A DNA stretch of 42,915 nucleotides from Sulfurimonas sp. (GTDB lineage Bacteria; Campylobacterota; Campylobacteria; Campylobacterales; Sulfurimonadaceae). The notes beneath the pieces were generated by a model that saw only the letters and a program-made list of their open reading frames with translations, was not told where the DNA came from and did not search any database. Of the stretch, positions 1-42,915 are shown in pieces. The stretch is from contig JALUXP010000099.1 of NCBI GenBank assembly GCA_027013295.1, forward strand, positions 1 to 42,915, in the 5' to 3' direction. Positions within the stretch are counted from its first letter, which is position 1. Each line of letters starts with the position of its first letter. A program made the translations under genes and the position numbers.

Positions 1-124
1 AGTAAATAGCCCTATTGCGTCGTTAGATTTTATTGAATTAGCTACGGCTAGTCCTTCAAAAATCTGCCTAGCACTAGAGCTATTTACTTATTGCTGAAGT
101 TGGGGTTATTTATGGAGAAGCACT
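1..124 (-). mobile_element. Partial copy of the 265-bp inverted-repeat element (MITE-like), cut by the window edge
   Basis: These 124 bases are the exact reverse complement of 22759-22882, with no mismatch found by eye. They contain one internal stem-loop (arms with TAAATAGC and GCTATTTA) and one complete terminal inverted repeat ending in GAAGCACT at 124, followed by TA. The other half lies outside the window. No coding capacity is visible. The copy ends 15 bp before the cbpA start codon, so the ribosome binding site AAGGAT is the only cbpA leader sequence left beside it. Confidence 0.8.
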
Positions 125-139
125 TAAGAAGGATAGATA

Positions 140-1021
140 ATGGCAAAATCATTATATGAAACATTAGAAGTAACGGATAATGCAAGTGAAGCTGAAATTA
201 AAAAGGCTTATAGAAAACTAGCAAGAAAATACCACCCAGATGTTAACAAAGATAAAGATGCAGAAGATAAATTTAAAGAGATAAACTCTGCTTATGAGAT
301 ATTGAGTGATAAAGAGAAAAAGCAACAATACGACATGCATGGTGACTCTATGTTTGGCGGACAAAACTTTCATGACTTTTCACGCTCACATGGTGGTGGT
401 CAAGGTGACCTTGATGATATACTAAGACAAATGTTTTCAGGTGGTGGTGGCTTCGGTGGTGGAAATCCATTTGGTGGTGGAGGCTTTGGTGGAGGTTTTT
501 CACAACAGCATCAAGAACCAAACTTAGATATCCAAACAAGTGTCACCATACCTTTTAGTGTCTCTATTCTCGGCGGTAGTCATTCTGTAGCTGTTAATGG
601 AGATAGATTTGACATCAAGATTCCAGCAGGTGTCAAAAGTGGTGAAAAGATGCGTGTTAAAGGGAAAGGACACGCTCAGGGTGGTCGTGCTGGAGACCTG
701 TTTTTAAAGATAACAGTAGCTCCTAATCCTGAATACACTCGTGATGGTGATGATCTTATCAAAAGTTTTGATGTACCCTTAAAAGCAGCTCTTTTTGGAG
801 ATAAAATAGCCATAGCAACTTTAGACAAAGAGATAAAACTAAAGGTACCTCAAGATACTAAAAATGGACAAAGATTTCGTGTAAAAGAGATGGGTGCTAT
901 GAATAGAAAAACAAAAGTTCGTGGCAATCTCTATCTTGCTGCAAATATCATTTTACCAAAAATTGAAGATCTTGATGAAGAACTTCTAACAGTTCTTAAA
1001 GAAAAACTTCCACAGGAGTAA
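140..1021 (+). CDS. cbpA: DnaJ-class co-chaperone CbpA (J-domain protein without zinc finger)
   Basis: Stimulates the ATPase of DnaK and delivers unfolded clients in the cytoplasm. The N-terminal J domain (about residues 1-70) carries the HPD motif at 32-34. It is followed by a Gly/Phe-rich linker at about 73-120 and the two beta-barrel substrate-binding domains of the DnaJ C-terminal type (about 130-285). The CxxCxGxG zinc-finger repeats of full DnaJ are absent, which places the 293-residue protein in the CbpA/class B group. AAGGAT lies 7-9 bases before the ATG. The next gene, hspR, starts 3 bp after the stop, giving the cbpA-hspR order known from Helicobacter and Campylobacter. The upstream region is occupied by a mobile element, so the native promoter is not visible. 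Confidence 0.95.
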
Positions 1022-1024
1022 GAT

Positions 1025-1399
1025 ATGATTCACCAATATGACGAACCAGTTTACCTCATTAGCATTGTTGCAAAGATATTAGATATTCACCCACAAACTC
1101 TTCGTCAGTACGAGAGAGAAAATCTTATCTGTCCATCACGCTCAAATGGAAGAATCCGTTTGTATTCTCAAAGAGATATAGATAAAATAAAACTTATCTT
1201 AAGACTTACAAGAGAGCTCGGCGTAAACTTAGCAGGAGTAGATATTATACTCAGATTAAAAGATAATGTCGATGAGATGGAAAACGAGATAGCTGCACTC
1301 AGACATGAAGTTCAAAAGTCAAAAAATGCATACTCCGTTTCACCAGATAAAGCGTTGGTAACAAAAAAAAGCATCTACGAGATGATTATTTTTGAATAG
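1025..1399 (+). CDS. hspR: HspR, MerR-family heat-shock repressor
   Basis: Transcriptional repressor that in related bacteria binds HAIR inverted repeats and represses groESL, dnaK and cbpA-hspR operons, with chaperones as co-factors. The 124-residue protein has a MerR winged helix-turn-helix in its first 75 residues (TLRQYERENLI followed by RLYSQRDIDKI), then a coiled-coil helix with MENEIAALRHEVQ. The sensory domain found in other MerR proteins is missing, as expected for HspR. AGGAG overlaps the cbpA stop, so the two genes are probably translationally coupled. No HAIR site was found in the window in front of the pair, which is explained by the element inserted at 1-124. Confidence 0.93.
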   Translation: MIHQYDEPVYLISIVAKILDIHPQTLRQYERENLICPSRSNGRIRLYSQRDIDKIKLILRLTRELGVNLAGVDIILRLKDNVDEMENEIAALRHEVQKSKNAYSVSPDKALVTKKSIYEMIIFE

Positions 1400-1417
1400 A
1401 GAGAAGGTTACTTCTCT
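1400..1417. terminator. Hairpin between convergent hspR and murA
   Basis: AGAGAAG, a GTTA loop, then CTTCTCT form a perfect 7-bp stem right after the hspR stop codon, between two convergent genes. The T tract is poor on the plus strand, so it is a plausible but weak bidirectional terminator. Confidence 0.4.
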
Positions 1418-1434
1418 TTGGTGTATACAATATT

Positions 1435-2697
1435 CTACTCTTTGAGTCGAGAGATATTTGCTCCAACATTCCCAAGTTTTTTCTCTAGTGCATCATAACC
1501 ACGGTCAAGATGATAGATGCGATGAACATCAGTTTCCCCATTGGCAACTAAACCTGCCAATACTAAAGCACTAGATGCTCTCAAATCTGTAGCCATCACA
1601 TCTGTCCCACTGAGTTTAGATTTTCCACTGACTGTAGCTGTATGACCGTTTAAGCTTATGTCCGCACCCATTCGTTGTAGTTCACTCACATGCATAAAAC
1701 GGTTTTCAAACAACCTTTCTTCGATGATAGAGACCCCATCAGCTTGTGTAGCTAGTGCCATAAACTGGGCTTGCATATCTGTAGGAAAGGCTGGGTATTC
1801 TTGAGTAATGATTTTTACTGGATTGATCTTGTTGGTAGGGTGTATAGTGATGGTATCTTCACTGAGTACAAAAGATGAACCCATCTCTTCTAGTTTAGCG
1901 AGCACTGCTCCAAGATGCTTTGGTTCTACATGGGTAAGTGTTAATTCGGAGTTTGTAATAGCTCCAGCACAAAGATATGTTCCCGCTTCAATACGGTCTG
2001 GAATTATGGAAAATTCATCTATATCTATAAGCCTACCAGCAGTTCCATGAATGCTCAATATAGCACTACCAATACCCTCTATCTTGACTCCTGATGCATT
2101 GAGTATTTCACAGAGTTGTACCACTTCTGGTTCTCTTGCTGCATTGGTGATGTTTGTAACCCCATCTGCCAAAGCTGCTGCCATAACAATATTTGCCGTA
2201 CCTGTTACTGTAATCTTATCAAAAATGATGTCACACCCTTGGAGACCATTGGGCGCTGTTGCTTGGATATAACCACTTTTAATCTGTATATCTGCACCCA
2301 TTATTGCAAGAGCTTTGAGATGTAAGTCTACAGGTCTTTGACCTATAGCACAGCCACCAGGTAAAGAAACTTCACAATGACCAAAACGAGCAAGAATAGG
2401 ACCTAAAACTAGGATAGATGCCCGCATAGTCTTGACTATGTCATAAGTTGCTTTTGTCTCATGTAGCGAAGTGGTGTCAACACTGACATGATGTGCTTGC
2501 TTATCTATGTTTGCACCCAGATTGGATAAAAGTTTCAAAAGAGTATTAATATCAGCAACTTGGGGAAGATTTTTGATACGGACACTGTTTTTAGCAAGAA
2601 TTGTCATTGCAATAAGTGGCAGAGAAGCATTTTTAGCCCCTGAGATTTGAATCTCACCAGCAAGTTTATTTGTCTTAAATATCTTTAAATAGTCCAT
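1435..2697 (-). CDS. murA: UDP-N-acetylglucosamine 1-carboxyvinyltransferase MurA
   Basis: Transfers enolpyruvate from phosphoenolpyruvate to UDP-GlcNAc, the first committed step of peptidoglycan synthesis, in the cytoplasm. The 420-residue length is normal. The start has the [10 protein letters not shown] motif (residues about 19-27) with the conserved Lys-Asn pair. The catalytic loop [13 protein letters not shown] holds the nucleophile Cys116, the residue attacked by fosfomycin in this family. C-terminal [18 protein letters not shown] and [13 protein letters not shown] are also typical. It lies downstream of the GGDEF-EAL gene on the same strand, but a good -10 box in the 41-bp gap suggests its own promoter. 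Confidence 0.97.
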
Positions 2698-2727
2698 TTT
2701 ACTCTTTTATTATATATTGTGTTTTAT

Positions 2728-2733
2728 ATTATA
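2728..2733 (-). promoter_or_regulatory. -10 element for murA
   Basis: On the minus strand TATAAT preceded by AAGC lies about 31 bp before the murA ATG, in an A+T-rich 41-bp gap. No clear -35 is seen, which is usual in this group. Confidence 0.4.
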
Positions 2734-2738
2734 GCTTA

Positions 2739-5150
2739 TTAAGAATTATATTCTTGTAAAAAGGCTGTAAACTCTTTGAAAGGGATAGCTTTACTAAAGT
2801 GAAAACCTTGAAGCTCATTACAGCCCATCAAAGTAAGTGCGGTTACATGCTCTTTTGTCTCAACACCTTCGGCTACAGTTCGTAAACCAAGTGCTTGAGC
2901 CATGCTAATAATGGTGCGTACAATGGTCTTGTCATCTTTGTCTTGTGTCATATCTATAACAAATTCTTTATCTATTTTTAGGGTGTTGATAGGAAATTGT
3001 TTGAGATAAGATAAGGAGGAATATCCCGTTCCAAAGTCATCAATAGCAATACTTGAACCAATCTCTTTTATCTTATTCATAACACTAAGACTCTCTTGGA
3101 TGTTTTGCATTGATAAAGTTTCTGTGATTTCAAATTCTAGTTGTGATGCTTTGACATCGTACTCTTTAATAAGTTGTGTGATAAAAGGGATGAGCGTAGT
3201 ATCTAAAAACTGTTTTGCAGATAAATTGATAGCAAATTTTAATTCGCCAAAAGAGAGTTTATTTAGCTCCGATATGTCTTGAATTACTTTTTGTATGATG
3301 ATTTTACCAATACTAACTATAGCACCATTGTCTTCTGCAATTTTTATAAATTCATCTGGATAGATCAACCCTTTTGTAGGATGCTCCCAGCGTAACAATG
3401 CTTCAACTCCTGAGACATTAGAAGTTTTCGTGTCGATTTTAGGTTGATAATAAACTTTAAAATCATCTTGATTTTGGATAGATGCTCTCAAATCATTTTC
3501 TACAAGAATAACATTGTTTATATGTTCAGACATCACTTGTGAATAAACTTTATAGTTATTTCTACCATTTTTCTTTGCATCATACATTGCTGTATCTGCC
3601 TTTGTCATTAACTCTTCTAAATTAGTTCCATTTTGTGGATAGATTGCTATCCCAATGCTTGTAGATATGTGAAGTTTATTGGAGCTTATTTGATGCTCTG
3701 TATTGAGCGTAGAGAGTATTTTATTGGCAATAATACTTGCATCTTCATCTGATTTGATTTCTGAAAGAAGTATAATAAACTCATCTCCTCCAATCCTAGA
3801 AATACTATCTGATTGTCGCAAGATATTTTTGAGTTGATTGGCTATATGAATGAGTAATTCATCGCCTACATTATGACCTAAGGTATCATTGATAAGTTTG
3901 AAATGGTCTAAATCTAAAAATAAAATAGCAAATTTGGATTTGTTTCTTTTTGCTTTAGATAATGCTATATTAGCTCTATCTTGCAATAAAGTTCGGTTTG
4001 GTAGGTTGGTCAAAGCATCATAATATGCGAGTCTCTCAATGGTCTGTTTGTTTTTTATCTCTTTTGTAATATCAATAGTCACAGCTGTAAGTTTAATCTC
4101 TCCTGTGAGTTTTTTCCGAACTTTCCCTCGTGTTCGCACATGAATAACCTTAGAATTTTGTTTGATGAGTTTGTATTTTATATTAAATCTTGAACCTTTT
4201 TTGATAGCATTTTCTAAAATCATCTTTACTCTTGCTTTGTCATCAAGTGTTATGTAGTCTAAAAATGTGTTAAATGTAAGATGGCTACTTAATTTTGTGC
4301 CAAGGATTCTGTAAACCTCATCACTTAATATCAATATGTCTTCAACGATGTTATACTCCCAACTTCCAACATTAGCAATGCGTTGTGCATCACGAAGGTG
4401 TACCTCTTTTGTTGAGAGTTCTGCAGTAAGTTCATCAGAATGTTGTATATACTTTCTTAAATTTTCTATCATGATATTAGCTGCTGAGGCAATAGAGCCT
4501 ATCTCATCATCTTTAAACTCTTTAAGCTGAAATTTTTGTGGTTCAAAAGGATTGAATTGTTTCATCTCTTGTGCTAAGTTTGATAAAGGACGCAAGGCTT
4601 TTGAAAGGAGTAATGATATGATTAAGATAAAGGCTAAAAAACCTACAATCCCCCAGATTATCCAGCCATAAAAATCTTGCATATAGTTATCATAAGAATT
4701 TGTTGAGTACATGAGAGTTAATCTCCCTATCTCCTTCTTTGTTTTTGGGTCATAGAGTTTTTTATATGTAGTGTATTGAGATGATATATTTTCTTTTTTG
4801 AGTGCATTTGTAAAGATAAGCGGTGTATGAAGTTTTTTGGATTCGATTTTTAGGAGTAAGATGTTTTTATCTTCTAAGAGATCATTTCCTAGCTCTACAA
4901 TGGGAAGAGTAAAATCATAACTAAGGTTGAGCTCTATTTGTGGGATGATAGTATCTTGAGTGATAAGCATCTTTTCGTAGACAATCTTTTCAAAACCATG
5001 AGAAAATATATTTTTTGCCATGCTGAATGTAAAGACAATAAAAAGGGTTGATGTAACCACGAGTAAGATGATGATTTTTGTAGAAATAGAATGAATATTG
5101 ATGAAACGCATATTGGTAAAAGTCATACCCTTACTATAAATTTTTATCAA
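2739..5150 (-). CDS. Membrane-bound GGDEF-EAL protein with HAMP and PAS domains
   Basis: Predicted to make and/or degrade cyclic di-GMP in response to a periplasmic and a cytoplasmic signal. Order in the 803 residues: TM helix 25-45, periplasmic sensor 46-160, TM helix 161-182, HAMP about 183-237, PAS about 255-375, diguanylate cyclase domain with an intact GGDEF at 454-458, then a phosphodiesterase domain with EALLRW (EAL at 583-585), IDDFGTGYSSL and EGVET. The RQSD at 445-448, five residues before GGDEF, fits the product-inhibition I-site. Both catalytic signatures look intact, so the net activity cannot be told. The 5' end is uncertain: the longest frame opens with TTG, and ATG codons follow at residues 9 and 14, none with an ideal ribosome binding site. 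Confidence 0.9.
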   Translation of the reverse strand: MIKIYSKGMTFTNMRFINIHSISTKIIILLVVTSTLFIVFTFSMAKNIFSHGFEKIVYEKMLITQDTIIPQIELNLSYDFTLPIVELGNDLLEDKNILLLKIESKKLHTPLIFTNALKKENISSQYTTYKKLYDPKTKKEIGRLTLMYSTNSYDNYMQDFYGWIIWGIVGFLAFILIISLLLSKALRPLSNLAQEMKQFNPFEPQKFQLKEFKDDEIGSIASAANIMIENLRKYIQHSDELTAELSTKEVHLRDAQRIANVGSWEYNIVEDILILSDEVYRILGTKLSSHLTFNTFLDYITLDDKARVKMILENAIKKGSRFNIKYKLIKQNSKVIHVRTRGKVRKKLTGEIKLTAVTIDITKEIKNKQTIERLAYYDALTNLPNRTLLQDRANIALSKAKRNKSKFAILFLDLDHFKLINDTLGHNVGDELLIHIANQLKNILRQSDSISRIGGDEFIILLSEIKSDEDASIIANKILSTLNTEHQISSNKLHISTSIGIAIYPQNGTNLEELMTKADTAMYDAKKNGRNNYKVYSQVMSEHINNVILVENDLRASIQNQDDFKVYYQPKIDTKTSNVSGVEALLRWEHPTKGLIYPDEFIKIAEDNGAIVSIGKIIIQKVIQDISELNKLSFGELKFAINLSAKQFLDTTLIPFITQLIKEYDVKASQLEFEITETLSMQNIQESLSVMNKIKEIGSSIAIDDFGTGYSSLSYLKQFPINTLKIDKEFVIDMTQDKDDKTIVRTIISMAQALGLRTVAEGVETKEHVTALTLMGCNELQGFHFSKAIPFKEFTAFLQEYNS

Positions 5151-5223
5151 AGTGTCTAAAATAGGAGGATTACCTCAATAAATATGATAATATTATACTC
5201 TAAATTAACTTAAAGGTATTGGG

Positions 5224-5658
5224 ATGAGTTCAGCTTTAGATAGATTAAAAAACTTAACAACAAAAATATCAAGTTATGAACGCGTCCGTAAAGAAAATTT
5301 GAGTATTTTAGAAGAGCTGTTTTATGAGATAAGTATTGATGAAAAGGTTGAAAAATTTTCTGATATATTTAAGTTTAAAGCACTTAACTTATCTGGAGCA
5401 TCTTTGCAAAGTGAAACTTTAGGTGAACTTAGATTAGGGAAGTATCTACAGATTTTAGCAATCGCTTATGATAAAGAGGCAGTTATAAAAAGTAAAAATA
5501 TCTCATTGGGTTATTTTGGAAAAGTTGAAAATGTAAATCCAGATTTTAAAGATAAAATTGTTGAGTTTATTATCCGTTATAGGTTTGAGAAAAGTTTTAT
5601 GACTTTAGAGCATTACAACACAATGCTAGAGGTCTTTAAAAAAGAAGATGATGAGTAG
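5224..5658 (+). CDS. Conserved hypothetical protein, 144 aa
   Basis: Not recognised beyond being typical of short uncharacterised Campylobacterota proteins. It is a soluble, charged, mainly helical protein without signal peptide or membrane segment; the N-terminal 35 residues (LDRLKNLTTKISSYERVRKEN) could form a coiled coil. AAAGGT precedes the ATG by 6-7 bases. It is the first gene of an overlapping plus-strand run: its last 11 bp overlap the next gene, and the run continues through an exonuclease to rsmD. A possible TATACT -10 lies at about 5193-5198. Confidence 0.75.
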   Translation: MSSALDRLKNLTTKISSYERVRKENLSILEELFYEISIDEKVEKFSDIFKFKALNLSGASLQSETLGELRLGKYLQILAIAYDKEAVIKSKNISLGYFGKVENVNPDFKDKIVEFIIRYRFEKSFMTLEHYNTMLEVFKKEDDE

Positions 5659-6193
5659 ATTTTATTTTTTATTATGGTTAAAGTGGATGTTACGAGTGAC
5701 TCTGTGCAGTGTAGCTCTTGCTATAGTAGTATCTCTTATGATCACTCTTTTCATATATCTACAGCAGTCGGCTAAACTGGATATAAATATGGAGATTTTA
5801 AAAGCACTCTTAGATATTTATTGGTTTTGGTTTGTACTTTCTTGGAGCGGGACTCTCTTAATTGCTCTTTTTAGGAGTTTGAAATATCTTTTTAATGTTT
5901 GTTTGGATGGGTATAAGCTGAGATTATTAAGTTGCGATACAAAAGAGTTAGTGCATCATATAGGCTATGGAGATCTACTCAAAGTATGGCGAAAATGGTT
6001 TATGCTTCTTATCTGGATAGTCGCTTCTATGATGATTGTGTCTCTTGGCATTACATACTTCTTGAGCGATTACAGTAGTGTGTTTGAATGGTTTAATATA
6101 TTTTGGCTTTTTGGTTTTGTGCTTATATCTGGATATTTTTCATTGATACTCATGATAGCGAAGTGTAAAAGAGTAGAGCTTGTAAAATGTTGA
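5648..6193 (+). CDS. Hypothetical membrane protein, four predicted TM helices
   Basis: Unknown function. The 181-residue protein has strongly hydrophobic stretches at about 7-37, 54-75, 118-140 and 153-173, consistent with four inner-membrane helices, and a cytoplasmic-looking loop (about 80-115) with charged residues. Translation could start at either of the two adjacent ATG codons; AAGAAG in the end of the upstream gene can serve as ribosome binding site. Its stop overlaps the start of the following exonuclease gene, so the three genes are likely co-transcribed. Confidence 0.75.
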   Translation: MMSRFYFLLWLKWMLRVTLCSVALAIVVSLMITLFIYLQQSAKLDINMEILKALLDIYWFWFVLSWSGTLLIALFRSLKYLFNVCLDGYKLRLLSCDTKELVHHIGYGDLLKVWRKWFMLLIWIVASMMIVSLGITYFLSDYSSVFEWFNIFWLFGFVLISGYFSLILMIAKCKRVELVKC

Positions 6194-6879
6194 TCTTTTT
6201 AGATGTGGAGACTACTGGTTTAGATGTAAGTGACAAGATAGTCTCTATAGGACTTGTAGTTGTTGATGAAGAGATTAGCACGGAGTATAGTGCCTTAGTC
6301 AATGAGGGTAAAAAGATACCACCTAAAGCTTCAAGTATCCATCATATAACAAATGAGATGATAAAAGATAAAAGCTTGTTGCGAGAGAGTGAGCCTTACA
6401 TATTTTTAGAGAGTTTTAACCAAACTGGTGTATGTTTAGTTGGGCATAATATTAATTTTGATTTGAAGAAGCTTTATGATAGTGTGGGTTTTGAGTGGCA
6501 GGGTGAGATGGTTGATACTCTGAGAGTTTCAAAGCATCTGCTTCCTGAGAGTGAAGAGTTCTCTTTGCAGTTTTTACGCTATGATTTAAAACTTTATAGA
6601 GATGAAAAAGAGCCGATTGTCATACATGATGCTCTGAGTGATGCAAAAGTTGTAAAATCTCTTTATGAGTATCTTCTGACTCTTGCTTCAGATGAAGAGC
6701 TTCAAAGACTCAGTTTTGTCAATGTGCTTATGCAAAAATTTGAATTTGGTAAGTATGCTGGGCGTTATATAGAAGAGATTAGCATGTTAGACTCTAGTTA
6801 TCTGCAATGGATGTTAAACAACATAATGGATTTGGATGAAGATTTACGATATAGTATCAAACATTATTTACAGGGATAA
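6187..6879 (+). CDS. DnaQ-like DEDDh 3'-5' exonuclease with a C-terminal accessory domain
   Basis: Predicted to remove nucleotides from the 3' end of DNA or RNA. The three exonuclease motifs are present: FLDVETTGLD at the N-terminus (Asp6, Glu8), GHNINFDL, and HDALSDAK (HxAxxD, so the DEDDh subclass). After about residue 180 comes a separate segment with FGKYAGRYIEEI and SSYLQWML, a pattern often found behind DnaQ exonuclease domains (DUF3820-like). The 230-residue size and lack of a polymerase-binding tail argue for a stand-alone nuclease rather than the main Pol III epsilon subunit. The ATG overlaps the upstream stop by 7 bp. Confidence 0.85.
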   Translation: MLIFLDVETTGLDVSDKIVSIGLVVVDEEISTEYSALVNEGKKIPPKASSIHHITNEMIKDKSLLRESEPYIFLESFNQTGVCLVGHNINFDLKKLYDSVGFEWQGEMVDTLRVSKHLLPESEEFSLQFLRYDLKLYRDEKEPIVIHDALSDAKVVKSLYEYLLTLASDEELQRLSFVNVLMQKFEFGKYAGRYIEEISMLDSSYLQWMLNNIMDLDEDLRYSIKHYLQG

Positions 6880-6882
6880 AAT

Positions 6883-7239
6883 TTGAAAATATTTATTGAA
6901 TGTAAGTCTCCATTGATGCAAAAATCTATGGAGATGTTTTTAAAAGATTATCTTAGTGCATCAAGGCAATGTGACATAATACTCAGAGATGAAAAATGTC
7001 TTAATGATGAGCGATGTTTTTATGTCTCTACAAAAGGAGATGCTGATTTAGTGAAACCTTTCACTAAAGCACAGCTAGTTTTTGCACTTGAAAAAAAATA
7101 TAAAATGCTTCAGCAAGCTTTGTCTGTGGAGGACAACAGTGGCTTGAGCTTTGAAGTCTTAGAAAAAAGGATAGCCTACCTAACTCAAGAATATCAAGAA
7201 AATATACTCAAGGCAGTCAAAGCATTTTATGAAAAATAA
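6883..7239 (+). CDS. Conserved hypothetical protein, 118 aa
   Basis: Not assigned to a family. The start is TTG, 3 bp after the exonuclease stop, preceded by CAGGGAT. The first 80 residues alternate hydrophobic beta-like and helical stretches (MKIFIECK, CDIILRD, CFYVST, KPFTKAQLVFAL), similar in layout to a small receiver-like alpha/beta fold but without acidic pocket residues. The end is helical. The last 11 bp overlap rsmD. Confidence 0.7.
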   Translation: MKIFIECKSPLMQKSMEMFLKDYLSASRQCDIILRDEKCLNDERCFYVSTKGDADLVKPFTKAQLVFALEKKYKMLQQALSVEDNSGLSFEVLEKRIAYLTQEYQENILKAVKAFYEK

Positions 7240-7819
7240 TTCTAAAAAATTTACTAAAAAAATCATAAGTGGAAAGTATAAAGGTAAAATCCTAAACATC
7301 CCCTCAAAGAGCAGTACGAGAAGTTCAAAAACAATAGTTCTTGAATCATTTTTCAATACACTTCAATTTGATATCGTAGATGCAACTTTTGTTGAGGTGT
7401 TTGCAGGAAGTGGCTCTATTGGTCTTGAAGCCCTTAGTCGTGGTGCAAAAAAGATATATTTTATGGAAAAAGATAGAGATGCTCTTGTTGTTTTGAAAAA
7501 AAATATTGCACAGATGGAACCATCTGTATGTGAGGTTTTTGCAGGTGATAGTTTTGTTAATATAAACGCAGTGATAAAGAGCATCAAAACAAGAGATGAA
7601 AAAGCCTATATATATATTGACCCACCTTTTAGCGTAAGAGAGGGGATGGAAGATATCTATGCCAAGATGCTCTCTCTTATTGCACATCTGCCTAAAGAAG
7701 CTGTAAAAATGCTCATTGTGGAACATATGACAGGTTTAGAACTTCCCACGGAGATAAATTCTTTTGAGTTGAAAAAGTCTAAAAAGTTTGGCAACACAAC
7801 ACTTACCTATTATACTTAG
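7229..7819 (+). CDS. rsmD: 16S rRNA (guanine966-N2)-methyltransferase RsmD
   Basis: Methylates G966 of 16S rRNA with S-adenosylmethionine during 30S assembly. The protein opens with the basic ISGKYKGKIL motif of the family. The SAM-binding loop EVFAGSGSIGLEALSRGA is followed by FMEKD, and the catalytic motif is IDPPF (usually DPPY) at about residue 132. The 196-residue length is normal. It is the last gene of the overlapping run that begins at 5224; an RpoN-like promoter for flgI follows directly. Confidence 0.93.
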   Translation: MKNNSKKFTKKIISGKYKGKILNIPSKSSTRSSKTIVLESFFNTLQFDIVDATFVEVFAGSGSIGLEALSRGAKKIYFMEKDRDALVVLKKNIAQMEPSVCEVFAGDSFVNINAVIKSIKTRDEKAYIYIDPPFSVREGMEDIYAKMLSLIAHLPKEAVKMLIVEHMTGLELPTEINSFELKKSKKFGNTTLTYYT

Positions 7820-7826
7820 GTACTTA

Positions 7827-7842
7827 TGGAATAATATTTGCT
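7827..7842 (+). promoter_or_regulatory. RpoN (sigma-54) promoter of flgI
   Basis: TGGAATAATATTTGCT has GG and GC exactly 10 bases apart, the -24/-12 layout, and matches the TGGAA...TTGCT form used by Campylobacter and Helicobacter middle flagellar genes. Transcription would start near 7853, before the TTG start of flgI. Confidence 0.75.
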
Positions 7843-7871
7843 AATTCTTTGAGATAATACGAAGGATTAGT

Positions 7872-8918
7872 TTGAAAAATTTTATACTATTTTTACTTAT
7901 ACTCTCAACTCTTAATGCTACAAAGGTTACCGATATTGCACAAATAGTCGGTGTTAGGGATAATCATCTGATTGGTTATTCTCTTGTTGTGGGTCTTAAA
8001 AAAACTGGAGATAGTACCAGCTCAGGGTTTACAAATCAGTCTATTGCAAATATGTTAAAAGCAATGAATGTAGATATGTTGTCAACGAGTGTAAAGTCTA
8101 AAAATGTTGCAGCAGTTATTGTTACTGCTAAACTTAATCCATTTTCAAAACAGGGTGATAAGTTTGATATCACTGTGTCATCTCTAGGAGATGCAAAATC
8201 TCTTGAGGGGGGTACGCTTCTCATGGCACCATTAAGAGGTGTGGATGGAAATATTTATGCCTTAGGTCAAGGTTCGCTTAGCATCGGTGGTAGAAACTCA
8301 TCTAGTGCAGGAAGTCAATCGCATCCAACCGTGGGTATTGTATATGGAGGTGGTTTAGTTGAAAGAGAGATTCCCATAGACTTATATCATAAACAATATG
8401 TAACACTTTCTTTAAAAGAATCAAATATTGTCAATTCTGTTAAGATTCAAAAAGCGATCAATAGAATTTACAATACTCAAGTAGCTGTAGCTATGGATCC
8501 AAGAACAATCAAACTTAAAAAACCAGAGAATCAGTCTATGATAGAATTTTTAGCAGAAGTTGAGGAGATTGACATCAACTATATTCCTAAGAATAAAATT
8601 ATCATTAATGAAAGAACAGGGACAGTCATAGCAGGTGTAGGCATAGAGATAAAACCTGTAGTGATGACACATGGCGATATCACTATCAAGATAAATGAAC
8701 AAACAAATATAAAATCTCCAAAGGGTTCTACAAGTATTGACAAAGACTTAGTAATTGGACTTAAGGAAAATGAGGTATACACTAAAAAAGGTACTACAAC
8801 AGTAGCAAATCTTGTACGCTCTCTTCAAAAACTAGGAGCTACACCTAAAGATATAATATCAATCCTTGAAGCGATGAAAAGTGCTGGAAGTATATCTGCA
8901 GAACTGGAGGTAATCTAA
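7872..8918 (+). CDS. flgI: Flagellar P-ring protein FlgI
   Basis: Forms the periplasmic P ring that acts as a bushing for the flagellar rod in the peptidoglycan layer. The start is TTG with AAGGAT just upstream. Residues 1-16 form a short signal peptide (FILFLLILSTLNA), followed by the family opening KVTDIAQIVGVRDNHLIGYSLVVGL. Later motifs include LGDAKSLEGGTLLMAPLRG and GRNSSSAGSQSHPTVG, and the C-terminal block is TTTVANLVRSLQKLGATPKDIISILEAMKSAG in type. The length of 348 is normal. An RpoN-like promoter precedes it, and flgJ overlaps its stop by one base. Confidence 0.96.
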   Translation: MKNFILFLLILSTLNATKVTDIAQIVGVRDNHLIGYSLVVGLKKTGDSTSSGFTNQSIANMLKAMNVDMLSTSVKSKNVAAVIVTAKLNPFSKQGDKFDITVSSLGDAKSLEGGTLLMAPLRGVDGNIYALGQGSLSIGGRNSSSAGSQSHPTVGIVYGGGLVEREIPIDLYHKQYVTLSLKESNIVNSVKIQKAINRIYNTQVAVAMDPRTIKLKKPENQSMIEFLAEVEEIDINYIPKNKIIINERTGTVIAGVGIEIKPVVMTHGDITIKINEQTNIKSPKGSTSIDKDLVIGLKENEVYTKKGTTTVANLVRSLQKLGATPKDIISILEAMKSAGSISAELEVI

Positions 8919-9214
8919 TGTACAACCAAGTGGGCTTAAATGCACAAATGTTAGCAAATAATCAGGCTCTCCCAACAATCAATGAAAAAGTAAAAGATTC
9001 AGCACTTAAAGAACAAACAGATGCGTTTGAGTCAGTCATCCTTAAGATGCTTATGGATAATGCGATGAAAGATCAAGAGGATTTGTTCTCTGGTCAAAAA
9101 GACCCAGGGGATAAAATATACAAGTCTATGTATAGAGAAGAGTTAGCAAAGGCAAGTGCTGGTAGCTTTGGCTTTTCACAGATGCTCTACGATTATCTGA
9201 GCACTAGGAAATAA
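8918..9214 (+). CDS. flgJ: FlgJ rod-binding protein, single-domain form
   Basis: Scaffold for flagellar rod assembly in the periplasm. Only the N-terminal rod-binding domain is present (98 residues, with KEQTDAFESVILKMLMDNAM and GDKIYKSMYREELAK), and the muramidase domain seen in enterobacterial FlgJ is absent, as is common in Campylobacterota. The ATG overlaps the flgI stop (TAATG), so the two genes are translationally coupled and share the RpoN-like promoter. Confidence 0.92.
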   Translation: MYNQVGLNAQMLANNQALPTINEKVKDSALKEQTDAFESVILKMLMDNAMKDQEDLFSGQKDPGDKIYKSMYREELAKASAGSFGFSQMLYDYLSTRK

Positions 9215-9230
9215 TGGAATAGATAATGCT
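9215..9230 (+). promoter_or_regulatory. RpoN (sigma-54) promoter in front of flgM
   Basis: TGGAATAGATAATGCT starts right after the flgJ stop, again with GG and GC 10 bases apart. The -12 part (ATGCT) is slightly weaker than that of flgI. It would drive flgM-flgN-flgK about 110 bp upstream of flgM. Confidence 0.55.
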
Positions 9231-9285
9231 TTATATTAGGTAAGTAAAGAATTTGAAAATTTACTTGATATTTTTAAGAATTTGT

Positions 9286-9291
9286 CGATAT
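9286..9291 (+). promoter_or_regulatory. FliA (sigma-28) -10 element in front of flgM
   Basis: CGATAT in the context GTCGATATAG matches the sigma-28 -10 box of this group. A -35 box is not convincing. flgM is known in Campylobacter to be read from both RpoN and FliA promoters, which fits the pair seen here. Confidence 0.4.
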
Positions 9292-9340
9292 AGTTACATA
9301 TAGTAAAAGTCTTCTTGCTATGATGACTAAAGGACATATT

Positions 9341-9556
9341 ATGATATCACAAGTAAATGCTGTTGGAATAGCTTCTATATATGCCAACAACTCAAATAAT
9401 AAAGTGCAAAAAGGTGCTACGCAAAGAGCGGAGTCAACAATCTCCTCACAGGGGGATAAAAGTAAGGTTGATCAGATCAAAGAGTCAATAGAATCTGGAA
9501 CTTACAAAATAGACTTACAAGCTTTATCTCAAAAAATTGCAGAGGAGTTGTTGTAG
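9341..9556 (+). CDS. flgM: FlgM, anti-sigma-28 factor
   Basis: Holds FliA inactive until the flagellar export gate lets FlgM out. The 71-residue product is small, hydrophilic and disordered at its N-terminus, with the conserved C-terminal sigma-binding helix region VDQIKESIESGTYKIDLQALSQKIAEELL in type. The ATG at 9341 is chosen because AAAGGA lies 6 bases upstream; the in-frame ATG at 9320 has no ribosome binding site. It opens the flgM-flgN-flgK unit, whose spacing is 20 and 9 bp. Confidence 0.88.
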   Translation: MISQVNAVGIASIYANNSNNKVQKGATQRAESTISSQGDKSKVDQIKESIESGTYKIDLQALSQKIAEELL

Positions 9557-9576
9557 TTCTACCATAGGAGTAAAGC

Positions 9577-10005
9577 ATGCTATCCCATCACCTACAAGGT
9601 GCTTTGAGCGATTTAAAAGATATTATTGAGATTACAAATTCAGATATCGAGGATATAAAAGAAGCTCATCATGATGCACAGTTTGCTAGATTGTCCCTTA
9701 AAGAAGAAAAAATTAAAAGTTTTGAGTCAAAAAAAGCGATGATAGATTATGAAATTTCATCAATGATGATAGAAAATCCTGGTACCCAACTACCAGAACT
9801 CCTCGATGCACAACAACATGAGGCACTTGCTGAGTTACGAGTTGAACTTTCTAACCTGAAAAAAGTAAATAAAAAATATGCAAAATTTGTTTTAAGTATA
9901 AGCAATCTATACAATAAATTTTTAGAACGCTTAGTCCCGACTGAGATGAATGGTTACCAAAAGAGAGCAACATCTAAAGCTACATTATTGCAAGTTAGAG
10001 TATAA
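9577..10005 (+). CDS. flgN: FlgN-like flagellar export chaperone
   Basis: Cytoplasmic chaperone that keeps hook-associated proteins FlgK and FlgL unfolded for export. The 142 residues are almost all helical with a long heptad-like pattern (KEEKIKSFESKKAMIDYEI; ELRVELSNLKKVNKKYAKF), the usual look of FlgN. Sequence similarity in this family is low, so the position between flgM and flgK is the main evidence. AGGAGT lies 6-8 bases before the ATG. Confidence 0.8.
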   Translation: MLSHHLQGALSDLKDIIEITNSDIEDIKEAHHDAQFARLSLKEEKIKSFESKKAMIDYEISSMMIENPGTQLPELLDAQQHEALAELRVELSNLKKVNKKYAKFVLSISNLYNKFLERLVPTEMNGYQKRATSKATLLQVRV

Positions 10006-10014
10006 GAGTCTTCT

Positions 10015-11898
10015 ATGTCTTCGATATTTAATACGCTCAACATTGGTTACTCTGGGCTTAATGTAGCTCAGGTAGCGGTTAGTACAACTTCTCAAAATAT
10101 CTCCAATGCGGGGACAGAGGGCTACTCAAGACAAAGGACAGTTACTTCAGTCGCACAGCCACTTTCCACAGAACCTGGAAATGTAGGAAATGGGGCAAAG
10201 ATAGAAGATATTAAAAGAATCTTTGACAACTTTGTTTATGATAGATACAGAAGTCTCTCTGGTGATAACGAGTATGCAGATTTTTCAGAAAAAACTTTAA
10301 ATGAACTCTCAACATATTTTCCAGAGATTGATCAGGTAGGCATCAAGTCAGATTTGTCAAAATACTTTAATATGTGGCAAACTTATGCCGATAATCCTGA
10401 TAATGATGCAATAAAACTAGCACTTTCTGAACAAGCAATTGCAGTAACTAAAAATATAAAATACACACAAGCTAAGATCGTTGCATTGCAATCAAGAGTG
10501 AATGAGCAACTACTTGTTAATGTAAATAAGGTAAATGAGCTCACTAGTCAATTAGCTGCAGTTAACCATTCCATAGCGATTGCTGAATCTGGTGGGGGTT
10601 ACACAGCAAATGATTTGAGAGATAAAAGAAATATTTTGGAAAGAAATATTATCCGCTTGGTGGGTGGTAAGGTTAATACTCAAACGCTTACTTCAAATAT
10701 TGAGGTAGATCCTTCATCAAATACAACATCTGGAAGCTACACTCTCAATGTCAATGGGTTTAACCTTGTTGATGGTCAAGCAAGTCATAAAATTCATATT
10801 GACAATGCAAAAAATCCAAATAAATTTTATGAACTTTCTTATGAAAGACAAGATGGAAAGCTTATCCCTATGGATGAGAACATAAGTGGTGGAACGATTG
10901 GAGCTATCTTAACTTTACGAGGTAAAACTGGACTTAGGCAAGGTGATGGTGCTCCTACTGATGGGATTTTACAAAATATTGTCACACAGATGAATGCCTT
11001 TGCAAAGGGCTTTATCGAAAATACAAATAATCTTTATGCACAAGGTGCTACAGATAGAATGACATCAAATTCTCTTGATATAAATCCAACTAATTCTGTA
11101 GTAAATTCTGGTCTTAATATAAAAACAGGGTCATTTGACATTGTGGTTTATGATATTGATGGCAAAGCAGTAGCAAAGCGAAAGATAAACATAGATGCTT
11201 CAACTACTATGAATATAGTTTCTGGTGGTAACTCCATAGAGTACCAAGTAGGAGCAAGTATTGATGATAACGGCGATGGAAATGCTAATGATAATATAAA
11301 TAATTATATACAGTATAATTGGGCAACAGATGCAGGTGGTAACAATGCTGTAGAATTTGCTATGAATCCATCTCAGGCAGCGAGTGGATACACTTTTGCA
11401 ATCGTTGACCAGTCCGATACCACGGATTTCGCTGGGGGTACAAATTTCGCTGGTGCATTAGGTTTACATAGATTTTTTGATGGTAAAGATGCAACAGATA
11501 TTACCTTACATTCAGCATTTAAAACAAATCCAACTTTGATATCTGGAGGTAAGGCTCCAATATCTGGAGATAATACTTTGGCTTTAGATATGGTAGAACA
11601 ACAGTCTGAAAAGTATGATTTTGAAGTTGGAAATATTACCTACAACACATCCTTGTATGGTATGTTTGATACTTTGGCTACAGATGTAGGTACAAAAACT
11701 AGTTCAGCTGTCTCCCATAAGGAGGCAGTGTTAGCACAATTTAATGCAACTAAACTAGAATATTCTGGAATTTCTAATGTAAGTACTGATGAAGAGATGA
11801 CAAATTTAATTAGATATCAAACATCCTATGCAGCTTCAGCAAAATTAATCTCTACTATAGATAAAATGATGCAAACATTATTAGGTATAAAACAGTAG
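10015..11898 (+). CDS. flgK: Flagellar hook-associated protein 1 FlgK
   Basis: First junction protein between hook and filament, exported by the flagellar type III system. The N-terminus has the rod/hook family helix (FNTLNIGYSGLNVAQ, then TTSQNISNAGTEGYSRQ). The C-terminus has the matching helix (GISNVSTDEEMTNLIRYQTSYAASAKLISTIDKMMQTLL in type). In between lies a variable domain rich in Asn, Gly and Thr. At 627 residues it is somewhat longer than the enterobacterial form but normal for Campylobacterota. No strong ribosome binding site is seen, which suggests coupling to flgN. Confidence 0.94.
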   Translation: MSSIFNTLNIGYSGLNVAQVAVSTTSQNISNAGTEGYSRQRTVTSVAQPLSTEPGNVGNGAKIEDIKRIFDNFVYDRYRSLSGDNEYADFSEKTLNELSTYFPEIDQVGIKSDLSKYFNMWQTYADNPDNDAIKLALSEQAIAVTKNIKYTQAKIVALQSRVNEQLLVNVNKVNELTSQLAAVNHSIAIAESGGGYTANDLRDKRNILERNIIRLVGGKVNTQTLTSNIEVDPSSNTTSGSYTLNVNGFNLVDGQASHKIHIDNAKNPNKFYELSYERQDGKLIPMDENISGGTIGAILTLRGKTGLRQGDGAPTDGILQNIVTQMNAFAKGFIENTNNLYAQGATDRMTSNSLDINPTNSVVNSGLNIKTGSFDIVVYDIDGKAVAKRKINIDASTTMNIVSGGNSIEYQVGASIDDNGDGNANDNINNYIQYNWATDAGGNNAVEFAMNPSQAASGYTFAIVDQSDTTDFAGGTNFAGALGLHRFFDGKDATDITLHSAFKTNPTLISGGKAPISGDNTLALDMVEQQSEKYDFEVGNITYNTSLYGMFDTLATDVGTKTSSAVSHKEAVLAQFNATKLEYSGISNVSTDEEMTNLIRYQTSYAASAKLISTIDKMMQTLLGIKQ

Positions 11899-11904
11899 TC
11901 CTTC

Positions 11905-12702
11905 ATGCCAAAATTCAGTATATTTATTTTGGTGTTTGTATTTATGTTTTCTTTTTTTGGTTTATATATATATCCCCAAAATCCTTTTTTATTATCTGCT
12001 GAGTCTATTCTCCTCCCTCCATCTTTGGAGCATCTTTTAGGCACAGATAGATTGGGTCGTGATATATTAGCAAGACTTATGGAGGGTGGTAAAGTTTCTT
12101 TACTTATTGGAGTTGGAAGTGCTTTTATAGCTTCATTGATAGGTCTTATGCTGGGAGCTACAGCTGGTTACTTTAGAGGTAAGATTGATAAAGGATTTAT
12201 AGTTTTAGTAGATTTGTTTTTAACATTTCCTACTTTCTTTTTACTCTTAGCCTTGGTAAGTTATGTGAATGCTTCGGCTTGGGTTCTTATTGTTATTATA
12301 TCTATTACAGGTTGGATGACTACTGCTCGGTTGATTCGTAGTGAAAGTTTTAAAATCACTTCTCAGCCATATATTAAGATTTTAGGTATAGCGAATGTCT
12401 CGAAAATCAAAGTTCTTTTGAAGTATTATGCACCAATATTAGCCCCTATATATTTTGTAAGTTTTACTTTTGGCGTAGGTGGAGCAATCCTTGCAGAGTC
12501 TGGACTTAGTTTTTTAGGATTGGGGATAGTCGCTCCTCAGATAAGTTGGGGTACTATTTTAAGTGGTGGTAAAGATGTTGTTCAAATTGCTTGGTGGGTA
12601 AGCTTTTTTCCAGGACTTATGATATTTTTAGTAACATTCTCACTTATAAATATTTCAAATTATCTGCAACACTTAACAAATAAAAAACAGATTCAGGGCT
12701 AA
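11905..12702 (+). CDS. OppC/DppC-type ABC transporter permease (orphan)
   Basis: Inner-membrane permease subunit of a peptide or nickel type ABC importer. The 265-residue protein has an N-terminal TM segment, then the family motif HLLGTDRLGRDILARL at about residues 43-58, five further hydrophobic segments and the EAA-loop region ILAESGLSFLGLGI before QISWGT, which contacts the ATPase. The partner OppB permease, ATPases and binding protein are not in the window. It starts 6 bp after flgK with no clear ribosome binding site of its own, so it may be read through from the flagellar operon. Confidence 0.88.
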   Translation: MPKFSIFILVFVFMFSFFGLYIYPQNPFLLSAESILLPPSLEHLLGTDRLGRDILARLMEGGKVSLLIGVGSAFIASLIGLMLGATAGYFRGKIDKGFIVLVDLFLTFPTFFLLLALVSYVNASAWVLIVIISITGWMTTARLIRSESFKITSQPYIKILGIANVSKIKVLLKYYAPILAPIYFVSFTFGVGGAILAESGLSFLGLGIVAPQISWGTILSGGKDVVQIAWWVSFFPGLMIFLVTFSLINISNYLQHLTNKKQIQG

Positions 12703-12711
12703 GTTCTAGTC

Positions 12712-13383
12712 CTAGTTTTTTGGTAATCCAAATTTTTGAGTGATGAGTTCACCTTCTTCATTGAAAAACAGATAATAGAGTGTATCCTTTTTGACTTTTA
12801 ATCCTGCTAAATATCTCAGTGCAAGGTTTGCTTGTAGAGAGGCGATGTGCATCACAATGGGTGTTGCAATCCCCTCTGGTGTCTTTTGGGTGATTTTGAA
12901 AGCATCAGTAAATGAAGACTCCTCGATGAAACAAACTTGCCCATGAAATGCCTCTACACTTCCATAAATCCAAGGTAGGTTTTTCTCTTTTGCATAGGTG
13001 TTGATATCGCCTCTTGTTGGGAGATTGTCAGTTGCATCTATGATGAGATCTACTTCGATATTTTTCTTAGTCCATGTCAAAAAATCACACTCATGAGCGA
13101 TAGCTTTGACAAAAGGGCATCTCTGTTGTATGATTTGAGCATTGATATATGCTTTGTTCTTACCCTCATCACCCATTTTAAATGCTATCTGTCTATGGAT
13201 GTTATGCAAAGAGACTTCATCAAAATCAACAAGATGAATCTCACCAATACCACTCGCTCCTAGTGCAAAAGCTAAAGAACTTCCAAGCCCACCAGCACCA
13301 ATGATAACTATCTTTTTATCTTGAAGTGACTCTTGTGTCTCTTCTCCCCAAAGTTGTATCTGTCTGTGAAAGTATTTTATCAT
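12712..13383 (-). CDS. ThiF/MoeB/HesA-family E1-like adenylyltransferase
   Basis: Expected to adenylate the C-terminal Gly of a ubiquitin-like sulfur carrier, or a related carboxylate, with ATP. Present are the nucleotide loop IIGAGGLGSSLA, VDFDEVSLHNIHRQ (acidic and Arg residues of the active site) and DATDNLPTR, the Mg-binding Asp region. At 223 residues it is short, and the two CxxC zinc pairs of MoeB and ThiF are missing. Its ATG overlaps the stop of the nitrilase-like gene by 4 bp, so it is the last gene of the metX unit. The partner carrier protein is not in the window, and the substrate is unknown. Confidence 0.85.
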   Translation of the reverse strand: MIKYFHRQIQLWGEETQESLQDKKIVIIGAGGLGSSLAFALGASGIGEIHLVDFDEVSLHNIHRQIAFKMGDEGKNKAYINAQIIQQRCPFVKAIAHECDFLTWTKKNIEVDLIIDATDNLPTRGDINTYAKEKNLPWIYGSVEAFHGQVCFIEESSFTDAFKITQKTPEGIATPIVMHIASLQANLALRYLAGLKVKKDTLYYLFFNEEGELITQKFGLPKN

Positions 13384-14177
13384 AGCTCGTTCCTTTTTTT
13401 TGTTATCTCTTTAAATCCCCAACTGCGTCTTGAAGTTACTACATTTGAATGGTGTAGATCTACTATCATAAGCTCCTCTTTGTTGCCTAGATGCTCTAGT
13501 AACTCTCCATCAGGCGAAGCAAGGAGTGAATCACCATAAAATTTCCACTTAAAATCTTTATCTTGAAAGTCGCCGATACGATTTGCTCGTAATATATAAC
13601 AATTGTTGGTAAATGCACGGGTGAGGATGAGTGCTTTCCAGCGTTCATAAGACTCAAAAGTTGCTATGCTTGGAACTAAGATGCAGTCAATGTTTTTAGG
13701 TTTTAGGAACATGAAAAATTGATCAAAGTGAAGTTCAAACCCACTCATTATAGCAAATTTAAAACCATCAACCTTAAAAATAAGTGGTGCTTTAAGTGGT
13801 TTTTTTTCATTTGCAAAAAACTTTTCTTCATTCCAATGACCATAGTTGATGAGAATCTGTTGCTCATAATAGGAGGTGGAAGAGGGTGCAAACTTTGCGA
13901 TGGTTTTATAGGCTTTGTTCTTTTTAATCATCACTAGGGGTGCAATGATGGTGATGTTGTAAGTGCTAGAGAGCTCTTTTAAAATCTTAGATTGAAACTC
14001 TGCTTGTTCTTTGATCATACCCATAGAAAGAGATTGTAGCTCTTTAAAAAATGGGTTGAGAATGTATTCACCAAGGAGTAAAACTTTTACTCCTTGTTTA
14101 TGAGCTATGCGTATATAGTTATAAAGTTTTGTAGAGCTCATCCCTTGTGCTGAGAGTTGAAGGGATGCTACTTGCAT
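13380..14177 (-). CDS. Nitrilase-superfamily protein, apparently lacking the catalytic Cys and Lys
   Basis: The 265-residue protein has the whole carbon-nitrogen hydrolase fold: Glu37 in LLLGEYILNPFF, then KFAIMSGFELHF, CILVPSIATFESYERWKALILTRAF, NRIGDF and GDSLLASPDGELL. The usual catalytic positions are changed. The strand that normally reads ICYDLRF reads SGFELHF, so the nucleophile Cys is Gly, and the Lys of the Y-x-K-x-H-L motif appears to be Gln in YEQQIL. Only the Glu of the Glu-Lys-Cys triad is kept, so it may be a binding protein rather than an amidase. It sits 1 bp after xseB and overlaps the E1-like gene by 4 bp. Confidence 0.8.
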   Translation of the reverse strand: MQVASLQLSAQGMSSTKLYNYIRIAHKQGVKVLLLGEYILNPFFKELQSLSMGMIKEQAEFQSKILKELSSTYNITIIAPLVMIKKNKAYKTIAKFAPSSTSYYEQQILINYGHWNEEKFFANEKKPLKAPLIFKVDGFKFAIMSGFELHFDQFFMFLKPKNIDCILVPSIATFESYERWKALILTRAFTNNCYILRANRIGDFQDKDFKWKFYGDSLLASPDGELLEHLGNKEELMIVDLHHSNVVTSRRSWGFKEITKKRNEL

Positions 14178-14178
14178 C

Positions 14179-14370
14179 TTAAGAGCCTTTTATTTGTGTG
14201 ATTTTTATCTGAGCATCTTCGAGAATTTTTTGTGCATCTTGGAGCTCTTTCATACCTTTTTCATATGCTTGGACACTCTCTTGAAGTGTAATCTCTGGTT
14301 TCATCAGGGTATCTAATATCCCTTTGGCAGAATCTAGTTTTGATTCAAAATTTTTTGTTTCTTTAGGCAT
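14179..14370 (-). CDS. xseB: Exodeoxyribonuclease VII small subunit XseB
   Basis: Small helical subunit of the single-strand DNA exonuclease VII. The protein has the family pattern FESKLDSAKGILDTL, then LQESVQAYEKGMKELQDAQKILEDA, forming a helical hairpin. The ATG at 14370 is preferred because AAGG lies 9 bases upstream; the upstream in-frame ATG at 14379 touches that same AAGG and could not be used with it. The result is a 63-residue protein overlapping the metX stop by 8 bp. The large subunit xseA is not in the window. Confidence 0.88.
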   Translation of the reverse strand: MPKETKNFESKLDSAKGILDTLMKPEITLQESVQAYEKGMKELQDAQKILEDAQIKITQIKGS

Positions 14371-15469
14371 CGAGTGCATCCTTAATGTGGTGTTGAAATC
14401 TGTCTAATTCTACGAGAAATGCATCATGTCCATAGTCACTATCTATGTTGATGTATGAGTGCTTTTTATAGCCTATCTCACTGAGTGTATCATCTATCTT
14501 TTTCATCTCAAAATCTCTGAAAAGTAGATCGTTAGAAAAACTAATGAGATGCACTTTGGCTGTTACTTTTTTGAGTGCATCTTTGAGTGAATCAAAACCG
14601 CGTGCAAGATCATAAAGGTTGATCGCTTTTGTGATGTAGAGATAAGTAAGAGGGTCAAACCATTTTGTAAAATTGTAGCCATTGTATTCTAAGTATGATT
14701 CCACTTGAAATTTACCAAAAAGTTCATACAAACCATCTGTCCGTTTATACTCTCGACCAAATTTTTCACTCATAGACTCATGTGATAAAAAGCTAATGTG
14801 ACCTGCCATTCTACCAACAGCCATACCTGTGAGACCACTCTCTTTGAGTATCTCAGGGTCGTAGTAACCTTGTTTAAAATCAGGGTCTTTGAGGATCGCT
14901 TCACTTGCAACTTTGTTAAAAGCTATTGCCCAAGGCTGTGTGGCATATGTTGTAGCTAGAGCTATGATTTTCTTTGCAAAGTTTGGATAAAGAACTGAAA
15001 ATGTAAGGGCTTGCATCCCACCCATAGAGCCACCTATGATAGCCTCTACCCTATGGATGTCAAGTCTGTCAAAAAGAATCCGTTGTGCTTTGACCATATC
15101 TTTGATGGTAATAACTGGAAATTTGTATCGATAGAGTTCATCATAGGGTTTTCTTACACTTATTGGACCAGTAGAACCAAAACATGAACCGATTACATTT
15201 GTGCATATGACAAAATATTTATCTGTGTCTATCACCTTCCCTGAGCCTATCAATCCATCCCACCAGCCAGATTTTCTTTCATCTTCATAAATACCTGCTG
15301 CATGATGGCTTCCAGTGAGAGCATGACAAATTACAATAACATTACTTTTTTCTTCATTGATCGTACCATATGTCTCATAAGTGATATCGTAAGATTCGAG
15401 TATGCGACCACTTTCAAGATAGAGATGATTGTCAAAATGTTGTGTATATGTCTGTAGGTTTAAGTCCAC
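14363..15469 (-). CDS. metX: Homoserine O-acetyltransferase MetX
   Basis: Transfers an acetyl group from acetyl-CoA to homoserine in methionine synthesis. The protein is an alpha/beta hydrolase of normal length (368). The nucleophile elbow GGSMGGMQAL has Ser138, the acid lies in SFSNDLLF near residue 303, and the His in DYGHDAFLVE near 346. Further family motifs are ICHALTGSHH and GSCFGSTGP. The start is GTG, with GGGAGAG about 8 bases upstream. It is the first gene of the minus-strand unit metX-xseB-nitrilase-like-E1-like. Confidence 0.95.
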   Translation of the reverse strand: MDLNLQTYTQHFDNHLYLESGRILESYDITYETYGTINEEKSNVIVICHALTGSHHAAGIYEDERKSGWWDGLIGSGKVIDTDKYFVICTNVIGSCFGSTGPISVRKPYDELYRYKFPVITIKDMVKAQRILFDRLDIHRVEAIIGGSMGGMQALTFSVLYPNFAKKIIALATTYATQPWAIAFNKVASEAILKDPDFKQGYYDPEILKESGLTGMAVGRMAGHISFLSHESMSEKFGREYKRTDGLYELFGKFQVESYLEYNGYNFTKWFDPLTYLYITKAINLYDLARGFDSLKDALKKVTAKVHLISFSNDLLFRDFEMKKIDDTLSEIGYKKHSYINIDSDYGHDAFLVELDRFQHHIKDALDA

Positions 15470-15523
15470 TCGTGTGCTCTCCCAAAATTATAATGCTATT
15501 TTAGCGAAAAGGGCTTAAAAATA

Positions 15524-17311
15524 TTAAAATTCGACAAAAAAACCGTACTCTTTGAGTATTTTAGTCAGTTTTGGTATGTTTTCTTTGAGGACTATTACTC
15601 TGTAACCTTGAGCTTTAATGATGAGTTCTTGAAGTTTTTTGTTTTGCATAAAAAGATTTAGCAACTTTTTGTTGTTGTCTAGTTCAATAACTACTTGTTT
15701 GAGATCTCTTTTTAAAGCATTTGTGTTTTGTTTTATTTCATCAAAAAAGTTTTGAAAAACTTTGGGTGGATTTGACTCTATATTTTTGTAAAAAGAATCT
15801 ATTTTAAGTTCTAGTGCTTTGCTATTTTTACAATCTTTAAATATTTTGGCATAACTTAAAATATATCTATTTGCATCGTATTTATCACAGTATAGTTCCA
15901 GTTTTGCCAAAGAGAGTGCATCTTGTGCATCTACGGTTATGATGGGTTTATACTCATCAAATTTAAGAGTAGTTGGTTTTTTTGTAATAGTTTTTTGTTC
16001 ATAACTCTCACGCAAACCAAAGATATATTCTCCTAGTTTGCTCAACTTTACAAACTCGAGTGAATCCCATGGCGATATATATCCCTTATCTTTAGCACTA
16101 ATAGCATAGGGTGAATAGGGCTCATCATATTTTAGTTCAAAAAGTCCTAAAGCACCAAGGTAAAAAAATGATGCTTTTAAAATGGGTTCTAAAAAAATGG
16201 CATTATAGGTGTTCTCATCTGCATAAAATCTCTCTTGGGCAACCCCATTGTCAGTCACAACTTCACACTCCATATAATACTCAGCTGTTTTATGGGGTCG
16301 GTCTAAATCTATCCTTATATCTCTATATCTGCAAAATTTTATTATGTTATTGATGTCGATCCAGCCATCTTTAGGGAGCTCAAATATAATCTGTTTGAGT
16401 GCTTTAAAAAGGGAAGATTGGTTAGTGTACCAGTTATCGTAGCGTACTTTTTTGAGATGCGATAAAAAAATTCTTGTGATAAAAAAATCCATCTTATCTT
16501 CAAACTGAGTTATCAAAATTTTTTTGAGTGTATCGATCTCTTGACCTTTAAAACCTTTTACTTTCCAGTAATAGTAAGAAAAGCTTCTAGTAAGCATATC
16601 TGTAGCTAGTAAAGACAACTTTTTGTCGGTATAAAACTCCTCAATTTGGGTTGAGTTTTTGAGCATATTTAAACTCTTACTCAAAGGTTTTTCATTTGTT
16701 TTTCCAAACTCTACAAGATTGTTTTTGAGCATCTCTGAGATTGTATTGATAAAATTAAAAATATACTCTTCATTGGAATATGTAAAAAAAGAGTCAAGAC
16801 TCTGTGTATCCTCAACTGCAAAAAGTTCTATCTCTTTAGGCATTGGAAACACCATTTTTAAAATCGATTTGAAATTTCCACGCAAATTCAATATATCACT
16901 AGATCTATTGTAATATTGTGTCTCTACCCTTTGAATAAATACAAATTCATCTTTTTGATCTGTAAGGCTACTTCCCCAGCTAGATTTCTGAGATAAGAAA
17001 TCAATAGAAAATTGTGATATCATATCTTTTGTCTCTAAAGTACTTGTCTCCCAAATAAGATTTTCATAAACAAATTTTGAAGCCTCATTTGGTGATAATT
17101 TATGGTAGATTTTTTCAACAAAAGGAGGCATAGATAAGAGGGTACTGAAATGATCAACAAGATCAAGCTTACGAATAGTACGAATTTTTTTTAGATTAAT
17201 TTTACTCCCTACAATCCCCTCTATAAAGAGTGCAAACTCTAGTAATTCATTGTATGAACAGTTATTAAAGTTTGTCTGAATCTCATTTTTATTTAATTTT
17301 AAGAATTTCAT
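15524..17311 (-). CDS. Unknown protein, third gene of the SNF2 cluster (595 aa)
   Basis: No firm family. It has no signal peptide or membrane segment and is rich in Lys, Leu and Phe. The last 55 residues (LLNLFMQNKKLQELIIKAQ, YRVIVLKENIPKLTKILKEYG) closely match the end of the upstream 435-residue protein, and the similarity extends weakly back to a shared FVKLSKLGEYIFGL / FYKLSELAHYVLGF motif about 190 residues from the end, so the two are paralogues over the C-terminal third. This tail resembles the helicase-associated domain found with XPB-type and SNF2 helicases (Helicase_C_3-like); that is inference. Its ATG overlaps the upstream stop by one base. Confidence 0.75.
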   Translation of the reverse strand: MKFLKLNKNEIQTNFNNCSYNELLEFALFIEGIVGSKINLKKIRTIRKLDLVDHFSTLLSMPPFVEKIYHKLSPNEASKFVYENLIWETSTLETKDMISQFSIDFLSQKSSWGSSLTDQKDEFVFIQRVETQYYNRSSDILNLRGNFKSILKMVFPMPKEIELFAVEDTQSLDSFFTYSNEEYIFNFINTISEMLKNNLVEFGKTNEKPLSKSLNMLKNSTQIEEFYTDKKLSLLATDMLTRSFSYYYWKVKGFKGQEIDTLKKILITQFEDKMDFFITRIFLSHLKKVRYDNWYTNQSSLFKALKQIIFELPKDGWIDINNIIKFCRYRDIRIDLDRPHKTAEYYMECEVVTDNGVAQERFYADENTYNAIFLEPILKASFFYLGALGLFELKYDEPYSPYAISAKDKGYISPWDSLEFVKLSKLGEYIFGLRESYEQKTITKKPTTLKFDEYKPIITVDAQDALSLAKLELYCDKYDANRYILSYAKIFKDCKNSKALELKIDSFYKNIESNPPKVFQNFFDEIKQNTNALKRDLKQVVIELDNNKKLLNLFMQNKKLQELIIKAQGYRVIVLKENIPKLTKILKEYGFFVEF

Positions 17312-18618
17312 TACACTATTACACCATACTCTTTTAATATATTTTTAACAGATAAAAAATCTTTTTGCATCACAACTATATGAAATTTATCTGCCTTTAA
17401 AATCTTCTCTTGTAATTTTTTGTTTGAAGCTAGTAGCCCTAAAATATCTTTGTTATTTTGGATTTTCATTAAAACTACAGATTTTGAGATAACTGTGATA
17501 CTCTCAGATCTTGCATCTAAAACTGCAAAAAAATGTTTCCAGTTTTGAGGAAGATTTTCCACTTTATTCGTAAAAGTCTCTTTCGTATGTTGATATGCTT
17601 GTTGCGTGTCTATACCTTTCATAAAAGATTTTATATCAATTTTATATTTATTATCATCAATTTTTTTGGCAATCTTTTCTAAATAAATCTCTGAAAGATT
17701 ATTGCTATTTTCTATTTTAAGTTCATAGTTGTAGTCATTAAGTAGCAGTTTATAGTCATCTTGATTTTTAAAAACACTATCAAATCCGAGTACATAATGA
17801 GCGAGCTCTGAAAGTTTGTAAAATTCTACATTTCCAAAATGTGTCCCTATTTCAGAGATACCTTGCAGTATCCTTAGATCCTCTTTATTGTATGCTTGAA
17901 ACTTTGTCATGCCTAAATCACATAAGCCTATTTGACACATAATTCCAAAAAAAGTTTTTAAAAAGTAGCGTACGACTACTTTTAGATGCTCTATTTTGTT
18001 GTATTGGATTCGATTTGAATTACCATAAAAAGCATAGCAATATTTATAGTTGTTGGTGATGTTTTTAAGAGTTTTCGCATCTAGCTTGATTTGATCTACT
18101 AAGTAGTCAATACTTATCCAAAGAGACTTATCTTGTTGTTTTATGAGCTGTACAATAACTTCTCTGAAATTTTTAACATTATCACCCCTTGCGATGGATG
18201 CACGAAAAAGAGCATTTCCTACCTCATGGTTATATTGTGCGTTAAGTATATTTTTAAAAATATCTTTTATTATATCTCCATCACTCTTTGTGATAAGTTT
18301 ATGCAACTTAGTTGTTGGTAAGAGTAGTTGTCCATTTTGCAAATACTTTTGTTCTACAAACATATTTATCAACCAAGTAAAATCATAACCCTCTGGCATC
18401 TGTTTTTCTAACAATCTTTGGCTTCGTACAGCAAGTGCTCTTTTTTGTGTTACTTTTAATTTTAAATCACTTGCTAGAGCATATAAAATTTTTGTGGTGG
18501 TAAGTATATCTTCTGCTTCAAATTCTTCTATCTTTTGTTCATACCTTTCATTGCTCAGGGTATATTTATCAACAACAATATCTTTAAGCTCTTTTGCTTG
18601 AGGTATTAAATGAGACAT
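17311..18618 (-). CDS. Unknown protein, second gene of the SNF2 cluster (435 aa)
   Basis: Function unknown. The soluble 435-residue protein starts 4 bp after the SNF2 helicase stop and is followed with a one-base overlap by the 595-residue protein, so all three are coupled. Its C-terminus (DILGLLASNKKLQEKILKAD, FHIVVMQKDFLSVKNILKEYG) is the same module as in its neighbour. The N-terminal 230 residues are helical, with a winged-helix-like run around WISIDYLVDQIKLDAKTLKNI, and do not resemble the neighbour. The constant link to a helicase suggests a subunit or loader acting on DNA; that is inference. Confidence 0.75.
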   Translation of the reverse strand: MSHLIPQAKELKDIVVDKYTLSNERYEQKIEEFEAEDILTTTKILYALASDLKLKVTQKRALAVRSQRLLEKQMPEGYDFTWLINMFVEQKYLQNGQLLLPTTKLHKLITKSDGDIIKDIFKNILNAQYNHEVGNALFRASIARGDNVKNFREVIVQLIKQQDKSLWISIDYLVDQIKLDAKTLKNITNNYKYCYAFYGNSNRIQYNKIEHLKVVVRYFLKTFFGIMCQIGLCDLGMTKFQAYNKEDLRILQGISEIGTHFGNVEFYKLSELAHYVLGFDSVFKNQDDYKLLLNDYNYELKIENSNNLSEIYLEKIAKKIDDNKYKIDIKSFMKGIDTQQAYQHTKETFTNKVENLPQNWKHFFAVLDARSESITVISKSVVLMKIQNNKDILGLLASNKKLQEKILKADKFHIVVMQKDFLSVKNILKEYGVIV

Positions 18619-18622
18619 GCCA

Positions 18623-21373
18623 TTATCCTAGTATATAATCTAAATCTGTAGTGCTGAGTTGTTTGAGCCCACCCTCATCCCCACTAATAACCATATCTGT
18701 CATATCTTGCTTTTGGGATTGGAGTTCTAAGATTTTTTCTTCAATAGTCCCTTTTGTAATCATTTTATAGGAAAAAACCTTATTTTTTTGTCCCATTCTG
18801 TGGGTTCTGTCCACCGCTTGATTTTCAGCTGACTTGTTCCACCACGGATCGAAGATAAAGACATAGTCTGCTTCAGTGAGGTTGAGTCCAACCCCTCCAA
18901 CTTTGAGTGTCATTAAAAATAATTTAATATTTTTATCGTTTTGAAATTTATCTACTAACTCTTGACGATTTCTTGTGCTTCCTGTCATAAGCAGATGCTC
19001 GTATCCAAGTGCATTTGCTTTTTCACTAATAAGATCAAGCGAACCTAAAAAGTTAGCAAATATCAACACTTTATGGTTGTTGAGGACTATATCTTCTAAC
19101 ATTTCAAAGAGGTTTTCTATCTTAGAGGAGATGATCTTGTTTTCACTTTTAAGCTCTGGTGCAGAAGCGATCTGACGCAGATCATTAAATGCTTGGAGGA
19201 TAAGAAATTTTGATTTTTCAATGCCGTTAGCACCTATTTGTTGATCTAAAAGTTGCTTATAATACTCTCTTTTTTGATTATAAAACTTTTTATGTGCTTC
19301 ATCCATCTCGACATAAACAACTTGTTCTTGTTTTGCTGGAAGATCTTTGAGTACATCCTTTTTGAGACGACGCAGTAAAAATGGTGATATTTTTGCTTTG
19401 AGTATCTTTGCGACCTCCTCGTTTGCATCTGCTTGAATTGGAACTGCATAGTCCCTTTTAAAGTCTGCAATCGTAGCAAATAGACCAGCATTTATAAATC
19501 GAAAAAGTGAGTAGAGTTCAAAAAGTGAGTTCTCAATAGGTGTACCACTGAGTGCAAATTTATGTTTAGCTTCAAGGAGCATAACTGCTCTTGATATCTT
19601 AGAGTCTACATTTTTTATATTTTGTGATTCATCTAAAATGATAGTATCAAACTTTATCCCCTTAAGCTTTTCTATATCGTTTCTCACAAGTGCATATGTG
19701 GTTAAAATAATATTGTATTTTTTAAAAACTTTGCTATCTCTTGATGCACCATAATAAGTATGAAATGATAAATTTGGATTAAAATTATCTAACTCATTTT
19801 TCCAGTTGTTGAGAAGTGACCTAGGCATCACTACTAGGGATGGTGTTTTACTTTTAGGGTAGATATAAGAAAGCAAAGAGATGGTTTGGAGTGTTTTACC
19901 AAGTCCCATATCATCGGCTAAACAGCCACCAAAATTATTGTCATAAAGATATTTCAACCATCTGACACCATCTTTTTGATAATCACGCATCGTTACATTT
20001 TGTAGTTTTGGCATTCTTGTTTTGGATGCTTTTAACTTGTTGAAGCCATTATAAAATTCTTTTGAATCTTTAAAAACTTTTTGCTCTTTTTGGTGGATAA
20101 GATCTTCAATCTCTGGTAAATCAAAAAAAGAAATCTTAATCTTTTTTCCATCTTTTTTAAAAATGCGTTCTAGTCTTGAGATATATGATTTATCTACTAT
20201 AGCTTTTTCCCCATTGCTTAGTGGGATATAGGCATTTTTTTTGTAGAGGTTTATCATATCAAAGAGATTAAAACTCTCTTCACCAATATTTACAGTTACA
20301 TCCCCACTATCAAGAAAATCTATCTTCTCCTTAAAAGAGACATTGAGAGTTGGTTTTGTGGTGTTGTATTTGTATGATTTTAACTTTTCACTTCCAAAAA
20401 GTTCTGCTTTAGTGAGGATGGATTGGAGATTTTTGAGGATAAACTCACGACTTAAATCCTCTTCAATCACAAAGAGACCATCTTCCTCGCTAAAACTCAC
20501 TGTTTTCATCGCTCTTTTTAAAGAGTTAAGTTTACTAAAGATAGTCCCGTAGATCTCAAAAACATCACTAAAATCACATTCATAGATGGAGATAGTTGAT
20601 TCCATCTCATTGATGAGGACAATTTTAGAGATATTGAAATTATTAAAAAACTCAGGTGAGAGATTGCCTACAGTTGCTGATGTTCGCAGGACAAGCTCAT
20701 TATCGGCAGTTATCTTTTCAAATATGACAGCAGGTTTTATAAGCCTTTTTTCATCTTTAAATTCTATGAGATAATTTTCATATTTTATATCGATATTTTC
20801 AAAGTAAGTGACTAAAATGGTTAATAGCTCTTCTAGCTTATCTTCAGTGATAACAGTATCAAAACTTTTGAGTTTTTCAAAATTGTCACCGACATTGTGA
20901 ATCTGTTGTATCTCATCTTGCGCTAACACATAGTTGGGTGTTAAGAACTGAAACTCATCTTGCCCCATAACTTGAGGAAATACCAGTAGTTTGTCCTCTT
21001 TTTTTATAACTTTTAATACAACTGAGGTTACTGTTGAACCAAAAGTTATGGGTGTATTGTTTTTATCTACAAGTTTGTTGTATTGTCTTAAAAGCTCTAA
21101 AAGCCGAGGATATTTTTTTAGATAAAGGTTTGAGCCTTCATTCTCCCAGTTTATTTGAAAGAACTCTTCCTCTTTGCTTTGCTGAATTGATTGTAAAATC
21201 TCTCTTTCAAGACCATTATAAACTCTAAAATCTATATCTTTGAGGGCTTTCATTTTAGCATCACAAACTTCTATGTATGCACCATGCTCATCAAACTTTA
21301 AAATATACCGTAAGGAACTCTTCTCTTTTGCTCTTGTTAAGAAACTTTTGTTTTGTTTAAATATATCTAACAT
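18623..21373 (-). CDS. SNF2-family DNA-dependent ATPase/helicase
   Basis: Predicted double-strand DNA translocase. The first 440 residues form a helicase-associated region of unknown role. The SNF2 core follows: LADDMGLGKTLQTISLL (Walker A, about residue 486), ILTTYALVRND, TIILDESQNIKN (Walker B, DESQ instead of DEAH/DEAQ), ALSGTPIENSLFELYSLF, LLRRLKKDVLKDLP, and in the second lobe LMTLKVGGVGLNLTEADYVFIFDPWWN and AENQAVDRTHRMGQ with the arginine finger. The length is 916. No nuclease, methyltransferase or SWIM zinc motif (no CxC...CxH) is seen. It leads the three-gene minus-strand unit with two unknown proteins that share a C-terminal domain. Confidence 0.93.
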   Translation of the reverse strand: MLDIFKQNKSFLTRAKEKSSLRYILKFDEHGAYIEVCDAKMKALKDIDFRVYNGLEREILQSIQQSKEEEFFQINWENEGSNLYLKKYPRLLELLRQYNKLVDKNNTPITFGSTVTSVVLKVIKKEDKLLVFPQVMGQDEFQFLTPNYVLAQDEIQQIHNVGDNFEKLKSFDTVITEDKLEELLTILVTYFENIDIKYENYLIEFKDEKRLIKPAVIFEKITADNELVLRTSATVGNLSPEFFNNFNISKIVLINEMESTISIYECDFSDVFEIYGTIFSKLNSLKRAMKTVSFSEEDGLFVIEEDLSREFILKNLQSILTKAELFGSEKLKSYKYNTTKPTLNVSFKEKIDFLDSGDVTVNIGEESFNLFDMINLYKKNAYIPLSNGEKAIVDKSYISRLERIFKKDGKKIKISFFDLPEIEDLIHQKEQKVFKDSKEFYNGFNKLKASKTRMPKLQNVTMRDYQKDGVRWLKYLYDNNFGGCLADDMGLGKTLQTISLLSYIYPKSKTPSLVVMPRSLLNNWKNELDNFNPNLSFHTYYGASRDSKVFKKYNIILTTYALVRNDIEKLKGIKFDTIILDESQNIKNVDSKISRAVMLLEAKHKFALSGTPIENSLFELYSLFRFINAGLFATIADFKRDYAVPIQADANEEVAKILKAKISPFLLRRLKKDVLKDLPAKQEQVVYVEMDEAHKKFYNQKREYYKQLLDQQIGANGIEKSKFLILQAFNDLRQIASAPELKSENKIISSKIENLFEMLEDIVLNNHKVLIFANFLGSLDLISEKANALGYEHLLMTGSTRNRQELVDKFQNDKNIKLFLMTLKVGGVGLNLTEADYVFIFDPWWNKSAENQAVDRTHRMGQKNKVFSYKMITKGTIEEKILELQSQKQDMTDMVISGDEGGLKQLSTTDLDYILG

Positions 21374-21443
21374 GCATAATCACTTTTATAATATTTGGCA
21401 ATTTTAACTAAATATATCTTAATTTTAAACTTTTTAAGAGTTT

Positions 21444-21533
21444 TTGAAATTATTATCAGTTTAAGGAAAAGATCAATTATATATTGATATGATTTCGATA
21501 ACAAATATCATTATATGAATTAAGCTTGAAAAA
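21444..21533 (+). promoter_or_regulatory. 90-bp regulatory block A (direct repeat of 23111-23200)
   Basis: Identical to 23111-23200 at 85 of 90 positions by hand count. It contains the dyad ATGAT-N13-ATCAT at about 21489-21511 and a Fur-like A+T-rich stretch. It ends with a TTG codon (21526) equivalent to the start of the downstream porin, but here that frame stops after 15 codons, before the true ATG at 21582. It probably holds promoter and operator of the OprD-like gene; the regulator is unknown. Confidence 0.6.
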
Positions 21534-21581
21534 GCTTATTTCTATTTTTGTAGAGGCACTCAACGCAAAGTAAAGTAACAA

Positions 21582-22799
21582 ATGATAAAAATAGTAAAAC
21601 TTAGTTTAGTAACGGCAATAACTTTAGCTTCAACGGTATATGCATCTTCATCAGGGAAAGATATTCCATCTATCAGAGAAAAAACAGAAGCTATTAAAGC
21701 ACCATTAACTAAAAAGTCCAATGTAGTTAATAGTCTTAAGAGTATGTTTGAAGAAGCAAAGGGAAGTGGAAATATCCGTTCAATGTATTCAGGATACAAT
21801 AACGACAATGCAAAAAACACTTATGCAACAGCAATTGGCGGTCAGCTTAAATACAAACTAGCAAAATATAAAGGCTTCAATGCTGGTGTTGCTTTTACAA
21901 CTGCAAATGATGTGAATTTTGCAACTGGAGATAAAGATGATGGAAAAAGAAACGATGCTCTTGCAAGTACAAAAGGTTCTTACACAGAAGCAACTGAGGC
22001 TTACATAAACTATGAATTTCAAGGATTAAATCTCCGTGTAGGTCGTCAACTTATAGATACTCCTTTAGCCGATAGCGATGATATTAGAGTGACTCCAGAT
22101 ACATTTGAAGCATACATAGCAACTTATGAAACAGATGGTTTTTTTCTTATGGCGGGTCATCTCAACCAATGGCAAGGCTACGATGCAGGTTTAGATGACC
22201 ATTGGGTAAAAACTGGTAAAGATGGTGTAAATTTTGGTGGAGTTACTTATGCTAATGATTTTGTGAAGACAAGTGCATGGTACTACAATATTACAGGTTC
22301 GGATAATGGTAACAATGCTATTTATATTGATGCAATAGGAAATTATACTTTTAGTGATGTAGAACTTCATGCAGGAGTACAATATCTCAATGAAAGTGAA
22401 GTTGATAACAGTGGCGTTAAAGCAAGTATCTATGGTGCTTTGGCAGAAGTGGCAACGCTCTATACAAATATGGACAATATGATTCTTGATAATATTACAG
22501 AGGATAGAGATGCACAAACAATAGTTTCTGGAATCTCTTATGAACTTGGTGCTACCACTCTCTTATATGCTTATGGAGATTTTCAAGGAGACGCAAATAG
22601 TGCAGGTGTTAAAGCACATATAGCAGAACAAAATATAGCTGCTAAATACTCTTTTAGTGATGATTTATCAGTAAATGCTATCTATATCATCGATGATAAT
22701 AAAGATGATACAACAAGTAGATGTTTTAATGATAAAAACTTGATGGTTTTTGTTTATAAGTGCTTCTCCATAAATAACCCCAACTTCAGCAATAAGTAA
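21582..22799 (+). CDS. OprD-family outer-membrane porin with its C-terminus altered by an inserted element
   Basis: Beta-barrel channel for small solutes. The signal peptide (VKLSLVTAITLASTVYA) is followed by OprD-type motifs: SGNIRSMYSGY, TAIGGQLKYKLAKYKGFNAGVAFTT, LRVGRQLIDTPLADSDDIRVTP and GHLNQWQGYDAG. Residues 1-391 look native. After NLMVFVY the frame runs into the element and ends with 14 foreign residues (KCFSINNPNFSNK and stop). Removing the element and one TA restores a frame ending VYITFAG and stop, which carries the last strand and terminal aromatic signal. The current product lacks that BamA recognition end and may fold poorly, so the gene may be on the way to a pseudogene. Start: ATG without strong ribosome binding site. 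Confidence 0.85.
   Translation: MIKIVKLSLVTAITLASTVYASSSGKDIPSIREKTEAIKAPLTKKSNVVNSLKSMFEEAKGSGNIRSMYSGYNNDNAKNTYATAIGGQLKYKLAKYKGFNAGVAFTTANDVNFATGDKDDGKRNDALASTKGSYTEATEAYINYEFQGLNLRVGRQLIDTPLADSDDIRVTPDTFEAYIATYETDGFFLMAGHLNQWQGYDAGLDDHWVKTGKDGVNFGGVTYANDFVKTSAWYYNITGSDNGNNAIYIDAIGNYTFSDVELHAGVQYLNESEVDNSGVKASIYGALAEVATLYTNMDNMILDNITEDRDAQTIVSGISYELGATTLLYAYGDFQGDANSAGVKAHIAEQNIAAKYSFSDDLSVNAIYIIDDNKDDTTSRCFNDKNLMVFVYKCFSINNPNFSNK
22754..22789 (+). repeat. Left terminal inverted repeat (36 bp including flanking TTATAA)
   Basis: Exact reverse complement of 22993-23028. The element proper probably begins at 22759 (AGTGCTTCTCC), with TA at 22757-22758 as target duplication. Confidence 0.85.
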
Positions 22800-22887
22800 A
22801 TAGCTCTAGTGCTAGGCAGATTTTTGAAGGACTAGCCGTAGCTAATTCAATAAAATCTAACGACGCAATAGGGCTATTTACTTATTG
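22790..22887. repeat. Internal stem-loop 1 of the element
   Basis: Arms 22790-22807 (CAATAAGTAAATAGCTCT) and 22870-22887 pair at 17 of 18 positions and enclose 62 bases. The loop holds a smaller hairpin around GTAGC/GCTA-type arms. The stem also occurs in the copy at 1-124. Confidence 0.75.
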
Positions 22888-22895
22888 CCCGAAGG

Positions 22896-22993
22896 GAGAT
22901 TTAAAAAGAGGGCTACTGCTTCGTTAAAAGGCATTGAAGCTACTAGTAGCTCCTGCAACCTTTCGCCTTGCATTAGCCCTCTTTTTAAACCTC
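22896..22993. repeat. Internal stem-loop 2 of the element
   Basis: Arms 22896-22914 and 22975-22993 pair at 18 of 19 positions (core TTAAAAAGAGGGCT with AGCCCTCTTTTTAA). The 60-base loop contains the perfect palindrome AGCTACTAGTAGCT. Confidence 0.75.
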
Positions 22994-23028
22994 TGAAGTT
23001 GGGGTTATTTATGGAGAAGCACTTATAA
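22993..23028 (-). repeat. Right terminal inverted repeat (36 bp including flanking TTATAA)
   Basis: Exact reverse complement of 22754-22789. The element proper probably ends at 23023, with TA at 23024-23025. The remaining spacer to 23110 holds the old porin end and nothing else recognisable. Confidence 0.85.
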
Positions 23029-23110
23029 CTTTTGCGGGGTAGCTAAGTGTATATGTGCCTCTGTAAACAGTCTTAAAAGTTGATTTGATTCTTCCTCTTT
23101 TTCATAATTC

Positions 23111-23200
23111 TTGAAATTATTATTAGTTTAAGGAAAATTTCAATTATATATTGATATGATTTCGATAACAAATATCATTATAGGAATTAAACTTGAAAAA
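23111..23200 (+). promoter_or_regulatory. 90-bp regulatory block B (direct repeat of 21444-21533)
   Basis: Second copy of the block, with 5 differences. Here it leads straight into the TTG start of the second porin, with AGGAAT as ribosome binding site. It carries the same dyad ATGAT-N13-ATCAT (23156-23178). The repeat implies that both porins answer to the same regulator. Confidence 0.6.
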
Positions 23201-24512
23201 AACAATACTATCATTGAGTGCTATGGCACTATTATCTTCGACAGCTTTTGCAAATACAAATAGTGAAATAGCAGAGCTTAAAGAGAAGTTGGCAGATATA
23301 GAGTCCAATCAACAGGTTTTGATTGATGAAACCTCCTCTCTTAAAACAGGTTTTGATACCGTAGATATTAGCTTTTCTCACAATGGTATGGGTCCAGCAG
23401 CATCAAAGGTCTATAGCTCAAAAACGCCACTTTCTATCGGTGGTTATGGCGACATCTATGTAAAATCACCAGATAAAGGTCAAGGGAAAGCAAAAGCAGA
23501 TGTAAATCATTTTGTTGCATATGTTGGATATAAATTTTCTGACAGCATCATACTTAATACAGAGTTAGAGTTTGAACATGGTGGCTCAAATGCTGAGGCC
23601 GCAGCTAATGGTGGTGGTAAAAATAATGCAGCCGCTGAGGGTTACGCGATAGCTGAGTTTATGTATCTTGACTTTTTGATAGACAAAACTTTCAATGTCG
23701 AAATTGGTAAAACTCTTATCCCAATGGGACTGATTAACCTTAGACATGAACCTGTACTTTTTAATACGATTCACAAACCATTGGTGGAACTCTTTATTAT
23801 CCCTAGTACATGGTCAGCAACAGGTGTCAATAGTTATGGAAGTTTTGATGATATAGGCATCTCATATAATGCAGGTATTACCCAAGCACTAGAGCTCAAT
23901 AATGCTGACAATGGCACATCATCACAGATAGAAAATAGTGTAGCAAGTCCTACTGGTAAGACCAATATAGTGAAAGTAGCTTTTGTTGGTCGCCTTGACT
24001 ATACTGGTGTAAATGGTTTGCTTGCTGGAGCATCAATCTATTATGGTGATGCTACGCAGGGGAGTGTTCGCGGTTCTTCTGCGTTGATATATGATATCCA
24101 TGCAGTATATCAACTTTCAGGATTTAAACTCAAAGCACTCTATAGTGCATCCTCTATTTCAAATGCTGAGAATATTGCATCTAAGATAGATTCTAATCCA
24201 AACTCTTCCATGAAAAGTTCTAATGGTTATTATGTAAATATAGAGTATGATGTATTGGCAAGTTTTGAAACAACTCAAAAATTTCCACTCTTTATCCAAT
24301 ACGATCATCTCAATCCAGCTGCTACTGTTGTAGATAAATTTGGTGTAACCACAGGCTCAAACATTGGTGAGACGACAACGACAACTTTTGGTGTTAACTA
24401 CTTCCCACAAGAGCAAGTTACCTTTAAATTAGATTATGCAATGACAAACTTTGCTACTGCTAGTAAAATTGACTACAACACTTTAAGTGTAGCTCTTGGT
24501 TTTTTATTTTAA
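23193..24512 (+). CDS. Outer-membrane porin with N-terminal coiled coil
   Basis: Beta-barrel channel. The start is TTG within regulatory block B. Residues 1-20 form a signal peptide (LSLSAMALLSSTAFA). Then comes a short coiled coil (SEIAELKEKLADIESNQQVL), typical of porins anchored to peptidoglycan, and alternating beta strands up to the terminal SVALGFLF, which ends in Phe as BamA substrates do. The layout resembles porins of the phosphate-selective O/P group, but the substrate cannot be told. The peroxidase lipoprotein gene follows after 17 bp, so the two are probably co-transcribed. Confidence 0.85.
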   Translation: MKKTILSLSAMALLSSTAFANTNSEIAELKEKLADIESNQQVLIDETSSLKTGFDTVDISFSHNGMGPAASKVYSSKTPLSIGGYGDIYVKSPDKGQGKAKADVNHFVAYVGYKFSDSIILNTELEFEHGGSNAEAAANGGGKNNAAAEGYAIAEFMYLDFLIDKTFNVEIGKTLIPMGLINLRHEPVLFNTIHKPLVELFIIPSTWSATGVNSYGSFDDIGISYNAGITQALELNNADNGTSSQIENSVASPTGKTNIVKVAFVGRLDYTGVNGLLAGASIYYGDATQGSVRGSSALIYDIHAVYQLSGFKLKALYSASSISNAENIASKIDSNPNSSMKSSNGYYVNIEYDVLASFETTQKFPLFIQYDHLNPAATVVDKFGVTTGSNIGETTTTTFGVNYFPQEQVTFKLDYAMTNFATASKIDYNTLSVALGFLF

Positions 24513-24529
24513 CAATGGAGGAAAAAATA

Positions 24530-25672
24530 ATGAGACACAATACAATAAAAATAATAGCTTCATCCTTGCTAGCTTTTACACTCTTTAGCGGATGCAATGG
24601 GGATTCAGTTGCAGATGCAAACAATGCAAAAGCGAAACTTGGAAAAGCACTCTTTTTAGATAAAAATCTTTCATATAATGGAACAATGGCGTGTGCAACT
24701 TGTCATGATCTCAACCATGCCATGGTGGATTCACGAACTGCTTCATTTAATAATGGTGCTTCAACAGGAGCTGATGGTACATCTATCAGCAATAGAAATG
24801 CACCAACAGCAGCGTATGCAGCATTTTCTCCAGACTTTGGGGTAGATGAGGAGGGAGAATATATAGGTGGAGAGTTCCTCGATGGAAGAGCCAAAGATCT
24901 TAAAGCACAGGCAAAACAACCTTTAACAAATCCAGTCGAGATGAACAGTTCGATAAAGGGTGTTGTCAGTGCTGTAAAAGCAGATACTACACTAAATGCT
25001 CAAATGAAAACTATCTATGGTGTAGAAATTTTTGATGATAATAACCGTGCTTATGATGCAATAGCAGATAGTATTGCTACATTTGAAGAGACAGTTGAGT
25101 TTGCACCTTTTGATTCTAAGTTTGACCGTTGGAATGAGGGGAGTTATACTTTTACCCCGCAAGAAGCTGAGGGTAAAAAGTTGTTTGAGGGTCAAGGTCA
25201 GGGTAGAGGCGAAGGTAGGGCCAGATGTATAGTATGTCATCCTATCAATGAATACCATCCAACTTTTACAGATTACTCTTATGATAATCTTGGAGTTCCT
25301 GTCAATACTGTATTACACGGGGTTAATGGAGTTACAGCAGTTGATAATGGACTTGGTGGTCGTAAGGATATAAATAACGGATTGCTCTATGGTGCTTTTA
25401 AAGTGGCAACACTGCGTAATATCGCTGTAACGGGACCATATATGCATAATGGGATATTTAAGAAGTTAAAAACAGTAGTACATTTTTATAATACCCGAGA
25501 TACAGGTGGCATCAATCCTGAGACAAATGCAACTTGGGGAGCTCCTGAAGTTCCTCTAACTGTCAATCATACAGAACTTGGGAATTTAGGTTTGAGTGAT
25601 GCACAAGAAGATGCTATCGTGGCTTTTCTCAAAACATTGACAGATAAAAAATTTGAGCACCTTATCCCTTAA
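24530..25672 (+). CDS. Di-heme cytochrome c peroxidase/MauG-family lipoprotein
   Basis: Predicted periplasmic di-heme enzyme that reduces hydrogen peroxide or oxidises a partner. The ATG at 24530 is preferred because GGAGG lies 7 bases upstream; the in-frame ATG at 24515 contains that site. The lipoprotein signal ends in LFSGC (Cys22). Heme-binding motifs are CATCH (residues 55-59) and CIVCH (about 233-237). FLDGRAKDLKAQAKQPLTNPVEM and TLRNIAVTGPYMHNGIFKKL are standard for the family. The length of 380 is slightly above the usual, with Gly-rich and Asn-rich insertions. It is downstream of a porin, and the palindrome at its stop probably ends the unit. Confidence 0.92.
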   Translation: MRHNTIKIIASSLLAFTLFSGCNGDSVADANNAKAKLGKALFLDKNLSYNGTMACATCHDLNHAMVDSRTASFNNGASTGADGTSISNRNAPTAAYAAFSPDFGVDEEGEYIGGEFLDGRAKDLKAQAKQPLTNPVEMNSSIKGVVSAVKADTTLNAQMKTIYGVEIFDDNNRAYDAIADSIATFEETVEFAPFDSKFDRWNEGSYTFTPQEAEGKKLFEGQGQGRGEGRARCIVCHPINEYHPTFTDYSYDNLGVPVNTVLHGVNGVTAVDNGLGGRKDINNGLLYGAFKVATLRNIAVTGPYMHNGIFKKLKTVVHFYNTRDTGGINPETNATWGAPEVPLTVNHTELGNLGLSDAQEDAIVAFLKTLTDKKFEHLIP

Positions 25673-25702
25673 CACAAGAGCACTTTAAAGTGCTCTTGTG
25701 TT
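25671..25702. terminator. 32-bp perfect palindrome after the peroxidase gene
   Basis: AACACAAGAGCACTTT followed by its exact reverse complement, overlapping the stop codon. There is no T tract behind it on the plus strand, and a TATAAT (25702-25707) follows at once, possibly the -10 of the FMN-binding gene, so it could be a terminator, an operator or both. Confidence 0.5.
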
Positions 25703-25731
25703 ATAATGCCAAAAACTAAGGATTATGTTCT

Positions 25732-26250
25732 ATGCGATATTTTTTACTTTCACTGCTCTTACTCAGTTCTCTTCATGCAAAATTACTCATGACCCCTTTT
25801 GAAGCTATCCATCTAGTGTATGGAAGTAAGGTTGTAATCACTAAAAAAAATATACTTTTAAAAAGTAAACAAGCTAAAGCAGTATCTAAAATAGCACATC
25901 AAAAACTTAAGACAAAGATATATCGTATCTTTAAAATACAAAAAGATGAAACAATCATCGCATACGGTGTTTTAACTATGAACAAGATGCGTACTAAAGA
26001 TGCTGCAGTCCTCACTATGATAAATCTTGAGGGTGTGATAAAAAGTATCGCAACGATAGCTTTTAATGAACCACCAGAGTTTGCACCAAATAAAAAATGG
26101 GAATCACTCTTTGAAAAGAAAACTAAGGACGATACTTTACGCATAGGAAAAGATTTACCAACTATAACTGGAGCGACATTGTCTGCGCGTGGTTATGCAA
26201 AGGGTGTGCGTTTAGCACTTGCAATCTACGAAGCTGTCTTGAAAAAATAA
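25732..26250 (+). CDS. Exported FMN-binding-domain protein
   Basis: The signal peptide (YFLLSLLLLSSLHA, residues 1-17) precedes a single FMN_bind domain like those of NosR, RnfG and NqrC. The motif TITGATLSARGYAKGV near the C-terminus contains the SGAT-like Thr to which ApbE attaches FMN through a phosphodiester bond in this family. The 172-residue protein probably passes electrons in the periplasm. AAGGAT lies about 10 bases before the ATG. It follows the porin and di-heme peroxidase genes, so a redox or metal-related role is plausible, but a direct link is inference. Confidence 0.82.
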   Translation: MRYFLLSLLLLSSLHAKLLMTPFEAIHLVYGSKVVITKKNILLKSKQAKAVSKIAHQKLKTKIYRIFKIQKDETIIAYGVLTMNKMRTKDAAVLTMINLEGVIKSIATIAFNEPPEFAPNKKWESLFEKKTKDDTLRIGKDLPTITGATLSARGYAKGVRLALAIYEAVLKK

Positions 26251-26275
26251 ATGTGTGTTGGGGGAATATAGAAGG

Positions 26276-26305
26276 ACTACACTAATAAAGTTTTATTAGT
26301 GTAGT
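26276..26305. terminator. Hairpin between the FMN-binding gene and the cold-shock gene
   Basis: ACTACACTAATAAA, a 2-base gap, then the exact complement TTTATTAGTGTAGT, between convergent genes. The T tract is short on either strand. A likely bidirectional terminator. Confidence 0.6.
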
Positions 26306-26310
26306 TTGTA

Positions 26311-26332
26311 GCTGTATAAAAAATTATACAGC
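26311..26332 (-). terminator. Hairpin at the cold-shock gene stop
   Basis: GCTGTATA and TATACAGC flank an A/T-only loop and overlap the stop codon. Together with 26276-26305 it gives two stacked hairpins for minus-strand transcripts. Confidence 0.35.
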
Positions 26333-26542
26333 AGTTACGTTTTCAGCTTGAGGACCTTTTTGACCTTCACCGATTTCGTAAGTTACTTTTTGACCATCTG
26401 CTAGTGTTACACGCCCACCATCTGGGTTATTTACCTGACGAAAATGTACAAATACATCTGCTCCGCCGTCTGTTTGTTCAATGAAACCATAACCTTTTTC
26501 GTCGTTGAACCATTTTACCGATCCGTTTAATAGCTCTGCCAT
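26324..26542 (-). CDS. Cold-shock protein of the CspA family
   Basis: Small single-stranded nucleic-acid binding protein (72 residues) that melts RNA secondary structure. The OB fold has both RNA-binding motifs, KGYGFIEQ (RNP1) and VFVHF (RNP2), after the usual [11 protein letters not shown] opening. AGAGG lies about 9 bases before the ATG. A TATAAT about 80 bp upstream gives a leader of roughly 70 nt, long enough for the structured leaders known in this family; a short hairpin (ATAGA/TCTAT) can be seen in it. Confidence 0.95.
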
Positions 26543-26621
26543 TAATATACCTCTTGTAATAAAAATATTGAATCAATCTAAGAATAGATATAACTCTATC
26601 TTTATCTTTCTTCGTGATGAG

Positions 26622-26627
26622 ATTATA
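26622..26627 (-). promoter_or_regulatory. -10 element for the cold-shock gene
   Basis: TATAAT on the minus strand, in the context GCTATAATCTC, about 80 bp before the ATG and behind an A-rich tract. Confidence 0.5.
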
Positions 26628-26720
26628 GCAAAAAAAATAACAATAAAGCAATTAATTATACAATTTTATAAGAAATTTTTAAAATTGTTGGTATTATTGC
26701 ACTTTTTAAAGGATATATCG

Positions 26721-26924
26721 ATGAAATATGAACTAAAATATGAATATATAGAACTGTTTAAACTTTTAAAAGTGCTTGACCTAGTTGATTCTGGTGCACA
26801 AGCAAAGATGCTCATAGATGGGGGATATGTTTTAAGAGATGGTGAAGTAGAGACTAGAAAACGAGCAAAGATACGAAGTGCTGAGACCATAGAGATAGCA
26901 GATGTTACCATAAAGGTTCTCTAA
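26721..26924 (+). CDS. S4-domain RNA-binding protein (YbcJ-like)
   Basis: The 67-residue protein is almost only an S4 domain: FKLLKVLDLVDSGAQAKMLIDGGYVLRDGEVETRKRAKI, in order, gives the helix-turn and beta-hairpin that bind structured RNA. This size and pattern match the YbcJ/RlbA group of small S4 proteins. The ATG at 26721 is chosen because AAAGGA lies 8 bases upstream and because the frame further upstream shows no protein-like pattern. A TATTAT at 26692-26697 may be its -10. It is divergent from the cold-shock gene. Confidence 0.85.
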   Translation: MKYELKYEYIELFKLLKVLDLVDSGAQAKMLIDGGYVLRDGEVETRKRAKIRSAETIEIADVTIKVL

Positions 26925-26985
26925 GCTAATAATATGTAAGCATGTTTTACTCTCTTTGTCATCAAAAACCCAACAGAGATAAAAG

Positions 26986-27002
26986 GAGTGAAAAAATCAC
27001 TC
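26986..27002 (-). terminator. Hairpin at the end of the DHH gene
   Basis: On the minus strand GAGTGA and TCACTC surround a T-rich loop at the stop codon and are followed by CTTTTAT. A short stem and imperfect T tract make it a moderate candidate. Confidence 0.35.
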
Positions 27003-28073
27003 TGTTTTATATACTAACTCCCCAGCTCTTGACTCTTTCTCATCTATAATCCTTTGGATCTGATCTTTTACCTTATCGTATCTATACTGCTCTTTAAATC
27101 CTATGATTCTTCCACCAGCTGCGTTTGGATGCCCACCACCACCAGTCCACTCTTTCGATATTTGAGATACACTGACTTTGTTGTTTGCTCTAAGGCTCAT
27201 TGTCCCTCTGTAACTTACATCTACAATGAAATCGTATTCAGGATAGGTGAGTAAAAAGCCATTGCCTACTATGGAAGTATTGCCAACTCCATAACTCAAA
27301 AAGCCTTTATATCCTTTATAGTAGATGGTATGAGTCGCTCTAAGCTTACCTAAAAGTTTTACGATATATTTTGTTGCTAAGTTGTCAAGTGTATTATCCT
27401 CCTCTGTTTTGAAAAAATCTTTCTTTAGTTTATGGATTTTTTCATCAAGCATGATAGGGGCATTTTCCTCGTTTACATATTTGGCAGCTTCTAGTAAGAG
27501 AGAGAGTTTGTAGTTGTTATCATAATCATGAAACATCACACGGTTGAGTTCCCTTGTTTCATTGATAAGACGCATACATACTTTCCCATACTCAAAGTTA
27601 CTCTCCTCTTGCATCTTCCATAGATCAACGGCATTGACAACATTGACCATTGATTCGAGCCATTTTGGTTCGTTAAATTCAAAATGCTCTTTTGCATAGT
27701 CGTAAGTTATCTTTGTAGCACATCTCTCAACATCGAGAAAATACCAGTCATATTTTTTTGCACTTGCTTCACCACTTCCATGGTGATCGAGGAGGGTTAA
27801 TGATATCTCTCTGCCTGCATTTTTGAGTTGGTTGACTTCATTGTTAAGCCATCGTGATTCATCCATAGTAAGGTTCAAGTCGGTGATCAAGATGTCTACA
27901 CTCAGAGAATTTGCTTTTATCTCTTCAAGAATAAGGTCAAGTTTTTGTCTAACTTCTGCTCCATAGTTGGCATTAAAGTTGATGAGCTTATACGGAGTGA
28001 AACTCATTACAAGTTGACAAGAATAGCCATCTAAGTCAATGTGGGAGAGGTGGTATATGGTTTTTGTATTCAA
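26997..28073 (-). CDS. DHH/DHHA1-family phosphoesterase
   Basis: Metal-dependent phosphoesterase. The DHH domain shows HIDLDGYSC near residue 11, ITDLNL, and LLDHHGSGE, which hold the metal ligands. The C-terminal DHHA1 domain has GGGGHPNAAGG, which binds the nucleotide substrate. The family includes oligoribonucleases and phosphatases for short oligonucleotides or cyclic dinucleotides; which of these applies cannot be told from sequence. The start is TTG with AAAGGA 6 bases upstream. It starts 15 bp after flhA on the same strand, so it probably shares the flhA transcript. Confidence 0.88.
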   Translation of the reverse strand: MNTKTIYHLSHIDLDGYSCQLVMSFTPYKLINFNANYGAEVRQKLDLILEEIKANSLSVDILITDLNLTMDESRWLNNEVNQLKNAGREISLTLLDHHGSGEASAKKYDWYFLDVERCATKITYDYAKEHFEFNEPKWLESMVNVVNAVDLWKMQEESNFEYGKVCMRLINETRELNRVMFHDYDNNYKLSLLLEAAKYVNEENAPIMLDEKIHKLKKDFFKTEEDNTLDNLATKYIVKLLGKLRATHTIYYKGYKGFLSYGVGNTSIVGNGFLLTYPEYDFIVDVSYRGTMSLRANNKVSVSQISKEWTGGGGHPNAAGGRIIGFKEQYRYDKVKDQIQRIIDEKESRAGELVYKTE

Positions 28074-28088
28074 AAATATCCTTTTGTT

Positions 28089-30269
28089 TTATTGTTGTTG
28101 TGTATCTATGGAGATTGAGCCCAATACTTCGAAAGTTGCACTGGAGTCTATCTCAGCATGGGAGAGTGTGATAACATCAAGAGAAAATCTTTCAAATATC
28201 TCTGATACACCTTTACGAAGTGCTGGGTCAACGATGATGATAACAGGAGAAACCCCATTTTGTAAGAGTTCCGTGGCTTTTGTACTCACCGCTTGAATGA
28301 GGGCATTTATTTCGCCCACATTGAGCATTAAGTTTCTGACTCCATCACTCTCTTGAGATTTTTCAAGCATCATTTGTTCACTTGAGGTGTCGAATGTTAG
28401 AAGTCGGATAATACCATCCTCGCTTGCATACATCTTCGTAATAGTACGGGAGAGCTTTGCACGAACTTGCTCAGTAATAAATTCTACATTTTTGGTAAAT
28501 TCTGCAATATCAGCTATAGTTTCTAAGATGCTAAGCATATCTTTGAGTGGAATTTTTTCATGTAATAGAGATTTTAGGATGCGTTGAATGAGACCAACCG
28601 GTGCAACTTTTAGTACATCATCAACGATAACAGGGAAGTCATTTTTGATCTTATCTATGAGTGTTTGTACCTCTTGACGAGTGAGAAGATCCTCAGCATT
28701 TTTCTTCACAAGTTCACTCATGTGTGTGGAGATAACTGTTGCAGGGTCAACAACGGTATATCCATTGATGATTGCATCCTCTTTGTCTTTTGGATCTATC
28801 CAAAGAGCATCTAAACCAAAAGCAGGCTCTTTTGTAGCTTCCCCTTGAATCTCTCCTGTTGCTATACCGCTATCCATCGCTAAAAATTGGTCTGGTCTTA
28901 TCTCCCCATCGCCTATACTTATCCCTTTGAGGAGTATTTGGTATTGTTGTGGTTTGAGGTGTAAGTTGTCTCGTATGCGTACTTGAGGCATTAAAAAACC
29001 AAAATCAGAGGCTATCTTTCTTCTCATAGAACGGATACGCTCAAGGAGATCGCCACCTTTTGCTGTATCTGCGAGTTGGATGAGTTGATACCCAAGGGTA
29101 AGTTCGAGCATCTCAACTTTGAGGATATCTTCAAGTGCTTCCTCCTCATCTTTTGCAATCTCTTCTTGAGTTTTCTCTGGGTGTCGTTGTTTTGCTTCTT
29201 TTTCTCGTTGGGCTTTTGCTTTAGGAGAGAGGATTTTATCAACATCTAAAATGGTGAGTTCACCTCTTTGGTATTTGTATACTGACCAACCAAGTAAAGA
29301 AAAGAGGATGCCAACAAGACCCATAGAAGCAGTCGGAAGCCCTGGAACAAGAGCAAAAAGTATCATGATGAAACCAACTATCATCATAATCTTTGCATTT
29401 CCCATCATCTGGTTTATTGTCCCCTCTGCAAAGTTGTCGCCATCACTTGAACTTCTTGTGATCATAATACCCGTAGCAGTGGAGACGATGAGAGCAGGAA
29501 TCTGCCCAACCAAGCCATCTCCAATGGTAAGGAGTGTAAAGGTAGAAGCAGAGTCGGCTACACTCATCCCATGTTGAAAAACACCGATGAGAAAACCACC
29601 TATGATATTGATGAGGGTAATCACTATACTCGCAACAGCATCACCCTTTACAAACTTTGAAGAACCATCCATCGCCCCATAAAAGTTGGCATCTTGGAGT
29701 ATCTCTGCACGGCGTTTTTTTGCCTCTGCATCATCTATAAGTCCTGCATTTAAGTCAGCATCAACTGCCATCTGTTTCCCTGGCATTGAGTCGAGTGTAA
29801 ATCTTGCACCAACCTCTGCAACCCTTGTAGAACCTTTGGTAATAACCATGAAATTGATAAGCACTAAGATAGAAAATACAATGATTCCTATAACAAAGTT
29901 CCCACCAACAACAAAGTTTCCAAAACTAGCGATGATAGAACTCACTGCATCTGGACCCTCATTACCATGACTTAAAATCATCCTCGTTGTTGCAACATTG
30001 AGTGAAAGTCTAAAGAGTGTAACGATGAGTATCAAGGTTGGAAAGGTTGTTAAGTCGGTTGGTTTTGGAACATAGAGTGATATTAGTAGTATAAGTACTG
30101 CAATTGCTATAGATATAGTAAGTAAAAAGTCAAGTATCTCAGAAGGTAAGGGTACGATGATGATAGCCAAAATCGCCATAACAAAGAGAACAACACTGAG
30201 ATCTTTTTGTCCTAAAAGAAAGTTAAGCGTAGTACCGATTTGTTGTTTTATACTGAGTTTTCTTGCCAA
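28089..30269 (-). CDS. flhA: Flagellar type III export protein FlhA
   Basis: Central export-gate subunit of the flagellar secretion system in the inner membrane. About eight hydrophobic segments fill residues 20-330, with the family motif PTLILIVTLFRLSLNVATTRMIL and the FHIPEP-type loop region (RFTLDSMPGKQMAVDADLNAG) needed for proton use. The C-terminal cytoplasmic domain, from about 360, binds substrates and chaperones. The length of 726 is normal. The start is TTG, 4 bp after the Rrf2 gene stop. The Rrf2-flhA pair next to rpsO is an arrangement typical of Campylobacterota. Confidence 0.96.
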   Translation of the reverse strand: MARKLSIKQQIGTTLNFLLGQKDLSVVLFVMAILAIIIVPLPSEILDFLLTISIAIAVLILLISLYVPKPTDLTTFPTLILIVTLFRLSLNVATTRMILSHGNEGPDAVSSIIASFGNFVVGGNFVIGIIVFSILVLINFMVITKGSTRVAEVGARFTLDSMPGKQMAVDADLNAGLIDDAEAKKRRAEILQDANFYGAMDGSSKFVKGDAVASIVITLINIIGGFLIGVFQHGMSVADSASTFTLLTIGDGLVGQIPALIVSTATGIMITRSSSDGDNFAEGTINQMMGNAKIMMIVGFIMILFALVPGLPTASMGLVGILFSLLGWSVYKYQRGELTILDVDKILSPKAKAQREKEAKQRHPEKTQEEIAKDEEEALEDILKVEMLELTLGYQLIQLADTAKGGDLLERIRSMRRKIASDFGFLMPQVRIRDNLHLKPQQYQILLKGISIGDGEIRPDQFLAMDSGIATGEIQGEATKEPAFGLDALWIDPKDKEDAIINGYTVVDPATVISTHMSELVKKNAEDLLTRQEVQTLIDKIKNDFPVIVDDVLKVAPVGLIQRILKSLLHEKIPLKDMLSILETIADIAEFTKNVEFITEQVRAKLSRTITKMYASEDGIIRLLTFDTSSEQMMLEKSQESDGVRNLMLNVGEINALIQAVSTKATELLQNGVSPVIIIVDPALRKGVSEIFERFSLDVITLSHAEIDSSATFEVLGSISIDTQQQ

Positions 30270-30273
30270 TGTT

Positions 30274-30675
30274 TTACTCTAGTATATCTGCTAAAGTAAG
30301 TTCAGCAAGAAAGTTATCTATCTTCCCTTGTAGTTTATGTAAAAAAGGCCAAATGGTGCAAAGGGATGCTCTGTCACTCGGGCAATCTTCCATAGAGGGG
30401 GAACACTCAAATACTGCAGGGGTTTTACCCTCTACCGCAGCCATTACATCTAACATGTTTATCTCGCTTGCTGTAGTTGCTAAGGAAAAACCACCATTGA
30501 TACCTTTGAAAGATTTTAAAATATTTGCTTTTGCAAGAGACTGTAAAATCTTTGCCAAGAAACTTTTAGGGATAGAGAGTTGTCTAGCGAGAGATTCGCT
30601 ACCCATAGGTTTTTCTTCTTTAGATAAGACTATAAGTGAAAGGATTGCATATTCACTTGCTTTAGTTATTAGCAT
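30274..30675 (-). CDS. Rrf2-family transcriptional regulator with Cys triad
   Basis: Probable iron-sulfur-sensing repressor. The 133-residue protein has an N-terminal winged helix ([28 protein letters not shown]) and three Cys at 91, 98 and 106 (C-x6-C-x7-C), near the spacing used by IscR, NsrR and similar proteins for a cluster. It starts the unit Rrf2-flhA-DHH on the minus strand. An 8-bp perfect inverted repeat (GTTCTTTA...TAAAGAAC, 30681-30721) surrounds its -10 box, suggesting autoregulation; that part is inference. Confidence 0.9.
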
Positions 30676-30680
30676 ATTGT

Positions 30681-30721
30681 GTTCTTTAATTATATAATTT
30701 TTACGATTATATCTAAAGAAC
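30681..30721. promoter_or_regulatory. Candidate operator: GTTCTTTA-N25-TAAAGAAC
   Basis: Two perfect 8-bp arms on either side of the Rrf2 promoter, between the divergent Rrf2 and rpsO genes. No other copy was noticed in the window. Confidence 0.35.
30706..30711 (-). promoter_or_regulatory. -10 element for the Rrf2-flhA unit
   Basis: TATAAT on the minus strand, 30 bp before the Rrf2 start codon. Confidence 0.5.
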
Positions 30722-30734
30722 TTAAAAATTTAGC

Positions 30735-30740
30735 TATAAT
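30735..30740 (+). promoter_or_regulatory. -10 element for rpsO
   Basis: TATAAT in the context TTTAGCTATAATTTTAT, about 58 bp before the rpsO ATG; divergent from the Rrf2 promoter. Confidence 0.55.
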
Positions 30741-30798
30741 TTTATCTCAGTTTCATATGTTTATGAAATTAGATTATTATACCATTCAGGAGGCTATT

Positions 30799-31074
30799 AT
30801 GGCTTTAGATTCGGCGAAAAAATTAGAAATTATCGCAAATTACGGTCGTTCAGAAAATGATACAGGTTCAAGCGAAGTGCAAATTGCACTTTTAACTGCA
30901 AGAATTGTAGAATTAACTGAGCATTTAAAAATATTCAAAAAAGATCACTCTTCAAGACTTGGACTACTAAAATTAGTTGGTCAGCGTCGTCGTTTGATGA
31001 AATACTTTAAAAGAACAGATAAGGAAGCTTATCTTACTTTAGTTGAAAAACTAGAAATTCGCGATAATATATAA
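30799..31074 (+). CDS. rpsO: 30S ribosomal protein S15
   Basis: Binds 16S rRNA early in 30S assembly. The 91-residue protein is typical: [38 protein letters not shown] and a C-terminal helix. The ATG at 30799 follows AGGAGG at 7 bases and gives the standard S15 start (MALDSAKK); the longer upstream frame is not used. Confidence 0.97.
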
Positions 31075-31096
31075 TTTTTTATATTTAATCTAAATG

Positions 31097-31120
31097 AGTC
31101 TTCCAAAAACTTGGAAGACT
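31097..31120 (+). terminator. Terminator of rpsO
   Basis: AGTCTTCCAA, an AAAC loop, then TTGGAAGACT form a perfect 10-bp stem 22 bp after the stop, followed by ATTCTTC. Confidence 0.6.
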
Positions 31121-31271
31121 ATTCTTCAATCACAAAAACAATTTTTCTTTTAATTCATATCCTTTAACCATTGTCTCAGTATTAGCATTGTAAGCTTATG
31201 CAATTAATAGTCTTCTTCCCTCTGAGATGCCTCTAGGTTGTGTAAGAAGTCTAATTTTACGGAGGTTAAGT

Positions 31272-31700
31272 ATGTCAAAAAGTAAAAATGGCGTAAGTAC
31301 AGATGGTCTAACTTTTTTAGATGACGGTGAAGTGTTATATGATGATTTATATCTTTTAAGTGAGACAGATGAAAAAAGTATAGTGTTGTACGCAAGTGAT
31401 TCTTTTCTGAAAATTGCCAATATGACACCTGATGAGTTGATCGGTCAACCACACAATGTAGTTCGTCATCCAGATATGCCACGCGCTGCCTTTAAGTCAC
31501 TCTGGAAGGATGTCCAAGAAAAGGGCTTTTGGACAGGGTATGTTAAAAATGCTCGCAAAGGTGGTGGTTACTATTGGGTTTATGCAACTGTCCTTCGCTC
31601 TATTGACAAAAGTGGAGCTATCAAGTATGTAAGTATCAGAGTGAAACCTTCTCGTGAAGATATTAAAAAAGCCGAAGCACTTTACGCTACGCTAGATTAA
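31272..31700 (+). CDS. Aer/CetB-like soluble PAS protein
   Basis: Probable redox or energy sensor feeding the chemosensory array. The single PAS domain of the 142-residue protein has the Aer-type signature: FLKIANMTPDELIGQPHNVVRHPDMPRAAF, then LWKDVQEKGFWTGYVKNARKGGGYYWV, in which the NVVRHPDMP and W residues line the FAD pocket of Aer. There is no HAMP, membrane or MCP part, so it resembles CetB of Campylobacter, which works with a separate receptor protein. The ATG at 31272 has GGAGG 9 bases upstream. It is the first gene of the long chemosensory unit; the soluble MCP follows after 14 bp. Confidence 0.88.
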   Translation: MSKSKNGVSTDGLTFLDDGEVLYDDLYLLSETDEKSIVLYASDSFLKIANMTPDELIGQPHNVVRHPDMPRAAFKSLWKDVQEKGFWTGYVKNARKGGGYYWVYATVLRSIDKSGAIKYVSIRVKPSREDIKKAEALYATLD

Positions 31701-31714
31701 AAAGGAATTAGATT

Positions 31715-33598
31715 ATGGCACTAGTGAAAAAAAATACACCATCAGTGAGTTCATTTGCAGCTTCAGGACCAGATAAAAGAAAACAAAGAACTTTAGCAAA
31801 ACAACAACAAATCTCTGAGAGTATCGCAGGGGTTGCGATGACAATCCTTGATAATGCACAAGAGAGCGTCAGTGCTATTGAGGAGCTCAAATCTTCAATG
31901 GAACAAATTGCGACTGCTGCCGAGGAGAACTCGGGAGCAAGTGAACAAGCACTTGCAAATGTAAAAAGTATAAACTCAAATATTACACGGATGAACTCAA
32001 GTATTACGACCGTAATATCATCTACCCTCTCAACAGGTGATAGCATTATGGCTTCTGTTGATAAGATTAATGAGTCTGTTGTTCGTATGGATAAGGCAGT
32101 TGTAGTTGCAAAAGATTCAGCGACAAAGAGTGAAGAGCTGAAAGTGAGTTCACAAAATATTGGGGATGCTGTTGGTTTCATCGCAAAGATTGCAGATCAG
32201 ACAAATTTACTTGCTCTCAATGCTGCCATAGAAGCCTCGAGAGCAAAAGAGCATGGAAAAGGTTTTGCAGTTGTTGCAGATGAGACTCGTGCTTTAGCTG
32301 GTGAGAGTGAGAAAAATGCAGAATTTATCTCAGAGCTTGTAACAAAAATCCAATCTTCAATAGATGACATCATAAACTCCATTGGCGATACTACAGGCAT
32401 CATCTCTGAGAATGGTACAAAAGGAAATGCTTTAAGTTCTAAAATGGAGGAGCTTACTAAGATAGCTATCTATTCGGTTGAAGCCGCAAGAAGTGTTAAT
32501 ACTTATACTCAAAATCTTGGCGATATTGTTGCTAAAATTAATGATGGAAGTCAGGACATAGCAGATGCTTCTGCTTCTATAGCAACTTCAGTAGAAAAAA
32601 CACTTAATGGTATAGAGATTCAGTCAGATGCTCTTGCACAGACAGAAGATGACATCAAAGACCTTTCATCTCTTGCAGAGGAGTTAAAGTTTTCAACAGA
32701 TACTATGAAATCAGCTGAAGATATAGCACTCTCAGCAGATACTATTGGTGGCAGTATGGAAGATATCCAAACAGCTTTAGAGGATGTAACAAATGCCCTT
32801 AACCAGATAGAATCATCTTCACATACAACAAACCAAAGTGCACTAACAAATAAAGAACTCATCGATGCTGGAATAGTAGCAGCAAAAGACATAGATAAAC
32901 TCATAGAGATAGCAAGAAGAAATTTCGATATCTTAAAAGTCTCTTTCAATGTAGTTAAAGCAAGTGTAACAGAGATTCGTGAAGCTTTTGGAGATTCTAT
33001 CTCTAAAGGAAACTCAGCCGCTACTGAGCTCAATGTCATAGTCAAAGAAACAAAAAGTGTAGATAAAACAGTGGGCAACATCTCTAACTCCATAGTGCAA
33101 CTTAACATGCTTGCAATCTCTGGTTCTATTGAAGCAGCAAGAGCTGGTGACTTTGGAAAAGGTTTTGCCGTTGTTTCTGCAGATATTCGTAACCTTGCTA
33201 AAGATTCTGAGAGCAATACTGAAAAAATCAATGATATCGTTGAATCAATGAACTCAGAGATAGATACGGTAAAAACAGACTGGACAAATCTTCTTGATTC
33301 TCAAGGAAGTGAACAGTCAAACATAGATACTCTCATCAATGATATTACAAAGATTACAGATATGCTTGTGGATTTGCTTGACCGTTACACTGGGCTCAAA
33401 ACTGTCAATGATCAAAACTTAGAGGGGATGAATCAAGTAAATATTGGTGTCAATGAAATTCAAAAAGCAATAGAGTTAAGTGCAAGAAATGCGATGGAAT
33501 CCCGTAAAGCGAGTGAACTTATCATAGAGACAGTATCGCACATAGGTGAGGGTGTAGAAGAGTTGGCAGTGATGGCAGATGAACTTCAACAAGGTTGA
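31715..33598 (+). CDS. Soluble methyl-accepting chemotaxis protein with two signalling tips
   Basis: Cytoplasmic chemoreceptor without membrane segment. The 627 residues are almost all coiled coil. A canonical hairpin tip lies at about 160-190 ([19 protein letters not shown], then [15 protein letters not shown]). A second, diverged tip lies at about 457-490 ([19 protein letters not shown], then [15 protein letters not shown]). Normally an MCP has one. There is no clear separate sensor domain, so the signal may come from the neighbouring PAS protein, as in the CetA/CetB pair. AAGGAAT precedes the ATG. Confidence 0.88.
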
Positions 33599-33620
33599 TG
33601 CAAACAGATAGGGATAAATA

Positions 33621-34985
33621 ATGCAAATCCAAGAGATTTTAATTATTAAAAATAACTCTGAGAATTTTGGAATATCAACTCAAGATATAAATCAAATTTT
33701 TAGGGTACCTGATATTATGCCACTTCCCCTCCGACCAAAAGAGGTTAGAGGTTTAAGTGTATTGGGCGGTAATATTGCAACTATTTTGGACATAAATATG
33801 CTCTTAGGTATAGGAAAAGTTGATGAGAATAATGATCTCTCAAGACTTTTATCTTTAACTAACGAACACTCTGTAAATGCTTTGCTTGTGAGTGATGTTT
33901 ACAATACAGTCACTATAAAAGAGGAGCATATTGAGTATATAGATAGAGCTGATGATGCAGTTATAGCTATCTATAAACATAAAGATTTGATAGTACAGAT
34001 TTTATCTCTTGATGCACTCTTTGCAAAGATAAAAAAAGTAAATATCAAGGCAAAAGAGATCCATGAAGCTAAAGCTAAAGAGAGAAAGATAGTAGAAGCC
34101 CCATCAAGAAGATTTCTCATATTTAAGATGTCTAGGGAACGCTTTGCAATAGATATAGACTTTTTACAAGAGATTATTTTAGCAGAGACTACTTTTACCG
34201 AGATAACAGGTTCACGAGATGAGATTATAGGTCTCATTACCCTTAGAGATGACTTGATAACTGTGATAGATTTACGGGTATATTATGGATTTGAAAAATT
34301 TAAAAGTGATAAAAATCGTATTTTAATCACTACGGTCAATTCAAAGACAGTGGGGCTTTTAGTAGATGAGATTGTTGATATTAAAAACTTTTTAGATAAA
34401 GATATAGAATATATGGGAAATGAATTTGACAAAAGTAAAATATCTGGTGTCTTACATGATGAAAATTCACTCATATCTTTCTTGGACGATAGTGTAATAT
34501 GTGATTTGATTAAGGTTAATGAATCTTATATCGATACAAAAGAAGAGCTTGAATCTCAAACTCTTGATGATGAAGATGCTCTTGAGTTTATTATCTTCAA
34601 GTTAGAAGATAAAGAGTATGCTTTTGAGGTAGATAAAGTAGCTGAGATCATAGACTCTGTTAAACCAACTGATGTTGTGATGACAGATAAAAAGATTGAT
34701 GGTGTTATCAACATTAGAGGGCAGATTGTTCCCATTGTTTCTTTATTTAAAATCTTAGGGATAAATAAGAAATCTGATGCAGACTCTAAAATTATAGTGA
34801 CAGAGATAGATGGTGATAAAGTGGGTTTTGTTGTAGAGAGTGTAAGTGATATACTTAAAGTAAATCAAACAGATATAAAACCTCAAGAAGATGAGCTTTT
34901 AACAGATGTATTACATCTTGAAAATGGAGCGAAGTTGGTTATGAGGATGGACATCGAGAAGATGATCCAAAGTAAGGGAAGATAG
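33621..34985 (+). CDS. CheW-type coupling protein with three CheW domains
   Basis: Scaffold that links receptors to CheA. The 454 residues contain three successive CheW folds: about 1-140 (EILIIKNNSENFGIS, VRGLSVLGGNIATILDI), about 160-300 (RRFLIFKMSRERFAID, IIGLITLRDDLITVIDLR) and about 312-450 (EFIIFKLEDKEYAFEV, IDGVINIRGQIVPIVSLF). Domain 3 keeps the canonical NxRGQIVPI turn that contacts receptor and CheA P5; domains 1 and 2 deviate there. A Lys/Ala/Glu-rich helix links domains 1 and 2. cheB follows without a gap. Confidence 0.88.
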   Translation: MQIQEILIIKNNSENFGISTQDINQIFRVPDIMPLPLRPKEVRGLSVLGGNIATILDINMLLGIGKVDENNDLSRLLSLTNEHSVNALLVSDVYNTVTIKEEHIEYIDRADDAVIAIYKHKDLIVQILSLDALFAKIKKVNIKAKEIHEAKAKERKIVEAPSRRFLIFKMSRERFAIDIDFLQEIILAETTFTEITGSRDEIIGLITLRDDLITVIDLRVYYGFEKFKSDKNRILITTVNSKTVGLLVDEIVDIKNFLDKDIEYMGNEFDKSKISGVLHDENSLISFLDDSVICDLIKVNESYIDTKEELESQTLDDEDALEFIIFKLEDKEYAFEVDKVAEIIDSVKPTDVVMTDKKIDGVINIRGQIVPIVSLFKILGINKKSDADSKIIVTEIDGDKVGFVVESVSDILKVNQTDIKPQEDELLTDVLHLENGAKLVMRMDIEKMIQSKGR

Positions 34986-36041
34986 ATGGCAAAAAAAGTT
35001 TTAATAGTCGATGATTCAGCATTAGTAAGAAAGCAACTTAGCACCATTGTCTCTGAGATAGGTTTTGATGTAGATGTAGCTAAAAATGGTCAAGAGGCTG
35101 TTGATATGGCAGTTGAGACTGACTATAGTGCCATCACTATGGATATAAATATGCCCGTGATGGATGGCATCGAAGCTGTAAAGCAGATCATGGAGAAAAA
35201 TCCATCAGCTATACTTATGGTAAGCTCATTGACAACGGCTGATGCAACTATTACAATGGATGCACTTGATTTGGGTGCTATAGATTATGTATCTAAACCA
35301 GGAACTATGAATATTGGAAAAGTTCAAAATACTGAAGATATTATTCAAAAAGTCAAATCACTCGCACGAATACCTAAACGAAGACTCCAACGCATCAAAA
35401 AAGTGCAGCCGATGCGAGAGAGAAGAGTAGCACAACAAGAAAAAAGTACAAGCCTTACTTCTAAAGATATACAAAAAGTGATTCTTGTCGGTTCATCAAC
35501 AGGAGGTCCTGGTCTTATAGAACAGATCTGTGCATCAGTGCCTGCGAACTATAAGTACCCAATCTGCATTGTCCAACATATGCCCGAAAAATTTACAGCA
35601 GCCTTTGCTACAAGACTCAATCGCTCCTCCGCACTTAGCGTTCATGAAAGTAGCTCAAATATGGAAGTCATTCCAGGAAACATCTATGTAGCTAGGGGTG
35701 GTGTCCATATGAATTTCGCAAAAAAAACATCTGGTAAGATTGTGATCCGTGAGGACAAAGAGAAGGGCAATGGTTACTTTATGCCAAGCGTCAATGAGAT
35801 GATGCTCTCTGCCATAGATGTTTTTAAACCAGAGCAACTCGTAGGGGTGCTTTTAACAGGGATAGGTGATGATGGCGCTCTTGGAATGGTTGAGATGAAA
35901 AAAAGAGGCTCTTATACGATAGGTGAAAGTGAAGAGAGTGCAACAGTTTATGGTATGCCCAAGGTTGCCTTTGATAATGGTGGTGTGAGTGAACAGTTGG
36001 ATTTTAAACAGATCTTACATAAAATAGCGACAATGAAGTAG
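34986..36041 (+). CDS. cheB: Chemotaxis response regulator / protein-glutamate methylesterase CheB
   Basis: Removes methyl groups from receptor glutamates and deamidates Gln residues, activated by CheA. The receiver domain (residues 1-120) has Asp9, Asp10 and the phosphorylation site Asp53 in TMDINMPVMDG, with Lys at SKPG. After a basic linker comes the esterase domain with the triad Ser171 (GSSTGGPG), His198 (VQHMPEKF) and Asp near 294 (LLTGIGDDGALGM). The receiver is notable because CheB of Campylobacter jejuni lacks one. AAGGGAAG precedes the ATG. Confidence 0.95.
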   Translation: MAKKVLIVDDSALVRKQLSTIVSEIGFDVDVAKNGQEAVDMAVETDYSAITMDINMPVMDGIEAVKQIMEKNPSAILMVSSLTTADATITMDALDLGAIDYVSKPGTMNIGKVQNTEDIIQKVKSLARIPKRRLQRIKKVQPMRERRVAQQEKSTSLTSKDIQKVILVGSSTGGPGLIEQICASVPANYKYPICIVQHMPEKFTAAFATRLNRSSALSVHESSSNMEVIPGNIYVARGGVHMNFAKKTSGKIVIREDKEKGNGYFMPSVNEMMLSAIDVFKPEQLVGVLLTGIGDDGALGMVEMKKRGSYTIGESEESATVYGMPKVAFDNGGVSEQLDFKQILHKIATMK

Positions 36042-36049
36042 AGGTTAGT

Positions 36050-36673
36050 ATGGCATTAATAAAAAAACATCAAAAACAGATTGTAGATGACCTGCCAGAG
36101 TTTGCTACGCTCAATGAAGCGATAGAATACTTTCAAGAGAGTGATGATTCTGCAAAGCAAGATTATGCCATAGAGGAGATTGGTAAATTTCCTGATGGTG
36201 GTAGTTTTTTAGTCTCTCTCATCGACCATGAGGAGGTAGAAAAAAATATATCTACAAAAGTAGCCTCAGTTGTCTCAAATATGGATCCCGATGATGCTCC
36301 CGTAGAAGAGATTATGGAGCTGTTGAAGTTAAATAATGCTTATGTGAGAAATCTCGGCATCTCAATACTGAGAAATTTTGGTACGGCGATCAAGTATTAC
36401 ATAGTAAAATTTCTTATTGGTGATGATAGAGATTTGCGTATCTTTGCCATCAATGTACTAGGAGATGTGGATTTTGCAGAGTCTAGGGAGATGTTAGTTG
36501 AACTTTTAGAAAAAGAGAAAGATATCAATGTCGCGATGACCGCAGTTGATTATATGGGTGAGATAGGTGAGATGGAAGATATCCCTTTACTTAAAGCACT
36601 TAAAACAAGATTTGAAGATGATGTTTATGCACAGTTTGCCGTTGATGGGGCGATCAAAATGATAGAAGGATAG
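36050..36673 (+). CDS. HEAT-repeat-like protein of the chemosensory operon
   Basis: The 207-residue protein is a stack of alpha-helical repeats, visible in LLKLNNAYVRNLGISILRNFG, FLIGDDRDLRIFAINVLGDV and LEKEKDINVAMTAVDYMGEIG, with the Asp-x-x-x-Arg/Ala pattern of HEAT/PBS-type repeats. Such repeats bind proteins, and HEAT proteins are found in some alternative chemosensory clusters. It lies 8 bp behind cheB and 3 bp before cheR, so it may tether the adaptation enzymes to the array; that role is inference. Confidence 0.75.
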   Translation: MALIKKHQKQIVDDLPEFATLNEAIEYFQESDDSAKQDYAIEEIGKFPDGGSFLVSLIDHEEVEKNISTKVASVVSNMDPDDAPVEEIMELLKLNNAYVRNLGISILRNFGTAIKYYIVKFLIGDDRDLRIFAINVLGDVDFAESREMLVELLEKEKDINVAMTAVDYMGEIGEMEDIPLLKALKTRFEDDVYAQFAVDGAIKMIEG

Positions 36674-36676
36674 GGT

Positions 36677-37507
36677 ATGGCACATCTTTTATCTACAGAA
36701 AATTTTGAAAAGATTGGTGAGTTTATCTACCGTAAAAGTGGGATTCATCTTGAAAAGGAAAAACATTACGATAAGTTAGCAAAATATATAGATAAACGAG
36801 CAGTAGAATTAGAAGTTGATAATTTTAGAAAATACTTTTTTAAACTCCGTTTTGATGATAAAGATGGAATAGAGTTTCAAGAACTTATGAATGCTGTTAC
36901 AGTAAATGAGACCTACTTTTTTAGAGAAAAAGATCAGTTTGAGGTGTTAGTAGAGAGCATCTTGCCAGATTTAGATAAAATCATGCCCAAAAATAGACCA
37001 CTTAGAATTTTATCCTCACCATGTTCAACGGGGGAAGAACCATACTCCATGATACTTCACATAGTAGAAGAGGGTGAGTTGATAGAGCGAAGAGATGTTG
37101 AGGTGGTTGGTATAGACATCGACTCTACAGTTATAGAAAAAGCTCAAAAAGCTCGTTATACTGAGAGATCTGTCCATGCAATACCAAAAGATATTTTAGG
37201 GAGATGGTTTGTGAAGAAAAATCTAGGTTATCAACTTGGCGATGATCTGATGGGGACTGTGGATTTTCAAGTAGCAAATATCTTTGATAAACAGATGATG
37301 CGTAAGCTTGGAAAATTTGATGTAATATTTTCAAGAAATATGTTGATATATTTTGATGATGCCTCAAGAAAAGAGGTTGCAATGACCTTTTATGATATGC
37401 TCAACCCTGGAGGTTATGTACTTTTAGGTCATGCAGAGTATATGAGTAGGATTGTTTCAGTATTTAACGCTAAGAAGATGGGAAGAACACTCGTTTATCA
37501 AAAATAA
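36677..37507 (+). CDS. cheR: Chemotaxis protein methyltransferase CheR
   Basis: Methylates glutamates of receptors with S-adenosylmethionine. The helical N-terminal domain (residues 1-85) precedes the methyltransferase domain, with TVNETYFFREKDQFEVL, the SAM loop ILSSPCSTGEEPYSMIL, VGIDIDSTVIEKA, and SRNMLIYFDD. The length of 276 is normal. There is no C-terminal pentapeptide-binding extension. Together with CheB it shows that the array has full methylation-based adaptation. Confidence 0.95.
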   Translation: MAHLLSTENFEKIGEFIYRKSGIHLEKEKHYDKLAKYIDKRAVELEVDNFRKYFFKLRFDDKDGIEFQELMNAVTVNETYFFREKDQFEVLVESILPDLDKIMPKNRPLRILSSPCSTGEEPYSMILHIVEEGELIERRDVEVVGIDIDSTVIEKAQKARYTERSVHAIPKDILGRWFVKKNLGYQLGDDLMGTVDFQVANIFDKQMMRKLGKFDVIFSRNMLIYFDDASRKEVAMTFYDMLNPGGYVLLGHAEYMSRIVSVFNAKKMGRTLVYQK

Positions 37508-37510
37508 AAA

Positions 37511-37747
37511 GTGAAGCTGAATTTGCTTGAAAGTCCCAAGGACTTTGAACCAAGTTCAGCTAAGGACTTACTTCCGAAGGTATTATACCTTAAGAGTGCT
37601 TTTCACTCGGATGAGCTTGTAGTATCTGGAAGTATGGATAAGTTACAAAAAAAGTTAAAAACAACATTATTAGAAGCGAGATCAAAAAGAGATTCGTTTT
37701 CTGGTAAGTTAACTTATGAAGATGAGAATGAAATAGAATTTTTCTAG
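37511..37747 (+). CDS. Small hypothetical protein between cheR and cheY, 78 aa
   Basis: Unknown. The start is GTG, 3 bp after the cheR stop, without a strong ribosome binding site. The product is charged, soluble and probably helical in its middle (MDKLQKKLKTTLLEARSKRD), with an acidic end. Its place inside a tightly spaced chemotaxis operon argues that it is a real gene and a partner of the neighbouring proteins. Confidence 0.6.
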   Translation: MKLNLLESPKDFEPSSAKDLLPKVLYLKSAFHSDELVVSGSMDKLQKKLKTTLLEARSKRDSFSGKLTYEDENEIEFF

Positions 37748-37755
37748 GAGATATT

Positions 37756-38121
37756 ATGGCAAAGATTATGGTTGTAGATGATTCAAAAACAGTGAGAAGT
37801 TACCATGGCTCTATACTTAAATCGTTTGGTTTAGAAGTGATTGAAGCAGAAAATGGTATGGAAGCATTGGAAAAAAGTTTAGATAATATTGTAGATCTTT
37901 ACTTAGTAGATGTAAATATGCCTGTGATGGATGGGTACTCCTTCATTGGTGAACTCAGAAAACAAAAAAACCATGAGAGAGTGCCAGTTATCATGATAAC
38001 AACGCAAGCAAAAGATGAAGATAAAGCATCAGCATATCAGGTGGGAGCAAATCTTTTTGAGACGAAGCCTATAAGACCTGAGCAGTTAAAAGCATATATT
38101 GATATCTTAGTAGAGATGTAG
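37756..38121 (+). CDS. CheY-type single-domain response regulator
   Basis: Receiver-only output or sink protein phosphorylated by CheA. The 121-residue protein has the acid pocket VVDDS (Asp8, Asp9), the phosphorylation site Asp52 in LVDVNMPVMDG, Thr82/Thr83 in MITTQA and Lys104 in ETKPIRP. It could switch the flagellar motor or another effector; nothing in the sequence decides this. AGGAGA precedes the ATG, 8 bp behind the small hypothetical gene. Confidence 0.93.
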   Translation: MAKIMVVDDSKTVRSYHGSILKSFGLEVIEAENGMEALEKSLDNIVDLYLVDVNMPVMDGYSFIGELRKQKNHERVPVIMITTQAKDEDKASAYQVGANLFETKPIRPEQLKAYIDILVEM

Positions 38122-38130
38122 GGAGAAGTT

Positions 38131-40875
38131 ATGGATCCATTATTAGAACAGTTTTTAGGTGAAGCAAGAGAAAATCTCTCGTTTATTGATCAAAATATAG
38201 AGAGTATTGGTGGTGATGACCCTGAACTTTTAAACTCTGTCTTTCGTGCAGCACATACCCTTAAAGGTGGGAGTGGTATAGTTGGTTTTGAATCGGTCAA
38301 AGAGATTACACACCATGCAGAAGATCTTCTCGATATGTTACGCGGTGGAAAACTAGAATTTGCTGAGTCAATGATTGAAGCACTTTATGATGCTTTTGAT
38401 GAGGTGTTAAACCTCATTGAAGCAGCAGAGGAAAGCGGTGGCATTGTAGAAGCAGATGAGGAGCGTGTAAATTCCATAGTAGCAGCACTCAATGAACAAA
38501 TGGGTAAGGATGTTGAAGTGGAGCAAGAGTGGCAACTTCCATTTACGCTCTTAGAAGACAAATCACAAATCATCAACTTCCCGTTACACTCGTTGTCTGG
38601 TGCATCCTCTATCAAGCTACCTTTTAATAACACCACTATAGATGAGAATTTTGTTGGTACACAAAATTTTTATGGTGTTTTATTTGACATAGATGAATCA
38701 TGTATGGTCTATGGCAATGACCCTATCTATGCACTTTCTCTTTTAGGTAAAAATGTGCTAGGTATAAGTTCTTGCATGACAAATGAAAATTCAAAGGCAA
38801 TCTTAAGTGGTACAGAAGATGAAGATGGACTCCTTTTAAAAACACAACTTGTTGCTTTTGTCTATGGTACTTACGGTGAGATAGAAGAGGCTCTTTTTAA
38901 CTTTAGTGATGAGATGGAGCTTTTAGCATTAGATATCAATACTTTGTTGCAAGTAGATATGGGAGATAGTGGTCACCCTATAGACTCCCTTAAAGAGTTA
39001 AGTGATATAGCGGATGATTTTGATCTACAAACAATCGTTGATGAGGTGAAGAACTCTTTAGAATTAGTAGGTAAAGATACTATCCAATACGCACAACTTC
39101 AAAGATTTTTGGATATATCTGGGCTTATTAAAGATGAAGATACTTCAAAGTTGGGTAGTTTTTTCAAGGGTCTTCATAAGGGAGAAAAATATTCTAGTGA
39201 TCTAGCCTCAACTACTCAAGCTCAGGCAAAACCACTTGAACAACCCTCCGAAGAAACACCAAAAGAAGATGAAGAGTCTCAAATAGATACAAATGAACAT
39301 ATTGAGCTTATCTTACAAAATATGTACGAGCAACAGTATAGAGCATTAGACTTTTTAGAAACTGCTAGTGATTTTGAACGAGTAAAGTCTATATTGGCAA
39401 AGATGAAAAAATATCTTCCAGATATTCCAAGTGATTTCCAAACGAAAGAGGATTTGAAGAACTTTATTGCTAAAGAGCTTGGTAAAGAACTTGTTGAGGT
39501 ACAAAAAGAGGAGATAGTTCAAGAGGAAAAAGTAGTTGTAGCACAAAAAGTCCAAGAGGAAAAAGTGCAAGAAAAAACGCCATTTTTAAAAGAAGAAACT
39601 AAAACAACACCAAAAATTGTAACCAAAGCAACACCTACTACCCATAAGAAAGAAGAGAAAAAATCAGTAGTTGGTAAAACAGTCAAAATCGACCAAGAGT
39701 CTATAGATTCGCTCATGAATGTTGTAGGGGAACTTCTTGTTGCTAAGAACTCATTGCCATATTTGGCTGACAATGTGATTGGTATGACTCACGATATGAT
39801 AAAAAGGGAGATTATGGAAAAATATATCTTCATCAATCGCCTCTCAGAACAACTCCAAGATCTCATTATGGGTATGAGAATGCTCCCTATTTCGTATGTG
39901 TTTGACAGATACCCAAAACTCGTTCGTGATATATCAAAAAAACTTGGTAAAAAAGTGAAACTTGAGATGGATGGTGGGGAGACTAAACTCGATAAAAATA
40001 TGATAGAGATGTTAGCAGATCCTATGATCCATATTATGCGTAATTCACTTGACCATGGTATTGAGATGCCAGATGTACGAGAGAAAAAAGGGAAGCAAAG
40101 TAATGGGCTTGTGAAGCTTTCAGCTTTTGCCCAATCAGATAAAATCATCATCCAAATTATAGATGATGGTGCAGGAATTAATGTCCAAAGAGTTGCAGAT
40201 AAGGTTTTAGAAAAAGGTCTTATGACTTCTGAAGAGATTGATAAACTGAGTGAAGATGAGATGGCAGAGTTAGTCCTTCTTCCTGGTCTCTCAACCGCGG
40301 AGTCCATTACTGAGTTTAGTGGTCGTGGTGTTGGTATGGATGTTGTGAAAAAATCTATAGAGAATTTTGGCGGGACTATCGGTATCAAAACCAAAGCAAA
40401 CATTGGAACGACTATCACTCTGAGTATCCCTGTTTCACTTGCTGTTACCTCTTTACTTCATATTCTTATGGACAATATCCATTATGGTATCCCAATGGAG
40501 AGTGTGAGCGAAACAGTGAAAATCTCTAGCGATGAGATAGAGTATCTACATAATGAACCATTTATCTATATCCGAGGAGAGGTGATCCCTCTTCTTTTTA
40601 TTGACTCGATGCTTGATAAAACAGATATGAAAGACCACCCACTTTCCATAGTTGTTTTAAATATTAAAGACAATATGTTAGCTGTTGTTGTCAATGAGTT
40701 TTTAGGACAACTCGATGTTGTGCAAAAACCATTGGTTGGCATCATGGAAGCACATCCACTTTTTAGTGGTACAGCACTGCTTGGAAATGGTCAGATTATC
40801 ATCTCTATAGATCCATTAGGGTTACTGGGAATCTCAGCGAGTTTAAAAGAAAAAATAGATTCTGAGGTAGCATAA
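38131..40875 (+). CDS. cheA: Chemotaxis histidine kinase CheA
   Basis: Cytoplasmic kinase that phosphorylates CheY and CheB. The Hpt domain has the phospho-accepting His42 in FRAAHTLKGGSG. A long middle region (about 150-450) has no recognised P2 domain, and a Lys/Glu/Val-rich repeat linker follows (about 450-520). Then come the dimerisation helix pair (NVVGELLVAKNSL), the ATPase with NSLDHGIE, IDDGAGI and GRGVGMDVVK, and a C-terminal CheW-like P5 domain (about 770-905). At 914 residues it is longer than usual. There is no receiver at the C-terminus, unlike the CheA-Y fusion of the standard epsilon cluster. Confidence 0.95.
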   Translation: MDPLLEQFLGEARENLSFIDQNIESIGGDDPELLNSVFRAAHTLKGGSGIVGFESVKEITHHAEDLLDMLRGGKLEFAESMIEALYDAFDEVLNLIEAAEESGGIVEADEERVNSIVAALNEQMGKDVEVEQEWQLPFTLLEDKSQIINFPLHSLSGASSIKLPFNNTTIDENFVGTQNFYGVLFDIDESCMVYGNDPIYALSLLGKNVLGISSCMTNENSKAILSGTEDEDGLLLKTQLVAFVYGTYGEIEEALFNFSDEMELLALDINTLLQVDMGDSGHPIDSLKELSDIADDFDLQTIVDEVKNSLELVGKDTIQYAQLQRFLDISGLIKDEDTSKLGSFFKGLHKGEKYSSDLASTTQAQAKPLEQPSEETPKEDEESQIDTNEHIELILQNMYEQQYRALDFLETASDFERVKSILAKMKKYLPDIPSDFQTKEDLKNFIAKELGKELVEVQKEEIVQEEKVVVAQKVQEEKVQEKTPFLKEETKTTPKIVTKATPTTHKKEEKKSVVGKTVKIDQESIDSLMNVVGELLVAKNSLPYLADNVIGMTHDMIKREIMEKYIFINRLSEQLQDLIMGMRMLPISYVFDRYPKLVRDISKKLGKKVKLEMDGGETKLDKNMIEMLADPMIHIMRNSLDHGIEMPDVREKKGKQSNGLVKLSAFAQSDKIIIQIIDDGAGINVQRVADKVLEKGLMTSEEIDKLSEDEMAELVLLPGLSTAESITEFSGRGVGMDVVKKSIENFGGTIGIKTKANIGTTITLSIPVSLAVTSLLHILMDNIHYGIPMESVSETVKISSDEIEYLHNEPFIYIRGEVIPLLFIDSMLDKTDMKDHPLSIVVLNIKDNMLAVVVNEFLGQLDVVQKPLVGIMEAHPLFSGTALLGNGQIIISIDPLGLLGISASLKEKIDSEVA

Positions 40876-40882
40876 GGAAGAG

Positions 40883-41647
40883 ATGATGACTGATTTTATA
40901 GTATTTAGTGTTGCTAAAAATAGATATGCAGTAAGCATAGAGCATATTATACGCATAGTTCATGGTGAAAACCTCACCCAAGTTCCTACCTCCCACAAAT
41001 ACATAGATGGGATTATGTCCTACGAAGATTCTATTGTAAAAGTGTTGAACTTTAGAAAACTTATAGAGATGAAAAGTTATGAAGTTGAGCTTGTTGAGTT
41101 GTTTAGAAGGTTGAAAAAAGAACATATTGATTGGTTAGATGCACTTGAAGATTCACTGCTTAGGGGAGTGGAATTTACAAAGACTGTAAATCCCCATCAT
41201 TGTGAACTTGGGAAGTGGATAGATAATTTCACTTCTTATGATGATGATATCGCTATTTTATTGAATCAACTAAGTGATTATCATAAACAATTACATATCA
41301 AAGGTGGAGAACTTCTTGATATTTCTGTACAGGATAAGCAAAAAGCTAAAATGTTATTTGAGACGGAGATGCAAAATACATATAAGCACACATTGGGTAT
41401 CATTGACTCTTTTATGTCGCAAATGGATAAGGTATCCAACTCCTTGCAAAAGTTACTCATATATGAGTCAAAAGAAAAAATTTTTGCTATCAAAGTGGAT
41501 GCAATAGATGATATAGCTCATGTAGATGCCTCGCAAATAATGGATACTGATGATGAAAGTTCTAGCGAATTTTTAGAGTTTAGTGGTGTTTTAGACCTAA
41601 ATGGTGTTTTAATCAATGTAATCTCAGAACTAAGATTACCAAAATAA
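40883..41647 (+). CDS. CheW coupling protein with a CZB zinc-binding domain nested inside
   Basis: Residues 1-63 match the first half of a CheW fold (FIVFSVAKNRYAVSIEHIIR; YIDGIMSYEDSIVKVLNFRKL) and 188-254 the second half (LLIYESKEKIFAIKVDAIDDI; FSGVLDLNGVLINVISEL). Between them lies a four-helix CZB domain with the zinc ligand pattern His81, Cys107 in HHCELGKW, His134 and His138 (YHKQLH). CZB domains bind zinc through three His and one Cys and sense zinc or hypochlorite in known receptors and cyclases. Here the sensor sits in the coupling protein. The start is the first of two adjacent ATG codons behind AAGGAAG. Confidence 0.85.
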   Translation: MMTDFIVFSVAKNRYAVSIEHIIRIVHGENLTQVPTSHKYIDGIMSYEDSIVKVLNFRKLIEMKSYEVELVELFRRLKKEHIDWLDALEDSLLRGVEFTKTVNPHHCELGKWIDNFTSYDDDIAILLNQLSDYHKQLHIKGGELLDISVQDKQKAKMLFETEMQNTYKHTLGIIDSFMSQMDKVSNSLQKLLIYESKEKIFAIKVDAIDDIAHVDASQIMDTDDESSSEFLEFSGVLDLNGVLINVISELRLPK

Positions 41648-41657
41648 AGGGGATAAG

Positions 41658-41927
41658 ATGGCAATAGCATACGATGGAGAAAAAGCAAAATTTTCAGCTG
41701 TAATCTACGAAGATGAAGTGATACCTCTACGAGAGTATCTTCAGGAAAAAGCTTCTACGGAGATAAAATTTGATTTTAAAGAGTGCGATGATATACATTT
41801 AGCTGTATTACAACTCATCATGGCATACAAAATGAATTATAGTGCATCTTACTCTTTCGCAGAAGAGATAAAAACATTTGAGTTAGTATTAAAGGGATTT
41901 GTAGAGAGTGAAAACAATTGTAATTAG
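41658..41927 (+). CDS. STAS-like small protein of the chemosensory operon
   Basis: The 89-residue protein has the outline of a STAS/anti-anti-sigma fold: VIPLREYLQEKASTEIKFDF, then ECDDIHLAVLQLIMAYK, resembling the strand, Ser/Thr loop and helix of MlaB-like domains. The usual phosphorylatable Ser/Thr before the helix is replaced by His/Leu, so it is probably a binding module. GGGGAT precedes the ATG, and the next gene starts inside its last 20 bases. The family call is moderate. Confidence 0.6.
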   Translation: MAIAYDGEKAKFSAVIYEDEVIPLREYLQEKASTEIKFDFKECDDIHLAVLQLIMAYKMNYSASYSFAEEIKTFELVLKGFVESENNCN

Positions 41928-42648
41928 TAATCGTAAAGGTGGCAGTGCAAAAACAACTACTGCTGTCAATATAGCAAGTGGACTTGCCAAAAAAAATTCA
42001 GTGCTTCTCCTTGATTTAGATACTCAAGGTCATGCCTCTATTGGTGTTGGTTGTGAGCCAAGTGAAGATCTTGGAGTGCATTCTATCTTTGAAGGGAAAA
42101 CTTTAAGTGAGACCTTTATCCCTACTGTGCATCCTAACCTTACTCTCTCTCCTGCACTAGCACTTTTTGATGTGTATGAGTATTCAGACCTGAGGGGTGT
42201 ATTAAAGTCAAGGTTTAAAAGAGAGAAAATAGCTGAGTTTTTTGATTATTGTGTCATTGATACACCTCCAACCTTTGATGCACTTCTTAAAAATTCACTT
42301 GAGGTAGCTGATGCTGTGGTAGTACCTTTTGTTCCGCATCACCTCGGTGTAGTAGCAGTTGGGCAGATGATGCGTGCTGTATATCAAAGTGCAAAAGATG
42401 TGGGTAGAGAGTTGGCAGATGTTTCTATACTCCCAGTTATGTACAACCCTCACATAGTAGAGCATCGTGAATCTTTAGCTAAGGTGAAAACATCATTTGG
42501 AGAGGAAAAACTCCTCTCACCTATAGGTATAGATATAAAACTGGCACAACAATTTGAGTCAGGATCTCCCATCATTTTAGATGAGAAACGCTCAAAAGGT
42601 ATGAAAGATTATAAAAGTTGCGTTGAAGAGCTTTTAAAAAGATTATAG
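41908..42648 (+). CDS. ParA/Soj-type ATPase linked to chemotaxis
   Basis: P-loop ATPase that dimerises with ATP and positions cargo on the nucleoid or cell pole. The deviant Walker A box is NRKGGSAKTTTAVNIA (KGGxxKTT), Walker A' is LLDLDTQGHAS, and Walker B is YCVIDTPPTFD. The start is GTG, preceded by AAAGGGAT, overlapping the STAS-like gene by 20 bp. No ParB and no parS-like site are near. In Vibrio and Rhodobacter, ParC and PpfA of this family place chemosensory arrays, so the same job is likely here; that is inference from context. Confidence 0.88.
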   Translation: MKTIVISNRKGGSAKTTTAVNIASGLAKKNSVLLLDLDTQGHASIGVGCEPSEDLGVHSIFEGKTLSETFIPTVHPNLTLSPALALFDVYEYSDLRGVLKSRFKREKIAEFFDYCVIDTPPTFDALLKNSLEVADAVVVPFVPHHLGVVAVGQMMRAVYQSAKDVGRELADVSILPVMYNPHIVEHRESLAKVKTSFGEEKLLSPIGIDIKLAQQFESGSPIILDEKRSKGMKDYKSCVEELLKRL

Positions 42649-42657
42649 GAGATAAAG

Positions 42658-42915
42658 ATGAAGATACTTATTGTTGATGATAATGCAAATAACAGACTTA
42701 TTTTGAAGTTGATGCTTGAAGATTTTCAAGCATCAAATGAGGGTCTGAAACTTACATTAAGTGAGGCTGTGGATGGTCAAGAGGCACTTAAAGCTTTTTC
42801 TAATGATATGTTGAGTTGGATACAGATGAGTTTCTATACTGGTGCCCCTAGTGTTGACTTTATGAATGACACTATTGTTGTCAATACGAAAACCATTGAA
42901 AGTATGCTTACAATG
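42658..42915 (+). CDS. Receiver-like protein, 5' part only (runs off the window)
   Basis: 86 codons are visible, starting at an ATG behind AGGAGA and 9 bp after the ParA-type gene. The first 47 residues (MKILIVDDNANNRLI; SEAVDGQEALKAF) are a clear receiver beginning with Asp7 and Asp8. The usual xxMDxxMPxMDG block does not follow. Instead there is SNDMLSWIQMSFYTGAPSV and then DFMNDTIVVNTKTIESM, in which Asp71 may be the counterpart of the site but the MP and MDG residues are gone. It may be a degenerate receiver or a different fused domain; the rest lies beyond the window. Confidence 0.6.
   Translation, partial: MKILIVDDNANNRLILKLMLEDFQASNEGLKLTLSEAVDGQEALKAFSNDMLSWIQMSFYTGAPSVDFMNDTIVVNTKTIESMLTM

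What the first reader, a model, noticed from the sequence alone, without database searches (positions are those of the whole stretch)
22759..23023. Undescribed-looking MITE with nested hairpins
265 bp, long perfect terminal repeats, TA on both sides, and two strong internal stem-loops fill almost the whole element. A second copy at 1-124 is identical over the shared 124 bp, which implies recent movement or gene conversion. The very strong folding in both strands may also give a stable RNA or act as a terminator.
Basis: partly seen in the sequence, partly recalled or inferred. Interest (0 to 1): 0.65.

Follow-up and report, generated by a model that had tools for sequence, protein, structure and literature searches.

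The report
Hitchhiking cross-shaped transposon in Sulfurimonas
This is one copy of a small gene-less jumping element, spread through sulfur-oxidising relatives of Campylobacter, that keeps the same cross-shaped fold while its letters change and seems to borrow the moving enzymes of several different insertion sequences; it matters because the fold, rather than the ends, is what stays constant.

Summary
In detail: 265 bp (22759-23023), 31-bp perfect terminal repeats, TA on each side, two large internal hairpins (fold z = -15.6). The copy at 1-126 is identical, but position 1 is a contig end; eleven contig ends of this genome stop inside the element, so it is a recent multi-copy burst.
It is MITE-like, but not ordinary. 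The same layout, mostly 260-274 bp (arm, ~98-nt hairpin, CCC-NNN-GGG mini-hairpin, second hairpin in opposite orientation, arm), has hairpin-model matches in 41 of 298 sampled genomes of the phylum. Stem sequences differ, but pairing is kept (33 of 39 pairs change on both sides).
The ends differ by subfamily and so does the target duplication: TA (window type), 3-bp TWA, or 4 bp. Three end types match the ends of IS5-family (NF033581) insertion sequences, so IS5-type transposases are the likely helpers. No helper was found for the window's own end type, and no IS630 transposase was found in this genome. Why the fold is conserved is not shown; my best guess is a role in transposition.

The parts
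22759..23023 (.). The element, 265 bp without the flanking TA
   Evidence: full copies in this and other genomes
22757..22758 (.). Left TA of the target duplication (TA also at 23024-23025)
   Evidence: TA type supported by empty sites of related copies; no empty site was found for this copy itself
22759..22789 (+). Left arm (terminal inverted repeat, 31 bp perfect)
22790..22889 (+). Hairpin SL1, core motif read on + strand
22888..22896 (.). Central mini-hairpin CCCGAAGGG
   Evidence: the CCC-NNN-GGG plan in relatives
22897..22993 (-). Hairpin SL2, same core motif read on - strand
22993..23023 (-). Right arm, exact reverse complement of the left
1..126 (-). Second copy, cut by the contig start; ends 14 nt before the ORF start at 140
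21582..22799 (+). Porin-like ORF whose last codons are replaced by element sequence
   Evidence: relatives end in SYNF or SYSF at this place

Best explanation
The element is a non-autonomous DNA transposon. Its outer arms act as transposase-recognised ends, and the enzyme is supplied in trans by IS5-family (NF033581-type) insertion sequences whose ends the arms resemble. The inside is an old conserved module: two hairpins in opposite orientation around a mini-hairpin, so that either strand folds into a cross. Different subfamilies carry the same module between different ends and show different target duplications (2, 3 or 4 bp). Shown: mobility, target duplications, matching ends with IS5-family elements for three end types, conserved fold. 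Inferred: that the helper of the window's TAAGTGC end type is also IS5-like, and that the fold is kept because hairpins formed from the 5' strand of each half help the two ends to meet, or help the element to persist.
For: Multi-copy burst in this genome and in complete genome G346 (20 copies, 97.7-100% identical). Exact target duplications: 4 bp in 21 of 27 GGGCAC-end copies, 3 bp in 10 of 12 ATACC-end copies, TA in 29 of 36 TAAGT-end copies. Filled/empty pair L211/L191 with TTAA duplicated; TA empty sites for L061, L157 and L062. Ends shared with NF033581 insertion sequences: GGGCACCTCTAAAAACCC, TTGAACCCTCTGA, TGAGACCAC-type. Fold: 33 of 39 pairs with change on both sides, 335 such cells against 96 in shuffles. 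Wobble bias in the upper stem: G.T 64 to A.C 6 in SL1 and 64 to 4 in SL2, in opposite strand orientations.
Against: No insertion sequence with the window's TAAGTGC ends was found. This genome holds only two partial, dissimilar DDE_Tnp_1 genes, and complete genome G346, in mid-burst, has no DDE_Tnp_1 match at all. The hairpin model finds nothing in 24 loci searched for it, most of them holding such insertion sequences, so the module did not come from those copies. The L076 empty site is one base off a clean TA duplication. No movement was observed; a role of the fold in transposition is inference, and long palindromes can stay perfect through template-switch correction alone.
Confidence: 0.62

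Rival explanations
1. Ordinary MITE of a resident IS630/Tc1-type element: TA target, ends shared with a local transposon, interior without meaning.
For: TA duplication for this end type; long terminal repeats.
Against: IS630 transposase PF13358 has 0 matches in this genome and matches in only 4 of 34 genomes, most of which carry the element without it. Other subfamilies with the same interior duplicate 3 or 4 bp and share ends with IS5-family elements. The interior covaries over many genera.
Confidence: 0.1
2. Structured RNA or regulatory leader kept for the host: transcripts from either side fold, are processed (for example by RNase III) or regulate the next gene, and mobility is secondary.
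For: Covariation and G.T preference in the upper stem fit RNA as well as single-stranded DNA. 70 of 73 copies lie between ORFs, often within 60 bp of a start. At nadD two species carry the element at the same place, with 10 differences in about 270 columns (counted by eye) while flanks are 83% and 73% identical.
Against: Dyad symmetry with the wobble preference on opposite strands of the two halves; recent bursts with target duplications; different elements at nearby sites in orthologous regions suggest repeated insertion; no Rfam match. The nadD pair may be independent insertions or transfer.
Confidence: 0.15
3. The covariation is a by-product: arms and stems are kept perfect by template-switch correction of palindromes, the layout is merely inherited, and there is no selection on the fold.
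For: In arms and lower stems G.T and A.C mismatches are equally rare (10 to 14; arms 64 to 48), as correction on either strand would give.
Against: The G.T over A.C excess in the upper stem, near-constant hairpin length (98-101 nt in 56 hairpins) and conserved internal-loop letters are not explained by correction.
Confidence: 0.1
4. REPIN-like element moved by a Y1 (RAYT, IS200-type) transposase that recognises the hairpins.
For: Two inverted hairpins with strand-specific wobble resemble the REPIN layout (the REPIN layout is recalled, and PMC3116915 was seen only in a search listing).
Against: Y1_Tnp PF01797 has 0 matches here; 8 of 18 carrier genomes, this one included, have none. Target duplications are not expected of Y1 enzymes (recalled).
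Confidence: 0.03

Closest known systems
TA-flanked bacterial MITE-like elements: Correia/NEMIS, ERIC, RUP (PMC2229807, passages)
   Same: Short, gene-less, intergenic, multi-copy, inverted repeats, TA at the ends for the window type, stable folding
   Different: Here three duplication lengths occur with one shared interior; RUP is tied to IS630-Spn1, while IS630 is absent here; order-wide covarying cross-shaped interior
CIR repeats of Caulobacter and Brucella (PMC2229807, passages)
   Same: Two arms of inverted repeats joined by a linker, TA at the ends, phylogenetically conserved structure
   Different: About 110 bp, GANTC motif in a loop, other phylum; no sequence comparison was made here
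IS5-family insertion sequences, NF033581 type (for example L427, L430, L435)
   Same: Identical or near-identical terminal repeats for three end types; 4-bp flanking repeat at L427, L430, L437 and the L413 relic
   Different: They carry a transposase gene and no such hairpins; none with TAAGTGC ends was found
REPINs and RAYT
   Same: Two inverted hairpins, no gene of their own (recalled)
   Different: Longer, has arms and target duplications; no Y1 gene in this genome

Membership tests
MITE (non-autonomous miniature transposon) | short, no gene of its own, terminal inverted repeats | tested here: met
   265 bp, 31-bp arms; no ORF of 100 aa starts inside
MITE (non-autonomous miniature transposon) | target-site duplication | tested here: met
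   Flank repeats and empty sites for related copies; not for the window copy itself
MITE (non-autonomous miniature transposon) | ends shared with an autonomous element | tested here: inconclusive
   Met for three other end types; no partner for TAAGTGC ends
MITE of IS630/Tc1 type | TA target | tested here: met
   Window end type only
MITE of IS630/Tc1 type | IS630-type transposase in the genome | tested here: not met
   PF13358, 0 matches in G000; the draft is 99.35% complete but fragmented
MITE of IS5 family | end sequence of an NF033581-type insertion sequence | tested here: inconclusive
   GGGCAC, TTGAAC and TGAGACCAC end types yes; TAAGT, ATACC and TTGCC end types not found
REPIN/RAYT | Y1 transposase in the genome | tested here: not met
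   PF01797, 0 matches in G000
REPIN/RAYT | GTAG tag at the hairpin foot | not tested
   Tag known from PMC3733652 passages; no systematic check made
Integron attC site | paired R'' and R' boxes at the stem base | not tested
   Only compared by eye with a recalled consensus
Known RNA family (Rfam 15) | match at the curated threshold | tested here: not met
   0 matches over the window; only sub-threshold matches for this element and for three further loci

The most novel reading that the evidence does not exclude
A transposable chassis defined by its DNA fold rather than its ends: an order-wide lineage of gene-less elements that keeps a two-hairpin cross, with wobble tolerated on the 5' strand of each half, while repeatedly adopting the ends, and so the enzymes and target duplications, of different transposases; the fold itself takes part in transposition.
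Probability: 0.4. Interest if true: 0.82.

Novelty: new variant of a known kind. Interest (0 to 1): 0.62.

Why it matters
Bacterial MITEs are usually classed by their ends, and their interiors are taken as filler. Here the interior is the conserved part across a bacterial order, while the ends follow different helper transposases. That offers a natural test of whether DNA hairpins inside a transposon help it move, and a marker of helper switching. It also accounts for repeat-induced contig breaks and altered gene ends in these genomes, such as the porin-like ORF here.

Tried and rejected
IS630 helper and Y1 helper: no matches in this genome. Resident DDE_Tnp_1 helper: only two partial, dissimilar transposases here. 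A longer autonomous version with the same hairpins: none seen. In the listed model matches, hairpins come as opposite-strand pairs about 5 nt apart, apart from hairpins cut by contig ends, partners that are not listed, and one same-strand pair in G287. In complete genome G346 I saw no arm pair at IS-like spacing among the listed matches (up to 3 mismatches). Helper gene beside the elements: no recurrent neighbour family among 546 ORFs of 80 loci except regulator paralogues. Hairpins inside IS5-type elements: no R1 match in 24 loci. Viruses and plasmids: the window element has no match in plasmids or phages; the core pattern has 0 matches in viral contigs; one Sulfurovum plasmid has a 71% match to a G346 copy. 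Terminator role: few convergent positions. Caveats: the alignment is fitted to the model, so its pair counts lean towards it; the element sets contain some duplicates, 17 of 103 elements were not classified; one 213-bp deletion variant (L076) was folded but left out of the half-element alignment.

Full report
OBSERVATION. The element at 22759-23023 is real: 31-bp perfect arms, TA on each side, two internal hairpins, a fold 15.6 standard deviations below shuffles, and 0 chance arm matches in 100 shuffled windows. The window is contig C99 of a 2.06-Mb draft genome in 134 contigs. The 'copy at 1-124' is the exact reverse complement of 22757-22882 and stops at contig base 1. In this genome I count two complete copies (C99, C120) and eleven contig ends inside the element (starts of C120, C99, C35, C82 and C106; ends of C63, C32, C127, C128, C133 and C101). 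There are also internal deletions, some at a shared CCTCT string, and about ten solitary arms of roughly 13-40 nt with a precise outer end. That is what an amplified long palindrome, later deleted piecemeal, would leave (inference).

A SHARED ARCHITECTURE. One element in the same genome (L029, C23) has unrelated arms and stems but the same plan. BLAST with the window element matched 17 of 59 other genomes. A hairpin model (R1, from 30 hairpins) matched 19 of 20 chosen genomes, 18 of them chosen because BLAST had matched, and 41 of 298 phylum genomes (own included) in 17 of 58 genera, with stricter filters that lose weak hits. Of 82 core matches in those 80 loci, 63 lie in elements found by my arm search, 260-274 bp in all but three (294-319). 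The other 19 are near contig ends, decayed, or half elements; I looked at eight of them. The plan is: arm about 33 bp, hairpin of about 98 nt, a CCC-NNN-GGG mini-hairpin, a hairpin in the opposite orientation, arm. Contig L117 (Sulfurimonas sp. SAG-AH-194-I05, 31313 bp) has the length of G035:C26, a genome of the window's genus, so the host is most likely Sulfurimonas in the wide sense (inference).

THE FOLD IS CONSERVED, THE LETTERS ARE NOT. On 30 hairpins 93.8% of cells form standard pairs (shuffled 63.7%), 33 of 39 pairs change on both sides, and 335 cells do so, against 96 in shuffles and at most 98 when slid. On 40 further hairpins, fitted to the model, 39 of 39 pairs change on both sides. 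Conserved letters sit in an internal loop (CAAGGC on one side, AACGMAG on the other) and near the tip. Mismatches are informative. In pairs 1-13 from the base, G.T and A.C are both rare and about equal (10 and 14). In the upper stem G.T outnumbers A.C by 64 to 6 in SL1 and 64 to 4 in SL2, each read in the orientation of its core motif. Because SL1 and SL2 point in opposite directions, this means the 5' strand of each half. A transcript from one side alone would not predict this for both hairpins; a DNA structure used symmetrically, or transcripts from both sides, would. Palindrome correction alone could keep arms and lower stems perfect, but not the upper-stem bias or the conserved loops (inference).

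MOBILITY AND TARGET DUPLICATION. In complete genome G346, 20 copies from 20 places are 97.7-100% identical to the reference copy once oriented. Of these, 18 are flanked by an exact 4-bp repeat directly outside GGGCACC...GGTGCCC, one by a 6-bp repeat and one by none. Over 103 elements grouped by ends: GGGCAC, 4 bp in 21 of 27; ATACC, 3-bp TWA in 10 of 12; TAAGT, TA in 29 of 36 (4 bp in 4); TTGA(G/A), AT in 5 of 8; TTGCC, AT in 3 of 3; 17 not classified. TA and AT are self-complementary, so for those types flanks alone cannot separate a duplication from part of the end. Empty sites can: a 2-nt excess at the junction in 6 of 11 relatives for L061 and 8 of 9 for L157, and the pair L062/L139. L076 against a 97% identical empty site is one base off. 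Other spanning pairs were too diverged to read. The clearest case is L211 against L191 (flanks 93-96% identical): a GGGCAC-type copy has entered next to another element, with TTAA duplicated.

HELPERS. GGGCACCTCTAAAAACCC is the end of IS5-family insertion sequences. L427, a contig of the viral collection, has a 1296-bp insertion sequence with CTCT on both sides and a 396-aa protein matching NF033581 at 3e-81. L413/L453 is a relic in a genome of the window's genus with TATA on both sides. Further copies with ends of this type, up to 4 mismatches, are L430, L432, L433, L434 and L437. TTGAACCCTCTGA ends bound NF033581 genes in L431, L435 and L436 and match the arms of L114, L155 and L172. TGAGACCAC-type ends occur in L438 and L444 (both ends) and L446 (one end seen) and match the arms of L337. 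NF033581 matches occur in 36 of 135 genomes of the genus at E 1e-6, 11 above the curated cut-off; I examined ends only in the loci returned. For the window's TAAGTGC ends no such element was found, so its helper is inferred. IS630 and Y1 transposases have no match in this genome, and complete genome G346 has no DDE_Tnp_1 match. Helpers may be transient or lost (inference).

SURROUNDINGS. Of 73 elements with enough flank, 70 lie between ORFs of at least 90 aa (37 co-directional, 28 divergent, 5 convergent), 1 inside an ORF, 2 undetermined; the ORF caller is crude and a few loci are duplicated. The window copy sits in the last codons of a porin-like ORF: two relatives end in SYNF and SYSF, here the frame runs on into the element. 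No recurrent neighbour gene points to a helper. At nadD two species carry an element at the same place that is more alike than its flanks: hot spot, transfer or constraint cannot be separated.

COMPARISON. It works like a MITE mobilised in trans. As to membership, it meets the short, gene-less, inverted-repeat and duplication criteria; the shared-helper criterion is met for three end types and open for the window's. From PMC2229807 (passages), comparable small elements with TA ends are Correia/NEMIS, ERIC, RUP and CIR, and movement by transposases then lacked experimental support. [quoted passage not shown] PMC3733652 (passages) reports GTAG and CGTC palindromes of 20-40 bp, in Sulfurovum among others. 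I saw no report of this element in searches, which cover open-access papers only.

VERDICT. A new variant of a known kind with an unusual feature: the interior fold outlives the ends. Why it does so is open; my preferred reading, a role of hairpins in transposition, is inference.

Noticed in passing
L031 (C124), L032 (C114), L038 (C43) of G000: Another short hairpin repeat family, CTGACCTTACGCACC...GGTGCGTAAGGTCAG, lies beside fragments of this element.
   Followed up: no
L031 and L032: C124:1-500 and the end of C114 are nearly identical, gene included: a duplication or assembly redundancy.
   Followed up: no
G287 C1:2011402-2011604 (L344): Two hairpin-model matches lie side by side on the same strand, unlike the usual opposite orientation.
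   Followed up: partly
L110 and L121: Elements with an extra 30-50 bp inside one hairpin, so that loop can take insertions.
   Followed up: partly
L080 and L130: Different elements sit in the same region upstream of an mnmG-like gene in two species, within about 30 bp: an insertion hot spot.
   Followed up: partly
L428, end of a viral-collection contig: A tiny element with GGGCACCTC ends and no hairpin module, in a contig of unknown host.
   Followed up: no

Follow-up and report, generated by a model that had tools for sequence, protein, structure and literature searches.

What role does a CZB zinc-binding domain play when it lies inside the fold of a CheW coupling protein? The question is raised by a Sulfurimonas sp. 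gene on a 42,915-nt stretch of DNA (contig JALUXP010000099.1, assembly GCA_027013295.1), here called the window. The open reading frame spans exactly positions 40,883-41,647 of the forward strand, on which all window genes below also lie, starts with ATG 7 nt after cheA and encodes 254 amino acids. According to the original prediction, made from the sequence alone, a single CheW domain is split into halves on either side of a full CZB domain, such a sensor could switch array coupling by zinc or oxidant without a receptor, and the arrangement looks rare.

One CheW fold around a CZB domain

Sequence and structural model together establish that the 254-aa protein consists of one complete CheW, one complete CZB and short linkers. 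The Pfam CheW profile (PF01584, E=5.7e-16) matched in two stretches, the best being residues 5-67, equivalent to positions 2-64 of the 138 in the profile. The first CheW half (aa 1-62; 40,883-41,068) and the second half (aa 188-254; 41,444-41,644), which holds the second Pfam stretch, are each modeled with five strands. Between them lies an insert of aa 63-187 (41,069-41,443), predicted to comprise linkers and a CZB four-helix bundle and absent from 13 orthologues of the genus; its Pfam core (PF13682, E=1.1e-9) covers residues 81-144 (41,123-41,314) and scores 38.9 bits against a gathering cut-off of 29.4. Using a profile of 17 orthologues, residues 4-62 were aligned with residues 14-72 of the solved CheW structure 2qdl, and the second stretch (189-248) was aligned weakly with 2qdl 82-140. 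Because the flanking stretches align in this way, the insert of ~125 residues takes the place of a loop of about ten residues in 2qdl.

The AlphaFold2 model was built from a shallow input alignment of six rows (window proteins and the relative L007), mostly CheW domains, and has a mean pLDDT of 68; most of the flanking sequence exceeds 80, and the insert lies at about 47-62. Its secondary structure runs from five strands (2-10, 13-18, 22-27, 41-47 and 50-56) through four helices (66-94, 105-116, 121-144 and 149-187) to five further strands (190-196, 199-205, 207-215, 231-239 and 242-250). With the insert trimmed, the flanks aligned with 2qdl over 136 residues in VIA-align (Z 17.5, rmsd 2.2 A; model 1..254); their two five-strand subdomains close as one complete CheW fold. 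The possibility that the flanks do not form a CheW fold is contradicted by this alignment, and the claim of a single CheW domain split around a CZB is thus borne out by Pfam, predicted structure and structure alignment alike. The insert is modeled as a helical bundle that matches CZB: alone, it aligned with the DgcZ CZB structure 3t9o (Z 10.3, 111 residues over 66-183), at an insert pLDDT of only about 47-62 and with similar scores for other helical bundles in the PDB, the fold being a common one.

All four residues of the 3His/1Cys motif named in the original prediction are present when the residue letters are checked. The predicted zinc ligands are His81 (41,123-41,125), retained as histidine in 27 of 30 homologues, Cys107 (41,201-41,203; cysteine in 29/30), which is also the predicted reactive cysteine, His134 (41,282-41,284; histidine in 28/30) and His138 (41,294-41,296; histidine in 28/30). 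These columns are conserved at 0.90-0.97, where the insert averages 0.53, and so are among its best kept. At least one ligand was lost in four of the 30 nested homologues: three histidines in G055, His134 and His138 in G431, His81 in G063, and both His81 (to Cys) and Cys107 (to Ser) in G068. Given these losses, severe in G055 and G431, some inserts may be passive. Hypochlorite is a known stimulus for the CZB domains of host-associated bacteria; as the relevant stimulus for CheW-CZB here it is unsupported. The CZB cysteines of TlpD and DgcZ are described as zinc/oxidant switches (PMC6715182, PMC8262984).

The CheW part carries a charge-swapped residue pair that is common to CZB-bearing and CZB-less members. 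Every aligned CheW that this operon encodes in the genus has arginine at the site of Arg24 (40,952-40,954), G090 has lysine there, and Glu48 (41,024-41,026) is glutamate in all aligned CheWs of the operon except G107, which has asparagine. By alignment with the E. coli sequence, we take these positions to match Glu38 and Arg62 of E. coli CheW. The salt bridge between the two E. coli residues keeps the receptor site and the kinase site aligned (PMC3828127). Other nested homologues have glutamate at the Arg24 site and arginine or lysine at the Glu48 site, and G248 and G486 keep the Glu/Arg order. We infer that the salt bridge may be preserved in the window protein in reversed form, as Arg24-Glu48.

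An operon with F9-class signatures

The cluster opens with a stand-alone PAS protein (31,227-31,700; Pfam PAS_3, E=1.1e-12), followed by a DosM-type receptor with two MCP signaling domains (31,715-33,598; two MCPsignal stretches), in which no sensory domain was recognized, and a triple CheW protein, CheW3 (33,621-34,985; three CheW stretches). CheB (34,986-36,041), identified from its translation and with orthologues in the same place in most loci, a HEAT-repeat protein (36,050-36,673; HEAT_2, E=2.6e-13), CheR (36,677-37,507; E=1.7e-49) and CheY (37,756-38,121; Response_reg, E=1.8e-26) precede CheA (38,131-40,875), to which Pfam assigns Hpt, dimerization, ATPase and CheW-like P5 domains. Downstream of cheW-CZB are an 89-aa protein (41,658-41,927), a conserved neighbor across loci that had no Pfam or NCBIfam match, and a ParA-like ATPase (41,908-42,648; AAA_31, E=1.1e-28), and the last cluster gene in the window is the start of a response regulator. 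Between cheR and cheY (37,507-37,756), a further CheY-like gene stands in most relatives and is missing here; that gene is ~33-36% identical to the window CheY.

A double-signal receptor DosM and a triple CheW are the signatures of the F9 class (PMC9321776, PMC7534058). Judged from the tandem signaling domains of its DosM gene and from its triple CheW gene, the window operon is assigned to the F9 class of chemosensory clusters. The F9 arrays of Vibrio cholerae form double layers in the cytoplasm, and deletion of the F9 cheA gave no phenotype under standard conditions; DosM homologues mostly have no sensory domains, and hence the array depends on further chemoreceptors or sensory proteins (PMC9321776, PMC7534058). 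The proposed switching without a receptor is not borne out as stated, since the operon encodes the receptor DosM. Because this DosM has no recognizable sensory domain, input from a sensor by way of CheW gains plausibility, but it would not be receptor-free.

The same genome has a second chemosensory cluster on contig C113 (L074), with small genes behind cheA (5761-7028). By eye, these resemble an MNT/HEPN toxin-antitoxin pair. A second copy of the cheA tail, with the look of an additional CheW half, flanks them; the arrangement may stem from an insertion accompanied by duplication or from the assembly. This cluster also encodes another soluble sensor fusion, a PAS-CZB protein of 279 aa (L074 7155-7994), whose CZB score is just below the Pfam cut-off.

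The insert across the genus and beyond

Among 135 genomes of the genus, this cheW was found in 51 and DosM in 49, a near one-to-one co-occurrence. By our own tally of the search matches, 38 of the 51 have the CZB insert, full or partial (contig ends truncate some of the matches); the other 13 encode a plain CheW of ~143 aa, both halves of which are 49-65% identical to those of the window protein. Nested and plain forms have the same operon position beside cheA in the loci that were read. In two genomes, G068 (L057 11717-12773) and G455 (L120 3683-4713), the order is reversed and the 89-aa gene lies between cheA and cheW-CZB; apart from this swap, both clusters are unchanged. G078, the nearest relative in which the operon is complete, has a DosM 95% identical to that of the window and is CZB-less, and L007/S010, closer still to the window, has the CZB. 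The G078 DNA aligns across both cheW halves with a gap at the CZB site and no visible scar. Natural CZB-less orthologues of this kind show that the flanks by themselves make up a complete CheW, and comparison with them is the strongest proof of nesting.

An origin of the gene by chance, assembly error or frameshift was ruled out, as the same architecture is present in 38 genomes of the genus and in other families. Outside the family, G107 has a nested CheW-CZB within the same operon type, and G248 and G486 have it in the layout CheA - DosM-like - CheW-CZB - CheB - CheR, a cluster in which no triple CheW was found in either genome. In these loci (L122 9953-12632; L123 3529-6219) the DosM-like gene stands directly before the nested CheW-CZB; a DosM-like gene with nested CheW-CZB where no triple CheW was found is a possible separate F9-like layout. 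Nested genes also occur outside this operon in G019, G059 and G089, the G019 copy not being in a che cluster. A scan of named genome contigs gave one partial relative, L007. On plasmids, the query P0001 matched no relative and the first three weak matches to G248 as query were plain CheWs; the search of viral contigs found no relatives. In G288 (L125 11548-12696), from another genus of the family, two CZB-less CheWs flank the 89-aa gene, and this pairing is a local duplication.

Presence or absence of the insert requires at least seven changes on the tree built from nine further proteins of the operon, all of them forced by well-supported branches, and three changes on the tree of CheW flanks, on which a single CZB-less clade was not rejected by the AU test (p 0.54); these trees fix neither the root nor the direction of gain versus loss. 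On the CheW-flank tree the CZB-less G078 is placed next to the window (support 86/57), which favors loss in place. G041 and G076 group there with the other alleles that have no CZB, in conflict with the operon tree, a sign that some alleles were exchanged. The tree of the insert itself mostly follows the operon clades. The insert has come and gone repeatedly across the genus. Our reading, in which the direction is unproven, is that the nested architecture is old and would have undergone repeated loss in place, with some alleles passing between species; swaps of the whole cheW gene may account for only part of the with-and-without pattern.

Possible roles of the nested CZB and known systems

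The reading to which we give a probability of roughly 50% is that the protein is a CheW of the F9 array with a CZB sensor in the loop between its halves, supplying the sensory input of the array. The CheW part would sit in the array baseplate next to CheA, and the CZB would read the zinc-thiolate state of Cys107, that is, intracellular zinc occupancy or oxidation. Altered helix packing would then be passed through both linkers to the CheW halves and shift CheW-CheA or CheW-DosM contacts, thereby altering CheA activity, so that CheW-CZB would supply the input that DosM cannot. The nested CheW-CZB directly behind the DosM-like gene in G248 and G486 supports an input role, while the 13 of 51 species that have the cluster and do without the insert count against a sensor, and the stand-alone PAS protein of the same operon is a rival source of input. 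Somewhat more tentative is the broader idea that F9 input arrives via the coupling protein, with a zinc/redox switch in CheW setting CheA activity, DosM acting mainly as a scaffold, and species gaining or losing the input by one inserted domain.

The CZB could instead be a structural or dimerization module that cross-links CheW units or spaces the double-layer baseplates, with zinc stabilizing the fold only. Pairing of CZB domains via helix 1, an interface described for the DgcZ CZB (PMC8262984), is in line with this, and so is the persistence of the degenerate inserts of G055 and G431, as expected if shape outweighs zinc. However, the zinc ligands are among the most conserved columns of the insert and the same 13 species keep the cluster without it, and we regard a purely structural role as unlikely. 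We consider it similarly improbable that a permissive loop tolerates the insert as a near-neutral domain, which lineages are now losing. The seven or more state changes on the operon tree and three on the CheW-flank tree, the clean CZB-less alleles and the ligand decay in some lineages would all fit such drift, yet 38 of 51 genomes keep the insert, most of those sampled with all four ligands, conservation of the zinc-site motif far exceeds that of the remaining insert, and nested forms are met again in other families and within another cluster layout.

A role outside the F9 array, in which CheW-CZB enters the main chemotaxis system's membrane arrays and modulates swimming, seems to us the least credible of these alternatives. 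The genome does carry other sets of CheA, CheW and receptors, and in another species the same arrays can contain paralogues from two chemotaxis systems (PMC6759762). The conserved neighborhood with cheA, dosM and cheW3, the near one-to-one occurrence with DosM and a charge-swapped pair that differs from E. coli CheW all speak against it. A nested sensor input to the F9 array points to the zinc or redox state as a concrete candidate stimulus of F9 arrays, and the genus offers ready-made controls in the form of the same operon with the insert, without it, and with degraded zinc sites. If this reading is true, array input can enter through CheW instead of a receptor, here by insertion into the fold.

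The expectation of rarity held only in part. The combination is uncommon but already cataloged: in PMC8262984, CheW-CZB is a CZB subgroup making up 1.4% of 10,140 sequences and most abundant in Clostridia, PMC10653840 lists it as known, and it is the majority form of this cheW in the genus (38/51). No paper beyond these two came up when full texts were searched for the fusion. The window protein has the same two domains in one protein as that subgroup, and among NCBIfam families its CZB is nearest to a diguanylate cyclase model, a match that fits cluster III of PMC8262984. The available texts of PMC8262984 and PMC10653840, figures and sequence sets aside, do not describe a nested topology, although the members of the subgroup may be nested too, and that of PMC8262984 describes neither an F9 setting nor a CZB-less orthologue of CheW-CZB. 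As far as the accessible papers go, the fusion is therefore known, and the nested topology and F9 setting are undescribed.

The Treponema denticola CheWS protein, for which input through CheW has been proposed, likewise has a sensor fused to CheW in the array baseplate, but this is a CheR-like SAM sensor appended at the C terminus, with another ligand and in another system class (PMC10653840). V. cholerae cluster I (F9) shares the double-signal receptor and triple CheW (PMC7534058, PMC9321776); the baseplates there are reported to be made up of CheA and triple CheW, whereas the window cluster adds a single CheW with CZB, as well as HEAT, PAS, ParA and 89-aa proteins. Helicobacter pylori TlpD and E. 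coli DgcZ share the CZB with its 3His/1Cys motif, which in those proteins lies at the end of a receptor or a cyclase and in the window protein lies inside a coupling protein.
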